Assembly: GCF_024594815.1 (NCBI RefSeq)
Contig: NZ_JANJOU010000001.1
Location: forward strand, 496,001-560,000
DNA: 64,000 nt
Source of the DNA: Roseomonas populi
Lineage (GTDB): Bacteria > Pseudomonadota > Alphaproteobacteria > Acetobacterales > Acetobacteraceae
Direction: 5' to 3'
Part shown: piece after piece, positions 1 through 64,000 of the stretch
Numbering within the stretch: position 1 is the first letter of the stretch
Layout: each line of letters begins with the position of its first letter
Position numbers and translations under genes: made by a program
The notes under the pieces: generated by a model
Databases searched by the model: none
What the model saw: only the letters and a program-made list of their open reading frames with translations
What the model was told of the DNA's origin: nothing

Positions 1-881
1 GAGGGTAACGGCGCGCCTGCCAGCGCCGCGGCGTAGTGGCGGGTGACGGCGAGCCAGCCCTCCCGCGTCCCGGGCCAGGCGTCCAGCGCCGCCAGCCCGA
101 TGGCCGCCGCGTACTCCGACATCTTCGCGTTGGTTCCCGCCAGCACCGCCTGCCTCGATCCGAGGAAGCCGAAGTTGCACAGGCGCCGCAGCCGCTCCAT
201 CCACGCCGAATCGCGCGAGAGCACTGCCCCGCCCTCCCCGATGCCGAAGGACTTCGTAGCGTGCAGGCTGACGATCACCGGCGCCCGCCCGACGGCCATC
301 GGGCCGCCGGCGCGCAGCGCGTCGAAGGCAGCGGCGGCGTCAACGATCACGGGGATGCCGGTGCGGGCCGAGACCACGTCCCAGCGCACCAGATCCAGTG
401 GACGCCCGAAGGGTGCAACCACGAGGATAGCTCCGATCTCGTCCAGGTCCGTTCGCGCCTCCACCGCCTCTGGGTCCAGCGCCCAGCTCGCCGGATCCAC
501 GTCGGCGAAGTGCGGCACCAGCCCCGCCTCCCGCGCCGCGCCGGCGGTGGCGACGAAGGTCCAGGCCGGCATCAGGCACTTCCGCCCGGGCGCCGCGCCC
601 GAGGCCCGCAGCGCGAGGGCCAGGGCCAGGGTGGCGTTGGCCGTCAGCGCCACCTCCTCCGCCGCCAACCCCCAATGCGCCGCCAGGCGCGACTGCAGGC
701 GCAGCCAGAGCAGGCCGTGATTGGCATACCAACGGTTGGCGTCGATCTCCTGCAGGTAGGGCAGGATCGCCTCGGCCGCGGGCAGGCGGGGGCGGGCCAC
801 CGGGATGCCCGGCGCCAGGAAGCCGCTGGCGGGGGTGCAGGCGGCGACCGGGGTGGAGAAGCGCGTCGTGTCCAACGGCAT
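1..881 (-). CDS. DegT/DnrJ/EryC1/StrS-family aminotransferase, 3' end cut by window
   Basis: Reading the minus strand from the ATG at 881 gives an open frame of 293 codons running off the window edge. It reads as a PLP-dependent sugar aminotransferase of the DegT/DnrJ/EryC1/StrS family. The segment HATKSFGIGEGG (Lys210) matches the PLP-lysine loop of this family, and the upstream MPAWTFVATAGAAREAG and VIVDAAAAFDAL blocks match its cofactor-binding core. Such enzymes transaminate nucleotide-linked keto-sugars for surface glycans or glycosylated products. The neighbouring glycosyltransferase-like gene on the same strand fits a glycan role. The substrate cannot be told from sequence. The C-terminal part lies outside the window. 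Confidence 0.85.
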   Translation of the reverse strand, partial: MPLDTTRFSTPVAACTPASGFLAPGIPVARPRLPAAEAILPYLQEIDANRWYANHGLLWLRLQSRLAAHWGLAAEEVALTANATLALALALRASGAAPGRKCLMPAWTFVATAGAAREAGLVPHFADVDPASWALDPEAVEARTDLDEIGAILVVAPFGRPLDLVRWDVVSARTGIPVIVDAAAAFDALRAGGPMAVGRAPVIVSLHATKSFGIGEGGAVLSRDSAWMERLRRLCNFGFLGSRQAVLAGTNAKMSEYAAAIGLAALDAWPGTREGWLAVTRHYAAALAGAPLP

Positions 882-940
882 GGTGACGCTCCTGATCCTC
901 TTGATCGGGCGCCGCCCGGCTACCGGACGGCAGAGGAAGC

Positions 941-2125
941 CTAGGCAGGGAATCTTTCCAGCCGGTTTCCGGCGCGCACGAGATCCGCCAGCTCCACCAG
1001 AGCCTGCAGGAAGATGCCTGGCGCGAAGTCGCGCTCGGCCACGGCGAGGCCGGCAGCAGCGTCCGCATCGCGGTCAGCGGAGTTGTGAAAGATGGCGGCA
1101 ATCCGCTCGCTGAGGTCGGGCGCCGTCCAGTCCAGCCCGTGGAAGGCGCCCAGATTCGGGAAGCGGGCCCGCATGTACTCGTTGCTGTCGGAGACCACGC
1201 AGGCGCGCGCGGCGAATCCGCCGACCACGCGCTCGTGCACGCCGCCGCCGAAATTCGGCGTGGTGCTGACGAGGTACTGCGTGTCCGCGTAGAGCCCGGG
1301 CAGCTCGGCAGCGTGGATCGCGGGGCGCAGCGTCGCGCGGGCGCCCGCCGCGTCCAGGTGATCCCATCCGCGGCCGATGACCAGCGCGCCCAGCGGCAGC
1401 AGCGCGCGGGCGAAGGCGTTGGAACGCAGCGCGCGCGTGTGCTGGTCCACCTCGTAGGTCAGGGCGAAGAGGATCTCCAACCGCTCCTCCAGGTGCAGCC
1501 CGTTCGCACGCGTTGCCTCGATCACTAGGTCGGTGATGTCGCCCGTCGGGCGCCGCGCCGCCTCCTCCGACGCGTCGTGCAGTGCGCGGCGCAGCCCGGC
1601 GGGCCAGCCCTCCCAACCCGCACGGCGCCGCGCGGGGTCCTCGCCCGTCTTAACGAAGACCATCCGGTGCGGGCGGCGCGCCCAGGGTGTCCTCTCCCTG
1701 AACGGGTTGGGGAGAACGGCGAAGGGCAGCAGCGCCGAGATCTGCGGCGATCGGATCAGCCGCCGCTGCACCCCCAGCCAATCCTCCATCAGGTAGCCAT
1801 TCGCCACCCAGCGCGAGGCGACGCGGTGGTTCACCGGCAACTGGCAGGGCGTGTCGGCGAGGACGGAGACGAAGGGAACCTGCAGCATGTCCCAGAGATT
1901 GCCGTCCCCGGCCGAGAGCGTGGCGCCGATCCCGGCGGAGCCCCAGGCGAGGCGGATCCCCTCCCGCGCCAGGGGCAGAAGCCGGTCGGCCCAGTTGGGC
2001 TCGTGCAGGTCGATGACGTGGCCGCGCAGGCCCATCGGCTCCAGCTGCCGCATGTAGCCGCCGTTCAGCTCGGCCAGGATGCCGTTCTCGTTCTCGCCGA
2101 TGAAGGTGACGACGTGGTCGGCCAT
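941..2125 (-). CDS. Glycosyltransferase-like protein (CgeB-like C-terminal region)
   Basis: A 394-residue soluble protein. The C-terminal third contains NFGGGVHERVVGGFAARACVV followed by a DSNEY segment. This resembles the HERVxEALACG-type nucleotide-sugar motif of GT-B glycosyltransferases and CgeB-like proteins. The N-terminus (VVTFIGENENGI) resembles a Rossmann-like first strand. The ATG at 2125 is preceded by GGAGGG at good spacing. The gene lies 59 bases upstream of the DegT-type aminotransferase on the same strand, so both may belong to a glycan assembly locus continuing beyond the left edge. Family placement is by motif only; donor and acceptor are unknown. Confidence 0.6.
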   Translation of the reverse strand: MADHVVTFIGENENGILAELNGGYMRQLEPMGLRGHVIDLHEPNWADRLLPLAREGIRLAWGSAGIGATLSAGDGNLWDMLQVPFVSVLADTPCQLPVNHRVASRWVANGYLMEDWLGVQRRLIRSPQISALLPFAVLPNPFRERTPWARRPHRMVFVKTGEDPARRRAGWEGWPAGLRRALHDASEEAARRPTGDITDLVIEATRANGLHLEERLEILFALTYEVDQHTRALRSNAFARALLPLGALVIGRGWDHLDAAGARATLRPAIHAAELPGLYADTQYLVSTTPNFGGGVHERVVGGFAARACVVSDSNEYMRARFPNLGAFHGLDWTAPDLSERIAAIFHNSADRDADAAAGLAVAERDFAPGIFLQALVELADLVRAGNRLERFPA

Positions 2126-2168
2126 TCTGGCCCTCCGCTGAAGCGCGGGGATGATGGCCGGGAAGGTG

Positions 2169-3248
2169 TTAAGCGGCGCTGAAGCCGGGAAGGCGCGTGC
2201 GGGCCGCCGCCAGGCGGGCCAGGGCGGGGGCGATCCTGGCGGCCAGGGCCAGGCTGCCCGGCGCCCGGTCCAGCCCCCGCGCGATCAGCCCGGCCCAGCG
2301 CATCGGGCGGTCCAGGCGGCGGTTCAATGCGGCATGGAACTCCCCAGCGGGCCGGCCAGAGAGGATGGCCCGCGCCACCTCCTCCCCGCCTGCCAGGGCC
2401 ATGGCCACGCCGTCCCCAGCCAGGGAAGGCACCACGGCAAACTGGTCGCCCACCCGGTACAGGCCGGGTTCCGGCGCCGCACCGTCGCGGTGGCGGAAGC
2501 CGTATGGCACGCCCGCCACGGCCATCGGGCGCGGCAGCAGCGGCTCCGCGCCCCGTAGCAGCGCGCCGGCCCGATCTGAGCCGGCCGAAACCCGCGCCAG
2601 CAGCGACGGAGCATCCGCGGATTCCACCGCGTGCAGGGCGGCGCAGAGATTCGCCCCGCCCTCCGGCCGGGGCTGCAGCCCGGCATAGCCACCGTCGAAG
2701 GGCAGCAGCACCACTTCTGCCGGCATCGGCGCGGCCAGGCGGAGCGGCAGCTTCAGTCCCACTGATCCGCCGCGCTTCGCCCGCGCATGGCCGCGCAGCT
2801 CGTGCTTGCCGGTGGCGAGCACCAGCGCCGCGCCGTGCAGGGTCGTGCCGCCGGCCAGCCGGGCGCACCACTCCGCGCCCTCCCGCCCGGCAGCGAGCAC
2901 CACGGCGCCGCGCAGCACGCGCGCCCCCGCCCCGGCGGCGAGGTCCAGCAGGGCCTCGTCCAGCACGGCGCGGGGCAGGCTCCAGGCGCCGAAAGGCAGT
3001 GCCCAGGCCGCCTCCCGCGCCCCGGATGCCAGGCGGGCCGCGCCGATCGGCACGGCGCCCAGGCACGGCAGGGATAGGCCGAGTCCCTCCAGCAACGCCG
3101 CCGCGTCGGGGCCCAGGAACTCGCCGCAGACCTTCTCCCGCGCCGCAGGCTCGCGCTCCACCAGGGTTACCTCCGCCCCGCCCTGCGCGAGGCGAAGCGC
3201 CGCCGCGGCCCCGGCAGGACCACCGCCCACCACAAGGACCTCCGTCAC
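2169..3248 (-). CDS. FAD-dependent oxidoreductase, geranylgeranyl-reductase-like, of the type III PKS cluster
   Basis: A 359-residue flavoprotein. Residues 4-16 form the dinucleotide-binding GGGPAG loop, an ER pair follows at the end of the second strand, and VVPSLAGDGVAMAL near residue 280 matches the GD motif of geranylgeranyl-reductase-like FAD enzymes. I place the start at the GTG at 3248 because it overlaps the methyltransferase stop by four bases (GTGA) and puts the Rossmann motif at the N-terminus. An upstream in-frame start at 3275 would add nine residues lacking family character. Position behind the type III polyketide synthase and methyltransferase suggests oxidative or reductive tailoring of the polyketide. 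The product is unknown. Confidence 0.85.
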   Translation of the reverse strand: MTEVLVVGGGPAGAAAALRLAQGGAEVTLVEREPAAREKVCGEFLGPDAAALLEGLGLSLPCLGAVPIGAARLASGAREAAWALPFGAWSLPRAVLDEALLDLAAGAGARVLRGAVVLAAGREGAEWCARLAGGTTLHGAALVLATGKHELRGHARAKRGGSVGLKLPLRLAAPMPAEVVLLPFDGGYAGLQPRPEGGANLCAALHAVESADAPSLLARVSAGSDRAGALLRGAEPLLPRPMAVAGVPYGFRHRDGAAPEPGLYRVGDQFAVVPSLAGDGVAMALAGGEEVARAILSGRPAGEFHAALNRRLDRPMRWAGLIARGLDRAPGSLALAARIAPALARLAAARTRLPGFSAA

Positions 3249-3943
3249 GCCGCCCCCGGGCCGGAGACGATCCAACGGAAGGGGAAAGCCCAGCGCAGCT
3301 CGGCCCGCACGCCCGCACGGTCAATCAACCCCTGCCAGTCCGCACGGGAGAAGCCGCGGGCGATGGAGACGGTGCTGTCATGCACCACCATCGGATCCAT
3401 CCGCATCAGCCGCACGCCGGCCCAGACCGTGGCCCAGGGAACGGGATGGCGGTGCAGGTCGCTGACGAGCCAGCCCAGCCGCGCCCGCGCCTCCATCCAG
3501 CGCAGGAAGCGCACCAGCGCGGCATCGTCGAGGTGATGCGCGAAGAGGGAGCAGACCACGGCGTCGAACCGCTCCGATGGGTCCAGGGCGAAGAGGTCGG
3601 CGGTGATCCAGCGCATCTTCAGGCCGGGGTGCCGCGCCCGCGCATGGGCCTCCGCGTGCGGCGAGCGGTCCAGCGCCGCCAACTCCACCGCCACGCCCCG
3701 GCGGGCGCCCCATTCGGCCACCCGCGCCAGCATGTCCCCGCCGCCGGCGCCCACGTCCAGCACACTCAACTGGCGCGCCCCTTCGCGCCGCGCCAGCGCG
3801 TCCAGCCAGCGCAAGGTGGGGCGATAGGCCAGGCTCATGCGGTTGATGCGCTCCAGGTCCTTCAGCGCGCCGGAGAAGGCGGCGAAGTCCTGCGCCGAAT
3901 CGTCCATGATCTCCGGCGCGTCGGAGCGGCTTCGCAGCATCAC
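3245..3943 (-). CDS. Class I SAM-dependent methyltransferase, type III PKS tailoring
   Basis: A 232-residue protein with the class I methyltransferase motif I VLDVGAGGGDML at residues 61-72, an acidic residue after the next strand (ALDRSPHA), and a CSLFAHHLDD post-motif region. This is typical of UbiE/Coq5-like small-molecule methyltransferases. The gene may start at GTG 3943, overlapping the polyketide synthase stop by four bases, or at ATG 3940, sharing one base (TGATG). Either implies translational coupling. Its 3' end overlaps the flavoprotein start by four bases. It is inferred to methylate the polyketide. Confidence 0.85.
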   Translation of the reverse strand: MMLRSRSDAPEIMDDSAQDFAAFSGALKDLERINRMSLAYRPTLRWLDALARREGARQLSVLDVGAGGGDMLARVAEWGARRGVAVELAALDRSPHAEAHARARHPGLKMRWITADLFALDPSERFDAVVCSLFAHHLDDAALVRFLRWMEARARLGWLVSDLHRHPVPWATVWAGVRLMRMDPMVVHDSTVSIARGFSRADWQGLIDRAGVRAELRWAFPFRWIVSGPGAA

Positions 3944-4992
3944 ACCGTCTCGAAGCGCATCGTCTCGGCCGAAAGTCCGGGGCCGAAGGCCATGGCGATG
4001 CCGCGCCGCCCCCCCTCCCGCTCCTCCATCATCGCCCGCAGCACGAACATCACCGTGGGGGAGGACATGTTCCCGTGCCCTTCCAGCACGGCGCGAGAGG
4101 CGGCGAGCGCACCCTGCGGCGGGCGGCAGGCTTCCTCCACCGCGTCCAGCACGGAACGGCCGCCGGGATGGATAGCCCAGAGGTCGAACTCATCCGCCCC
4201 CGCCCCGTCCAGCAGCGCCGGAAGGCGCGGCGGCAGCGCGCGGGTGAGGCTCTTTGGCACCTCGCCGGAGAGCACCATGTCGAAGCCGTTGTCGCCCACG
4301 CGCCAGGCGATCTGCTCCTGCGCCTCCGGCATCAGGGCGCAGCGGAAGCCGTCCAGCCGCAATCCCTCGGGATCGGCGCTGACCAGCGCGGCGGAGCATC
4401 CGTCGCCGAAGAGGAGAAAGCAGAGGAGCTGCTCCACCTCCGGCCGCTCCTGCAGGTGCAGGGTGCAGAGCTCCAGGTTCACCACCAGCACCCGCGCGGC
4501 CGGGTCCGCGCGCACGGCATCATGCGCCGCCCGCAGCGCCACGATGGCGGCCTGGCAGCCCATGAAGCCGATATTCGTGCGGGCCACGCTCTCATCCAGC
4601 CCCAGCCGGGCGGCGATGGCGTGGTCCAGCCCAGGCGCGGCGAAACCGGTGCAGGAGGCGGTGATGAGATGGGTGATGCCCCGCACGGGCCCCAGCGCGT
4701 CCAGCGCGCGGAAGGCGAGTGCTGGTGCCTCTGCCTCCCACCGGGCCATGCGGGCGCGGGTGGAGGGGAAGCCGCCGGGGGCATAGAAGCCCTCCGCGTC
4801 CACCAGCCCGGGGCGGCCATCAGGCTCCAGCACACTCCAGCGGCGGACGATGCCGGCGCGGTCCGCCATGCGGGAGAAGAGGCGGCGTTCCCGCCCCTCG
4901 GGGATCAGCCCTTCCGCGAAGGCGCGGAAGGTGCCGTGCACCTCGTGGTCTGGGCAGGCCGTGCCGATGCGGTTCAGGAAGACGGGTGCCAT
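3940..4992 (-). CDS. Type III polyketide synthase (chalcone synthase-like)
   Basis: A 350-residue thiolase-fold enzyme, the normal length for bacterial type III PKS. The catalytic triad is visible: Cys114 in TASCTGFAAPGLD, His275 in WAIHPGG and Asn308 in HGNMSSPT. Members condense malonyl-CoA units on a starter acyl-CoA to give resorcinols, pyrones or phloroglucinols. It is the first gene of a three-gene operon with a methyltransferase and an FAD oxidoreductase, all joined by stop/start overlaps. The set resembles alkylresorcinol or alkylpyrone-type clusters of alphaproteobacteria, but the starter unit and chain length cannot be read from sequence. Confidence 0.93.
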   Translation of the reverse strand: MAPVFLNRIGTACPDHEVHGTFRAFAEGLIPEGRERRLFSRMADRAGIVRRWSVLEPDGRPGLVDAEGFYAPGGFPSTRARMARWEAEAPALAFRALDALGPVRGITHLITASCTGFAAPGLDHAIAARLGLDESVARTNIGFMGCQAAIVALRAAHDAVRADPAARVLVVNLELCTLHLQERPEVEQLLCFLLFGDGCSAALVSADPEGLRLDGFRCALMPEAQEQIAWRVGDNGFDMVLSGEVPKSLTRALPPRLPALLDGAGADEFDLWAIHPGGRSVLDAVEEACRPPQGALAASRAVLEGHGNMSSPTVMFVLRAMMEEREGGRRGIAMAFGPGLSAETMRFETV

Positions 4993-5056
4993 CCCCCGGC
5001 AGATCGGGACGGCACCGCAAATTATCAGGGGTGCGGCGCGAACAAGGCCGCGCGCG

Positions 5057-6517
5057 TCAGCGCCAGGTTGGCCCCGGGGCCTTGCGGACGCGGCGGTTCA
5101 CCTCCTCCGCGGAGACGATGCTGCCCTCCCAGAACTCATCGATCAGGTCGCGGTTCGCCATCACCCAGGCGGAAACCCGGTCGAAGTCGTTCTGGCCGAG
5201 GCCGCCGCTGACCTGCATCACAATGGGTTCAACCATCAGGATCGTCAGCCGGTCCGTGTCCATGCGCGTGCCGGGAGTGACGCCGACGAGGATGTTCTCA
5301 TCCCCGTGCCCGCGCCGCAGCCAGACCACCTGCGGCAGGCCGGTGAGGTGCGAGCGCAGGCGGATCATGTCGTCCACGATCCCGTCCACGGGACCCTCCC
5401 CGCCTTCGTCACGGCGGTTACGGCGGTCGTCCCGGTTGCGGTCGTCCCGGATACGGTCTTCGCGGGGGCGATCATCCCGCGGCCGCTCATCGCGGGGACG
5501 ATCCTCGCGCGGCCGGTCATCCCGCTGGCGCTCGTCGCGCTGCCTGTCCTCGCGGCGGCGCTCCTCCCTCGGGTGGATCTCCTCCGCCGCGGCGGGCGCC
5601 GGGCCGGTCGGGGCGGCGGGCGCCTCCGCAGGGGCAGGTACCGGCGCGGGGACGGAAGCCACGGGAGCCGGTGCGGGGACGGCCACGACAGGCGCCGGCG
5701 CGGGCTCGGGCGCGGCAGGAGCCGGCGCCGGGGCGGCCTCGGCGCCGGGCTGGGCACGGCGCACGCTCACCCCGTCATCGTCCACCGCCAGCTCGATCGA
5801 CAGATCGGCCTCGAAGACGAGGCGGAGCGCGCCCTCGAAGGCCTCGCGGAAGGCTTCCGCCGTGGCGCCGGGCGCGCCGAAGCGGGCCTGCAGCTCCGGC
5901 CAGGGCGTCGTCACGGTCGCACCCTCGCCGGCGCGGGCCAGGGCCTCGCGCGTCCAGGCATGGGCGTCCATCGCCTCGGCGGAACCGGAAAGGGCGCGCT
6001 GGATGCCACGGTCCAGCGGCACGGCGTGAACTTCCAGGCTCGCTAGGAAGCGCGCGTTCAGGCGGATCTGCGCGGGCCAGCCACCGCCGCGCGGGCGGCT
6101 GCGGGCGTCCAGCACAGCCAGCTCCGGCCCGCTCTCGACGGAAACGGTGATGCGGGCGCCGAGCAGGCGGTCCAGCTGCTCTGCCAACGGGGCCGCGGCA
6201 CCTTCGGAAAGGCCCATCCGGGCAGCAAGGGCTGCGGCATCGGCGCCCAGCGCCACGGTGGCGCTGCCGGCGCGCAGCGCGGAATCGCAGAGGAAGGCGA
6301 GCAGCAGGCGCAGGCCCGCCCCATCCGGCAGGGTCTCGCCCGCCGCGCCCGGCGCGATGCGGAGCGCGGCGTCCACGCCCTCACGCCGCCACGCCTCCGT
6401 GACCGGCTCCAACGGCAGGGCAAGGCGGCAGAAAGCCGCATGTTGCCAGAGGACGGATTCGGGCGCGGACGCGCGATCGGATTCCGCCGATACGGCTGGA
6501 TCGGTACGGGACATCAT
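5057..6517 (-). CDS. RepA_C-like replication initiator domain joined to a DUF4160-like C-terminal domain
   Basis: An unusual 486-residue protein. Residues of about 20-230 resemble the plasmid-encoded RepA family (RepA_C): WQHAAFCRLALP, RLLLAFLCDSALRAGS, then LxRLLGARITV, a RLNARFL segment and HAVPLDRGIQRAL. A Pro/Ala-rich stretch follows, then a run of about ten degenerate RDDRPRE-type repeats. The last 100 residues (LPQVVWLRRGH to NRDLIDEFWEGSI) resemble the small DUF4160 domain. I start at the ATG pair 6517/6514; longer in-frame extensions have no domain. No Shine-Dalgarno sequence is obvious. The gene sits among chromosomal housekeeping genes, so it may be a domesticated plasmid initiator. 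Domain calls are from memory and need a profile search. Confidence 0.7.
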   Translation of the reverse strand: MMSRTDPAVSAESDRASAPESVLWQHAAFCRLALPLEPVTEAWRREGVDAALRIAPGAAGETLPDGAGLRLLLAFLCDSALRAGSATVALGADAAALAARMGLSEGAAAPLAEQLDRLLGARITVSVESGPELAVLDARSRPRGGGWPAQIRLNARFLASLEVHAVPLDRGIQRALSGSAEAMDAHAWTREALARAGEGATVTTPWPELQARFGAPGATAEAFREAFEGALRLVFEADLSIELAVDDDGVSVRRAQPGAEAAPAPAPAAPEPAPAPVVAVPAPAPVASVPAPVPAPAEAPAAPTGPAPAAAEEIHPREERRREDRQRDERQRDDRPREDRPRDERPRDDRPREDRIRDDRNRDDRRNRRDEGGEGPVDGIVDDMIRLRSHLTGLPQVVWLRRGHGDENILVGVTPGTRMDTDRLTILMVEPIVMQVSGGLGQNDFDRVSAWVMANRDLIDEFWEGSIVSAEEVNRRVRKAPGPTWR

Positions 6518-6928
6518 GGACGGCAGATGTACTCGAGAGGAATGAGGACGGGGGCCGCGCGGCAACGCGCCAAAAGAGAGGCGGCCCGATGCAATGCCAG
6601 ATAATGGCCGCGGGCCGCGGCGGCAAGCCCGGCCATGCCCTTGCAAGGGCCGCGTGGCCGTCTGAGCCCCTCTCTCCCGGGGAGAATCCTGACTTTACGC
6701 TGCGGCAGCACCGCTTCATGCGCGGCATCCCGCCGGCCCTGTCGCCATGGCGGCGCCGCGCGGGCGCGTCACCCCTGCCGGGGTGGCTGGACATCTGGGC
6801 TGGAACTCAAGCACCGGCCTTGCCGGGGGCACCCGCGTCCTGCGCGGGGCGGCGCCCCGGCTCCACGCGGGGCCGGACGCGCTGGCGTCCGGGCCAGGAA
6901 ACCGGCCCGGACGTTCAGGAAGGTGCCG
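6518..6928. other. Intergenic region between HU gene and repA-like gene
   Basis: A 411-base gap. It holds the hairpin that probably ends the HU transcript (6886-6913), a perfect 14-base palindrome GCCCTTGCAAGGGC at 6637-6650 and a smaller inverted repeat TCTCCC-G-GGGAGA at 6673-6685. Short open frames on both strands have no recognisable protein character. I see no tRNA, and no set of iteron-like direct repeats such as RepA initiators bind. Confidence 0.6.
6886..6913 (-). terminator. Hairpin terminator downstream of HU gene
   Basis: A perfect 10-base inverted repeat, CGTCCGGGCC and GGCCCGGACG, separated by 8 bases, lies 15 bases past the HU stop codon. It has no clear T-run on the minus strand, so it is a strong GC hairpin rather than a textbook intrinsic terminator. 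Confidence 0.6.
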
Positions 6929-7297
6929 TCAGACGGCTTCCTTCAGCTCCTTGGCGGGGCGGAAGGCGATCTTCTTGGAGGCCGCGATCTGGATCTGCTC
7001 GCCCGTCGCGGGGTTGCGGCCCATGCGGGCGGGGCGGGACTTCACCTCGAGGATGCCAAGCCCGTTGATGCGGATCTTGGCGCCTTCCTTGAGGTGATCC
7101 GCCAGGGAGGCGACGAAGTCGTTGACCAGGGTCTCAGCCTGCTTCTTCGGCATCTCGTGGTTCTCCGCGAGGGAGGCCGCGAGCTGCTTCAGGCTCACCA
7201 CCGCGGGGGCCGCGGGCTTCGCCGCCGCACCCTTCGCGGGGGCCTTCGCCGCCGGAGCCTTCGCCGCGGGCTTCTTGGGTGCCGCTGCCTTTGCCAT
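6929..7297 (-). CDS. DNA-binding protein HU with Lys/Ala/Pro-rich N-terminal tail
   Basis: A 122-residue protein. Residues of about 36-122 are a complete HU/IHF domain: VSLKQLAASLAENH at the start, then INGLGILEVKSRPARMGRNP and the DNA-contacting arm with TGEQIQIAASKKIAFRPAK. The first 35 residues are repeats of PAAKAPAAK type like histone H1 tails. HU bends and compacts DNA in the nucleoid. Standard HU is about 90 residues, so the tail is an addition, likely giving extra non-specific DNA binding. The ATG at 7297 is preceded by GGCGGATC. It is monocistronic: it has its own upstream region and a hairpin after the stop. Confidence 0.93.
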   Translation of the reverse strand: MAKAAAPKKPAAKAPAAKAPAKGAAAKPAAPAVVSLKQLAASLAENHEMPKKQAETLVNDFVASLADHLKEGAKIRINGLGILEVKSRPARMGRNPATGEQIQIAASKKIAFRPAKELKEAV

Positions 7298-7321
7298 GTG
7301 ATCCGCCTAACTTCTGTTGCG

Positions 7322-7343
7322 CGTGGTGGGCGAAATCACCACG
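7322..7343. promoter_or_regulatory. Inverted repeat in HU gene leader
   Basis: CGTGGTG and CACCACG are perfect 7-base arms around an 8-base spacer, 25 bases upstream of the HU ATG. It could be an operator or an mRNA hairpin in the leader. No further support is visible. Confidence 0.3.
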
Positions 7344-7424
7344 AAGCCGTTGGGCCAACAAGTGGGATGACGCTTAAACCCAATAGCGGCAGGCAAAATC
7401 GGCATTCCCGCCACAGTTCCGCGC

Positions 7425-9461
7425 CTACGACTCGGGCACGTTCCGCCGCAATTCGGCCAGCCAGGCCGCCGCGTTGCCGTCCGACGGAGCACGCCAGTCG
7501 CCGCGCGGGGAAAGGGAGCCGCCGGCCGCCACTTTCGGCCCATTTGGCAGGGCGGAACGCTTGAACTGGGCGAATCCGAAAAAGCGGCCGAGGAAGACCT
7601 CCAGCCAGCGGCGGATGGTCGGCAGGTCGTAGGCGCCGCGCCGCTCCTCCGGGAAGTGCGGCGGCCAAGCGCCGCGCGCGGCATCCCCCCAAGCCCGCAG
7701 CGCGAGGAACGCGACCTTCGACGGCCGAAAGCCGTAGCGCAGCGTGTAGAACAGGTTGAAGTCCTGCAGCGCGTAGGGGCCGATCTTCGACTCCGTGCTT
7801 TGGATGGCGCCGCCGGCATCGGCCGGCACCAGCTCCGGCGAGATCTCCGTGTTCAGTACGTCTTGCAGGATGGCGGAAACCTCGGCCTCGAAGATCCCCT
7901 CCTCCGCCACCCAGCGGATCAGGTGCTGGATCAGCGTCTTCGGCACGCCCGCATTGACGTTGTAGTGCGACATCTGGTCGCCCACGCCGTAGGTGCACCA
8001 GCCCAGCGCGAGCTCCGAGAGGTCGCCCGTGCCGAGGACGATGCCGTTCTCGTTGTTCGCGGCGCGGAACAGGTAGTCGGTGCGGAGCCCGGCCTGCACG
8101 TTCTCGAAGGTCACGTCGTACACGGGCTCGCCGCCCGCGAAGCGATGGCCGAGATCCTTCAGCATCTGCGTGGCGGAGGGGCGGATATCCAGCTCCCGCG
8201 CGTCGATCCCCAGCGCCGCCATCAGCCGGTGCGCGCTGCTCTTTGTGCCGGCACTGGTGCCGAAGCCCGGCATGGTGAAGCCGATGATGTCCGTGCGCGG
8301 GCGCTTCATCAGGTCCATCGCGCGTGCCGCGACGATCAGCGCCTGGGTGGAATCGAGCCCGCCGGAGACGCCGATGACGATCTTCGGGTTGCCGATGGCC
8401 GTCAGCCGCTGCACCAGGCCGGAGACCTGGATGGCATAGGCCTCGTAGCAGTCCTGGTTCAGCCGCGCGGGATCGGCGGGCACGAAGGGGAAGCGCTCCA
8501 CCCGCCGCTGGAAGCCGATATCCTCCATCGGCGGATCGAGCCGGAACGTCGCCGTGCGGAAGGGGCGCGCGTGGATTCGGCGGTTGTCGTCGAAGGTGCC
8601 CTGCCGTGCCCGCTCCTGCCGGAGCATGTCCAGGTCCAGGTCGGCGAACACGGTCTGCCCCTCGGCGGGGAAGCGCTCGCTCTCGGCGAGTTTCGCGCCG
8701 TTCTCGAAGATCGAGACCTGCCCATCCCAGGCGAGGTCGGTGGTGGACTCCCCCGCCCCTGCCGCGGCGTAGATATAGGCGCCGATGCAGCGCGCGGATT
8801 GCGAGGCGCAGAGCAGCCTGCGCGTATCCGCCTTCCCCACTGTGATGTTGCTGGCTGAAAGGTTCGCCAGCACCACGGCCCCGGCCAGCGCGCCCGCGTT
8901 GCTCGGCGGGTCCGGCACCCAGAGGTCCTCGCAGATCTCGGTGTGGATCACGAGGCCGGGCAGGTCCTCGGCGGCGAAGATCTGGTCGGGGCCGAAAGGT
9001 GCCTCGTGGCCGCCGACGCGGATTGTCCCGCCCTCCGTCCCCGCGCCGGAGGCGAACCACCGCCGCTCGTAGAACTCGCGGTAGTTCGGCAGGTGGATCT
9101 TCGGCACCACGCCCAGCAGCCGTCCGCGATGGATCACCAGGGCGCAGTTGTAGATACGCCCCATGTACCGGAGCGGCGCGCCCACCATCAGCACGGGCAG
9201 CAGATCTGCCGATTCCGCGACCAGCCGAGCGGCGGCCTCCTCCACCGCGTCCAGCAGCACGTCCTGCAGGTGCAGGTCGTCGATGGCGTAGCCGGAAAGG
9301 CCGAGTTCCGGGAACACCGCCAGGGCCGCGCCGCGCGCGTGGCATTCCCGCGCGGCGGCCAGGATGGAGGTGGCGTTGGCGGCCGGATCGGCCAGACGGA
9401 TTCGGGTTGTGCAGGCGGCGACCCGCGCGAAGCCGTGACGGTAGAGGGCGTGGAAGCTCAT
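7425..9461 (-). CDS. nadE: Glutamine-dependent NAD+ synthetase
   Basis: A 678-residue two-domain enzyme that makes NAD+ from nicotinate adenine dinucleotide, using ammonia from glutamine. The N-terminal nitrilase-type glutaminase (about residues 10-300) shows the Glu52-Lys121-Cys177 triad in [21 protein letters not shown] and TEICEDLW. The C-terminal synthetase has the PP-loop SGGLDS at 366-371 for ATP activation. The length matches long-type NadE. The start is the ATG at 9461. nadD lies about 6 kb away on the other strand, so two NAD-biosynthesis steps are in this window. Confidence 0.95.
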
Positions 9462-9526
9462 GGTGTCCGACTGAACGATCCCGGGCCGCCCGCGTTGGCG
9501 GCGTGGTGCAACTTCATCTGCCCGGC

Positions 9527-9545
9527 ACGCGGGCGCAACCCGCGT
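9527..9545. promoter_or_regulatory. Inverted repeat in the nadE / MFS divergent region
   Basis: ACGCGGG and CCCGCGT form perfect 7-base arms around CGCAA, within the 198-base region between the divergent nadE and MFS genes. This is a candidate operator only. No regulator gene lies next to it. Confidence 0.25.
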
Positions 9546-9659
9546 TGCCGCGCCCGCCCCCTACGCCCCGCCTGAACGCGGGATGGTGATCCGCGCCCGG
9601 CTTCCGCGGCACGGCGATCCGTTCCATGCGATGCCGGGCCAGTACGGAACCGTCTGAGA

Positions 9660-11174
<1,515 letters not shown>

Positions 11175-11220
11175 ACCCCCTCCCCCACCGGGCGTTCCTC
11201 TCCAAGAAGGAGACCTGGTC

Positions 11221-11427
11221 ATGAGCGAGCGCGAGGAAAGCTTCGAGGAGCGGGTGCAGCGCCTGGAGCGCCGGCGCGTGGGCCCGGAGGACGGAGAGGT
11301 GCGCAAGCAGGGGGGCGAGGCCGAGGACCGGATGGAAACGGCCGAGGACGAGGCCGTGCAGCCCGGCGAGAGCACGCGCCCCGGACCGGCCCCGCAAGGT
11401 CCCGCATCCCCCTCGGGGCTGCCCTGA
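11221..11427 (+). CDS. Small hydrophilic hypothetical protein
   Basis: A 68-residue, highly charged protein beginning MSEREESFEERVQRLERR, with Pro/Gly-rich C-terminal residues. The first half could form a short amphipathic or coiled helix; the rest looks disordered. The ATG at 11221 has a convincing AAGAAGGAG ribosome-binding site, which is the main support for it being real. It lies between the MFS gene and proB on the same strand. No function recognised. Confidence 0.6.
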   Translation: MSEREESFEERVQRLERRRVGPEDGEVRKQGGEAEDRMETAEDEAVQPGESTRPGPAPQGPASPSGLP

Positions 11428-11475
11428 ACCCTCCCCCTGTCGCGGGGGGCGCCCGCCCGTGGTAACGGCGCGGGC

Positions 11476-12606
11476 ATGTCCACGCCGTCCCTTGCCCCCT
11501 CTCTCCGAACGGCCCGCCGCATCGTCGTGAAGATCGGGTCCGCCCTTGTGGTGGACCCGGCCACGGCGGCGCCGCGGGCGGAGTGGCTGGCCTCCGTCGC
11601 GGCCGACGTGGCACGGCTGCGGAAGCACGGGGCGGAGGTGGTTCTCGTCTCCTCCGGCTCCATCGCCCTGGCCCGGCACCAGCTGGGCCTGACCCGCCGC
11701 GCCCTGCGGCTGGAGGAGAAGCAGGCCGCCGCCGCCGTGGGCCAGATCCGCCTGGCCGGCGCCTGGGAGCACGCGCTCGGCGCCCATGGCATGACCGCCG
11801 CCCAGGTGCTGCTGACCCTGGAGGACAGCGAGGACCGCCGCCGCTACCTGAACGCGCGCGAGACGCTGAAGACCCTGCTGAACCTGGGCTGCGTGCCCGT
11901 GATCAACGAGAACGACACGGTCGCCACCGCCGAGATCCGCTTCGGCGACAACGACCGCCTGGCTGCCCGCGTGGCGGAGATGATCGAGGCGGATGCGCTG
12001 ATCCTCCTCTCCGACATCGACGGCCTCTACACCGCCGATCCCCGCCGCGACCCCCATGCGCGCCACCTGCCCGTGGTGGAGCGGGTGACGGAGGAGATCA
12101 TGGCCATGGGCGGGGATCCCCCGCCCGGCTACTCCTCCGGCGGGATGCGGACGAAGCTGATCGCGGCGCGGATCGCCACCGGCGCGGGCTGCGCCATGGC
12201 GATCGCGATCGGCAAGGAGAACAACCCCCTTTCCGCCATGCTGGACGGCGCCCGCTCCACCTGGTTCCTGCCGGCGCCGGAGGGGCGTTCCGCGCGCAAG
12301 AGCTGGATCGCGGGGTCGCTTGCCCCGCACGGGCGGCTGGTGGTGGATGACGGCGCCGCGAAGGCGCTGGCCGAGGGCAGCTCGCTCCTCCCCGCCGGGG
12401 TCCGGGACGTGCAGGGGGAGTTCGACCGCGGCGACGCCGTCTCCATCCGCGCCCTGGACGGGCGGGAGCTGGCCCGTGGCCTCTCCGCCTACGATGCCGA
12501 GAGCGCGCGCCGCATCGCCGGCCGCCGCAGCGCGGAGATCGAGGCCATTCTCGGCTGGCGCGGTCGGGATGTGATCATTCACCGGGACGACATGGTGCTC
12601 GTCTGA
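11476..12606 (+). CDS. proB: Glutamate 5-kinase
   Basis: A 376-residue enzyme catalysing the first step of proline synthesis, phosphorylating glutamate. The amino-acid-kinase domain shows [33 protein letters not shown] and [14 protein letters not shown] in order. The last 90 residues ([11 protein letters not shown] to [16 protein letters not shown]) are the PUA domain found in full-length ProB. The start is the ATG at 11476. proA follows about 1 kb downstream with two small genes in between. By family knowledge ProB is feedback-inhibited by proline. Confidence 0.96.
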
Positions 12607-12666
12607 GCCAACCCGGGGCGGCCCGGGCCGTTGGGGCGGGAGGACGCCATCGCCCCGGAGACAGCC

Positions 12667-13119
12667 TTGATCCGTTCCCTGCTCATCGGCATCCCCGGCG
12701 GGATGCGGTCCATGACGCCGCTCGCCGCCGTCACCGTCGCGGCCCGGCGCGGCGCGCTGCCCCGCGGCAACGGCGCGCCGTCCATCCTCTCCCACCCCTG
12801 GGCGTCCTGGGCCACGGTCGCGCTCGCGATCGGGGAGCTGATCGGGGACAAGCTGCCCTCCGCGCCGGACCGGATCATCGCGCCGGGAATCGGGGCCCGG
12901 CTCGTCACCGGAGCGGTGGCGGGCATGGCGCTGGCACCGCGCGAGAAGCGCGGCACCGCCGCCCTGCTCGGCGCTGCGGGCGCGGTGGCCGCCTCCTACA
13001 TCACCTTCGATGCCCGGATCCGCTCCATGCGGCGGCACGGGCAGGTCTCCACCGGGCTCGTCGAGGACGCGATCATGCTGGCCGCCACGCTCTGGATCGT
13101 GGGCGGTTCGCGCCGCTGA
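12667..13119 (+). CDS. DUF4126-like integral membrane protein
   Basis: A small membrane protein beginning LIRSLLIGIPGGMRSMTPLAAV with several hydrophobic segments and a conserved-looking GELIGDKLPSAPDR loop, which resembles DUF4126 family proteins. No ATG is available. I prefer the TTG at 12667, seven bases after GGAG, giving 150 residues; a TTG at 12631 would add 12 charged residues. It lies between proB and the VOC gene. Function unknown. Confidence 0.75.
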   Translation: MIRSLLIGIPGGMRSMTPLAAVTVAARRGALPRGNGAPSILSHPWASWATVALAIGELIGDKLPSAPDRIIAPGIGARLVTGAVAGMALAPREKRGTAALLGAAGAVAASYITFDARIRSMRRHGQVSTGLVEDAIMLAATLWIVGGSRR

Positions 13120-13125
13120 GGGCGC

Positions 13126-13494
13126 TCAGCCCATCTTGAAGGCGTTGAGCTTGTTGCCGTCCGGATCGCGGAAGTAGGCGGCGTAGAAGCCGGGCCAGCG
13201 CTCGCCCGGCGCGCCCTCGTCCGTGCCGCCGTTCTCCAGCGCGATCCGGTGCAGGCGGTCCACCTGCTCCCGGTCCTTCGCCTCCAGCGCCACCATCACG
13301 CCGTTGCCCACCGTGGCGGCCGCGCCGTCGAAAGGATGGGTCAGGCCGATTCCCGGGCCGCCGCCGGGCGAGCCCCAGGCGATGAACTGCTCGTTCTCCA
13401 TCATCCGCCCGGCGCCGAAATCGGCCAGCAGGGCGTCGTAGAACCTCGCGCCCCTCTCGCGGTCATTGGTGCCGAGCGTCACGTAGCCGATCAT
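13126..13494 (-). CDS. VOC-family (glyoxalase-fold) protein
   Basis: A 122-residue single-domain protein. It begins MIGYVTLGTNDRERGARFYDALL and ends YFRDPDGNKLNAFKMG, both typical of vicinal-oxygen-chelate (glyoxalase/bleomycin-resistance) folds with paired beta-alpha-beta units. The ATG at 13494 has GGAGG ten bases upstream. It faces the DUF4126-like gene tail to tail with a six-base gap and is divergent from proA. It could bind a metal and a small substrate, or act as a resistance protein. No specific substrate is assignable. Confidence 0.85.
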   Translation of the reverse strand: MIGYVTLGTNDRERGARFYDALLADFGAGRMMENEQFIAWGSPGGGPGIGLTHPFDGAAATVGNGVMVALEAKDREQVDRLHRIALENGGTDEGAPGERWPGFYAAYFRDPDGNKLNAFKMG

Positions 13495-13645
13495 CGCCGC
13501 CTCCCCGGATGGCGCGGCAGGCTCCCATGCCGGGGCCGCGGCAGGAAGCGCCGGCCCCACCCTTGCGCGGGACCGTGTTCTGCTCCGCGCGAAGGCAGGC
13601 CCGGCGGCGCTTCCCCTCGCCGCCGCGCGGGATTACCTGGGTATC

Positions 13646-14920
13646 ATGAACGCGATCGTCGATCCCGCCGCCATCGCCCGCGCCGCGCTTGAGGAGGCCG
13701 CCAAGGCCGCCCGCGCCGCCGCCACGATCCTGGCGCGTGCCCCGCGACCGACGAAGGACGCGGCCCTGCTGGCCGCCGCCGCCGCGTTGCGCGCACGGCA
13801 GGACGAGATCCTGGCCGCGAACGAGGCCGACCTGGCCGGCGCGCCAGACCTCTCCCCCGCCTACAAGGACCGGCTCACCCTCAACCCCGCCCGGGTGGAG
13901 GCGATGGCGCGCGGGCTGGAGGAGGTGGCCGCCCTGCCCGACCCCGTGGGCCGCGTGCTGGCGGAGTGGACCCGCCCCAACGGCCTCGTCATCCGCCGCG
14001 TTGCCCAGCCCATCGGCGTGGTGGGCATGATCTACGAGAGCCGCCCCAATGTGGGCGCCGACGCCGCCGCCATCTGCCTGAAGGCCGGCAGCCCCGTGAT
14101 CCTGCGCGGGGGCAAGGAGAGCCTGAACAGCGCCGCCGCCATCCACGCCTGCATCGTGGAAGGCCTGCGGGCCGCCGAGCTGCCGGAGGCCTGCGTGCAG
14201 GTGGCGCCGAACACGGACCGCGCCTTCGTCGGCGCCATGCTGGCGGCCGCCGGCCTGATCGACCTCATCATCCCCCGCGGCGGCAAGGGGCTGGTGACGC
14301 GGGTGATGGAGGAGGCGCGCGTGCCCGTCCTCGCCCATGCCGAGGGGTTGAACCACACCTATGTCCACGCGGCGGCCAATGCCGCCATGGCGCGTTCCGT
14401 GCTGGCGAACGCGAAGATGCGCCGCACCGGCGTCTGCGGCGCGACCGAGACGCTGCTGATCGACCGCGCCGTCGCTCCCTCGCTGCTGCCGCCGCTGGTG
14501 GAGGAGCTGCGTGCGCTGGGCTGCAGCTTCCGCGCGGACGGGGCCGCCCGCGCGATCGTGCCGGGGCTGGAGGCCGCGGGCGAGCAGGACTTCTTCACGG
14601 AGTGGCTGGACGCGGTACTCAATGTGGCCGTGGTGGACGGGGTGGAGGGCGCGCTGGAGCACATCCGCCTGCACGGCAGCGAGCACACCGACGCCATCAT
14701 CACGGAGGACGCGGAGGCGGCGCAGGAATTCCTGAACGGCCTCTCCTCCGCGGTCGGGCTCTGGAACGCCTCCACCCAGTTCTGCGACGGCGGGGAGTTC
14801 GGCTTCGGCGCAGAGATTGGCATCGCCACCGGCCGGCTGCACGCGCGCGGCCCGGTCGGGTTGGAGCAGCTCTGCACCTGGCGCTACCATGTGATCGGGA
14901 CCGGACAGGTTCGTCCCTGA
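13646..14920 (+). CDS. proA: Glutamate-5-semialdehyde dehydrogenase (gamma-glutamyl phosphate reductase)
   Basis: A 424-residue aldehyde-dehydrogenase-fold enzyme reducing gamma-glutamyl phosphate with NADPH, the second step of proline synthesis. Family blocks are present in order: AQPIGVVGMIYESRPNV, the SPVILRGGKES segment, LIIPRGGKGL, and RRTGVCGATETLLID containing the catalytic Cys region. The C-terminal SVQ-type end is replaced here by GLEQLCTWRYHVIGTGQVR, also typical of ProA. The ATG at 13646 is used. It functions with ProB about 1 kb upstream. Confidence 0.96.
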   Translation: MNAIVDPAAIARAALEEAAKAARAAATILARAPRPTKDAALLAAAAALRARQDEILAANEADLAGAPDLSPAYKDRLTLNPARVEAMARGLEEVAALPDPVGRVLAEWTRPNGLVIRRVAQPIGVVGMIYESRPNVGADAAAICLKAGSPVILRGGKESLNSAAAIHACIVEGLRAAELPEACVQVAPNTDRAFVGAMLAAAGLIDLIIPRGGKGLVTRVMEEARVPVLAHAEGLNHTYVHAAANAAMARSVLANAKMRRTGVCGATETLLIDRAVAPSLLPPLVEELRALGCSFRADGAARAIVPGLEAAGEQDFFTEWLDAVLNVAVVDGVEGALEHIRLHGSEHTDAIITEDAEAAQEFLNGLSSAVGLWNASTQFCDGGEFGFGAEIGIATGRLHARGPVGLEQLCTWRYHVIGTGQVRP

Positions 14921-14967
14921 TCCGGCCAGCCACGGGAAGATCCCGGGCCCGGGAGGAGATCACACCC

Positions 14968-15840
14968 ATGCGCCTGACCGCGCTGCTGGCCATCACGGCC
15001 CTTACCATCGGCACGGGCGCCGCGCGGGCAGCCTGCCCGTCCGATGCCGACGTGCAGCGCATGGCGGGCGACATCCTCGCCAACCGCCCGGCACAGGGCT
15101 ACGGCCCAGGCCTGACGATGGAGGACACGGCCTGCGCGCGGGCGAAGATCGTCGCCATCATGGCGGAGCGGCTGGGCGCGCCGGTGGGCTACAAGGTGGG
15201 CCTCACCAACGCCGCCGCGCAGCAGCGCTTCGGCATCCCGCACCCCGTGCGCGGCACGATCTTCCAGGCGACCATCCGCGCCCATGGCACGCAGGGCAGC
15301 CCCGCCGAGGTCCCGGCCGCCTTCGGCGCCGTGCCGAACGTGGAGAGCGACCTCCTGGTGCGGGTGAAGGACGAAGGCATCAACGAGGCGGGGGCGGACC
15401 ACGTCGCCATCCTCCGGCACCTCGACCAGGTGATCCCCTTCATCGAGATGCCGGACCTCGTCTTCGCGCCCGGGCAGATGAACGGGCCGGGGCTGGTCGC
15501 CATCAATGTCGGCGCCCGGCTGGGCGTGCTGGGCGATCCCATCCCCGTCCAGGCGACGCCGGACTTCGCGGCGCGGCTGGGGGGCATGACGGTGGTGCTG
15601 GCGAACGACCAGAAGGAGCTGTCCCGCGTTCCCGCCAGCGCGCTGCTGGGCCATCCGCTGAACGCGATCCCCTGGCTGGTCGAGGACCTGAAGGCCGAGG
15701 GGAAGCGGCTGCGCGCGGGGGACATCATCTCCCTCGGCGGCTTCTCCCCCGCCCTGGCGACGGAAGCGGGGCGCACCGTCACCGTCACCTATGAGGGGCT
15801 GGCGGAGCGCCCGGTGACCGTCTCGGTGCGAACGCCCTGA
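14968..15840 (+). CDS. Exported 2-keto-4-pentenoate hydratase / fumarylacetoacetase-like protein
   Basis: A 290-residue protein with a clear N-terminal signal peptide (MRLTALLAITALTIG, predicted cleavage after ARA near residue 22). The mature part resembles 2-keto-4-pentenoate hydratases of the FAA hydrolase superfamily: GAPVGYKVGLTNAAAQ, VESDLLVRVKD with metal-type Glu, and INVGARLGV. The ATG at 14968 follows GGGAGGAG. Members of this superfamily are normally cytosolic enzymes of aromatic catabolism, so an exported form is odd. It sits between proA and nadD with no catabolic neighbours. Activity is uncertain. Confidence 0.8.
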   Translation: MRLTALLAITALTIGTGAARAACPSDADVQRMAGDILANRPAQGYGPGLTMEDTACARAKIVAIMAERLGAPVGYKVGLTNAAAQQRFGIPHPVRGTIFQATIRAHGTQGSPAEVPAAFGAVPNVESDLLVRVKDEGINEAGADHVAILRHLDQVIPFIEMPDLVFAPGQMNGPGLVAINVGARLGVLGDPIPVQATPDFAARLGGMTVVLANDQKELSRVPASALLGHPLNAIPWLVEDLKAEGKRLRAGDIISLGGFSPALATEAGRTVTVTYEGLAERPVTVSVRTP

Positions 15841-15878
15841 GACCGCGAATCGCCGGGCGCGGGGCCGCATAGGCGCCC

Positions 15879-16652
15879 ATGCCGCCCCCCGTCCCGCCGG
15901 CCGGCCGCGAGAAAGCGCCGTCGCCCCGCCCCGCCCCCTCGCACCGCGAGCCCGGCCGCTATGGCGACGGGCGGCGCGTGCGGATCGGGCTGCTCGGCGG
16001 CTCCTTCAACCCCGCCCATCCCGGCCACCGGCACGTGGCGGAGATGGCGCTGCACGTCCTGCGCCTGGACGAGGTCTGGCTCCTCGTCTCCCCCGGCAAC
16101 CCGTTGAAGCCGCGCGCGGGCATGGCGCCTTTCGAGGAACGGCTCGATTCGGCCCGCCGGATCGCCGATGGCCGCCGCGTGATCGCCGTGGACATCGAGG
16201 CGCGGCTTGGGCTGCGGGAAACGGAGCGCACCCTCTCCCGCCTGCGGCGCCTGTTCCCGCGCGCCGAATTCGTCTGGATCATGGGGGCGGACAACATGGT
16301 GCAGCTGCCGCGCTGGCGCCGCTGGCGGCGGCTGGCGCGCCGCACCCCCGTGGCGGTGCTGCCGCGCCCGGGCTACACCCGCCGCGCCATGCACGGCGCC
16401 GCCGCCGCCGCCCTGCGCCACCATCGCCGCCCCTGCGGCGCGCTGATGGCCGAGGCGGGGCGCGAACCCGGCGCCCCGGCACCACATCGCCCCCCTGCCA
16501 GGCACGCCCCCTGGTGCCTGGTGCCCGCGCGGGAGCATCCGGCGAGCGCGACGGCGATCCGGGCCTTGCGAGCCAACGCAACCACGGCCACTTCCGGCCC
16601 TTCTGAGGGAAGCGCCCCAGCGCCCCTTCCCGCGGCGGCCGGAGCGGATTGA
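15879..16652 (+). CDS. nadD: Nicotinate-nucleotide adenylyltransferase
   Basis: A 257-residue nucleotidyltransferase that converts nicotinate mononucleotide and ATP to nicotinate adenine dinucleotide. Motifs seen: LLGGSFNPAHPGHRHVAE with the HxGH-type phosphate site, SPGNPLKP, WIMGADNMVQLPRW, and a late SATAIRAL that corresponds to the ISSTxIR motif. The N-terminal 30 residues are Pro/Arg-rich and lie outside the domain, so the true start could be internal. It is followed by rsfS and rlmH, a gene order common in bacteria. Confidence 0.93.
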   Translation: MPPPVPPAGREKAPSPRPAPSHREPGRYGDGRRVRIGLLGGSFNPAHPGHRHVAEMALHVLRLDEVWLLVSPGNPLKPRAGMAPFEERLDSARRIADGRRVIAVDIEARLGLRETERTLSRLRRLFPRAEFVWIMGADNMVQLPRWRRWRRLARRTPVAVLPRPGYTRRAMHGAAAAALRHHRRPCGALMAEAGREPGAPAPHRPPARHAPWCLVPAREHPASATAIRALRANATTATSGPSEGSAPAPLPAAAGAD

Positions 16653-16702
16653 ACCCGGCGCAGTGCGGCGCCACGAAGCAGAGACGAAGAGAGGAGCGAG
16701 CT

Positions 16703-18646
16703 ATGGCCCGCACCCCCAAAGAACCCACCGGCGGCACCACCCGCGGCCGGACCACGCGGGAGAAGGCCCCCGCGGCCGGCACGCGCAAGGCACCGGCAAG
16801 GCCGGCCGCCCGCCCCGCCAAGCCCGCGGCGGCGAAGCCTGCGGCGCGCGCGGCCAAGCCTGCCCCTGCCCGGGCGGCTGCCGCGAAGCCCGCCGCAAGC
16901 AGGGCGAAGGCCACGGCCGCCCCCGCGCGGGGCAAGGCGCCCGCCGCGAAGGCCCGCACCCCCGCCGCCGCGCCGGCGAGCCGCGCCCGGGCCACGGCCG
17001 CGCCCCCGAGCCGCGCGAAGGCTCCTGCCCCCAAGGCGGCCGCCTCCCGGACAACTGCCTCCAGGACGACCGCCGCCAAGGCGAACACCCGCGCCGCGAA
17101 GCCGGCCGCCAACCGCGCGAAGGCTCCGGCGCGCGCGGCCTCCGGTAGGGCGACCCCTGCCAAGGCGGCGCCTGCCCGGACCGCCCCGGCCAAGGCGGCA
17201 CCCGCTCCTCGCGCCGCCGCGTCGAAGCCCGCTCCTCGCGCCGCCGCGTCGAAGGCGGCACCGGCTCGCACGGCTAAGGCCGCGCCGAAGGCTGCCGCAC
17301 CTGCGCGTGGCAAGGCCGCGCCGAAAGCCGCCGCGAGCCCGGCGCCGCGCGCTGCCGCCAGGGCGGCAACCCCTGCTCGCGGGCGCGCCGCCACGTCCCG
17401 CGCCGCGCCGCGCCCGGCCGCCCGTGAGGAAGCCCCGAAGGCGCCGGCCCGTGCAGTCCAGGCCCGCCCTGCCGCGAAGACCCCAGCGGCCAAGGCCCCT
17501 GCTGCCCGCAAGTCACCCGCGAGAACCGCGGTCAGGACCGTGACCGAGGTCGCGGCGGCGTCCGCGAAGGCTCCTGCCCGTTCCCGGGCGGCGGAGGCCC
17601 TGCCGGACGACACCGCCGCCCGCATCGCGGAGCTGGAAGCGACCCCCGCCCCCACCTCCCGCAAGCGCGCCACCGTCGCCGGCCCGAAGAGGCGCGGCAC
17701 CACCTTGCCCCGGCCCACCCCAAGCCCGGACCGGCTGGATGAGCTGGTGAAGGCGACCGTGGCCAGCCTGGAGGACGACAAGGCCGAGAACGTGGTGGTG
17801 CTGGACGTTGCCTCCCGCTCCGCCTTCGCGGACCGGATGGTGGTCGCCACCGGCCTGGCGGAGCGGCAGATCGAGGCCATGGCCCGCCACGTGGAGGAGG
17901 CCCTGGCGGAGCACGGCATCCGCCGCATCCGCACGGAGGCCTCGCCGGACTGGGTGCTGCTGGATGCCGGCGATCTGGTGATCCATCTCTTTAAGCCCGA
18001 GGCACGGCAGAACTACGCACTGGAGCGGATGTGGGGCCCGGATAGCCCGGCGGCCGAGGAAGCCACGATGCCGCCGCGCCCCTCCGGCGAGGCGGGCCAG
18101 GACATGGCCGCGAACGAGGATGGCGCCACGGGCGAGGGTGCCTCGGACGACGCGGACGACGACCTCCTCGACGACCTGGACGATGACGCGGACGCGGACG
18201 ACGACCTCGCCGCCGACAACGATTCGGACGACGAGGATGAAGACGAGGACGAGGACGACGACCTCGATGACGAGGACCTCGACGACGACGGTGATGATGA
18301 CTCTGATGAGGATGAGGACGACGACGTGACCGACGAGACCGAGGCGTCCGCGAACCCCGATCCGCGCAAGCCCATGGTGGACGGCGACTCCGATGACGCC
18401 CAGGCCGGCGACGCGCAGGACCGCCTCTACATCGGCGAGATCGGCGATGGCCGCCCCGGCGGCAGCGGCAACGGCGCCATCCTGCCCCCGGGCGAGGCGC
18501 TGGACGGCCCCGCCGGCTTCGCCTTCAACACGACCGGCGAGGACCTGCAGCCCAGCTTCCCGGACGAGGAGTCCGGTGGGGAATCGGGCGGCGCTGCCTC
18601 GCTGAGCGAGGGTGCCGACACCCGCAGGAAGGGCGGGGAGAGCTGA
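16703..18646 (+). CDS. rsfS: Ribosomal silencing factor RsfS with histone-H1-like N-terminus and acidic tail
   Basis: A 647-residue protein whose recognisable domain is only about 105 residues. Residues of about 340-445 form the RsfS/Iojap domain ([49 protein letters not shown] and NYALERMWG). RsfS binds ribosomal protein uL14 and blocks subunit joining in starvation. The preceding 330 residues are almost entirely Ala, Lys, Pro and Arg repeats, like histone H1 tails. A run of about 65 mostly Asp/Glu residues follows at about 480-545, then a Gly/Pro-rich end. Typical RsfS is 105-150 residues. The ATG at 16703 has GAGGAGCG upstream. rlmH overlaps its stop. Confidence 0.93.
17201..17254 (+). repeat. 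rsfS: Perfect 27-base tandem duplication inside rsfS
   Basis: Positions 17201-17227 and 17228-17254 are identical 27-base units encoding APRAAASKP-type repeats. The exact identity suggests a recent slippage or recombination event in the low-complexity N-terminal coding region. Confidence 0.85.
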
Positions 18647-19110
18647 AGCCCCCACTTCTCCTCGCCATCGGCCGCGCCCGCGGCGGGCCGGAGGCGGCAC
18701 TGTTCGAAGGGTACAACGCCCGTCTCCGCCCCGCCCTGCACCTGCGGGAGCTGGCGGAGGCGAAGGGCTCGCCGGCCGAGATGCGCCGGCGGGAGGGCGC
18801 TCTGCTCCTCGCGGCCCTTCCCGCCGAGGCGCTGGCGGTCGCGCTCGACCTCGGCGGCGAGATGCCGGACAGCGCGCGGCTGGCCACCCTGACGACAGGG
18901 TGGGCAGAGGCGGCCCGGCCGCTGGCCTTCATCATCGGCGGTGCGGAAGGGCTGGACGAGGCGGTGCTGGCCCGCGCCGACCACCGCCTCTCTTTGGGGC
19001 CGCTGACCTGGCCGCACATGCTGGTGCGCGGGCTGCTGGCCGAGGCGCTGTTCCGCGCCCAGTGCATCCGGACCAACCACCCCTACCACCGCGCCTGGCG
19101 GCCGGCCTGA
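18643..19110 (+). CDS. rlmH: 23S rRNA pseudouridine-1915 N3-methyltransferase, probable CTG start
   Basis: A SPOUT-fold methyltransferase acting on pseudouridine 1915 of 23S rRNA in assembled 70S ribosomes. Family hallmarks are [35 protein letters not shown] and a C-terminal HPYHRA. The first ATG in frame (18781) would delete the N-terminal strand and give only 109 residues. Extending upstream restores [25 protein letters not shown], which matches the family N-terminus (about 155 residues). The only fitting start is a CTG at 18643, preceded by GGGCGGGGAG and overlapping the rsfS stop as CTGA. Translation coupled to rsfS is inferred. Confidence 0.88.
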
Positions 19111-19172
19111 CGCTTCGAATCGTTCAGTCAACGAACATTGCGATCACGGGAAGGTGAGGATAGCGTCCTTCC

Positions 19173-19847
19173 ATGGTCGCCCTCATCGTCGCCGCACTGA
19201 TATGGATCGGGCTGCATGTCGGGATTGCCGGCACGCGGGCCCGGGCCGCCTGGGCGGCACGGCTGGGCGAGGGCGGGTTCCGTGCCACCTTTTCCGTCGC
19301 TTCCGCCCTGACCATCACCCTGCTCGTGCTGGCCTGGCGCAGCGCGCCCACATCCCCGCTCTGGGCCGTGCCGCGCCCGCTCGGATGGGTGCTGGTCGTG
19401 GCGATGCTGCTGGCCTTCATCCTCTTCGCCGGCAGCCTGCTCGCGCGGAATCCCACGGCCGTGGGCCAGGGCTCCGCGCTCTCGGCCGAGCCACGGGGAA
19501 TGCTCCGGATCACCCGCCATCCCATGCTCTGGTCCTTCGCCATCTGGGCGGCTGTCCACATCATTGGGAACGGGGACGCCGCCTCGCTCGTCTTCTTCGG
19601 CGCCTTCCTGCTCACGGCCGCCCTCGGCATGCCCTCGCTGGACGCGAAGGTGGCGGCGCGGGACCCGGCGGGCTGGGCTGCCTTTTCCGCCAGCACCTCC
19701 GTCCTGCCTTTCGGCGCCTTGACCGCCGGGCGGAACCGGGTGGCCTGGCGGGAGATGGCCCTGCCGGTCCTGGTCGGGCTGCTGGCCTGGGCGGCGATGC
19801 TGCACCTGCACCCCCGGATCTTCGGGGTCTCCCCCCTTCCGTACTGA
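19173..19847 (+). CDS. NnrU-family integral membrane protein
   Basis: A 224-residue protein with five or six hydrophobic helices. The segment GMLRITRHPMLWSFAIWAAVH near residue 110 is the NnrU/isoprenylcysteine-methyltransferase-like RHP motif. NnrU was named for a link to nitrite and nitric oxide reduction, but most homologues have no proven role. There are no denitrification genes here. The ATG at 19173 follows GGTGAGGA. It is possibly co-transcribed with the downstream UbiE-like gene. Confidence 0.85.
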   Translation: MVALIVAALIWIGLHVGIAGTRARAAWAARLGEGGFRATFSVASALTITLLVLAWRSAPTSPLWAVPRPLGWVLVVAMLLAFILFAGSLLARNPTAVGQGSALSAEPRGMLRITRHPMLWSFAIWAAVHIIGNGDAASLVFFGAFLLTAALGMPSLDAKVAARDPAGWAAFSASTSVLPFGALTAGRNRVAWREMALPVLVGLLAWAAMLHLHPRIFGVSPLPY

Positions 19848-19910
19848 TCCCTTGCATCGGGCGGCCGGGCGCGCGATCCCTGCGGCCCCATAGGCCAGGA
19901 AGGCGCCCGC

Positions 19911-20669
19911 ATGACCCGGTCCGCGCAGGAGGGCTCCGGCATCGCCCCCCACCCCGTCCTTGCCCACCATTACGGCCGGGCGGAGGAGCGGGAGGGCTTC
20001 GTCCGCGCGCTCTTTGACGAGACGGCGCCGCATTACGACCGGATCGACCGGATCTTCTCCTTCGGCACCGGCCCGGGCTACCGCCGCCGCGCACTGCGCG
20101 ATGCGGGGTTGCGGCCGGGGATGCGCGTGCTGGACGTGGCGGTGGGCACGGGCCTCGTCGCGCGGCAGGCGGTGGCCATCACCGGCGACCCGGCCCTCGT
20201 CACCGGCCTCGACCCGAGCGAGGGCATGCTGGCCGAGGCGCGGAAAGCCCTGCCCGGCGTCACCCTCGTCCAGGGGCGGGCGGAGCGGATCCCGCTGCCG
20301 GATGCCAGTGTCGATTTCCTCTCCATGGGCTACGCGCTGCGCCACGTGGCCGATCTCGGCGCCGCTTTCGCGGAGTACCGGCGCGTGCTGCGGCCCGGCG
20401 GCACGGTGCTGCTGCTTGAGATCGGGCGGCCGCACAGCCGCTTCGCCCGGCTGGTGGAGCGCTTCTACATGGGCGCCGTCATCCCCGCCCTGTGCCGCGT
20501 GGCCGCGCCCCGCCACCGCTCCGGCGAGCTGATGCGCTACTACTGGGAGACGATCGAGGCCTGCGTGCCGGCAGAGACGATCCTCGGCGCGCTCGGCGCC
20601 GCCGGCTTCCAGGGCGCCACCTGCGCGACGGAGCTCGAGGTGTTCCGGGCCTACACCGCCCGCGCCTGA
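19911..20669 (+). CDS. UbiE/COQ5-like SAM-dependent methyltransferase
   Basis: A 252-residue methyltransferase. FVRALFDETAPHYDRIDRIFS matches the N-terminal signature of UbiE/MenG, RVLDVAVGTGLVARQAV is SAM motif I, and MGYALRHVADL followed by YRRVLRPGGTVLLLEIGRP match later UbiE blocks. UbiE methylates ubiquinone precursors; this could be that enzyme or a paralogue, since it stands apart from other ubiquinone genes. The ATG at 19911 follows AGGAAGG. Its 3' end overlaps the convergent acyltransferase gene by 19 bases. Confidence 0.85.
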   Translation: MTRSAQEGSGIAPHPVLAHHYGRAEEREGFVRALFDETAPHYDRIDRIFSFGTGPGYRRRALRDAGLRPGMRVLDVAVGTGLVARQAVAITGDPALVTGLDPSEGMLAEARKALPGVTLVQGRAERIPLPDASVDFLSMGYALRHVADLGAAFAEYRRVLRPGGTVLLLEIGRPHSRFARLVERFYMGAVIPALCRVAAPRHRSGELMRYYWETIEACVPAETILGALGAAGFQGATCATELEVFRAYTARA

Positions 20670-21712
20670 GCCGCCGCCACCCGCGCGGCACGGCCCCGCA
20701 TGGCACGCCGCAGCGGCAGCTCCACCAGCCAGTAGAGCACCAGCCCGGCCGCGATGCAGGCCACCACGGCCACGGCCAGGAACAAGGCCGTGCCTGCTGG
20801 CCCGCGCGGCATCGGCAGGCGGCGCCAGGCCTCCGTCAGTGCCGCGAGCAGGGTCACGTGGAAGAGGTAGAGGGCGTAGGAGGCGTCGCCGACCAGCAGG
20901 GGCGCGCGCCGCGCCGGCACCCGCCCGGCGGCTTCCAGGCCCAGCGCGCCCAGCACCACCAGCGCGGCGGGCGGGCCGAGGGCGAGGCCGCGCGAGAGGG
21001 GTTCCGACCACGCCCAGCCCAGGGGCAGCAGGGCGAAGCCCAGCACCACCAGCGCCGCCGAGGCCCCGGCGCCGGGCAGGCGCCCGGCCACGACCAGCCG
21101 CCCGAGGGCCAGGCCCATCCAGAATTCCAGCACCAGCGTGGCGCCGTAGAACTCCAGCGCGAAGCCCGGGCCGGGCAGGATCCGCGCGAGGGCCACGGGC
21201 AGGGCCAGCGCCGCCCCCATGGCCCAGAAGCGCGCCCGTTCCGGCATCAGCAGCGCAAGGCCGAAGACGAGGTAGAAGGCCATCTCGTAGTTCAGGGTCC
21301 AGCCGGGAATGAGGACCGGCAGCGGCAGGCCCATGGCGGGGTGCGGCCAGGGCAGGAAGAGGTAGGAGGCCAGGGTATGGCCGGGGTCGAAGCGCGCGGT
21401 CCGCAGCAGGCTCGGCGCGAGAAGGGAGACAGCCACCACCAGGGAGGTGAGGATCCAGTAGAGCGGCACGATCCGCACCACCCGCCGCCACAGGAAGGTC
21501 GCGGGCTCCACCGGCCGCACGGTGGTGGTCACCCACATGATCAGGCCGCTGATGACGAAGAAGATGTCCACGCCGCTGGCCAGCCAGTCCGTGCCGGCGA
21601 GCGGCAGGCCCAGCCGGTCCGTCTGCAGCCGGGCGTGGTAGATGACCACCATCAGGGCGGCCAGGGCCCGCAGGTACTGGATGGAGACGAGCTGGGGCAT
21701 CCGGGCGGGCAT
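20651..21712 (-). CDS. Acyltransferase-3 family integral membrane protein (OafA-like)
   Basis: A 353-residue membrane protein with about ten hydrophobic helices. The N-terminus reads SIQYLRALAALMVVIYHAR, with the conserved RALA and catalytic-type His, followed by GVDIFFVISGLIMW, the signature of acyltransferase family 3. These enzymes O-acetylate surface polysaccharides, peptidoglycan or small molecules. The ATG at 21712 has GAGG upstream; a second ATG at 21700 is possible. It is convergent with the UbiE-like gene and divergent from gpmI. Confidence 0.9.
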   Translation of the reverse strand: MPARMPQLVSIQYLRALAALMVVIYHARLQTDRLGLPLAGTDWLASGVDIFFVISGLIMWVTTTVRPVEPATFLWRRVVRIVPLYWILTSLVVAVSLLAPSLLRTARFDPGHTLASYLFLPWPHPAMGLPLPVLIPGWTLNYEMAFYLVFGLALLMPERARFWAMGAALALPVALARILPGPGFALEFYGATLVLEFWMGLALGRLVVAGRLPGAGASAALVVLGFALLPLGWAWSEPLSRGLALGPPAALVVLGALGLEAAGRVPARRAPLLVGDASYALYLFHVTLLAALTEAWRRLPMPRGPAGTALFLAVAVVACIAAGLVLYWLVELPLRRAMRGRAARVAAAQARAV

Positions 21713-21857
21713 GGCGGCCTCATGCCACGTTGCGGACCTGTGTTGGAGCCCGCGGGGAGGCCCGCGGGCGGGGCCGCTCTCCCGCCCGGGCCCTCTCTGG
21801 CCAAGCCCTGGCCCCGGCGCTATGGCAGACGCCGCCGCATCGCCCGAGGAATGCCCG

Positions 21858-23390
21858 ATGGCCCGTCCGCAGCCCGTCATGCTCGTCATCCTGGATGGCT
21901 GGGGCTGGCGGGAGGAGCGGGCGGACAACGCCGTGCTCCAGGCGGACACGCCGAACTTCGACTCCCTCTGGGCCTCCTGCCCGCACGCCTTCCTGCGGAC
22001 CTGCGGCCCCGATGTGGGCCTGCCGGAAGGGCAGATGGGCAATTCCGAGGTGGGGCACCTGAACATCGGCGCCGGCCGCGTGGTGATGCAGGACCTGCCC
22101 CGCATCGGCGCCGCCATCGCGGACGGTTCGCTGGCGAGGATGCCGCCCCTGGCCGCGCTGGGGCAGAAGCTTAAGGCCACGGGCGGCACGCTGCACCTCT
22201 GCGGCCTGCTCTCCCCCGGCGGCGTGCACGCGCACCAGGACCATGCGCTGGCGATCGCAAGGGTCATTGCGGCGCAGGGCATTCCCGTGGCCGTCCATGC
22301 CTGGACCGACGGGCGCGACATGGCGCCCCAGGCCGCCGAGACCACCCTGCCCGCCTTCCAGACCGCCTTGCCGGAGGGAGCGCGGATCGCGACCGTGACG
22401 GGCCGCTACTTCGCCATGGACCGCGACCACCGATGGGAGCGCGTCTCCCAGGCCTGGCGCGCCATGGTGCTGGCGGAGGGCGCGAGCGCCCCGACCGCGC
22501 TGGAGGCCGTGCGCGCCGCCCACGCGGCAGGAAAGACGGACGAGTTCGTCCCCGCCACGGTCCTGCCGGGCTACGCGGGAATGAGGGACGGGGACGCGAT
22601 CCTCTGCTTCAACTTCCGCGCGGACCGGGTGCGCCAGATCCTTGCCGCCCTGCTGGACCCCACCTTCAGCGGCTTCGAGCGGCCGCGCGTGCCGAAGTTC
22701 TGCGCTGCCATCGGGATGACGGAGTACTCGGAGGCGCTGAACCCGTTCCTGGAGACGCTCTTCCCGCCGCAATCCATGGCGGACCTGCTGGGCCCCACCG
22801 TGGCCAAGGCCGGGCTGAAGCAGCTCCGCATGGCGGAAACGGAGAAGTACCCGCACGTCACCTACTTCCTGAACGGGGGGGAGGAGACGCCTTCCCCGGG
22901 CGAGGACCGGATCATGGTCGCCTCCCCCAAAGTGGCGACCTACGACCTGCAGCCCGAGATGTCGGAGCCGGAACTGGCGGAGAAGGCGGAGGCCGCCATC
23001 CGCTCCGGCACTTACGACATGATCATCCTGAACTTCGCGAATGCCGACATGGTCGGGCACACCGGCAGCTTGGCGGCCGCCATCAAGGCCTGCGAGGCGG
23101 CGGATGCCGGGCTGGGCCGGATCGCCGGGGCCATCCGTGACGCCGGCGGTGCCCTGCTGGTCACGGCGGACCACGGCAATGCGGAATTGATGCGGGACCC
23201 GGTCACGGGTGGCCCGCACACCGCCCACACGCTGAACCCCGTGCCCGTGCTGCTGATGGGCGGCCCGCTGGGCGCCGCGCTGCATGACGGGCGGCTGGCG
23301 GACCTGGCGCCCACTCTGCTGGCCCTGCTCGGCCTGCCCCAGCCGGAGGCGATGACCGGGCGCAGCCTTATCGGCACCCCGCCCGGGTGA
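21858..23390 (+). CDS. gpmI: 2,3-bisphosphoglycerate-independent phosphoglycerate mutase
   Basis: A 510-residue metalloenzyme interconverting 2- and 3-phosphoglycerate. The N-terminal VMLVILDGWGWRE gives the first Mn-binding Asp, GQMGNSEVGHLNIGAGR contains the phosphoserine Ser, and FNFRADRVRQI, NFANADMVGHTG and VTADHGNAE supply the remaining substrate and metal ligands. The length equals the usual 510-515. The ATG at 21858 is chosen over an in-frame ATG at 21822 because the domain begins directly after it. It is followed after seven bases by the EnvC-like gene. Confidence 0.95.
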   Translation: MARPQPVMLVILDGWGWREERADNAVLQADTPNFDSLWASCPHAFLRTCGPDVGLPEGQMGNSEVGHLNIGAGRVVMQDLPRIGAAIADGSLARMPPLAALGQKLKATGGTLHLCGLLSPGGVHAHQDHALAIARVIAAQGIPVAVHAWTDGRDMAPQAAETTLPAFQTALPEGARIATVTGRYFAMDRDHRWERVSQAWRAMVLAEGASAPTALEAVRAAHAAGKTDEFVPATVLPGYAGMRDGDAILCFNFRADRVRQILAALLDPTFSGFERPRVPKFCAAIGMTEYSEALNPFLETLFPPQSMADLLGPTVAKAGLKQLRMAETEKYPHVTYFLNGGEETPSPGEDRIMVASPKVATYDLQPEMSEPELAEKAEAAIRSGTYDMIILNFANADMVGHTGSLAAAIKACEAADAGLGRIAGAIRDAGGALLVTADHGNAELMRDPVTGGPHTAHTLNPVPVLLMGGPLGAALHDGRLADLAPTLLALLGLPQPEAMTGRSLIGTPPG

Positions 23391-23397
23391 GCATGAC

Positions 23398-24732
23398 GTG
23401 ACCTCGGGCGGCGGCCGCGCGCCCCACCCTTCGGTTCGGCGGGGCCTTCCCCTCCGCCTCGCCCTGCTGCTCGGGCTGATCCCCGCCCTCCTGCCGTCCC
23501 CGGTCTCCTCGCAGCCGAGCCGGCGGGCCCTGGAGGAGGTGGAGCGCGGCGCCCGCACGGCCCGGGACGAGGCCGCCGCCATTGCCCGCGACGCCCGGAC
23601 CGCGGAGGCCGCCGAGCGGGCCCTGGCCGCGCGCCGGGCCGAGGCCGGCCGCCGGTCCGTAGCGGCCGAGGAAGCGGTCGCGGAGGCCGAGGCCCGGCTG
23701 GAGGAGGCCTCTGCCGCCCGCGACGCCGCCGAGGCCGACCTGACCCGCCGCGCCGAGGCGATGGCCCCGCTGATTCCCGCCATGCGCCGCCTGGGCCTGT
23801 GGCCGGCCGAGACGCTGCTGGTGATCCCCGCCCCGCCCGAGGAGGCGCTGCGCGGCGCCCTGGTGCTGCGCGGCGTGGCCCGCCGCCTGGCGCAGGAGGC
23901 CGCGGAGTACCGCGCCGCGAAGGAGGAGGCGGGCCGCCGGGCCGCGGCGCTGGACGCGGAGCGGGCCCGGCTGGTGGCCGCCCGCAACGCCGCGCGGGAG
24001 GCGGCGGAGGCAGTGGACGCCGCCCTATCCGAAGCCCGTTCCCGGCGGGAGAACGCGCGGGACGCGGAGGCCGCCGCAACCCGCCGCGCCGCCGAGGCCG
24101 CCGCCGGGGCGCGCGACCTGCGCGGGGCGGTGGAGCGGCTGGAGCGCGAGGCCCGCGCGCGGGAGGCGCGCGAGCGGGCCGAGGCGGAGCGGAGGGAGCG
24201 GGAGGCGGAGGCGAAGCAGCGCGAGGCGGCCGCACGCCGGCGGGAGGCCGAGACCCGCGCGCGGGAGAACGAGGCGCGGCAGGCAGCACGGGATGAGGAC
24301 GACGCGCGGGAGAGCGCCGAGGCCGCGCGGGAGCGCCTGCGCGAGGCCGCGGCGCCGCCCCGCCCCAGTCGCGGGGCGCCCGTTGCGGGGTCGGTCCAGC
24401 GCGCCTTCGGCCAGGGGGGCGCCAATGGCCAGACCTGGGCCGCCCCGCCGGGGGCCCGGGTGGTCAGCCCCTGCGGCGGCCGGGTGGTCTTCTCCGGCCC
24501 GTTCCGATCCTACGGGCGGATGTTGATTGTGGATTGCGGCGGCGGATACCATTTCGTTCTAGCCGGCCTGGACCGGCTGGACGCGGAGCCCGGGCAGCGC
24601 GTTCTGGCCGGGGAGGCCGTGGGAACACTTGGTAACGCCGGGGTATCTGGCGGGGGCCGCGCGACGCTATACCTTGAGTTGCGCCGCGGCGGGCAACCCG
24701 TGGATCCTGCGGGCTGGACTTCGAGGGGCTGA
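23398..24732 (+). CDS. EnvC-like murein hydrolase activator (degenerate LytM/M23 domain)
   Basis: A 444-residue exported protein starting at GTG 23398. A signal sequence (LPLRLALLLGLIPALL) is followed by a very long Ala/Glu/Arg-rich coiled coil (about residues 45-320) and a C-terminal LytM/M23 domain. The family metal ligands are missing: the usual HLHFE motif reads LYLELRRGGQPVDP. This matches EnvC, whose LytM domain does not cleave but activates the AmiA/AmiB amidases in cell division. The position gpmI-envC-ctpA is common in proteobacteria. The interaction with a divisome is inferred. Confidence 0.88.
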   Translation: MTSGGGRAPHPSVRRGLPLRLALLLGLIPALLPSPVSSQPSRRALEEVERGARTARDEAAAIARDARTAEAAERALAARRAEAGRRSVAAEEAVAEAEARLEEASAARDAAEADLTRRAEAMAPLIPAMRRLGLWPAETLLVIPAPPEEALRGALVLRGVARRLAQEAAEYRAAKEEAGRRAAALDAERARLVAARNAAREAAEAVDAALSEARSRRENARDAEAAATRRAAEAAAGARDLRGAVERLEREARAREARERAEAERREREAEAKQREAAARRREAETRARENEARQAARDEDDARESAEAARERLREAAAPPRPSRGAPVAGSVQRAFGQGGANGQTWAAPPGARVVSPCGGRVVFSGPFRSYGRMLIVDCGGGYHFVLAGLDRLDAEPGQRVLAGEAVGTLGNAGVSGGGRATLYLELRRGGQPVDPAGWTSRG

Positions 24733-24824
24733 ATTGGGCTCCCTCCGGCTTAACCGCTGGGCAGGATGCCCCGCGGCAATATGAAAGCGCCGTGCCCCGC
24801 CACGGCGAGAGGGGTGTCTGACGG

Positions 24825-26282
24825 ATGCGAGTTCCTGCTGAGCGTAGCCCGGCCGAGAGCAACGCGGCCGAGAACGGCGGAAAGACCCGCTTCCGCGCCC
24901 GCACCTTTGCCGCCGTGGCCGCCGCCTTCACGGCCGGCGCCATCGCCGGCCCCGTGGTGACCGCCTGGGCCCAGGAGGGATCGCGCGCCGAGACCTACCG
25001 GCTGCTGAACCTGTTCGGCGACGTGTTCGAGCGGGTGCGGGCCGAGTACGTGGAGCCCGTGAACGACCGCGAGGTGATCGAGAACGCGATCAACGGGATG
25101 TTGCAGGGGCTGGACCCGCACTCCTCCTACATGAACCTCCGCAACTTCCGCGACATGCAGGTGCAGACCCGCGGCGAGTTCGGCGGGCTGGGCATCGAGG
25201 TCTCGCAGGAGGCCGGCTACGTGAAGGTGATCTCCCCGATCGACGACACACCGGCCGCCCGCGCCGGGGTGAAGCCCGGGGACCTGATCACCCATATCAA
25301 CGAGAAGACCACCCAGGGTCTGACCCTGCAGGAGGCGGTGGACCAGATGCGGGGCGAGCGGGGCAGCTCCATCCGCCTGACCATCCGGCGCGAGGGCACG
25401 GCCACCCCGGTGGAGCTGACCCTGACCCGCGACGTGATCCGCCCTCAGGTGGTGCGCGCGCGTCTGGAGCAGGGCGACATCGCCTATGTCCGCCTCACCT
25501 CCTTCAACGAGCAGACCGAGGTGGGCCTGCGCCGGGCGCTGCAGACCCTCCGCTCCCAGGCCGGGGGCAACCTGAAGGGCATGGTGCTGGACCTCCGGAA
25601 CAACCCGGGCGGGCTGCTGGACCAGGCGATCCAGGTCTCGGACGACTTCCTGGACCAGGGTGAGATCGTCTCCACCCGCGCCCGCCGGGCTGAGGACGCG
25701 CAGCGCTGGAACGCGAAGTCCGGTGACATCACGAACGGCCTGCCCGTGGTGGTGCTGGTGAATGCCGGCTCGGCCTCGGCCAGCGAGATCGTGGCGGGCG
25801 CGCTGCAGGACCACCGCCGCGCGGTCGTCATGGGCGTGAAGAGCTTCGGCAAGGGCTCCGTGCAGACGGTGATGCCGCTGCCGGGGAATGGCGCCATCCG
25901 GCTGACCACGGCGCGCTACTACACGCCCTCCGGACGCTCCATCCAGGCCACGGGCATCCAGCCGGACATCGAGGTGCTGGCCCAGCGCGAGGACGCGCAG
26001 CAGAACCGCGAGCGCGACCGCGAGGCGGACCTGAACCGCGCCCTGCGGAACGACAGCAACCCGAGCCCGGGTACGGCCCAGGGCGCCAGCGCCCGCCCGC
26101 CCGCGCCGCTGCCGCCTCTGAACCTGCCGCAGGCGGCCGTTTCCGCCGTGCAGCGCATGCCGCCGGAGGGTGCACCCGCCTTCGACCCGACGAAGCCGGA
26201 GACGGACCACCAGCTTCAGCAGGCGATCGGGCTGCTGCACAGCATCGCGGCCAGCCCGCCGCAGCGCCGCGCCAGCCGCTGA
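24825..26282 (+). CDS. ctpA: C-terminal processing peptidase, S41 family
   Basis: A 485-residue exported serine protease. After a signal-anchor (about residues 25-50), there is a PDZ domain around GLGIEVSQEAGYVKVISPID and the GVKPGDLITHIN loop. The S41 catalytic core follows, with GSASASE (Ser318 the likely nucleophile) and SFGKGSVQ (Lys343) forming the Ser-Lys dyad. The C-terminal 90 residues are Pro/Gln-rich. CtpA trims periplasmic proteins and peptidoglycan enzymes. The ATG at 24825 is used. It lies in the envC-ctpA-deacetylase-rppH run. Confidence 0.95.
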   Translation: MRVPAERSPAESNAAENGGKTRFRARTFAAVAAAFTAGAIAGPVVTAWAQEGSRAETYRLLNLFGDVFERVRAEYVEPVNDREVIENAINGMLQGLDPHSSYMNLRNFRDMQVQTRGEFGGLGIEVSQEAGYVKVISPIDDTPAARAGVKPGDLITHINEKTTQGLTLQEAVDQMRGERGSSIRLTIRREGTATPVELTLTRDVIRPQVVRARLEQGDIAYVRLTSFNEQTEVGLRRALQTLRSQAGGNLKGMVLDLRNNPGGLLDQAIQVSDDFLDQGEIVSTRARRAEDAQRWNAKSGDITNGLPVVVLVNAGSASASEIVAGALQDHRRAVVMGVKSFGKGSVQTVMPLPGNGAIRLTTARYYTPSGRSIQATGIQPDIEVLAQREDAQQNRERDREADLNRALRNDSNPSPGTAQGASARPPAPLPPLNLPQAAVSAVQRMPPEGAPAFDPTKPETDHQLQQAIGLLHSIAASPPQRRASR

Positions 26283-26319
26283 CCCTCCCTCTGGACTATC
26301 GGAGACGCCGAAGCCCGCG

Positions 26320-27504
26320 ATGAAGGCCCTCGGCGTCTTCTGGTTGCTTCTCCTGGCCGCGCTCGGCATCGGGGCCTTCGCCCTGCACCGGGCGGGGCCG
26401 CCGGAGGGCGGAATTCCCGCCTCGCTGCGCCGCGGGGGCGTGATGCCGCCCGAGCGGGCCACCGACCAGGTGCCCGAACAGGCCCAAGTCGAGACAACCC
26501 CACAGGAACCGGCCCAGGGGCCCGCGACCGCCTCGCCCCCGAAGGAGGCAGCCGCTTCCCCGCCGGCCGAGGCGCCCCCCGAAGCGAGCACGCCCGCCCC
26601 ACCGGCTGCCCCTGCGGAGGCGCCGCCCAGCGCGCCTGAGCCGCCGCCGCTGCCCGCCCCGGCCGCCCGGGCCGAGGCCCCGGCCGACCGCCCCATCCCT
26701 CCGCCTGATCCCGCCCTGCAGGAACCTTCCCCCCACGGCCCGCTGCCGCGCGCGGGCTCGGACGGGCGCACGCCGATCCGCGCCTATGGCCGGCCTTTCG
26801 ACCGGGCGGAGGCGCGGCCGCGCATCGCGCTGGTGGTGGGCAATCTCGGCCTTTCGGCCGCGCTGTCGGACGAGGCGATCCGCCGCCTGCCGCCGGAAAC
26901 GGGCCTCGCCTTTTCCCCTTACGCTTCGCGCCCGGCCCCGTTGCTGGAGCGCGCCCGGGCCCGCGGGATGGAGGTGCTGAGCGCCCTGCCGCTGGAGCCC
27001 GCCAACTACCCCGTGAACGATCCTGGCGATCGCGGCCTGCTGACCACCCTGCCCCTGGCGGAGAACGCGGACCGCCTCGCCTGGTCCCTTTCCCGCATTG
27101 CCGGGCAGGTCGGGGCGGTGGGCGCCCTCGGGCCCATGCGGGGGGAGCGTTTCGCGGCCCTGCCAGAACTCCTGGGCGGGCTGCAGGACGTGCTGCGCCA
27201 GCGCGGCCTGCTCTATGTCGATCCCCGCCCCGGCGCGCCCGCCCCTGCCCGCGCCTGGGGCCGCACCGTCGATCTCGTGGTGGACGAACCGGCCACGCGC
27301 GGCGAGATCGATCGCCGGCTGGCGGAGCTGGAGCGCATCGCGCGGGAGAAAGGTTCCGCCCTGGGGCTTGCGGGGGATGTCTCCCCCGTGCTGGTGGACC
27401 GCGTGGCCGCCTGGGCCGCCGGGTTGGCGGATCGGGGGCTGGTGATGGCTCCCGTCACCTCCCTGATCCGCCGCCCCGAGGACATTCCCCGGGAACCGAG
27501 ATGA
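26320..27504 (+). CDS. Divergent polysaccharide deacetylase family protein
   Basis: A 394-residue protein. It has one N-terminal transmembrane or signal segment (ALGVFWLLLLAALGIGAFAL), a Pro/Ala-rich linker to about residue 155, and a C-terminal domain beginning RPRIALVVGNLGLSAALSDEAI. This is the start of the divergent polysaccharide deacetylase family (DUF610), often encoded after ctpA. LPLEPANYPVNDPG and MRGERFAALPELL fit the family. Substrate unknown. The stop overlaps the rppH start by four bases (ATGA). Confidence 0.88.
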   Translation: MKALGVFWLLLLAALGIGAFALHRAGPPEGGIPASLRRGGVMPPERATDQVPEQAQVETTPQEPAQGPATASPPKEAAASPPAEAPPEASTPAPPAAPAEAPPSAPEPPPLPAPAARAEAPADRPIPPPDPALQEPSPHGPLPRAGSDGRTPIRAYGRPFDRAEARPRIALVVGNLGLSAALSDEAIRRLPPETGLAFSPYASRPAPLLERARARGMEVLSALPLEPANYPVNDPGDRGLLTTLPLAENADRLAWSLSRIAGQVGAVGALGPMRGERFAALPELLGGLQDVLRQRGLLYVDPRPGAPAPARAWGRTVDLVVDEPATRGEIDRRLAELERIAREKGSALGLAGDVSPVLVDRVAAWAAGLADRGLVMAPVTSLIRRPEDIPREPR

Positions 27505-27989
27505 CCCAACTTCCCTTGCGCCCGAATGTGGGCGCCTGCCTCTTCAACCGAGACGGCCTCGTCTTCATCGGCCGCCGCGCCGACCAGCCGGCTGGGGAAG
27601 CCACCTCCGGCGCCTGGCAGATGCCGCAAGGTGGGCTGGACGAGGGCGAGGATCCGGAGGTGGCGGTGCTGCGCGAGCTGTCCGAGGAGATCGGCACCCG
27701 CAACGCCCGCGTGATGGGCCGCATGCCGGAGTGGCTGGACTACGACCTGCCCGCCCATCTCGTCGGCAAGGCGCTGGGCGGCCGGTTTCGCGGCCAGACG
27801 CAGCTGTGGTTCGCCCTGCGCTTCCTGGGCGAGGACAGCGAGATCCGGCTGGACGCGGACAAGCACCAGGAGTTCGATGCCTGGCGCTGGGTGCCCCTGG
27901 CGGAGCTGCCCGCCATCGCCGTGCCCTTCCGCCGCCCGATCTACGAGCGGCTGGCCCAGGACTTCGGGCGCTACGCCGTTCCCGCCTAG
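27501..27989 (+). CDS. rppH: RNA pyrophosphohydrolase
   Basis: A 162-residue Nudix hydrolase that removes pyrophosphate from the 5' end of mRNAs, starting 5'-dependent decay. The Nudix box runs from Gly44 to Gly65, with the metal-binding REL and EE residues at 58-63. RPNVGACLFNRDG and the C-terminal EFDAWRWVPLAELP match alphaproteobacterial RppH (formerly IalA/NudH). It is coupled to the preceding gene by an ATGA overlap. Its stop overlaps that of the GH10 gene by four bases on the opposite strand. Confidence 0.95.
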   Translation: MTQLPLRPNVGACLFNRDGLVFIGRRADQPAGEATSGAWQMPQGGLDEGEDPEVAVLRELSEEIGTRNARVMGRMPEWLDYDLPAHLVGKALGGRFRGQTQLWFALRFLGEDSEIRLDADKHQEFDAWRWVPLAELPAIAVPFRRPIYERLAQDFGRYAVPA

Positions 27990-29152
27990 GCCGCCGTCTG
28001 GAAGCTTCGGGCCATGGCCCGCCACATTTCCTTGCGGTTGTACTCCCAGTCCAGCGGCAGGGCGCGGTGCAGCTTGCCGTCCCGCCGGGCCACCGACGCC
28101 TCGATCACCGTCCAGGAGAAGCGGTCCACCAGGCCCCAGGTCAGGAAGGTCCTCACTCCTCCCTCGGCGGCTGCGGAGATGAAGGCAGAGACGCGCTCCG
28201 CCACCACCCGGTCCCGCGCCACGTAGTCGTCCGGCACGCTGTCGCCCTCCCGGATGTCCAGCTCCGTCACGAGCACGGAGAGCCCCTCCGCCCGGATGGC
28301 GCGGACGAAGTTGGCAAAGACGGCGGGGTTGAAGGCGTTCCGCATCTGCAGGTGCGCCTGGATGCCCACCGCGTCGAGCGGCACCTTCTTGCGGACGAGG
28401 TCGCGAACGAGGTTGAGAAGGCGCCGGCGCTTCTCCTCCGCCCAGGGCGTGTCCTCCTCCACCCCGTAGTCGTTCAGCACCAGGCGCAGCGTTGCGTCCT
28501 GCTCCCGCGCCATGCGGAGGGCGGTCTCAATGTAGCCCGGGCCCAGGGCGCGGAAGAACGGGGAGTTGCGAAGCTCTCCATCGGCCTGGGGCGTGTCGCT
28601 GCCCGGCGGGTCGGCGACGACCTCGTTCACCACGTCCCAGTCCCGGATGCGGAGCCGGGTGGTGCCGAGCACCTTGTTGATATGGGCAGCCATCACGGCG
28701 CGAGCACGCTGCTGGCTCTCGCCGATGGCGGCCAGGGCCCAGTCTGGGAAGGCCTCGTGCCAGATCAGGGCATGGCCGCGGATCGGGCGGCCACGGGCCT
28801 GGCCCCAGCTGATGATCGCGTCCAGCATGGAGAAGTCGAACTCCCCCTCTTTGGGCTGGAGGACCGACCACTTGCCCTCGAATTCCGGCACCAGCACCCC
28901 CGCCTCCCGCTCGTAGGCGGCGGCGTAGAGCGGGTCCGAGGCGAGCATGTTCGCCTGTACGGCGGCGCCGAAGGTGAAACCGCGGTCGCGCGCGATCTGC
29001 CACAGGCCGGGCGGCGGGTTCTTGTCCGGGCTGCCCTGCTGGTTGCTTCCCTGGGCGCGGGCGCAGCCGGCCACGGAGGCCAGCGCCATGCCCAGCGCAG
29101 TGCGGCGGGATGCCTCCCCCGCCGGGGGAGACGGGGGAAGCAGGTTCGTCAT
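27986..29152 (-). CDS. Glycoside hydrolase family 10 (endo-1,4-beta-xylanase-like), Tat-type lipoprotein signal
   Basis: A 388-residue protein. Residues 15-30 contain a twin-arginine followed by a hydrophobic stretch and a lipobox ending in Cys30 (VAGC), so it is probably a Tat-exported lipoprotein. The remainder is a GH10 barrel: GHALIWHEAFPDWAL, acid/base Glu177 in WDVVNEVV and nucleophile Glu297 in VLVTELDIREGD. GH10 enzymes cut xylan and related beta-glycans. The ATG at 29152 overlaps the stop of the ferritin-like gene by four bases, an unusual partner. The true substrate may be plant-derived or an own-envelope glycan. Confidence 0.92.
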   Translation of the reverse strand: MTNLLPPSPPAGEASRRTALGMALASVAGCARAQGSNQQGSPDKNPPPGLWQIARDRGFTFGAAVQANMLASDPLYAAAYEREAGVLVPEFEGKWSVLQPKEGEFDFSMLDAIISWGQARGRPIRGHALIWHEAFPDWALAAIGESQQRARAVMAAHINKVLGTTRLRIRDWDVVNEVVADPPGSDTPQADGELRNSPFFRALGPGYIETALRMAREQDATLRLVLNDYGVEEDTPWAEEKRRRLLNLVRDLVRKKVPLDAVGIQAHLQMRNAFNPAVFANFVRAIRAEGLSVLVTELDIREGDSVPDDYVARDRVVAERVSAFISAAAEGGVRTFLTWGLVDRFSWTVIEASVARRDGKLHRALPLDWEYNRKEMWRAMARSFQTAA

Positions 29153-30006
29153 GCGGCGGCGCGGCCCGGCGCGTTCTCGTTCGCGGCGCGGGTCAGGGCC
29201 TGGCGGTACTTCTCCCGGCGCCACTGCAGCAGCTTCCACGCGCCTTTGGCCGCGAGATCCGACATGCGGCCGCGCGGCTCCAGCCCGATCGACTTGAAGA
29301 CCATTCCCATTCCCCGCTCGATGTGGCGGAACCGGTAGAAGGACATGGCCCGGCCCATGTAGCCGGTGATGCAGCGGTCGTGGCTGTACGGGGTATCGGC
29401 GCTCTCGTTGCCGCAATGGTAGGCGAAGGCCAGCTCGTCGTCCTCGGACTCGCCGATGCGCCCGGCGGCGACCCGCAGCCGCTTGGGGAAGGAGAGCTTC
29501 TCCCGCGCCAGATAGCGCTTCATGTGGTCGTAGAAGAGCTTGAAGTGCCGGTACTCGTCCGCCGCGATCAGGCGGCAGACCTGCTTCAGCACCGGCTCCT
29601 CCGTGCTGTCACCCAGCGCCGTGTAGTAGGAGGAGGTGCCGGTTTCCACCATGCAGCGCGCGATCAGCTCGCCGGTGCGGGAGCCGCGGATCGAGGCATC
29701 GGCCTTCACGTCGATCTTGTAGCCGACACGGTAGCGGTCGAAGGCGTCGTCGAAGGACCAGCCGGGATCGGCCATCTCGCCCCAGCGGCCCAGCGCGTCG
29801 CCGTGCTGGACCTCCTCCACCGCCCAGTTGTCCGCGGCCTGGGAGAAGTCCGGATCGCCCACGAAGACGTTGTTCAGGTACACGGCGTAGTCCACGCCGT
29901 TCTTCTCCACCAGGGCGGCGGCCTTCACCAGGGGCACGATCTCGGGATCGACCTTCGAGGGATCGAACTTGTCCCAGGCGACCTGATCGAGCGTCCAGTG
30001 CTTCAT
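29149..30006 (-). CDS. Di-iron ferritin-like protein (acyl-desaturase/rubrerythrin fold)
   Basis: A 285-residue, mostly helical protein. It shows the complete di-iron ligand pattern: Glu34, Glu65-x-x-His68 (VEEVQH), Glu121 and Glu151-x-x-His154 (DEYRH), each on a separate predicted helix. This is the layout of ferritin-like oxygen-activating proteins such as acyl-ACP desaturases and N-oxygenases. No export signal is present. The ATG at 30006 is used. It is translationally coupled to the GH10 lipoprotein gene. Activity could be desaturase, oxygenase or iron/peroxide handling; sequence alone does not decide. Confidence 0.8.
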   Translation of the reverse strand: MKHWTLDQVAWDKFDPSKVDPEIVPLVKAAALVEKNGVDYAVYLNNVFVGDPDFSQAADNWAVEEVQHGDALGRWGEMADPGWSFDDAFDRYRVGYKIDVKADASIRGSRTGELIARCMVETGTSSYYTALGDSTEEPVLKQVCRLIAADEYRHFKLFYDHMKRYLAREKLSFPKRLRVAAGRIGESEDDELAFAYHCGNESADTPYSHDRCITGYMGRAMSFYRFRHIERGMGMVFKSIGLEPRGRMSDLAAKGAWKLLQWRREKYRQALTRAANENAPGRAAA

Positions 30007-30180
30007 CTATTCCGTCTTCCCACGGGGTGGCCGGAGAATGGGCCACGCTGAACCTGCATTTGCCGGCCCCGGGGTGATTCTTTCAAGTCCCAGCCTGTTG
30101 CAACGGGGAGTTGTGAACGGCCCGGACTTGTGGGCCAGGGGCGCGGCAGCCATCCTCGGCGCGCCGGAGGACCAACGCCC

Positions 30181-31107
30181 ATGCCACGCGCCATCGCCCT
30201 GGCCGCCGCCCTTTTCGTCTCGTCCCCTCTCGCCGCACAGGCGCAGATTGAACGGCTGCCCGCGGAGATCGGCGCCCGGATCGCCGCCATGGGGCCGCGC
30301 TTCGACGCCGATGTCCTGCGCGAAACCGGTGCTCTCTTCGCCGCCCTTCCCGCGCCCTCGACGGACGGGCTGCGGGTTTCGGAGAACCAGTCCTACGGCC
30401 CCGATCCCCGGCACCGGCTGAGTGTCTACTCGCCGGCGCAGGAGGGTTCGTCCCGCCCGATCCTCGTCTTCGTGCATGGCGGCGGCTTCGTGCGAGGGGA
30501 TATCGCGCCGAACGTGGCCGCCTATGCCGCGCGCAACGGGCTGGTGGGCATCGCGATGACCTACCGCCTCGCGCCGCAGAACCCCTGGCCCGCCGGGGCG
30601 CAGGATGTGGGCCGGGCCATTGCCTGGATTCGTGAGAACGCGGCCCGCCTTGGTGGTGATCCCGCCCGGATCATCCTCTTCGGGCACTCCGCCGGGGCCA
30701 CCCACGCGGCGGGCTATGCCCTGGACCCCGCGCTTCATCCCGCTGGAGGGCCGGGTATCGCGGGCCTCATCCTCGGAAGCGGCTTCCTGAAGATGACGGA
30801 GGCGGACAAGGCGCCGAACAACCTGGCCTATTTCGGCACGGACCCGGCCACCTATGCCACCCGTTCCCCCATGACCCACCTCGCGCAGAGCCGGCTGCCG
30901 GTGCTGCTCTTCAACGCGCAGTACGACCCGGCCTTCCTCGGCGCGCCGACTCTGGAGATGGCGACCGGCATCTGCTGGCGGGACGGGCACTGCCCGCGCG
31001 TGGTCACGCTGCGCGGGCACAACCACGTCTCGGAACTCTACGCGGTCGGCACGGCGGATGACGAACTGGGCCAGGAGATCCTGCGCTTCGTGCGGGAAAC
31101 CCGCTGA
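30181..31107 (+). CDS. Secreted alpha/beta-hydrolase (HSL-like esterase)
   Basis: A 308-residue protein with a cleavable signal peptide (MPRAIALAAALFVSS, cut near AQA). The HGGGF oxyanion motif in VFVHGGGFVRGD and the nucleophile elbow GHSAGATHAAG identify the hormone-sensitive-lipase/BD-FAE carboxylesterase group. A late Asp (NAQYDPAF) and His (RGHNHVSEL) complete the triad. The ATG at 30181 has GGAGG upstream. It is divergent from the ferritin-like gene and convergent with atpC. Natural substrate unknown. Confidence 0.9.
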   Translation: MPRAIALAAALFVSSPLAAQAQIERLPAEIGARIAAMGPRFDADVLRETGALFAALPAPSTDGLRVSENQSYGPDPRHRLSVYSPAQEGSSRPILVFVHGGGFVRGDIAPNVAAYAARNGLVGIAMTYRLAPQNPWPAGAQDVGRAIAWIRENAARLGGDPARIILFGHSAGATHAAGYALDPALHPAGGPGIAGLILGSGFLKMTEADKAPNNLAYFGTDPATYATRSPMTHLAQSRLPVLLFNAQYDPAFLGAPTLEMATGICWRDGHCPRVVTLRGHNHVSELYAVGTADDELGQEILRFVRETR

Positions 31108-31112
31108 AACGA

Positions 31113-31148
31113 CGAAGCGCCCGGAACCTCTCGGCCCCGGGCGCTTCG
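31113..31148. terminator. Bidirectional hairpin between esterase gene and atpC
   Basis: A perfect 12-base inverted repeat, CGAAGCGCCCGG and CCGGGCGCTTCG, with a 12-base loop, begins five bases after the esterase stop and ends 19 bases before the atpC stop. Its position between convergent genes supports a shared terminator. No T-run is evident. Confidence 0.75.
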
Positions 31149-31167
31149 ATGTTCCGTCAGGCCTGCC

Positions 31168-31578
31168 TTAGGCGGCCTGGGCGGCGTCCTGCATGGCGCG
31201 GGCGGCCTGGAGGCGGTCCGCGGCGCGGTCCCGGATCTCAGGCGCGTCCCCGGCTGCGGCGGCCAGGGCGGCCTCGGCCTCCGTCACGCGCTGCGCGGCG
31301 GCGGCGCGGGAGAGGCTGGCCAGCGGCGTGGCCTCGTCGGCCAGCACCGTCATGCGGGTGGGGGTGATCTCCGCGAAGCCGCCCATGATGAACAGGCTCT
31401 CGGTCTCACGCCCGCCCTCCGTCACCCGGATCACCCCGCCCCGGAGGGCGACGATCATCGGGGAATGGCCGGGCAGCACGCCCATCTCGCCCTCATAGGC
31501 CGGGATCACCGCCATCTCGACGGGGCGCGAGAGGAGCAGGCGCTCCGGGCTCACCAGCTCGAGGTCGAAGGTGGCCAT
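31168..31578 (-). CDS. atpC: ATP synthase F1 epsilon subunit
   Basis: A 136-residue central-stalk subunit that couples gamma rotation and can inhibit ATP hydrolysis. FDLELVSPERLLLSRPVE and IPAYEGEMGVLPGHSPMI are the conserved beta-sandwich sequences, followed by a two-helix C-terminus rich in Ala and Arg. It is the last gene of the atpHAGDC operon, three bases after atpD, and ends before a strong hairpin. Confidence 0.96.
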   Translation of the reverse strand: MATFDLELVSPERLLLSRPVEMAVIPAYEGEMGVLPGHSPMIVALRGGVIRVTEGGRETESLFIMGGFAEITPTRMTVLADEATPLASLSRAAAAQRVTEAEAALAAAAGDAPEIRDRAADRLQAARAMQDAAQAA

Positions 31579-31581
31579 GGA

Positions 31582-33910
<2,329 letters not shown>

Positions 33911-33936
33911 GAGGGCTGTTCCCTATGCCCCCTGGA

Positions 33937-35469
33937 TCAGGCGAAGGACTTGGCGAAGCTGTCCATGAACGCGGCCAGCGCCTTGTCGTTATCGCCGGTG
34001 ATCTGGCCCTCCTTGCGGATGGACTCCAGGATCTCCGGCTTGGACGCCTTGATCTGGCTCAGCAGCTGGCGCTCGAACTCGCCCACCTTGTTCGTCGGCA
34101 CCTTGTCCAGGTAGCCGCGGACGCCGGCGAAGATCGCCACCACCTGCTCCTCCACCGGCACCGGCGCGTACTGCGGCTGCTTCAGCAGCTCCGTCAGGCG
34201 CGCGCCGCGGGCCAGCAGCGCCTGGGTGGAGGCGTCGAGGTCGGAGGCGAACTGGGCGAAGGCCGCCATCTCGCGGTACTGGGCCAGCTCCAGCTTGATC
34301 TTGCCCGCGACCTGCTTCATCGCCTTGATCTGCGCGGCCGAGCCCACGCGGGACACCGAGAGGCCGACGTTCACGGCCGGGCGGATGCCGCGGAAGAACA
34401 GCTCGGTCTCAAGGAAGATCTGGCCGTCCGTGATGGAGATCACGTTGGTCGGGATGTAGGCGGACACGTCGCCCGCCTGCGTCTCGATCACCGGCAGCGC
34501 CGTGAGGGAGCCGAGACCGGCGGCCTCGCCCATCTTCGCCGCGCGCTCCAGCAGGCGGGAGTGCAGGTAGAACACGTCGCCCGGGTAGGCCTCACGGCCC
34601 GGCGGACGGCGCAGCAGCAGCGACATCTGGCGGTAGGCCACGGCCTGCTTGGAGAGGTCATCATAGAAGATGACCGCGTGCATGCCGTTGTCGCGGAAGA
34701 ACTCGCCCATGGTGCAGCCCGTGTAGGGCGCCAGGAACTGCATCGGGGCCGGGTCGGAGGCCGTGGCGGCGACGACGATGGAGTACTCCATCGCGCCGCG
34801 CTCCTCGAGCGTGCGGACCAGCTGCGCGACGGTGGAGCGCTTCTGCCCGATCGCGACGTAGATGCAGTAGAGCTTCTTGCTCTCGTCCGTGCCGGCGTTG
34901 ATCGTCTTCTGGTTCAGGATCGTGTCGATGATGACAGCGGTCTTGCCGGTCTGACGGTCGCCGATGACCAACTCGCGCTGGCCGCGGCCGATCGGGATCA
35001 GGCTGTCGATCGCCTTGATGCCCGTCTGCATCGGCTCGTGCACGGACTTGCGGGGGATGATGCCCGGCGCCTTCACCTCGACGCGGGAACGCGTGACGTC
35101 CGTCAGCGGGCCCTTGCCGTCGATGGGGTTGCCCAGGCCATCGACCACGCGGCCCAGCAGGCCGCGGCCCGTGGGCACGTCCACGATGGTGCCGGTGCGA
35201 GCGACGGTGTCGCCCTCGCGGATGGCGCGGTCGTCGCCGAAGATCACGATGCCGACGTTGTCGGTCTCGAGGTTCAGCGCCATGCCGCGCACGCCGGCGG
35301 AGGGGAACTCCACCATCTCGCCGGCCATGACGTTCTGCAGGCCGTAGCAGCGGGCAATGCCGTCGCCCACGGTCAGCACGGTACCCACCTCGGCCACGTC
35401 GGCCTCGGTGTCGAAGCCAGCGATCTGCTGCTTCAGGATGTCGGAAATCTCGGCGGGACGAATGTCCAT
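33937..35469 (-). CDS. atpA: ATP synthase F1 alpha subunit
   Basis: The 510-residue non-catalytic nucleotide-binding subunit. The P-loop GDRQTGKTA lies at 170-178. Other conserved blocks include [32 protein letters not shown] and [22 protein letters not shown]. Length and sequence are standard. The ATG at 35469 is preceded two bases upstream by the atpH stop, indicating coupling. Confidence 0.97.
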
Positions 35470-35471
35470 GG

Positions 35472-36083
35472 TCAGGCGGCCCCCTTCATGGCGTAGCTCA
35501 GGCGCTGCAGCCTGGACTTGATGGAAGTGTCGTAGAGGCGGGACCCGATCTTCACGATCAGTCCGCCCAGGATGGAAGGATCCACCGTCTCGGAGAGACG
35601 GACGTTCGAGTACCCGGCCTCGGTGAGGCGGGCGGCGATCTGGGTGCGCTGGGTGTTGCTCAGCGGATGCGCGGTGGTCACCTCGGCCGTCTGCTGCCCG
35701 CGCTGGTCGGCCAGCAGGTTGCCGAAGGCCAGCAGCACGCCCGGCAACTCGGCGAGGCGGCGGTTGGCGATCAGCACGCCCACCAGGTTCTTCACCGCGC
35801 CGCCGACGCCCGCGCGGTCCAGCACGGCGAAGGCGCCGGCGCGCTGGGCCTTCGAGTCGAGGCGAGGGTCGGCCAGGAAGGCGCGGAAGGATTCGTCGCC
35901 CTGCACCAGGGCGAAGAGCTTCTCAACCTCCGCGGCGGTGAAGTCGACGGACCTGTCGTCCTTGGACAGTTCCAGCAGGGCCAGGGCGTAGCGCCCGGCC
36001 GCGCCCCCCGTGACACGGCTGCCCTGGACGTTGATGCCTTGGGCGGCGGCGGTCTTGTCGTTGGAGACGGCTTCGGAGGCCAC
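35472..36083 (-). CDS. atpH: ATP synthase F1 delta subunit
   Basis: A 203-residue peripheral-stalk subunit connecting F1 to F0. [14 protein letters not shown] begins the family domain and [26 protein letters not shown] is the conserved C-terminal helix-strand. The frame opens at GTG 36083 and adds about 28 Ser/Ala/Gly-rich residues before the domain; a shorter start is possible but no better codon is evident. It is the first gene of atpHAGDC. F0 genes are not in the window, as is usual in Rhodospirillales. Confidence 0.93.
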
Positions 36084-36423
36084 TGGCGATCCCGTTCGAG
36101 GGGTGTGAGGACCTTCCGGCCCGTTCCGCGGCCCGCCCCGGGGCGGAACCTCCGGGCGAACCTTCCTGGGCCTTCGGGTGACGCCCGGAGAATCAATCCA
36201 GGCGTCGGCGCGGGCCCCTTAACACGATGCAATGCAGGACGTCCATCGGTCTGCAACGGTTCGCAGGGCCCTGACGATGGCGTTTTCGCAGTGATAGCAG
36301 GCCCCCCGCGTCTCCCGTGTAACGGCTCGTGTAACCTCTGATGGAACCCTCCCCCGGTCTGCGGCGCTTCATCTGGGACCGGGCCAGCCCGGCCCCACCA
36401 CCAGCCCTCCGGGGGAGGACAAG
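36084..36423. promoter_or_regulatory. Divergent intergenic region upstream of the atp operon
   Basis: A 340-base gap expected to hold the atpHAGDC promoter on the minus strand and that of the two small genes on the plus strand. It contains a 9-base inverted repeat (CTCCGGGCG at 36150-36158, CGCCCGGAG at 36182-36190) in the atp leader. It also has two direct copies of CGTGTAAC at 36316 and 36328, one helical turn apart. A locally AT-richer stretch lies at about 36190-36345. I could not fix clear -35/-10 boxes. Confidence 0.5.
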
Positions 36424-36666
36424 ATGGACAGCGACAAGACCGACCAGAAGCGCGACCACGAGACGGGCGCCTGGGTGTCGGACCTCAAGCCCGGCGCCAC
36501 CACGGGCGCGAAGGTGGACAAGGCGGTGGAGGACACCTTCCCCGCCTCCGACCCCGCGGTGAAGAGCGGCACCACCGGCTTCATCGCCCCGGACGGCGAG
36601 GACACGGCCGCCTCCACCGAGAAGGGCGAGGGCGGTCCCGGCTCGCCTTCCGGCGGCAAGCCCTGA
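36424..36666 (+). CDS. Small hydrophilic protein with DKAxxxxFPASDP motif
   Basis: An 80-residue, acidic and probably disordered protein. KVDKAVEDTFPASDPA in the middle is a motif I recognise from many small alphaproteobacterial hypothetical proteins. No hydrophobic segment or enzyme motif is present. The ATG at 36424 follows GGGGGAGG. The next gene encodes a distant relative with a similar ELDKAAAEGAPEADPA core, suggesting local duplication. Function unknown; a stress or storage-phase role is only a guess. Confidence 0.75.
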   Translation: MDSDKTDQKRDHETGAWVSDLKPGATTGAKVDKAVEDTFPASDPAVKSGTTGFIAPDGEDTAASTEKGEGGPGSPSGGKP

Positions 36667-36682
36667 GGCGGGAGGGCCGGCC

Positions 36683-36982
36683 ATGAGCGGCGATCGGCCC
36701 GACCCGTCCCACGGGACTCCTCCCGGAACGCCCTACGAGGGCCCCGAGGAGGAGAAGGCCCTGCGCGAGACCGGCGGCTGGCGGCACGGCCTCCAGCCCG
36801 GGATCGGGCGGGGCGATGAACTGGACAAGGCCGCGGCCGAGGGCGCGCCGGAGGCGGATCCCGCCACGCGCTCGCCGATTCCCGCCTTCGTGGACCAGCC
36901 CGACGCCACCGAGGCCTTCGTCGAGGGCGAGGGCGTGGCCCAGGCACGGAACGCGGCGGAGGATCTGCCCCGGCAGGGGTAG
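36683..36982 (+). CDS. Small hydrophilic protein, likely paralogue of preceding gene
   Basis: A 99-residue protein rich in Gly, Pro and Glu. GWRHGLQPGIGRGDELDKAA followed by EGAPEADPATRSP aligns with AWVSDLKPGATTGAKVDKAV and TFPASDPAVKSG of the upstream gene. This shared layout supports a paralogous pair in one small operon (16-base gap). The ATG at 36683 follows GGCGGGAGG-type sequence. It is convergent with priA. Function unknown. Confidence 0.7.
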   Translation: MSGDRPDPSHGTPPGTPYEGPEEEKALRETGGWRHGLQPGIGRGDELDKAAAEGAPEADPATRSPIPAFVDQPDATEAFVEGEGVAQARNAAEDLPRQG

Positions 36983-36994
36983 GAACTTCCCTTC

Positions 36995-39322
36995 CTAGAG
37001 GAAGCTCACGGGGTCCACGTCCACCTGGACGCGCACCGCGTTCGGCACCTCCACCCGGGAAAGCCATTCCCGCAGCAGTGGCTGCACCGCCACCTCCCGC
37101 CGCGCTTTCAGCAGCAGGCGGCGGCGGTGCCGGCCGCGCAGCATCGCCAGCGGCGCCGGCGCGGGGCCCAGCACCTCCACGCCGGTTCCGCCCGGGGCAG
37201 CGAGGCCGAGATCGCGCGCCACACGGTCCGCCGCGCGCTCATCCTCCGAGCTCACGATCAGCGCCGCGAGGCGGCCGAAGGGCGGCCAGCTACCGGGGCG
37301 GCGCGCCTCGGCCTCCTCAGCCATGAAGGCCGGCAGGTCGCCGGAGACGAGGGCCTGCATCACCGGGTGCTCCGGGTTCCAGGACTGCAGAATCACCCGC
37401 CCCGGGCTCTCCGCACGCCCGGCGCGGCCGGACACCTGGTGCAGGAGCTGAACGGTCCGCTCCGCCGCCCGCAGGTCGCCACCCGCCAAGCCGAGATCGG
37501 CGTCCACCACCCCCACCAGGGTGAGGTGGGCGAAGTGCCAGCCTTTGGCGACGATCTGGGTGCCGATCAGCAGGTCCACCTCCCGGTCCTGGATCTGCCG
37601 CGCCGCCTCCGCGGCGGCGGCAGGGCCGGGAATGGTGTCGCTGGCCATCACTAGGCGCCGGGCATCGGGGAAGAGGACGGCGGCCTCCTCCTGCACCCGC
37701 TCCACCCCCGGGCCGATCGCGGTCAGACTGCCCTCCGCGCCACATTCCGGGCAGTGCGGGGGGATGGGCTCGGCGTGGCCGCAATGGTGGCACTGCAGGC
37801 GGCGCTGGGCGCGGTGCTCCACCAGCCAGGCCGTGCAGTTGGGGCAGCGGATGCGGTGGCCGCAGGCGCGGCACAGCGTCATCGGCGCGTAGCCCCGGCG
37901 GTTGAGGAAGAGCATCGCCTGCTCCCCCCGCGCCAGGGTCTCCGTGATGGCCTCGATCAGCGGCGGGGCGATGAAGCGGCCGCGCTCCGGCGGGGTCTTG
38001 CGGAGGTCCATCACCGTGACCTCCGGCAGGCCGGCGCTGCCGTGGCGGGTGGGCAGGTTCAGGGCGGTGTAGCGGCCCTGCTCCGCGTTGGTCAGCGTCT
38101 CCAGGCTCGGCGTCGCGGAGACGAGGACGCAGGTGGCCTCGGCCATGCGGGCGCGTACCACGGCCATGTCGCGGGCGTGGTAGATCACCCCGTCCTCCTG
38201 CTTGAAGGCCGTCTCGTGCTCCTCGTCCACGATGATGAGGCCGAGGTCCGGATAGGGCAGGAACAGCGCGGAGCGGGCGCCCACCAGCACCCCCACCTCA
38301 CCATCCGCCACGGCCCGCCAGGTGGCGCGGCGTTGGCGGCCGGAGAGCTCGGAGTGCCATAGCGCGGGGGCGCAGCCGAAGCGCGCCTTGAAGCGGTCCA
38401 GCCACTGGGTGGAGAGGGCGATTTCCGGCAGCATAACGAGCGTCTGCCGCCCCTGGCGCAGGCATTCCGCCACCGCGTCCAGATAGACCTCGGTCTTGCC
38501 CGAGCCGGTGACGCCCTGGAGGAGGGTGACGCCGAAGGCGCGCTTCGCAACCGATTCGCGCAAGGTCGCGGCGGCCTCGGCCTGCTCCTCGCCCAGGATG
38601 GGGCCGGGATGGTCGGGGTCGGGCCGCGCGAAGGCGGGCGGGCGCGGCAGCAGGGCGGGCTCGATCAGGCCGTTATCGGCCATGCCGCGCAGCACGGCGG
38701 TGGAGACTCCCGCCTCGTCCGCGATGTCGGCGCCGGCGCGAGGCTCGCCCGGCTCCATCACGTCCAGCACGCGGCGGCGCTGGGGGGTCATGCGGTAGCC
38801 CGGCGCGCCGCCCTGGGCCGCCTCCCCGGCCGCGGAAAGCTTCCACCCGGCCTGCTGACCCGGCGGCTCCAGCGCGGAGGGCACGGACATGGCCATGCGC
38901 AGCACCGCGCCGGGCGGGGAGAGGGTATAGGCCGAAACCCATTCCACGAAGCGGCGCAGCGCCGGCTTCATGGGAGGCGCGGGCAGGACGCCCAGGATGT
39001 CCCGCAGCTTGCCTTCCGGCAGGTTCGGGTCCGGCTCGCCGTCCCAGACGACGCCCAGCATCTCCCGCCCGCCGAGGGGCACGGCGACGAAGCTGCCGAT
39101 CTCCGGCAGGGCGGCGCCGTTGGGGACACGGTAGTCGTAGGCCCCTCCCCCCGGCGTATCGAGCGGGAGGGGCAGCAGGACGCGGATGCGGCGGACCGGC
39201 GGCCCCTTCGGCGCGGCGTGGCGCTTGCCCTTCGCGGTGGCGGCCGGGGCGGAAACGAGGCCATCCCCGAAGAGGCCACCATCGAAGCTTGGCTGGTTCG
39301 CGTTGGCCTCGGCGTCTTCCAT
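36995..39322 (-). CDS. priA: Primosomal protein N' (replication restart helicase)
   Basis: A 775-residue superfamily 2 helicase that reloads the replisome at stalled forks. The N-terminal 3'-end-binding domain starts near [21 protein letters not shown]. Walker A GVTGSGKT lies at 270-277 and a DEEH box follows. A zinc region with eight Cys (CRACGH, CPNC, CHHCGH, CPECG) and the SGRAGRAE helicase motif VI come after. The start is set to ATG 39322; a longer frame upstream has no PriA sequence. It is divergent from the transaldolase-like gene with only 39 bases between starts. Confidence 0.96.
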
Positions 39323-39361
39323 CGCTATTTGTCCGCCCGCAGGCCCTTCAGGACCCCTATC

Positions 39362-40018
39362 ATGAAATTCTTCGTGGACACCGCCGAGGTCTCCGAGATC
39401 CGTGCCCTCGCCGAGAGCGGACTGCTCGACGGCGTCACCACCAACCCCTCCCTGATCGCCAAGGCGGGTCGCCCCATGGCCGAGGTGATCAAGGAGATCT
39501 GCGACATCACCCCCGGCCCGGTCTCCGCCGAGGTCACGGCCACCGATTACGACGGCATGATGCGGGAGGGCGAGCACCTCGGCCGCATCGCGCCGAACGT
39601 CGTGATCAAGCTGCCGCTGACGGAAGCGGGGCTGCGCGCATGCAAACATATGGTGAACAACGGGGTGATGGTCAACGTCACTCTCTGCTTCTCCGCCGCC
39701 CAGGCGCTGCTCGCTGCTAAGGCTGGGGCCACCTACATCTCCCCCTTCGTCGGGCGGCTGGACGACATCGGCCAGAACGGGATGGAGCTGATCGCCGACG
39801 TCGTGCAGATCTACGAGAACTACGACGCGATCCGGACCGAGGTGCTGGTCGCCTCCATCCGCCACCCCATCCACCTGATCCAGGCGGCGAAGCTGGGCGC
39901 CCATGTGGCCACCCTACCGACGGCCGTCATCAAGTCCCTCTACAAGCACCCGCTGACGGATAAGGGGCTGGAGAGCTTCCTGGCGGACTGGAAGAAGACC
40001 GGCCAGTCCATCCTCTGA
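39362..40018 (+). CDS. fsa: Fructose-6-phosphate aldolase / small transaldolase
   Basis: A 218-residue Schiff-base aldolase. [16 protein letters not shown] and [13 protein letters not shown] open the TIM barrel, [12 protein letters not shown] contains the catalytic Lys, and [21 protein letters not shown] follows. This length is the TalC/FSA (type 3B) form rather than the long transaldolase. It could serve as the cell's transaldolase in the pentose phosphate pathway or cleave fructose 6-phosphate. The stop shares one base with the next start (TGATG). Confidence 0.92.
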
Positions 40019-40257
40019 TGCACGCCAGGGCACTCTGGTCGCTCGGTATCCTCCTCGTCGCAGTGGGCGTCGCAGCCCATGCGGTGGGGTGGGAAGAGCT
40101 GCTCTGGTTTCCGCGCTGGGTCCTCGACTCCCTGTTCTGGGTGCCGATGGCCCTGATGGACGCGGTCGCCTCCGCCCCCCTCGCCTTCGCGGTGATCGCG
40201 CTGGGGGTGGTGCTGATGGTGGTTTCGCGGATCATCGGCCGCAGCCGGGAACGCTGA
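40018..40257 (+). CDS. Small two-helix membrane protein
   Basis: A 79-residue protein with two hydrophobic segments (ALWSLGILLVAVGVAAHAV and LAFAVIALGVVLMVV) separated by an aromatic-rich loop, and a positively charged C-terminus. The ATG at 40018 overlaps the preceding stop by one base, so it is translationally coupled to the transaldolase-like gene. It resembles DUF6460-type small membrane proteins, but I am not certain. Function unknown. Confidence 0.7.
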   Translation: MHARALWSLGILLVAVGVAAHAVGWEELLWFPRWVLDSLFWVPMALMDAVASAPLAFAVIALGVVLMVVSRIIGRSRER

Positions 40258-40307
40258 CGCTGGGGGCCGGCCTCGGCGCGGCTGGAAACAGGAAGGGCAC
40301 GGGGACC

Positions 40308-41147
40308 ATGGAACCGCGGGTGGAACGGCTCGCCGCCTTCTCGGATGGGGAGGTCGGCGGGAACCCTGCCGGGGTCGTTGTCGGCCCTGCCCTGCCCGGC
40401 GCGGATGCCATGCAGGCGATCGCGGCGGAGGTGGGCTATTCCGAGACCGCTTTCGCCGCACCTGACGGGGACGGCTGGCGCGTCCGCTACTTCGCCCCGG
40501 CGATGGAGGTGCCCTTCTGCGGCCATGCGACGATCGCCTTGGGGGCGGCGCTCGCGATACGGAGGGGCGACGGGGTCTTCCCGCTGGTCCTCAACGAGGG
40601 CCGGATCACGGTGGAGGGCCGCCGCACCGGCACGGGCCTGGCCGCCGCCCTGCAATCCCCGCCGACGCGCAGCCGGCCGGCCGGGCCGGATCTCGCGGCG
40701 GAGGCGCTGACGCTGTTCGGCTACCGCCCCGGGGACCTCGACCTCCGCCTTCCTCCCTCCATCGCGGAGGCGGGCGCTCGCCATCTGGTCCTGGCCCTGC
40801 GGGACCGGGCCGCGCTGGCGGCCATGCGCTACGACCAGGAGGCGGGCCGGGCGATGATGGCGGCGAACGGGCTTGTGACGATCAGCCTCGTCCATGCCGA
40901 GACGCCCCGGCTCTTCCACGCCCGCAACCCCTTCGCCGCCGGCGGGGTCTATGAGGATCCTGCGACCGGTGCCGCGGCGGCGGCCCTGGGGGGCCTGCTG
41001 CGCGATCTCGGCTGGCCCCATGGCGGCGGGATCGAGATCCGGCAGGGCGAAGACATGGGCGCGCCGTCGCGCCTGCGCGCGGCGATCACGGGCGAGCCCG
41101 GTGCCAGCATCCGCGTCTCGGGCGAGGTCAGGGTCATCCCCGGCTGA
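40308..41147 (+). CDS. PhzF-family isomerase-like protein
   Basis: A 279-residue protein of the PhzF/diaminopimelate-epimerase fold. GNPAGVVVG, GYSETAFAAP with the catalytic-type Glu, FAPAMEVPFCGHATIALGAAL and the C-terminal VYEDPATGAAAAALGG are the family signatures. PhzF isomerises an intermediate in phenazine synthesis, but most homologues occur without other phz genes, as here. The ATG at 40308 is used. It is convergent with pyrE with a 13-base gap. Confidence 0.9.
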   Translation: MEPRVERLAAFSDGEVGGNPAGVVVGPALPGADAMQAIAAEVGYSETAFAAPDGDGWRVRYFAPAMEVPFCGHATIALGAALAIRRGDGVFPLVLNEGRITVEGRRTGTGLAAALQSPPTRSRPAGPDLAAEALTLFGYRPGDLDLRLPPSIAEAGARHLVLALRDRAALAAMRYDQEAGRAMMAANGLVTISLVHAETPRLFHARNPFAAGGVYEDPATGAAAAALGGLLRDLGWPHGGGIEIRQGEDMGAPSRLRAAITGEPGASIRVSGEVRVIPG

Positions 41148-41160
41148 GCCGGGGTCAGCG

Positions 41161-41829
41161 TCAGAGCGCCGGCCGCGCCAGCGTCGCCCGCCCGCCATGC
41201 GCGGCCGACCATCCCACCGGGTCCGCCAGGAAGGCGCCCAGCACCGCCCGGTCCGCCTCCGGCAGGGCGGCCGCGCCTTCCACGGCCAGCACGTCCCGCC
41301 AGCTCGCCAGCGCCACCAGTTCCAGCCCGAGATGCGCCATCCGCTCGGCGCCGCCGGGAAAGGTGCCGTGGTGGAAGAGGCAGAGGGCGTGCGTCACCTC
41401 CGCCCCGGCCGAACGCAGCCCCCGCGTGAAGGCGGTCTTGCTGCTGCCATCCGTCATCAGGTCGTCCACCAGCAGCACGCGCATCCCCTCGACCGTCCCG
41501 CCCTCAACCTGGGCATTGCGGCCGATGCCCAGGGGGCGCTTGCGAACATAGCGCAGCGGCAGGTCCAGCGCCTCGGCCAGCCAGGCGGCCCAGGGAATGC
41601 CCGCCGTTTCCGCGCCCGCCAGGGCCTCGGGCGCTTCCGGCAGGGCGGAGCGGATGGCCTCGGCGGCCATGGATACGGCCGCGCGGCGCAGGGCGGGATC
41701 GCCGATCAGCAGGCGCACATCGACATAGGCGGGGCTGGCCCAGCCGGCGGCGAGGATGAAGGGCTGCTCGTGGCTCACCCGCACCGCGCAGCCTTCCAGC
41801 AGCAGCCGCGCCATCCGGTCCCCGCTCAC
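41161..41829 (-). CDS. pyrE: Orotate phosphoribosyltransferase
   Basis: A 222-residue type I phosphoribosyltransferase joining orotate to PRPP. RVLLVDDLMTDGSSK is the PRPP-binding loop in the alphaproteobacterial form, YVRKRPLGIGRNAQVEG is the flexible catalytic loop with Lys/Arg, and PFILAAGWASPAYVD is an early substrate block. It starts at GTG 41829, overlapping the amidohydrolase stop by four bases. It ends the pyrK-pyrD-hydrolase-pyrE operon. Confidence 0.92.
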   Translation of the reverse strand: MSGDRMARLLLEGCAVRVSHEQPFILAAGWASPAYVDVRLLIGDPALRRAAVSMAAEAIRSALPEAPEALAGAETAGIPWAAWLAEALDLPLRYVRKRPLGIGRNAQVEGGTVEGMRVLLVDDLMTDGSSKTAFTRGLRSAGAEVTHALCLFHHGTFPGGAERMAHLGLELVALASWRDVLAVEGAAALPEADRAVLGAFLADPVGWSAAHGGRATLARPAL

Positions 41830-43115
41830 GCCGCGATCTCGCGCAGGGTGCGGGCCAGCAGCTCGGCGCCGACGAGGAAGTCGTCCAGTTCCATCGCCTC
41901 GTGCGGGTTGTGGGACCCGTTCTGGTTGCGGATGAAGATCATGGCGCTCGGCACTCCCGCCCCGGCGAAGACGGCGGCGTCGTGCCCGGCGCCGCTGGGC
42001 ACCGGCTCGTCCGGCTGGCCCATGGCACGCAGGCCGGCCCGAAGCCGCCCGATCAACCCCTCATCCATCCGGGCGGGCGCCGTGTCCAGGCGGCGGTCGA
42101 AGCGGAACTCCACGCCGCGCTCCTCCGCGATCCCCGCGCATTCCGAGAGGAAGAGGTCGTAGAAGGCCTCCAGCACCTCCGTGCTCTGGCTCCGCGCCTC
42201 AAGGGAAAAGCGCAGGCGGCCGGGGATGCGGGCCAGGGCGTGCTCGGCGGGATCGGTGCCGATGATGCCGGTGGTCACCACCAGGTCCCGCCCACGCTCC
42301 AGCAGGGTGCGCCAGTGGCGGTCCAGCCGGGTGATGAGCTCGGCCGTGGCGAAGACGGCGTCGTGGCGCAGCCAGCGCGGGATGGCGCCGGAATGCCCGG
42401 CCTCCCCGATGCACTCGATGGCACGGTGGCGGATGTTGCCGCGGATGCCCGTGACGACCGCCACAGGCAGGTTCCGGGCGATCAGCACCGGTCCCTGCTC
42501 GATATGGATCTCCAGCCAGCAGGCGAGGGAGGCGGGGTCCAGCAGCGCCTCGCCCCGCGCTACGCGGTCGGCCTCCACGCCCGCATCCCGCATGGATTCG
42601 AGCAGCGGGCGGCCGGTCACGACGTGCGGCGTCGCCAGGTCCTCCGGCGAGAGGCGGCCGAAGAGGGCGGAAGAGCCCATATAGGCCCGGCCGAACCAGG
42701 CGCTCTCCTCCCCGCGCAGGGCCATCAGGCGGATCGGGCGGGTGGGCCGGAAGCCCTCGGCCTTGAAGCGCGCCAGGGCCATGAGCCCAGCCACCACGCC
42801 CGCCGCGCCGTCGAAATTGCCGCCCTGGGGCACTGAATCGAGGTGTGAGCCGCAGGCAGCGGCCGGAAGTGACGGATCGCGGCCCGGCAGGGTGACGACG
42901 AGGTTCGCGCCCGCGTCCCGCGCCGTCTCCAGGCCGAGCGCGCGCGCCTCCTCCTCCACGATGTCCAGCGCGAGGGATTCGCCCGCGCCGTAGCTCTCGC
43001 GGGTGATGCCCACGCCGTCGAAGGAGGTTTCGCGCAGCCTGTCGAACAGGCGCTCGGCCAGGGCGCGGTCCAGCGCCGGTTCCAGCGCCGCGCTCAAGAT
43101 ACCGGCTCCGTCCAT
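41826..43115 (-). CDS. Zn-dependent hydrolase, hydantoinase/carbamoylase family (M20-like)
   Basis: A 429-residue amidohydrolase. Metal-binding and family motifs are in order: GSHLDSVPQGGNFDGAAGV, the LRGEESAWFG Glu pair, LEIHIEQGPVL, and the C-terminal PSGAGHDAA and HNPHEAM. This group includes N-carbamoyl-amino acid hydrolases, beta-ureidopropionase and allantoate or ureidoglycolate amidohydrolases. It lies between pyrD and pyrE, overlapping pyrD by 22 bases. An N-carbamoyl compound of pyrimidine metabolism is the natural guess for its substrate. The ATG at 43115 has GGAG upstream. Confidence 0.88.
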   Translation of the reverse strand: MDGAGILSAALEPALDRALAERLFDRLRETSFDGVGITRESYGAGESLALDIVEEEARALGLETARDAGANLVVTLPGRDPSLPAAACGSHLDSVPQGGNFDGAAGVVAGLMALARFKAEGFRPTRPIRLMALRGEESAWFGRAYMGSSALFGRLSPEDLATPHVVTGRPLLESMRDAGVEADRVARGEALLDPASLACWLEIHIEQGPVLIARNLPVAVVTGIRGNIRHRAIECIGEAGHSGAIPRWLRHDAVFATAELITRLDRHWRTLLERGRDLVVTTGIIGTDPAEHALARIPGRLRFSLEARSQSTEVLEAFYDLFLSECAGIAEERGVEFRFDRRLDTAPARMDEGLIGRLRAGLRAMGQPDEPVPSGAGHDAAVFAGAGVPSAMIFIRNQNGSHNPHEAMELDDFLVGAELLARTLREIAA

Positions 43116-44056
43116 TCCAGCTCCGCCTCGTCCGTTTCCTCGCGGTTGATGGCGCCCGTCAGCTCCGCCACGCGGGCGATGCCGCGCGCGGCGCAGAAGC
43201 GGTCCAGCCCGTCGATCACCGCTTCCATCGCGCCGGGCTGGATGAAGGTGGCGGTGCCCACCTGCACCGCCGCGGCGCCGGCCACCATGTACTCCGCCGC
43301 GTCCTCGGCGGTGGAGATTCCGCCGCAGCCGATCACGGGAATGCGGACGCTGCGCGCGGCCTGGTAGACCTGCCGCAGCACGATGGGCTTGATGGCGGGG
43401 CCGGAGAGACCGCCCATCACGTTGCCCAGGCGCGGGCGGAAGGTGTTCAGGTCCACCGACATGGCCAGGATGGTGTTCGCCACCACCAGCGCATCCGCCC
43501 CGGCCGCCTCCGCGGCGCGGGAGACCTCGGGGATGTCGCCGGTGTTCGGCGTCAGCTTCGCCCAGACCGGCAGCTTCGTCGCCGCGCGGATGCGGCGCAT
43601 CACCGCCTCGGTGGAATCGGCGCGCATCGCGAAGGCGCGGCCGTCCTCCTCGATGTTCGGGCAGGAGATGTTGGCCTCGATCGCCGCGACGCCGGGCACC
43701 GAGACCTCGGCGGCGAGACTGGCGAAGCCCTCGGCCGTCGGCGCGGAGATGCTGACCACCAGCGGCGGCGCGAAACGGCGCATCTCCGGCAGCGTGTGCT
43801 CCAGGAAATAGGGCACGCCCTTGGAGGGGATGCCGATGGCGTTCAGCATCCCGCCCGAAACCTCCGCCACGCGGGGCAGCGGGTTTCCCGCGCGCAGCTC
43901 GCGCGTGATCGTCTTCGTCACCAGCGCGCCGAGCCTGTCCAGGTTGGCGGCCAGGGCCAGTCCCTCCGCGAAGGTGCCGGAGGCCGGCATCACGGGATTG
44001 GCGAGGGTCAGCCCGCCGATGCTGACGGAAAGATCGGTCATGCTTCCCTGGATCAT
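43094..44056 (-). CDS. pyrD: Dihydroorotate dehydrogenase, class 1B catalytic subunit-like
   Basis: A 320-residue flavoprotein oxidising dihydroorotate to orotate. NPVMPASGTFAEG near the N-terminus, ANISCPNIEEDGRAF with the class 1 catalytic Cys, KLTPNTGDIPEVSRAA and VIGCGGISTAEDAAEYM identify class 1 rather than the membrane-bound class 2 enzyme usual in proteobacteria. It follows pyrK with an ATGA overlap at 44056. A second in-frame ATG at 44041 has AGGGA upstream and gives the more standard N-terminus. It needs PyrK to pass electrons to NAD+. Confidence 0.9.
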   Translation of the reverse strand: MIQGSMTDLSVSIGGLTLANPVMPASGTFAEGLALAANLDRLGALVTKTITRELRAGNPLPRVAEVSGGMLNAIGIPSKGVPYFLEHTLPEMRRFAPPLVVSISAPTAEGFASLAAEVSVPGVAAIEANISCPNIEEDGRAFAMRADSTEAVMRRIRAATKLPVWAKLTPNTGDIPEVSRAAEAAGADALVVANTILAMSVDLNTFRPRLGNVMGGLSGPAIKPIVLRQVYQAARSVRIPVIGCGGISTAEDAAEYMVAGAAAVQVGTATFIQPGAMEAVIDGLDRFCAARGIARVAELTGAINREETDEAELEWTEPVS

Positions 44057-44874
44057 GCCACCGCCTCCAGCATGTCGAAGACCGGGCCGTCCCAGCAGAC
44101 GCGCTTGTGGACGGTCTCGCCCCCCACCTCGAAATCGCGCACGCAGCAGAAGCACATGCCCAGGCCGCAGGCCATCTGCTGCTCCATCGCCACCTGGCCG
44201 GGGATGCCGAACTCACGCGCCAGGCGCTGCTGCACGCGCAGCAGTCGGGCGGAGCCGCAGGTGAGGAAGGCATTGGCCCGACCCTCCGCCACCAGCCCGC
44301 GCAGCAGGCGCTCCACATGGGCGGGGCCGCTGGTCCCTTCCTGGTCCGTCACGGCGATCACCTCCGCGCCCTGGTCACGGAACAGGGCGTCGGAGACGAC
44401 CAGCTCCGGCCGCCGTGCGCTGAGCACGGCCGTCACGCCGATCCCTGCCGCCCGCGCTGCGCGGGCCAGCGGCGCAAGGGTGGCCAGCCCCGCCCCGCGC
44501 CCGACCACAACGATGTTCCGCCAACCGCAGTCCAGCGTGAAGCCGCGCCCCAGCGGCCCCATGATGTCCAGCTCGTCACCCGGAGCGAGGGTGGAGAGCC
44601 CGCGCGTGCCCGCGCCCGTGACCTTGTAGAGGAACTCCACCGTGCCCGCCGCCGGATCGGCGCCGTAGAGGCTCATCGGCCGGCGCAGGAAGGGTGCCTC
44701 CCCCGGCGGGGCGGGGCAGAGGAGCTGGAAGAACTGCCCGGGCCTTGCCGCCGTGGCGCGCGGCCCGGCGTGCAGGATCAGGTGCCGGTACTCGGCGTTG
44801 AGCGCGGCGTGGACGATCACCTCCGCCGGTTCGGCGGAAACGGGGCGCATCACGGGCGCGGCGGTGTTGGGCAT
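44053..44874 (-). CDS. pyrK: Dihydroorotate dehydrogenase electron-transfer subunit
   Basis: A 273-residue FAD and 2Fe-2S protein. PGQFFQLLCP and PFLRRPMSLYG bind FAD, NIVVVGRGAGLATLAPLARAA is the NAD domain, and QQMACGLGMCFCC followed by a late VCWDGPVF holds the iron-sulfur Cys. It partners class 1B PyrD. The ATG at 44874 has GAGAGG upstream; an upstream GTG at 44907 is less likely. It is the first gene of the operon and divergent from a LysR regulator, which probably controls it. Confidence 0.92.
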   Translation of the reverse strand: MPNTAAPVMRPVSAEPAEVIVHAALNAEYRHLILHAGPRATAARPGQFFQLLCPAPPGEAPFLRRPMSLYGADPAAGTVEFLYKVTGAGTRGLSTLAPGDELDIMGPLGRGFTLDCGWRNIVVVGRGAGLATLAPLARAARAAGIGVTAVLSARRPELVVSDALFRDQGAEVIAVTDQEGTSGPAHVERLLRGLVAEGRANAFLTCGSARLLRVQQRLAREFGIPGQVAMEQQMACGLGMCFCCVRDFEVGGETVHKRVCWDGPVFDMLEAVA

Positions 44875-44950
44875 GGCGGCCTCTCGAACCAAGGAGGCAT
44901 GTGACACCCGGAAGGCCCGCTCGCAAAAGCAGAGAATTTCGGGCAGGCTG

Positions 44951-44965
44951 ATGCCGACATGGCAT
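44951..44965. promoter_or_regulatory. LysR-type T-N11-A palindrome over the regulator start codon
   Basis: ATGCC-GACAT-GGCAT is a perfect 5-base-arm dyad with the T-N11-A spacing typical of LysR-type regulator binding sites. It overlaps the ATG of the LysR gene (44959) in the 84-base region shared with pyrK, consistent with autoregulation and control of the pyr operon. Confidence 0.5.
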
Positions 44966-45888
44966 CACCCGCCGGCTTCCGCATCCACGCCCCCGCCCTG
45001 CCCTACTTCGACGCCGTCCGCCGTGCCGGCTCGATCCGGGAAGCGGCGCGGCGGCTGAACATCGCCTCCTCCGCCGTGAACCGGCAGGTGCTGAAGCTGG
45101 AGGAGGAACTAGGCGCCAAGCTGTTCGAGCGCCTGCCCGGCGGACTGCGCCTGACCGCGGCGGGAGAGGTGCTGGCCGGGCACGTCGCTACCGTCCTGCG
45201 CGACGCGGAGCGGGCGCGGGGGGAGCTGGACGGGCTGCGAGGCCTCCGCACTGGTCATGTGGAGCTGGCGACGCTGGAGGGGTTGTGCCACCGGATCGTG
45301 CCGGAGGCCCTGGCCGCACTGGCGGAGCGCCACCCGCGCGTGACGGTCAGCACCGCTATCCAGGGCAGCGCCGCCATCCCGGATGCCGTGCTGGCGGGCG
45401 ACGCCCATCTGGGCCTTGCGTTCGAGGTGCGCCGACGGCCCGGGCTGCGGCAGCTGGCGGCCGTGACCCTGGAACTCGGCGCCGTGGTGCCGCCCGACCA
45501 CCCGCTGGGGGGCCGCCCCACGATCGGGCTGGGCGACTGCGCGGGATCGCCCCTGATCCTGCCCCGCGGCAACTTCGCCAATCGCGGGCAGATCGACGAG
45601 TTGCTCGTCGGCAGCGGCGGCGTGCGGCACGAGGCCGGTTCCGTGGAGCTGATGAAGGGCATGGTCCTGCGCGGCCTGGGCATAGCCTTCATGACCCGCG
45701 TGGGCCTGGAGACGGAACTGGAGGCGGGGCGGCTGGTGCATGTCCCCCTGCGCCAGGGGCGGGAGGCCGTGCGGAGCACCCTCGGCCTCTACGCGCGGAC
45801 GGGAACGGCCATGCCCGCGGCCGCCGGCGCCTTCGCCTCCCACCTGGCGGATGCCATGGCCCGGCTGCACGGGCCGCGTTCCCCCTAG
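44959..45888 (+). CDS. LysR-family transcriptional regulator
   Basis: A 309-residue regulator. Residues of about 13-72 are the winged HTH (YFDAVRRAGSIREAARRLNI, SAVNRQVLKLEEELGAKLFER), followed by the linker helix and a periplasmic-binding-like effector domain. It is divergently transcribed from pyrK-pyrD-hydrolase-pyrE, the classic arrangement for a LysR activator and its target. The effector could be a pyrimidine or carbamoyl compound, but this is inference. Confidence 0.93.
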   Translation: MASPAGFRIHAPALPYFDAVRRAGSIREAARRLNIASSAVNRQVLKLEEELGAKLFERLPGGLRLTAAGEVLAGHVATVLRDAERARGELDGLRGLRTGHVELATLEGLCHRIVPEALAALAERHPRVTVSTAIQGSAAIPDAVLAGDAHLGLAFEVRRRPGLRQLAAVTLELGAVVPPDHPLGGRPTIGLGDCAGSPLILPRGNFANRGQIDELLVGSGGVRHEAGSVELMKGMVLRGLGIAFMTRVGLETELEAGRLVHVPLRQGREAVRSTLGLYARTGTAMPAAAGAFASHLADAMARLHGPRSP

Positions 45889-45933
45889 CGGCACGATTCG
45901 CGTGCCGCCGCACACCCTGGCAATCTGGGGCCG

Positions 45934-46569
45934 ATGACCCGCCCCGCCCCTCAGCCCGACCGGCCCGCCGATCAGGAGGCGGCGCGCGTTGCCTCCTACC
46001 TCGCCGCGCATCCCGGCTTCCTGGCGGAGCGGCCGGCCCTTTACCGCGCCCTGCATCCCCCGGTCCGCGTCCATGGCGAGACCCTGGCCGACCATATGGA
46101 GGCGCTGCTGAGCGCCGCCCGGGCCGAGACCGGGGCGGTGGCCGATGCGGCCCGCGCCGGGCAGGACCTGACCCTCCGCGCCGCCACGGCCGTGACAGCC
46201 CTGATCGGCGCGCCGGATCCGCTGGCCGTGGTTTCCGCCGAATGGCCCGCGCTGCTCGGGCTGGAAAGTGCCGCCCTGGCCGCCGAAGGCCCGCCCTCCC
46301 CCGCCCTGCGCGACCTGCAGCCCGGTGCCATCGCCGAGCTGATGGCCGGGCGCGAGGTGCTGCTGCGCGACGCCCCCGCCGACGCCGCCCTGCACGGGGA
46401 GGCCCAGGCCCTGATCGCCCGCGACGCCCTGGCCCGCCTTCCCGGACCCCGGCCCCGGCTGCTGGTACTGGGCGCGCGTGAGGCAGGGCGGCTGCCGTTG
46501 CGCGGCGCGACCGCCCCGCTGCGCCTGCTGGCCCATGCCTTGGCCCGCGCCCTGGATGGCGCGCCGTGA
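45934..46569 (+). CDS. DUF484 (GAF-like) family protein
   Basis: A 211-residue protein beginning with VASYLAAHPGFLAERPALYRALHPP, which matches DUF484 proteins commonly encoded upstream of xerC. The remainder resembles a degenerate GAF fold. Its stop overlaps the xerC start by four bases (GTGA), supporting co-expression with the recombinase. Molecular role unknown. Confidence 0.85.
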   Translation: MTRPAPQPDRPADQEAARVASYLAAHPGFLAERPALYRALHPPVRVHGETLADHMEALLSAARAETGAVADAARAGQDLTLRAATAVTALIGAPDPLAVVSAEWPALLGLESAALAAEGPPSPALRDLQPGAIAELMAGREVLLRDAPADAALHGEAQALIARDALARLPGPRPRLLVLGAREAGRLPLRGATAPLRLLAHALARALDGAP

Positions 46570-47462
46570 TCGCACCGCTGGCCGCGCGGCAGGCCTTCCT
46601 GGACTGGCTGGTGGGAGAGCGCCGCGCCAGCCCGGAAACGGTGGAGGCCTATGGCCGCGACATCGCCGACCTGCTGGCCTTCCTCACCTCTCACCAGGGC
46701 GGGGAGCCGGACCTCGCCGCGCTGGGGCTGGCCGACCTGCGCGCCTTCCTGGCCCATCGCGCCTCGCAGGGGGTCGGCAACTCGTCCCGCGCGCGGCAGC
46801 TCTCGGCAATCAAGACCTTCCTGCGCTTCCTAGTCCGCCGGCACGGGATGGCGCCGCTGCCGCTCGGCGGGCTGACCGGGCCGCGCCGCAAGCCACCCGT
46901 GCCGCGCGCCCTGACGGAATCCCAGGCCCGCACCGCCGTCACGGACAGCTTCGAGGACAGCCCCGCGCTGGCCGCGCGGAATCAAGCGCTCTTTACCCTT
47001 CTCTACGGCTGCGGCCTCCGCATCTCGGAGGCCCTGGCGCTGAACCTGCGGGATGCCCCGCGTGCCGGCCAGGGCCTGCGGGTGATGGGCAAGGGGAGCA
47101 AGGAACGGGTGGTGCCCGTGCTGCCGGCGGTGGAGGCGGCCATCGCGGAGTGGCTGCGCCACCGCGGCCCGGCCGGGCCGGGCGACCCGCTCTTCACCGG
47201 CGCGAAGGGCGGGCGGCTGGCGGCGACCGTGGCGCAGCGCGCCCTGCAGGACCTGCGCCGCGCGACAGGCCTGCCGGAGCACGCGACGCCCCACGCGCTG
47301 CGCCACTCCTTCGCCACCCACCTGCTGGGCGGCGGCGCGGACCTGCGCGCGATTCAGGAGCTGCTGGGCCATGCCAGCCTGTCCACCACCCAGCGCTACA
47401 CGGCGGTGGACCAAGCGGGGCTGCTGGAAACTTGGCGGCGAGCGCACCCGCGCGCCGATTGA
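46566..47462 (+). CDS. xerC: Tyrosine recombinase XerC
   Basis: A 298-residue site-specific recombinase that resolves chromosome dimers at dif with XerD. The N-terminal SAM-like domain includes AYGRDIADLLAFL. The catalytic residues are Arg152 (GLRISEAL), Lys176 (MGKGSKER), His243 and Arg246 (HALRHSF), His269 (LGHASLSTTQ) and nucleophile Tyr278. It starts at GTG 46566, coupled to the DUF484 gene. It ends six bases from the convergent GNAT gene. Confidence 0.92.
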   Translation: MIAPLAARQAFLDWLVGERRASPETVEAYGRDIADLLAFLTSHQGGEPDLAALGLADLRAFLAHRASQGVGNSSRARQLSAIKTFLRFLVRRHGMAPLPLGGLTGPRRKPPVPRALTESQARTAVTDSFEDSPALAARNQALFTLLYGCGLRISEALALNLRDAPRAGQGLRVMGKGSKERVVPVLPAVEAAIAEWLRHRGPAGPGDPLFTGAKGGRLAATVAQRALQDLRRATGLPEHATPHALRHSFATHLLGGGADLRAIQELLGHASLSTTQRYTAVDQAGLLETWRRAHPRAD

Positions 47463-47468
47463 AAGGCC

Positions 47469-48041
47469 CTACCCCGCCCGCAGCGGCGCGGGCAGGCGCA
47501 GGCCGAGGTTGGTCGGCACCGGCCACTCCTCCCGCACCCGCCGCACCACGCGGAAGCCGGCCGCGATGTAGTTCGGCAGCGCGCGCGGGTGGTCGGCCGT
47601 GCAGGTGTTCACCGTGAGCAGGTTGCAGGAATTGGCCCAGGCGGTGTCGATGGCGTGGCGCAGGAAGGCCCGGCCCATGTGCTGCCCGATGGCATGCGGC
47701 ATGAGCCCGAAATAGGAGAGGTTGGTGGTGCCGTCCCAGCGCCGCTCCAGCTCGTAGAACCCCGCCGGCTCGCCGCCGCGGTACAGGGCGTAGATGGAGA
47801 CGGCAGGGTCGCGCAGGATGGAGGCGATCTTCGCGTCCGGCACGGTGCGGCGCAGCCACCAGCAGTAGTCGCGCCCCACCGTGTCGTACAGGTAGCGGTA
47901 GAAGCCCACGGTGCAGCCTGGCACGGGCACCACGGCGGCATCGGGCGGCAGCGCCGCCGGCGTGTCGGCCGGCGGGTGCTCCATGCGCAGGAACGTGACC
48001 TCAACCTGGACCGGAGTGGTCAAAACCGGAGCCGCCGACAC
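47469..48041 (-). CDS. GNAT-family N-acetyltransferase
   Basis: A 190-residue acyltransferase. GIGQHMGR-type text appears as [19 protein letters not shown], matching the acetyl-CoA pyrophosphate loop, and [19 protein letters not shown] matches the C-terminal GNAT strand-helix. The frame starts at GTG 48041, directly after the rpoD stop; the internal ATG at 47984 would cut conserved-looking sequence. It is likely the tail of the dnaG-rpoD transcript. Substrate unknown. Confidence 0.82.
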
Positions 48042-48042
48042 C

Positions 48043-49980
<1,938 letters not shown>

Positions 49981-50051
49981 GCCACTCTCCCGCCACGGAT
50001 CACGAAACCGGCGGACGATTCTCACCGCCGCCGGAACGAAGCTTCCCTACC

Positions 50052-51932
50052 CTATGCGCTGGCGCCCTCAGCGCCATCCTCCAGCCCCGTCTCACCGCTG
50101 CGATAGGCGCGCAGGGTCCGGGAAAGGCTGACGACACGAGCCTGGGCGGCGGGGTTCCCCGCTTCCAGCTCCCGTCTTGCCTCTTCCAGGTCCTCGACCA
50201 GTGCGCCCTCGCCTCGCAGGAAGCCGAAGAAATGCCACCAGCCAGCGAGGGCTTCCCCGGGCTGGGCATCGGGGCCGGCCTCTCGCGGAAGGCCGGTCGC
50301 GCGAATCACCCAGTTCCGGGCCTCATCGAGGCCAGTCCTGTGCAAGTGGGCAACCAGATCGGCCGAGTCAAGCGAGGCAGGGCTGCCGTCTGACGCTTCC
50401 GTGAGGGCAAGCCCGGCATGCCACGCCAGCAAGGCCGCCTGCAGCGCGGCGGGCGGGCCGTGCGGCAGGTCCAGCAGAGCAAAGGCCTCCTCCACCTCGT
50501 TCAGCAGCCAGGGATTGGCGAGGGTGATGGCCAGCAGGCAGCGGGCCTGCTCCTTCCGGGTCGCCTCCAGTTCCGGGGCCGGGCGGGGCGGCAGGCGCGG
50601 CGGCGGGCGGAAGCCCGGGCGGGCACTGCGGTTGAAGGTGCCGGCGGGCGGGCGGGCCTCGCGCGGGCGGCGGGTGTTCTGGAAGAACCGGTCCAGCAGG
50701 GCGCCGCGGTACTCGGCGGCCAGGGCCTTGTCCGGGATCTGCCCAGCGGCGGCGACCAGGTCGTTCCGGAACGCCGCCCTCCCCTCCGGCGTGCCCAGGG
50801 GCCGGCCATCGGCCATAAGGTCGTAGAGGGCCACTGACAGGGGCTTCTTCGCCTCCAGCACCGCCTTGAAGGCGGCCGGGCCCTTGGCGCGGATCAGCTC
50901 ATCCGGGTCCTTGCCGCCCTCCACGGTCGCGAAATGCAGGGTCCGCTCCGTCCCCAGCAGGGGCAGGATCATCTCGGCGGAGCGGGTGGCGGCGCGAAGA
51001 CCGGCCGCGTCCGCGTCCAGGCAGAGGATCGGCTCCGGCGTGACCTTCCAGATCTCCTCCATCTGCTCCGGGGTCAGCGCCGTGCCGAGCGGGGCCACCG
51101 CGCCCTCGAACCCCGCCTGATGCAGGGCGATGACGTCCATGTAGCCCTCGGCCACAATGAGGTCCGCCTTGCCGCGGAACACCGCCTCCCGCGCCAGGTC
51201 CAGGCCGTAGAGGGTGCGGCGCTTGGAGAAGACATCCGTCTCCGGCCCGTTCAGGTACTTCGGCTGGCCATCCCCGAGAATGCGGCCGCCGAAGGAGACG
51301 ATGCGGCCGCGGCGGTCCCGGATGGGGAACATCACCCGGTTGTAGAAGAAGTCGTTATAGGCGCCGTCCCGCCCCTCGGCCGGCTTCACCAGCCCGGCTT
51401 CGGCGAGCTGCCGGGGCTCAATTCCCAGCGGCTTCAGGGCGGCGGCCAGGGCGCCGCGCCCGGCGCCGGACCAGCCGAGGCCGAAGCGCTCGATCGTCTC
51501 GTCCGTCAGGCCGCGGCGGCGGAGGTAGTCCAGCCCTTCCCGGCCCTCCGGAGCGCGGAGCTGGCGTTGCATATGCTCGGCGGCGGCGGCCAGGACGTCG
51601 TGGAGGGTGCGGGCCTTGGCCTCCCGCGCTGCCTGGCGGGGTGATTCCTTCGGAACCTCCAGCCCGGCCTCGTGCGCCAGGCGCTCCACTGCCTCGCGGA
51701 AGGCCAGGCCCTCGGTCCCCATGGTGAAGCCGATGGCGTCGCCGTGCTGGCCGCAGCCGAAGCAGTGGAAGTGATCGTCATAGACGTAGAAGGAGGGGGT
51801 CTTCTCGTTGTGGAAGGGGCAGCAACCCTTCCACTGGCGCCCGTTGCGGGTGAGCTTGACCTTCCGCCCGATCAGCGGCGGCAGGGGGGTGCGGGCGCGC
51901 AGTTCGTCGAGAAAATTGGGCGGAAGGGGCAT
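50052..51932 (-). CDS. dnaG: DNA primase
   Basis: A 626-residue primase. The CHC2 zinc finger has Cys38, His41, Cys57 and Cys60 (CPFHNEKTPSFY, HCFGC). The catalytic core includes YNDFFYNRVMFPIRDRRGR, and the TOPRIM segment is DLIVAEGYMDVIAL with a later LDADAAGLRA. The C-terminal part is the DnaB-interaction region. The start is ATG 51932. It is 71 bases upstream of rpoD on the same strand. Confidence 0.97.
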   Translation of the reverse strand: MPLPPNFLDELRARTPLPPLIGRKVKLTRNGRQWKGCCPFHNEKTPSFYVYDDHFHCFGCGQHGDAIGFTMGTEGLAFREAVERLAHEAGLEVPKESPRQAAREAKARTLHDVLAAAAEHMQRQLRAPEGREGLDYLRRRGLTDETIERFGLGWSGAGRGALAAALKPLGIEPRQLAEAGLVKPAEGRDGAYNDFFYNRVMFPIRDRRGRIVSFGGRILGDGQPKYLNGPETDVFSKRRTLYGLDLAREAVFRGKADLIVAEGYMDVIALHQAGFEGAVAPLGTALTPEQMEEIWKVTPEPILCLDADAAGLRAATRSAEMILPLLGTERTLHFATVEGGKDPDELIRAKGPAAFKAVLEAKKPLSVALYDLMADGRPLGTPEGRAAFRNDLVAAAGQIPDKALAAEYRGALLDRFFQNTRRPREARPPAGTFNRSARPGFRPPPRLPPRPAPELEATRKEQARCLLAITLANPWLLNEVEEAFALLDLPHGPPAALQAALLAWHAGLALTEASDGSPASLDSADLVAHLHRTGLDEARNWVIRATGLPREAGPDAQPGEALAGWWHFFGFLRGEGALVEDLEEARRELEAGNPAAQARVVSLSRTLRAYRSGETGLEDGAEGASA

Positions 51933-52002
51933 CCTGATCCTGGTGTAGGCCCTGGCGGACCATTTGTCCCGAGCGTGATCCCCTCCCCGCCTGCCACGGC
52001 CG

Positions 52003-53184
52003 CTAGTCGAACATGGAGCGCTGGTCCGCGGTCCGCCGGGCCGGGCCGGATCGCTGTGCCGGCGGCGGCGCGGGCGGCGCCGGGCGCAGTACGACCTGGG
52101 CATTTTGCGGCGGCAGGCTGCCGCTCACCAGCCGGGCATAGGAGACGCGGGTGTCCACGCGGTGAACCTGGACCACTCCGATCTCGCGCTCCACCTCCCC
52201 CAGGCTCTCCCCGGTATAGGGGTCCTTCAGTTCCTCCCCGAGCATCATGGCGCGGAAGCGCTGGCCGTTCACCACCGTCACGCCGCCCTGGTTCAGGATG
52301 ATCTCCTGCGGGTCGTCTGCGCGGATTACGCGCATCGGATAGATGGTCTGTGTGATCTCGCGGCCGATCCGGGTCGCCATCTCCTCCAGCACCGCGCCCA
52401 GGTTGCCGGAGTTGCTGACGGCGATGCTGGCCGCCCAGCGCACCTGGCGCGTCGCCGCCTCCAGCACCTGGAAGTCGAGGACACCGCGGGCGGAGGTGCG
52501 GACGATCGTCTCGCCGGTGATGGCGATATTCTGCTCCGTCCGGCTGGCGCCCACCCGCATCCGGCCGATCACGATGTAATCCGCGCCCAGCACCTGCCCG
52601 ATGCGGACCCGCTCCGCCAGCGGAGAGTCCGTGCTGAGGAGCGCCATCTCCCGGTCGTAGGCCTCGTTCGCGTCCCGGTCGAGCACGGCGAAGCGGCGGG
52701 ACTGGGTCAGGTGCTGGACCAGGCGCTCGCGCAGCTGACGGCCGAAATCCGTCTCGCGCCGCCGCTCGTCCCTGAATTCCGAGACGACGAGCCGCCGGCG
52801 GGTGTCACCCGTCGGGCTTGTCGGCTGGAAGCGCTCCACCTCCACCTGCAGGCGTGCGAGGTAGAGGCCGTCCGGCTGCCGCTCGGTGGAGAGGATGCGG
52901 TAGGAGCGCACGATCCCGCCGGTCTGCCGCCGGATCGCCGCGCTGATCTCCGCGGAGAGCTCCGTCCGGCTGCCGGAATCGTCGCTCATCTGGATGCCGA
53001 TCTGGCGGGAGACGGCGTCGGACCGCACCGCGGTGCCCGTCACCTGCTCCACGGCGCTGATCAGGGCGCGCGCCACCGCATCCTCGCGGGTGACGGCGGT
53101 GCCTTCCGCGTCGATGGAGACGGGCTGCGCCACCGCTCCTCCGGCGGCAAGGAGGAGCAGGAGCGTGAGGATGATCCGGTGCAT
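52003..53184 (-). CDS. Exported CsgG/FlgT-like protein, envelope cluster gene 5
   Basis: A 393-residue exported protein with a signal peptide (LTLLLLLAAGGAVAQP). The middle part, RLVVSEFRDERRRETDFGRQLRERLVQHLTQSRRFAVLDRD followed by GADYIVIGRMRV, has the form of CsgG/HfaB-type curli-secretion or LpoB-like proteins. The N-terminal AVTREDAVARALISAVEQVTG looks like the LPP20/FlgT N-terminal module. No lipobox Cys is seen, so it is likely periplasmic. It is the last gene of a five-gene cluster with a one-base gap to the previous gene. Exact role unknown. Confidence 0.75.
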   Translation of the reverse strand: MHRIILTLLLLLAAGGAVAQPVSIDAEGTAVTREDAVARALISAVEQVTGTAVRSDAVSRQIGIQMSDDSGSRTELSAEISAAIRRQTGGIVRSYRILSTERQPDGLYLARLQVEVERFQPTSPTGDTRRRLVVSEFRDERRRETDFGRQLRERLVQHLTQSRRFAVLDRDANEAYDREMALLSTDSPLAERVRIGQVLGADYIVIGRMRVGASRTEQNIAITGETIVRTSARGVLDFQVLEAATRQVRWAASIAVSNSGNLGAVLEEMATRIGREITQTIYPMRVIRADDPQEIILNQGGVTVVNGQRFRAMMLGEELKDPYTGESLGEVEREIGVVQVHRVDTRVSYARLVSGSLPPQNAQVVLRPAPPAPPPAQRSGPARRTADQRSMFD

Positions 53185-53185
53185 A

Positions 53186-54535
53186 TCAGAAGTCCCGGCT
53201 GTTCATCAGCTCACGCCCGGTCCGCATCCCGGGCTGGCCCTGAGGGTTGGCAGGGCGCGCCGGCGCAGCCGCGGCGGGGCGCTGGTCGCGGTAGGCCCGA
53301 ATGTCGCGTTCCGCGGCAGCGGACCAGGTACGGACGCAGCCGATGATCTGCTGCCCGGACACCGGATGGCGGTTCGACCAGTTGGTCAGGGTAGTAAGAC
53401 CCGTCAGGCTGTTTATCTGCGCGCGCCGCTGCATCACCCGCTCCAGCGCGTCCCGCACGGACGTGGTGCTGGCGCTCTCCTCCACATAGCCTTCGGCATG
53501 GCGCAGGGCGGCCTGCTCCATCTCCTTGCTGGTCTCGGACGTCTCCGTGTACTGGCCGCTGCCAGCCAGGAACTCCGCGATCTGCCGATCCGCCGAGGCG
53601 CGCGCCTGGGTGCCGGCAGCGTCCAGCTCCATCCCGATCCGGTTGCGGTCATTGCCCCTGTAGGCAATGCCCCACTGCGCGAAGGATACGATGACGGGAA
53701 GGCCAGCCTGGTCATAGACGAGGCGCACGCCGAAATCGTCCACCAGCGCCGCACGGTCGGCGACCATGGCGCGGATGTCGCGCGCACGCTCCATGTCCGG
53801 CTCAAACTCGCCGCGCCGCGTCAGGATCTGCTGGATCACGGCCTTGGTGCGCTGGGAACCGGCGATGACGACGCCGATGGTGAAGTTCCCGGCGCCGTCA
53901 TGGCTCTCGAAGGTCTGGACGGGCATGAAGCCCACCAGCTCGCCGAAAGACCGGATCGTGCTGCGGCGCCGGATGGACTGGGCCATCTGGATGTGGCGCT
54001 GGGGCTCCGGCGTGCGCTCGAAGTCGGCGGGGTTGATGCCCAGTTCCCGCAACTCGTTGTCCAGCTTGCCCTTCGCCAGCCCAATCAGCCGGCGCGCGAG
54101 GTCCGGCAGCACGCCGGCACGCTCAAGGTCGGAGGGCTGAAAAGGCGGCGGCTCCTGCTGGCCGGCGCGGAACAGGCGCGCCACCGTATCGGCCTGAACC
54201 GCGGTGCTCTGCGACTGGACGACCTTCTGCTGGGCATCCATCACAGCCTGGTCATAGGCCAGGGCTCGCAGCTTGACCCATTCCGGGTGATCCGCGGGCT
54301 GGCCGACCTCGGCCATGCCAAACTCCACGATCGTGCCCGGCCGGTCACGTAACCCGCTCCGCTCGATCCACTCCTGAATCGTGTCCTTCAGCTTCGCCTG
54401 CGCCTCGTACTGGGCCTGGACGGAGGAAGCGACCGAAGGATCGGTACCGGCCGGCTGCGCGCGCAGCCCGGTTGCAGCGCAGGACAGGCCCGCGCCACCC
54501 AGGGCGAGCGCGGCGCGGCGGGAGAGGCGCGTCAT
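53186..54535 (-). CDS. Tat-exported protein of unknown function (DUF6844-like), envelope cluster gene 4
   Basis: A 449-residue protein beginning MTRLSRRAALALGGAGLSCA, a twin-arginine signal with probable cleavage at LRA. The remainder is mostly helical with no catalytic motif I recognise. It resembles uncharacterised proteins found next to CsgG-like genes; I recall the label DUF6844 but am not sure of it. The ATG at 54535 lies 11 bases after the LpoB-like gene. Use of Tat implies folding before export or a cofactor. Confidence 0.7.
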   Translation of the reverse strand: MTRLSRRAALALGGAGLSCAATGLRAQPAGTDPSVASSVQAQYEAQAKLKDTIQEWIERSGLRDRPGTIVEFGMAEVGQPADHPEWVKLRALAYDQAVMDAQQKVVQSQSTAVQADTVARLFRAGQQEPPPFQPSDLERAGVLPDLARRLIGLAKGKLDNELRELGINPADFERTPEPQRHIQMAQSIRRRSTIRSFGELVGFMPVQTFESHDGAGNFTIGVVIAGSQRTKAVIQQILTRRGEFEPDMERARDIRAMVADRAALVDDFGVRLVYDQAGLPVIVSFAQWGIAYRGNDRNRIGMELDAAGTQARASADRQIAEFLAGSGQYTETSETSKEMEQAALRHAEGYVEESASTTSVRDALERVMQRRAQINSLTGLTTLTNWSNRHPVSGQQIIGCVRTWSAAAERDIRAYRDQRPAAAAPARPANPQGQPGMRTGRELMNSRDF

Positions 54536-54546
54536 CCCCCGCGCCC

Positions 54547-55170
54547 TCACCAGCTCACGGTCCGGCCGCTGCCGACCCGGCTGATGACCTCCTGCCCCTC
54601 CCACAGGGCAATGCCCGTGCGGATGTTGGTCAGGGTGAGCTGGAAGTTGTAGTCCACGCGCTGGGCACCGCCGTCCACGCGGGCGGTGCGCTGGATGATG
54701 CGGCCGGTCAGGCTGATGTCCGGCGCCAGCATCTGCCCGCGCCCAGCGACGGTGCGCTGGTTGAACTCGCCGGACTGGCGGAGCTGGCGCGCCTGCATCG
54801 CCAGGGGGTCAGACGGCCCTTCCAGCCCGACGGCCGTCGTCACCACCACGCGGCCGGAGTTGCTCAGCTCGCGCCGAACGGTCTGCAGCAGCTCGTTCAT
54901 GTTGATGCGGAGCGTGGTGTCGTTGGTGAAGAGCGAGATCGCCATCACGCGCGGCTGCCCGTCCGGGCGCGGCTGCAGGCGGTCGCTCTCCAGCATGGAG
55001 CGGACGAGGGCTTGGGCCGCCTGCTCGAAGTCGCGGTTGTCAAGCGACATGCCGACAGGCGAGCGGTCGTTGCGTGGGTCGATGCGCTGGGTCGCCATCT
55101 CGGGCGTGGCGCAGGCGGAGAGCGAGGCGGCGATCGCGAGGGCGAGGATCGCCTTGGCGGAATGGATCAT
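54547..55170 (-). CDS. LpoB-like lipoprotein, envelope cluster gene 3
   Basis: A 207-residue lipoprotein (signal MIHSAKAILALAIAASLSAC, lipidated Cys20). RVMAISLFTNDTTLRINMNELLQTVRRELSNSGRV and DISLTGRIIQRTAR, then YNFQLTLTNIRTGIALWEGQEVI, match the LpoB family, outer-membrane lipoproteins that activate penicillin-binding protein 1B in enterics. The second ATG (55170) is chosen because AGGG is well spaced before it; an ATG at 55179 is also possible. It is preceded by a YcfL-like gene, as in E. coli (ycfL-lpoB). Confidence 0.85.
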   Translation of the reverse strand: MIHSAKAILALAIAASLSACATPEMATQRIDPRNDRSPVGMSLDNRDFEQAAQALVRSMLESDRLQPRPDGQPRVMAISLFTNDTTLRINMNELLQTVRRELSNSGRVVVTTAVGLEGPSDPLAMQARQLRQSGEFNQRTVAGRGQMLAPDISLTGRIIQRTARVDGGAQRVDYNFQLTLTNIRTGIALWEGQEVISRVGSGRTVSW

Positions 55171-55181
55171 CGGAATCATCC

Positions 55182-55562
55182 CTAGGGGGCTTCCAGGTCG
55201 ATGGTCATGCGGAAGTCGCGGGTGCGGCTGGTGGGTGCGTCGGCATCGACGGTGGTGACGGTGAAGCGCGCCGCGGAGCGGAACTGCGGGCGGGCGGCCA
55301 CGGTGCTGATCGGCCGCCCCGTCGCGTCCAGCCAGTCGGTCTGGACACGGAGCGGGATATCCGCCGGGCCGGGATTGCGGATGTTCACCACCACCCGCAG
55401 GCGCCCGTCTGGCAGGGTGGTCACGCCCGGCCCAGAGAAGGCCAGGCCCTGCAGCAGGACGGGCGAGACGATCAGCCGCGGATCGGTCGGCGGCGCCGGC
55501 GGGGGCGGCTCGGGCGCGCAGGACGCCAGAGCCAGCCCCGCCAGGAGGACGGATCGCCTCAC
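55182..55562 (-). CDS. YcfL-like lipoprotein, envelope cluster gene 2
   Basis: A 126-residue lipoprotein with signal MRRSVLLAGLALASC (lipidated Cys15) and a single beta-rich domain. RLRVVVNIRNPGPADIPLRVQTDWLDATGRPI resembles YcfL (DUF1425), an E. coli lipoprotein encoded next to lpoB. The start is GTG 55562, overlapping the preceding stop by four bases. Function of the family is unknown; co-occurrence with LpoB suggests cell-wall synthesis control. Confidence 0.82.
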   Translation of the reverse strand: MRRSVLLAGLALASCAPEPPPPAPPTDPRLIVSPVLLQGLAFSGPGVTTLPDGRLRVVVNIRNPGPADIPLRVQTDWLDATGRPISTVAARPQFRSAARFTVTTVDADAPTSRTRDFRMTIDLEAP

Positions 55563-56971
55563 AGCTTCAGCACCTGCACCGTAAGCGGGCTGCCCGGCGT
55601 CTGCGCCTTGACGAGGACGATCGAGGAGCGGCCGGTCGGGACCGTCGCCGTGGCCTGCACCCCGCCCGCGCGCAGCAGGATCTCGCCGTTCGCCGGCACC
55701 GGGATGCGGGCGGCCTGCAGCTCGCGCGGCAGAATCTGCCAGGAGCGGGTGTCGGAGCTGGTGACGTTCGCCGCCACCGTAGCCGCCACCTGCAGCAGCG
55801 CCGCCATGCCGCCATTCATGCGGGTGGTCGCGGCGTTGACTGCGCTGACGCCGGCGGCCTTGGCCAGCGCCTCGAACACCGCGCCGGCGAGGAGGCTGTT
55901 GTACCGGGTACGGAACTCGCTCGCCATCACGCCTTCCATGCTCGCCACCAGCACGGTGCTGGCGCGGGCATTGCCGCCCGTGACCTCCATCGAGGGATAG
56001 GCGGCAGGCTGGAAGACCATGCGGGGCATGGAGACCGTGACCGGGCTCACCGTCATGCCGCCGCCACGGGCGACGACGGGCATGGGGACGGTAAAGTTCA
56101 TCTGCTCGAAGGTCGGGCTCTGCCCGTTCTCGAACAGCACCCAGACCTGCGGCGCGGGGCGGCGGCCGGCGGCGGCCTGCCGCGCGCTCGCCATGTCCTC
56201 CGTCACCACGCGGGGATTGCCGGCGATGCCCGCCACCCGCTCGAACGCCGTGCGCGCCTGCTCGGCATCTCCGGGCTCGCCGGAGTTGAGGAGGTAGATG
56301 GCGCGCAGATAGGTGCCGGCCGGGTTCACGAAGGGCTGGTAGTGCCGCCAGCGCTCCAGCGCCTTCAGCTGCTCCTGCACTTCCGGCGAGGACTGGGCAT
56401 TCTGGAGGGCCTGGCGCTTGCTGCCATCCTCACGGATCTGCCGCTCGCTGTCCGCGCCCGCGGCGGAAATCTCGTTCTGGAAGCGCGTGGTGGTGCGGCT
56501 CTGCCGCTCCTCCATCCGGTTCAGCTCGACCCGGGCATTCTGCAGGTCGCCGCGCCCCAGATTGGCCGCGGCCTTGTAGGCGTTGACCATGACGGCGTCG
56601 TAGCTGCCGAAGCGGTAGGTGGAGCCCCAATTGAAGTCCGCCACGTCCGAGGCCCGCATCAGGCTCTCGGCATCGTCCAGCGCCTGGACGGAAGCAGGGT
56701 GGTTGGCGGCGTAGAGCGCGGCGGCGCCGGTGTTCAGGGACCAGAGCAGCTCCGGCTTGCCCTCGCGGTCGCGGGCCATCCCGCCCGCGATCTGGGCGGC
56801 GGATTCATAGCTCCCCGCCCCGACGGCACCACGGAAGCTCTGGGCGCCCTCCCGGTTCTCCATGGGAGCACAGGCGGAGAGCAGGCCCAGGCCGATTGCG
56901 CCGCACAGGGCCGGCATCCGGCGGGGTGAATCAACCCGCCCAAGGTCCGCCGCAGCAGTCAACACCGTCAT
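55559..56971 (-). CDS. COG3014-like lipoprotein, envelope cluster gene 1
   Basis: A 470-residue protein with a lipobox (LGLLSAC, Cys34). The N-terminal half is helical with TPR-like spacing (NTGAAALYAANHPASVQALDDAE, VNAYKAAANLGRGDLQNARVELNRMEERQ). The C-terminal half is beta-rich. It resembles COG3014 proteins of unknown function found next to LpoB and YcfL genes in other proteobacteria. An internal ATG at 56917 would give a shorter signal. The start is 5 bases from a perfect hairpin (56976-57001). Confidence 0.75.
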   Translation of the reverse strand: MTVLTAAADLGRVDSPRRMPALCGAIGLGLLSACAPMENREGAQSFRGAVGAGSYESAAQIAGGMARDREGKPELLWSLNTGAAALYAANHPASVQALDDAESLMRASDVADFNWGSTYRFGSYDAVMVNAYKAAANLGRGDLQNARVELNRMEERQSRTTTRFQNEISAAGADSERQIREDGSKRQALQNAQSSPEVQEQLKALERWRHYQPFVNPAGTYLRAIYLLNSGEPGDAEQARTAFERVAGIAGNPRVVTEDMASARQAAAGRRPAPQVWVLFENGQSPTFEQMNFTVPMPVVARGGGMTVSPVTVSMPRMVFQPAAYPSMEVTGGNARASTVLVASMEGVMASEFRTRYNSLLAGAVFEALAKAAGVSAVNAATTRMNGGMAALLQVAATVAANVTSSDTRSWQILPRELQAARIPVPANGEILLRAGGVQATATVPTGRSSIVLVKAQTPGSPLTVQVLKL

Positions 56972-56975
56972 GAAA

Positions 56976-57001
56976 CGTTCCCAGAGTTACATCTGGGAAC
57001 G
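56976..57001 (-). promoter_or_regulatory. Perfect 10-base inverted repeat ahead of the envelope cluster
   Basis: CGTTCCCAGA and TCTGGGAACG are perfect arms around GTTACA. The element is in the 132-base gap between yqeY and the COG3014-like gene and is followed on the minus strand by TTTC. It could end the yqeY transcript, bind a regulator or sequester the start of the first cluster gene. The surrounding 57001-57095 is clearly AT-richer than the genes and may be a promoter. Confidence 0.6.
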
Positions 57002-57103
57002 GAATGAAACACTTCTTCGCGATTCGCAACATCGTGATCAAACGCAGTGAAACTTTTACGCCGCTTGATCCGAGACAATCGTTCCGATCAGTTTACCGGA
57101 GGG

Positions 57104-57562
57104 TCACCCCCCCAGAGCCGCCTTTACCATCGGCCCGGCCTTGGCCATATCGAGCACCGCGGCGTGCTTCGCCTTCAGCACCGCCATGACCTTGCCCATG
57201 TCCTTCACGGAGCTAGCGCCGGTCTCGGTTACCGCTTCCTTAACGGCGGCCTGCATCGCGGCATCGTCCATCTGCTGGGGCAGGAAGGACTCGATCACCG
57301 CGATCTCCGCCTCCTCTTTCTCCGCCAGCTCCGGCCGGTTGCCCTGGCGGTACATCTCCACGCTCTCCCGCCGGCTCTTCACCATGCCGCGGAGCATGGA
57401 GGTGATCGCGTCGTCCCCGATCTGGTCCACCCCGCTCGGGCGGGAGGCGATGTCCGCGTCCTTCAGCTTGGCGGTGATCATGCGGATGGCGGAGGTGCGG
57501 GCCGTGTCGCCGGCGCGCATGGAGGCCTTCAACTCTTCAGTGAAACGGGCGCGCAGGCTCAT
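57104..57562 (-). CDS. yqeY: YqeY/GatB-like protein
   Basis: A 152-residue protein of the YqeY family. MSLRARFTEELKASMRAGD, then RRESVEMYRQGNRPELAEKEEAEI and the C-terminal KAHAAVLDMAKAGPMVKAAL match the family, whose fold resembles the tail of the GatB amidotransferase subunit and which may act on charged tRNA. It is usually next to dnaG-rpoD; here the five-gene envelope cluster lies between. It is divergent from carA. Confidence 0.92.
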   Translation of the reverse strand: MSLRARFTEELKASMRAGDTARTSAIRMITAKLKDADIASRPSGVDQIGDDAITSMLRGMVKSRRESVEMYRQGNRPELAEKEEAEIAVIESFLPQQMDDAAMQAAVKEAVTETGASSVKDMGKVMAVLKAKHAAVLDMAKAGPMVKAALGG

Positions 57563-57627
57563 TGCAGGTTCCTCTTGTCTCGGGGGCGCGGTTTAGATCG
57601 GATCGGCGGGAAGGGCCATGCGCTAGG

Positions 57628-57646
57628 CTGGGAAGAGACTTCCCAG
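57628..57646. promoter_or_regulatory. Palindromic operator-like site 1 upstream of HTH-carA
   Basis: CTGGGAAG-AGA-CTTCCCAG is a perfect 8-base dyad with 3-base spacer. It shares the core TGGGAA-N5-TTCCCA with site 2, and the two centres are 43 bases apart (about four helical turns) in the yqeY/carA divergent region. Confidence 0.7.
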
Positions 57647-57671
57647 GCCAGCATGCGGGGCAGCCTTCCCT

Positions 57672-57688
57672 TGGGAAAGAATTTCCCA
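57672..57688. promoter_or_regulatory. Palindromic operator-like site 2 upstream of HTH-carA
   Basis: TGGGAAA-GAA-TTTCCCA is a perfect 7-base dyad with 3-base spacer, ending 12 bases before the ATG of the HTH-carA frame. A weaker half-site (CTTCCC) lies just upstream. The AT-rich CATATT after it could be part of a promoter -10 region. Confidence 0.7.
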
Positions 57689-57700
57689 CATATTGGTGGC

Positions 57701-59098
57701 ATGCGGACGGTCGAGCAGATTCTCACCCTCATGGGGGGCGCAAGCGCCGCGGCGGCGCATTGCGGCGTGGGCACTGAGGCCATTCGGAAGTGGCGCCAGG
57801 CCCGGGCTATTCCGCCACGCCACTGGGCGTCCGTGCTGGCCGCCACCGGCCTCTCTCTTGCAGACCTTCCCCGCGCCGACACTAACCCGCCCCCCACCCC
57901 GGAGCCCGAGATGAGCCCTGCAGCCACCCCCGCCCCGGATGCCGATGCCGTGCCCGAGGGGGCAACGGCCTGCCTCGTGCTGGGCAATGGAAAGGTCATC
58001 TGGGGCCACGGCTTCGGCGCCACCGGCAAGCGGGTGGGCGAGGTGTGCTTCAACACGGGCATGACCGGCTACCAGGAGACGCTGACCGATCCCTCCTACG
58101 CCGGCCAGATCATCACCTTCACCTTTCCTCATATCGGCAATGTCGGCGCCAATGCCGAGGACACGGAGGCGACCACCGCCGCCGCCCTCGGCCTCGTGGT
58201 AAAGGCGGACATCACCGAGCCTTCCAACTACCGCGCCACGCGCGACCTGGATGATTGGCTGAAGAGCAACGGCCTGCCCGGCATCTCCGGCGTGGACACG
58301 CGTGCGCTCACCACCCTGATCCGCGATGCCGGCGCCCCGAACGGCCTGATCTGCCACTCCCCAGACGGTATCTTCGACCTGCCGGCGCTGCGGGCGGAGG
58401 CGGCGGGCTGGCCGGGGCTGGAGGGGATGGATCTGGCGAAGCAGGTCTCCTGCACCCAGTCCTATCACTGGGATGGCGGCCTCTGGGCCTGGGGCCAGGG
58501 CTACGCGACCCAGACGGCGCCGAAGCACAAGGTCGTCGCCGTGGATTACGGCGCCAAGCGCAACATCCTGCGCTGCCTGGCCGATGCCGGCTGCGACGTG
58601 ACCGTTGTGCCCGCCACCGCCACCGCGGAGGAGATCCTGCGGCACGGGCCGGACGGCGTGTTCCTCTCCAACGGCCCCGGGGACCCGGCGGCCACGGGCG
58701 AGTACGCGGTGCCGGCGATCCGGGGCGTGCTGGATGCGGGCAAGCCGGTCTTCGGCATCTGCCTGGGCCACCAGCTCCTGGCGCTGGCGCTGGGCGCGAA
58801 GACCTACAAGCTGGACCGCGGCCACCGGGGCGCGAACCAGCCCGTGAAGGACCTGGCCACCGGCAAAGTGGAGATCACCAGCCAGAACCACGGCTTCGCG
58901 GTGGACGACAAGTCGCTGCCGGAGGGCGTGAGGGTGACCCATGTCAGCCTCTTCGACGGCTCCAACGAGGGTATTTCCTGCGAGGGGCGCAACGCCTTCT
59001 CCGTGCAGTACCACCCGGAGGCCTCTCCGGGCCCGAGCGACAGCCACTACCTGTTCCACCGCTTCACCGACATGATCGAGCGGACGAAGGCGGGCTGA
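57701..59098 (+). CDS. carA: Carbamoyl-phosphate synthase small subunit with in-frame N-terminal HTH domain
   Basis: The glutaminase subunit that feeds ammonia to CarB for arginine and pyrimidine synthesis. The amidotransferase shows GICLGHQLLALA (nucleophile Cys354) and VQYHPEASPGP with the His-Glu pair; the N-terminal CarA domain shows GMTGYQETLTDPSYAGQIIT. From ATG 57701 the same frame first encodes a 57-residue HTH of YdaS/Cro type: VEQILTLMGGASAAAAHCGV, then TEAIRKWRQARAIPPRHW. A Pro-rich linker follows. A plain CarA of 395 residues could start at ATG 57911, which has GGAG upstream; the fused form is 465. There is no stop between them. Two palindromes precede the fused start. Confidence 0.88.
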   Translation: MRTVEQILTLMGGASAAAAHCGVGTEAIRKWRQARAIPPRHWASVLAATGLSLADLPRADTNPPPTPEPEMSPAATPAPDADAVPEGATACLVLGNGKVIWGHGFGATGKRVGEVCFNTGMTGYQETLTDPSYAGQIITFTFPHIGNVGANAEDTEATTAAALGLVVKADITEPSNYRATRDLDDWLKSNGLPGISGVDTRALTTLIRDAGAPNGLICHSPDGIFDLPALRAEAAGWPGLEGMDLAKQVSCTQSYHWDGGLWAWGQGYATQTAPKHKVVAVDYGAKRNILRCLADAGCDVTVVPATATAEEILRHGPDGVFLSNGPGDPAATGEYAVPAIRGVLDAGKPVFGICLGHQLLALALGAKTYKLDRGHRGANQPVKDLATGKVEITSQNHGFAVDDKSLPEGVRVTHVSLFDGSNEGISCEGRNAFSVQYHPEASPGPSDSHYLFHRFTDMIERTKAG

Positions 59099-59099
59099 C

Positions 59100-59732
59100 T
59101 TGCCGTCCCTCGCCTCCCTTCTCGCCTTCGCGGCGCTCTCGGTCGGGCTCGCGCTCACACCGGGGCCGAACCTGTTCTACCTGGTGTCGCGCACGCTGAC
59201 CCAGGGGACGCGGGCGGGGATGCTGTCGTTGATCGGGTGCCAGTTCGGCAGCCTCGTCATCATGCTCGGCGCGGCGCTGGGCGTGACGGCGGCGCTGCTG
59301 GCGGTGCCCTATGCCTACGATGCCATGCGGCTGGGCGGCGCGGCCTATCTTGGCTGGCTGGCGTGGCAGAGCCTGCGGCCAGGCGGTCAGGCCCTTTTTT
59401 CCCCGCGGCCCATCCCGCCGGAGGGCGGGCTGCGCCTTTTCACCCTCGGCTTCGCGACGGCCGCGCTGAACCCGAAGGTGGCGCTGTTCTACGTCGCCGT
59501 GCTGCCCGCCTTCATGGACCCGGCGCGCGGCAGCCTCTTCACGCAGGGCCTGATCCTCGGCGCGGTGCAGATCGCCATCTGCACGGTTTTCGATGCGCTG
59601 ATGGTGGGCGGTGCCGGCGGCGTGGCGCGCTTCCTCTCCACGCGCCCGGCCTGGCTGGCGGTGCAGCGCTGGGTTCTCGGCGGGGCGCTGGCCCTGCTGG
59701 CCGTGAAGCTGGCGACGGACCGCCGCGCATGA
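59100..59732 (+). CDS. LysE-family amino-acid exporter
   Basis: A 210-residue membrane protein with about six helices. ALTPGPNLFYLVSRTLTQGTRAG and GAAYLGWLAWQSLR are signatures of LysE/RhtB exporters of lysine, arginine, homoserine and related compounds. It starts at TTG 59100, one base after the carA stop. Position between carA and carB may link arginine or overflow export to carbamoyl phosphate supply, but this is only inference. Confidence 0.9.
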   Translation: MPSLASLLAFAALSVGLALTPGPNLFYLVSRTLTQGTRAGMLSLIGCQFGSLVIMLGAALGVTAALLAVPYAYDAMRLGGAAYLGWLAWQSLRPGGQALFSPRPIPPEGGLRLFTLGFATAALNPKVALFYVAVLPAFMDPARGSLFTQGLILGAVQIAICTVFDALMVGGAGGVARFLSTRPAWLAVQRWVLGGALALLAVKLATDRRA

Positions 59733-59977
59733 TCCGCCTGCTGATCCTGGCGCTGCCCCTCTCCCTGCTGGCCTGGTGGGCGCTGGTCCGCGTCGGCCAG
59801 CCGCGGGACAGGGCCTGGCTGGGTGGGATCGCCATCTCCTTCGTCGCGCTCGGCGGGATCGTGTTCTTCGCGGATGCCGACCGGCAGGGCGGCCGCGCCC
59901 TGGCCGCCGCGCTCTGGGCGGGGGTGCACGCGGTGCTGTTCCTGATCGGCAAGCCATTCCTGGGGAGGGCGCGATGA
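59729..59977 (+). CDS. Small membrane protein, two to three helices
   Basis: An 82-residue hydrophobic protein (MIRLLILALPLSLLAWWAL, then WLGGIAISFVALGGIVFF and ALWAGVHAVLFLIG). It overlaps the LysE stop by four bases (ATGA) and the next start likewise. It has no recognised domain. Coupling suggests it works with, or at least is made alongside, the transporter. Confidence 0.75.
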   Translation: MIRLLILALPLSLLAWWALVRVGQPRDRAWLGGIAISFVALGGIVFFADADRQGGRALAAALWAGVHAVLFLIGKPFLGRAR

Positions 59978-60360
59978 CGCCGCAGCTCGTTGCCGGCGCC
60001 GTTGCCATGATCGGCGTGCTGGCGCTGATCCTGAACCTGACGATCGTGCAGGCGATCTACCTTTTCGCCCTCTCCTACGTCCTTTTCGCCGCGGGGGCCG
60101 CGGCCACCACGCTGCTGATCCGCTGGGCCATCAAGCTCTTCCTCACGCCGGCCCTGCGGGTGACCGCGGCCCTGATCGGTTCCCTGGCCCTGCACGGGCT
60201 GGCCTGGTGGGACGGCTGGAATCCACTCGCCGGGCTCGCGCCCGATGCCGGTCCGGCCGCCGTGGCCGGCACCCTGCTCATCGCCCATGCGCCGGTGGCG
60301 ATCCTGCTGCTGCGCAACCTCCCTGACGCGGCCCCGCCCGCCGTCCCGCCCTCTCGCTGA
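59974..60360 (+). CDS. Small membrane protein, about four helices
   Basis: A 128-residue hydrophobic protein starting [20 protein letters not shown], with further helices at [20 protein letters not shown] and [19 protein letters not shown]. It is coupled to the preceding gene by an ATGA overlap and lies 11 bases before carB. No family recognised. Confidence 0.75.
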
Positions 60361-60371
60361 ACGGAACGCCC

Positions 60372-63620
<3,249 letters not shown>

Positions 63621-63647
63621 GGGGTCCTTCGGGATCCTACCCTCTCC

Positions 63648-63682
63648 GGGGCGGGACCGGCCGAAAGGCCGGCACCCGCCCC
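63648..63682 (+). terminator. Stem-loop after carB
   Basis: GGGGCGGG and CCCGCCCC form an outer 8-base stem, with an inner CCGGCC/GGCCGG stem closed by a GAAA tetraloop. It begins 28 bases after the carB stop. It probably terminates or stabilises the carB transcript; there is no strong T-run. Confidence 0.6.
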
Positions 63683-63748
63683 AAGCGTTTCAGCCGCCGC
63701 GTTCCCCGCCCGCCGATCGGCGACGGGGGCGCGGCGGCCGCATCTAGG

Positions 63749-63783
63749 CCGGCCCGGCGCCCCGTGAAGGGGCGCGGGGCCGG
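63749..63783 (+). promoter_or_regulatory. Long stem-loop in the greA leader
   Basis: CCGGCCC and GGGCCGG (outer) plus GCGCCCC and GGGGCGC (inner) form a 14-pair stem with one G-G mismatch and a five-base loop GTGAA. It ends 38 bases before the greA ATG, so it could be a leader attenuator or a second terminator. Confidence 0.55.
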
Positions 63784-63821
63784 ATTCGTGAGACGACCGC
63801 CAGTTCGGGGGAAACCCGCCC

Positions 63822-64000
63822 ATGCAGAAGTTCCCGATGACCGCCGAGGGCCTCGCCCGTCTCGAGGAAGAGCTGCGCGTCCTGCGCGCCGAGGAGCGCC
63901 CGGCCGTGATCCGCGCCATCGCGGAGGCTCGCGCCCATGGCGACCTCTCGGAGAACGCCGAGTACCACGCGGCGCGCGAGAAGCAGTCCTTCATCGAGGG
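63822..64000 (+). CDS. greA: Transcription elongation factor GreA, 3' part outside window
   Basis: The first 59 residues are present. [21 protein letters not shown] and [31 protein letters not shown] form the N-terminal coiled coil with its acidic tip, which enters the RNA polymerase channel to rescue backtracked complexes. The gene runs off the right edge. greA next to carB is common in alphaproteobacteria. Confidence 0.95.

Follow-up and report, generated by a model that had tools for sequence, protein, structure and literature searches.

Arginine and pyrimidines are both made from carbamoyl phosphate, and it is a classic question how a single CPSase operon is balanced between the two pathways. 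The locus studied here lies in a window of 64 kb from the genome of Roseomonas populi, a member of the Acetobacteraceae, and raises this question in a particular form. Why does the small CPSase subunit CarA begin with a DNA-binding HTH domain, and what binds the two palindromes that lie just upstream of its gene? Our answer, which draws on comparisons of sequences and which we consider likely, is that HTH-CarA is a dual-start, self-repressing CPSase subunit, one gene specifying two proteins.

HTH and CarA share one reading frame

The frame that opens at ATG 57701 runs through 465 codons to TGA 59098 with no internal stop (Table 1), as the preliminary description of this DNA had claimed when it reported an unbroken HTH, Pro-rich linker and complete CarA. 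The HTH spans residues 4-56 and matches the NCBIfam model NF046037 (carph-isopro) with 61.8 bits when the N-terminal 70 residues are searched, and with 57.3 bits when the whole protein is, both above the cut-off of 38. In a profile search, no other protein of the R. populi genome matched this model. The Pfam models YdaS (PF15943, 20.6 bits versus a gathering cut-off of 30) and P22_Cro (PF14549, 19.5 versus 30.2) both stay below threshold. As for the enzyme moiety, the glutamine-hydrolysing small subunit of CPSase, it matches TIGR01368 with 450.9 bits (cut-off 307.35) and is complete, the profile match covering residues 90-460 and E. coli CarA aligning to residues 89-462. Cys354, His438 and Glu440, which we take to be the amidotransferase catalytic residues, are all present and are invariant across 51 aligned sequences. 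The best segment shared with Pararoseomonas indoligenes shows 93% protein identity and covers residues 1-465.

The AlphaFold2 model of the HTH consists of four helices (mean pLDDT 84.8), of which helix 25-34 takes the place of the recognition helix, and between the HTH and CarA lies a low-confidence linker in which residues 57-79 have a pLDDT below 50. The nearest solved folds found by Foldseek are N15 Cro (6on0, 2hin) and Xfaso 1 Cro (3bd1), with a probability of 1.0, TM values of 0.59-0.65 and 28-29% identity; since the E-values are 0.018-0.27, the modeled resemblance is at the fold level only. Both of these Cro proteins are free-standing phage regulators, whereas the HTH here is fused to CarA. 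Over 15 members of the genus, pN/pS is 0.23 for the HTH, 0.21 for CarA and 0.58 for linker residues 58-84; judged by this ratio, the HTH is under purifying selection, as CarA is.

Table 1. Features of the HTH-carA locus (positions in the window)
Feature	Position	Strand	Basis or remark
yqeY, divergent	57104..57562	-	PF09424
Distal operator O1 (predicted), TGGGAAGAGACTTCCCA	57629..57645	.	Extends to 19-bp palindrome 57628-57646
-35 element by position, TTCCCT	57666..57671	+	Alignment of loci; weak match in window
Proximal operator O2 (predicted), TGGGAAAGAATTTCCCA	57672..57688	.	Fills -35/-10 spacer exactly
-10 element by position, CATATT	57689..57694	+	Alignment of loci; weak in window
First start codon ATG of HTH-CarA	57701..57703	+	Predicted transcription start at or beside it
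HTH domain, residues 1-57	57701..57871	+	NF046037, fold model
Recognition helix of HTH, residues 25-34			Residue 33 is Gln
Linker, Pro-rich, fast-evolving, residues 58-87	57872..57961	+	pN/pS, pLDDT
Shine-Dalgarno-like GGAG of internal start	57901..57904	+	6 nt upstream of ATG 57911
Internal ATG (Met71), from which HTH-less CarA of 395 aa would start	57911..57913	+	Conserved ATG and Shine-Dalgarno
CarA proper	57962..59098	+	Profiles, E. coli alignment, Cys354/His438/Glu440
LysE-type gene	59100-59732	+	Closely packed with carA
Two small genes	59729-59977, 59974-60360	+	No Pfam match
carB, CPSase large subunit	60372..63620	+	Downstream of carA

The fusion appears typical of Acetobacteraceae

Genome searches indicate that Acetobacteraceae typically carry the HTH-CarA fusion. 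In the genus, all 15 genomes, R. populi included, match HTH-CarA from residue 1, and 199 of 200 Acetobacteraceae genomes have a match, most CarA matches among those listed beginning at residues 1-6. The carph-isopro domain scores above cut-off in 56 of 60 Acetobacteraceae genomes, a figure that counts the domain and not its junction to CarA. Among the four others, G042 represents a loss, the CarA match of G039 starts 19 bases away from the end of a contig, and G032 and G052 gave weak matches only, unlike CarA, with no convincing CarA found. None of 17 CarA loci from outside the family carries the HTH, and among 30 loci read by eye from a class-wide search for the domain there was a single HTH-CarA, from Acetobacteraceae, the others having the domain on other proteins or being cut short.

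For comparison of the loci themselves, 251 were scanned, of which 27 duplicated others by a 180-bp key and were set aside and 19 gave no HTH match; the remaining 205 are the distinct HTH-carA loci used below. Contig ends truncate two of the 19 HTH-less loci (L117 and L177), which leaves 17. The frame is open throughout the sequence examined in 203 of the 205. In L175 it shifts between HTH and CarA, and L151 has one stop inside CarA, each of which may be real or an assembly error.

One genus (g29, two of two genomes) has lost the HTH, its CarA matches starting only from residue 79 or 84. GGAG stands directly before the ATG of its carA, a yqeY-like frame (identified by eye) still adjoins the gene, and the 700 nt upstream of carA contain no palindrome with fewer than four mismatches in the two genomes. 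As read from these sequences, HTH and palindromes are lost jointly in this genus.

Palindromes accompany the HTH

The two matched palindromes that the preliminary description had placed 43 bases apart are both there, at 57628-57646 and 57672-57688, the distance being that between their TGGGAA starts. Perfect 7-3-7 palindromes are not rare, 18 of them occurring in the window; the exact TGGGAA-N5-TTCCCA is found twice in the 5.87-Mb R. populi genome, both times before carA. A search of 57400-58100 for RNA elements gave no Rfam match at E ≤ 1.

Across loci, we counted palindromes of the form TGGGAA-N5-TTCCCA or CCGGAA-N5-TTCCGG with at most two mismatches within 200 bp upstream. The second type was added after seeing the Acidocella clade, and both types were used in the shuffle and region controls. 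At least one such palindrome is present in all 205 HTH-carA loci (191 of TGGGAA type), and an operator-type palindrome is retained in 102 of 102 representatives after thinning to less than 80% identity. Ten rounds of dinucleotide shuffling yielded only 5-11 loci out of 205, while the same rule found 5 of 205 inside carA, 1 of 204 at -500 to -300, and none among the HTH-less carA loci (0 of 19, or 0 of the 17 alphaproteobacterial loci that remain without the two contig-end ones). These controls rule out chance palindromes. A second site can be recognized in 198 of 205 loci by a loose score; under the strict rule, 162 of 205 loci have at least two matches. The spacing between the two sites is 37-40 bp in 150 of these 198 loci and 43-44 bp in 19, too variable for a rigid, phase-locked cooperative complex on both; because it varies, a flexible linker fits better.

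The motif has few other occurrences. Exact TGGGAA-N5-TTCCCA sites were found in 76 of 120 genomes, the 44 without one having mismatched sites, the other motif type or an HTH-carA that was not assembled or kept. Among the 75 exact sites listed for the 120 genomes, 65 are found in the 200 bp before HTH-carA, 6 elsewhere and 4 in genomes whose carA was not located. A wider regulon in R. populi was rejected, as allowing one mismatch adds four sites, equal to the reversed-pattern control. Two exact copies of a 15-bp variant, TGGGAA-N3-TTCCCA, occur in R. populi at C11:63158 and C35:277201 (L171 and L174). Several contigs of one genome, G085, hold 11 exact copies of the motif (L381-L388), nine being one 17-mer on either strand and two another; since the 11 copies amount to two 17-mers, they are probably a dispersed repeat element that contains the motif.

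Residue 33 partly covaries with the operator

If HTH-CarA binds these sites, recognition helix and operator might change together. Residue 33 is Gln in 192 of 205 loci, and Acidocella-type loci combine Ser or Ala at this position with CCGGAA-type sites. By mutual information, a measure that ignores kinship, residue 33 and half-site base 2 form the strongest pair after one degenerate row; that row (residue 26 and base 6, top by z) is a zero-variance artefact and was discarded. We do not take the covariation as proof, since mutual information disregards the relatedness of the loci. On a tree, residue 33 leaves Gln four times, and three of these departures include at least one locus with a different operator class. 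There are counter-cases: three Gln33 loci have an altered operator, and Thr33 loci and one His33 locus have the usual one. From these alignments, recognition-helix residue 33 covaries partly with operator base 2.

Could the palindromes instead be the sites of a separate, trans-acting pyrimidine or arginine regulator, with the HTH serving dimerisation or nucleoid tethering? Repressor sites in carA promoters are usual elsewhere, those for ArgR, PurR, RutR and PepA of E. coli being examples (PMC6245113). We nevertheless find this unlikely, because HTH and sites co-occur in 205 of 205 loci and disappear jointly in genus g29, the recognition-helix residue changes with the site, and the motif is nearly confined to carA, unlike that of a regulon spanning other genes. 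Binding by HTH-CarA itself is the reading we prefer. The homologue comparison that the preliminary description had proposed leans the same way, the HTH, the frame and the palindromes being conserved together and lost together in genus g29. The outcome that would have spoken against the idea, homologues devoid of an in-frame HTH and of conserved palindromes, was not what this comparison gave.

The proximal palindrome fills the promoter spacer

When the 205 loci are aligned on the proximal site, the 17-bp palindrome coincides exactly with the -35/-10 spacer. TTG precedes it at positions -6 to -4 (82, 77 and 76%), T46 A75 T51 A48 follows it, and agreement with the consensus hexamers averages 5.81 of 12, versus 2.81 in shifted frames. 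The window itself has TTCCCT and CATATT, which match the consensus poorly, and scanning it for consensus promoters found none here. The -10 element ends 6, 7 or 8 nt before the ATG in 96, 38 and 10 of the 205 loci, respectively (144 in total), the distance being taken to the most upstream in-frame ATG below O2. Because of this short distance, the HTH-carA message is predicted to be leaderless in most of the family. Leaderless genes are known from the family: in G. oxydans, 62 of 1344 assigned starts are of this kind (PMC5756330). The distance falls outside 6-8 nt in 61 of 205 loci and amounts to 41-73 nt in 37 loci, among them named Komagataeibacter, Acetobacter, Gluconacetobacter and Gluconobacter loci.

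Downstream, the LysE-type gene and the two small genes (59100..60360) follow carA in a tightly packed string that leads up to carB; they are probably co-transcribed with carA, and carB probably belongs to the same operon. The divergent yqeY, which the preliminary description had suggested might also be controlled by the palindromes, was dropped as a target since the distal site has no conserved promoter-like flanks on either side.

As for the sign of the regulation, the distal site lies upstream of -35, and regulators can activate from such positions. HTH-CarA might thus activate through this site, or both activate and repress. This seems improbable to us, since the site with the highest conservation sits across the promoter core, whose spacer has the normal 17 bp, an arrangement that fits a steric block. 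We infer that HTH-CarA, once bound, would act as a repressor.

A probable second start lies in the linker

The preliminary description had proposed a second start at 57911, and sequence conservation supports this in about half of the family. In R. populi, the two predicted forms of CarA would have masses of about 48.7 and 41.4 kDa. An in-frame ATG is present in 146 of 205 linkers, and in 108 of these GGAG, GAGG or AGGA stands 4-10 nt upstream. When the other linker codons were shuffled, linkers with ATG and Shine-Dalgarno motif numbered 13.1 on average and at most 23 in 200 rounds, and of 444 in-frame ATGs deeper in CarA, 8 have such a motif upstream. Several codon registers are represented, with 81 cases falling in the dominant one (GGAG at 6 or 9), and after thinning to less than 80% identity, ATG and motif are found in 43 of 102 representatives. 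A second isoform made from a linker ATG would not be universal, since 59 of 205 linkers have no ATG, including the Acidocella loci except one, both loci of Gluconobacter and those of Commensalibacter. That the HTH is not translated with CarA at all, the enzyme starting at 57911 only and the HTH being a small separate protein or untranslated, is very improbable: GGAG precedes 57911, no convincing Shine-Dalgarno was seen by eye before 57701 and a frameshift separates HTH from CarA in L175, but 203 of 205 frames stay open, the HTH has a pN/pS of 0.23 and invariant residues, and those 59 linkers offer no ATG.

Discussion

The mechanism that we propose for HTH-CarA would run as follows. In most of the family, a leaderless message would be translated from the first ATG into HTH-CarA, while the Shine-Dalgarno motif and ATG in the linker would give HTH-less CarA, probably the bulk enzyme. 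HTH-CarA would bind the palindromes, most likely as pairs of HTHs joined through the domain itself or through CPSase oligomers, and block RNA polymerase, repressing carA and probably the downstream genes as far as carB. Being an autorepressor with a single target, it would report the cellular amount of CarA, free or assembled, and the signal might be CarB stoichiometry, or UMP and ornithine acting via the oligomeric state. In E. coli, the enzyme exists essentially as a heterodimer when UMP is present and as a tetramer in the presence of ornithine, MgATP and potassium (PMC6245113). Should such behaviour hold in Acetobacteraceae, assembly could set the number of HTHs acting together.

The principle has a published precedent in PutA, which PMC5293562 describes as a trifunctional protein with an N-terminal ribbon-helix-helix on a proline-catabolic enzyme, and as the autogenous repressor of the put regulon. 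Both PutA and, by prediction, HTH-CarA are metabolic enzymes that carry a small DNA-binding domain at the N-terminus and have sites in their own promoter. Profile and fold model place a DNA-binding domain in the enzyme chain of CarA, and operators in its own promoter are present as sequence, in the form of palindromes over the promoter core. HTH-CarA differs from PutA in having an HTH and not a ribbon-helix-helix, in being a biosynthetic amidotransferase subunit, in its probable second start and in its nearly single target. BirA, a biotin ligase with an N-terminal HTH, represses its own operon, and its co-repressor is known. By analogy, HTH-CarA would likewise combine both functions in a single chain that begins with an HTH, though the enzymes differ. 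The E. coli carAB operon is controlled by the trigger enzyme PepA with PurR, RutR, IHF and ArgR (PMC6245113). There too, an enzyme represses the CPSase operon at the same metabolic crossroads, as predicted for HTH-CarA, but PepA is encoded elsewhere and works with several co-regulators, whereas here CarA itself bears the HTH.

The domain is already named in NCBIfam, and the HTH of HTH-CarA is a member of NF046037, a model that carries no function; beyond that model, the present analysis connects the HTH with predicted operators, with a promoter layout and with a predicted start inside the gene. The name carph-isopro suggests that curators had met the domain on CPSase. In the open-access literature, we found no description of carph-isopro function or of HTH-CarA autoregulation.

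The domain also occurs on other proteins. It is found on a zinc-dehydrogenase-type enzyme (L345, L351-L371), with 21 full-length matches in 31 genomes of one other alphaproteobacterial family; by eye, this partner reads as crotonyl-CoA carboxylase/reductase. The upstream regions of these 21 fusions share no palindrome, and AACAC and TTGACG stretches recur by eye. At one locus (L341:1441-3000), carph-isopro is joined to a YjeF/NAD(P)H-hydrate dehydratase, and a perfect TTGTACG-N7-CGTACAA ends about 20 nt before the domain match. In many Alphaproteobacteria, long membrane proteins rich in coiled coil (L321-L344) begin with the domain; they look mitofilin-like by eye, a reading without Pfam support, L321 giving a sub-threshold YdaS match only. 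CarA-type operators were discarded as a general feature of carph-isopro fusions: besides the 21 dehydrogenase fusions, eight of mitofilin-like appearance were examined, and the 7-bp inverted repeats that two of them have close to the start differ in sequence. Quite tentatively, the carph-isopro HTH may be a portable module that makes enzymes their own repressors, in CPSase (through isoform ratio and CarA/CarB assembly), in zinc-dehydrogenase-type enzymes and in NAD(P)HX-repair enzymes.

The idea of a self-repressing CarA is directly testable, since it names two operators, a leaderless first start, a second start, residue 33 and a natural loss in one genus. Acetobacteraceae, which include acetic-acid and cellulose producers, seem to have built a repressor into CPSase itself. 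If true, it would make for a self-limiting gene of compact design.
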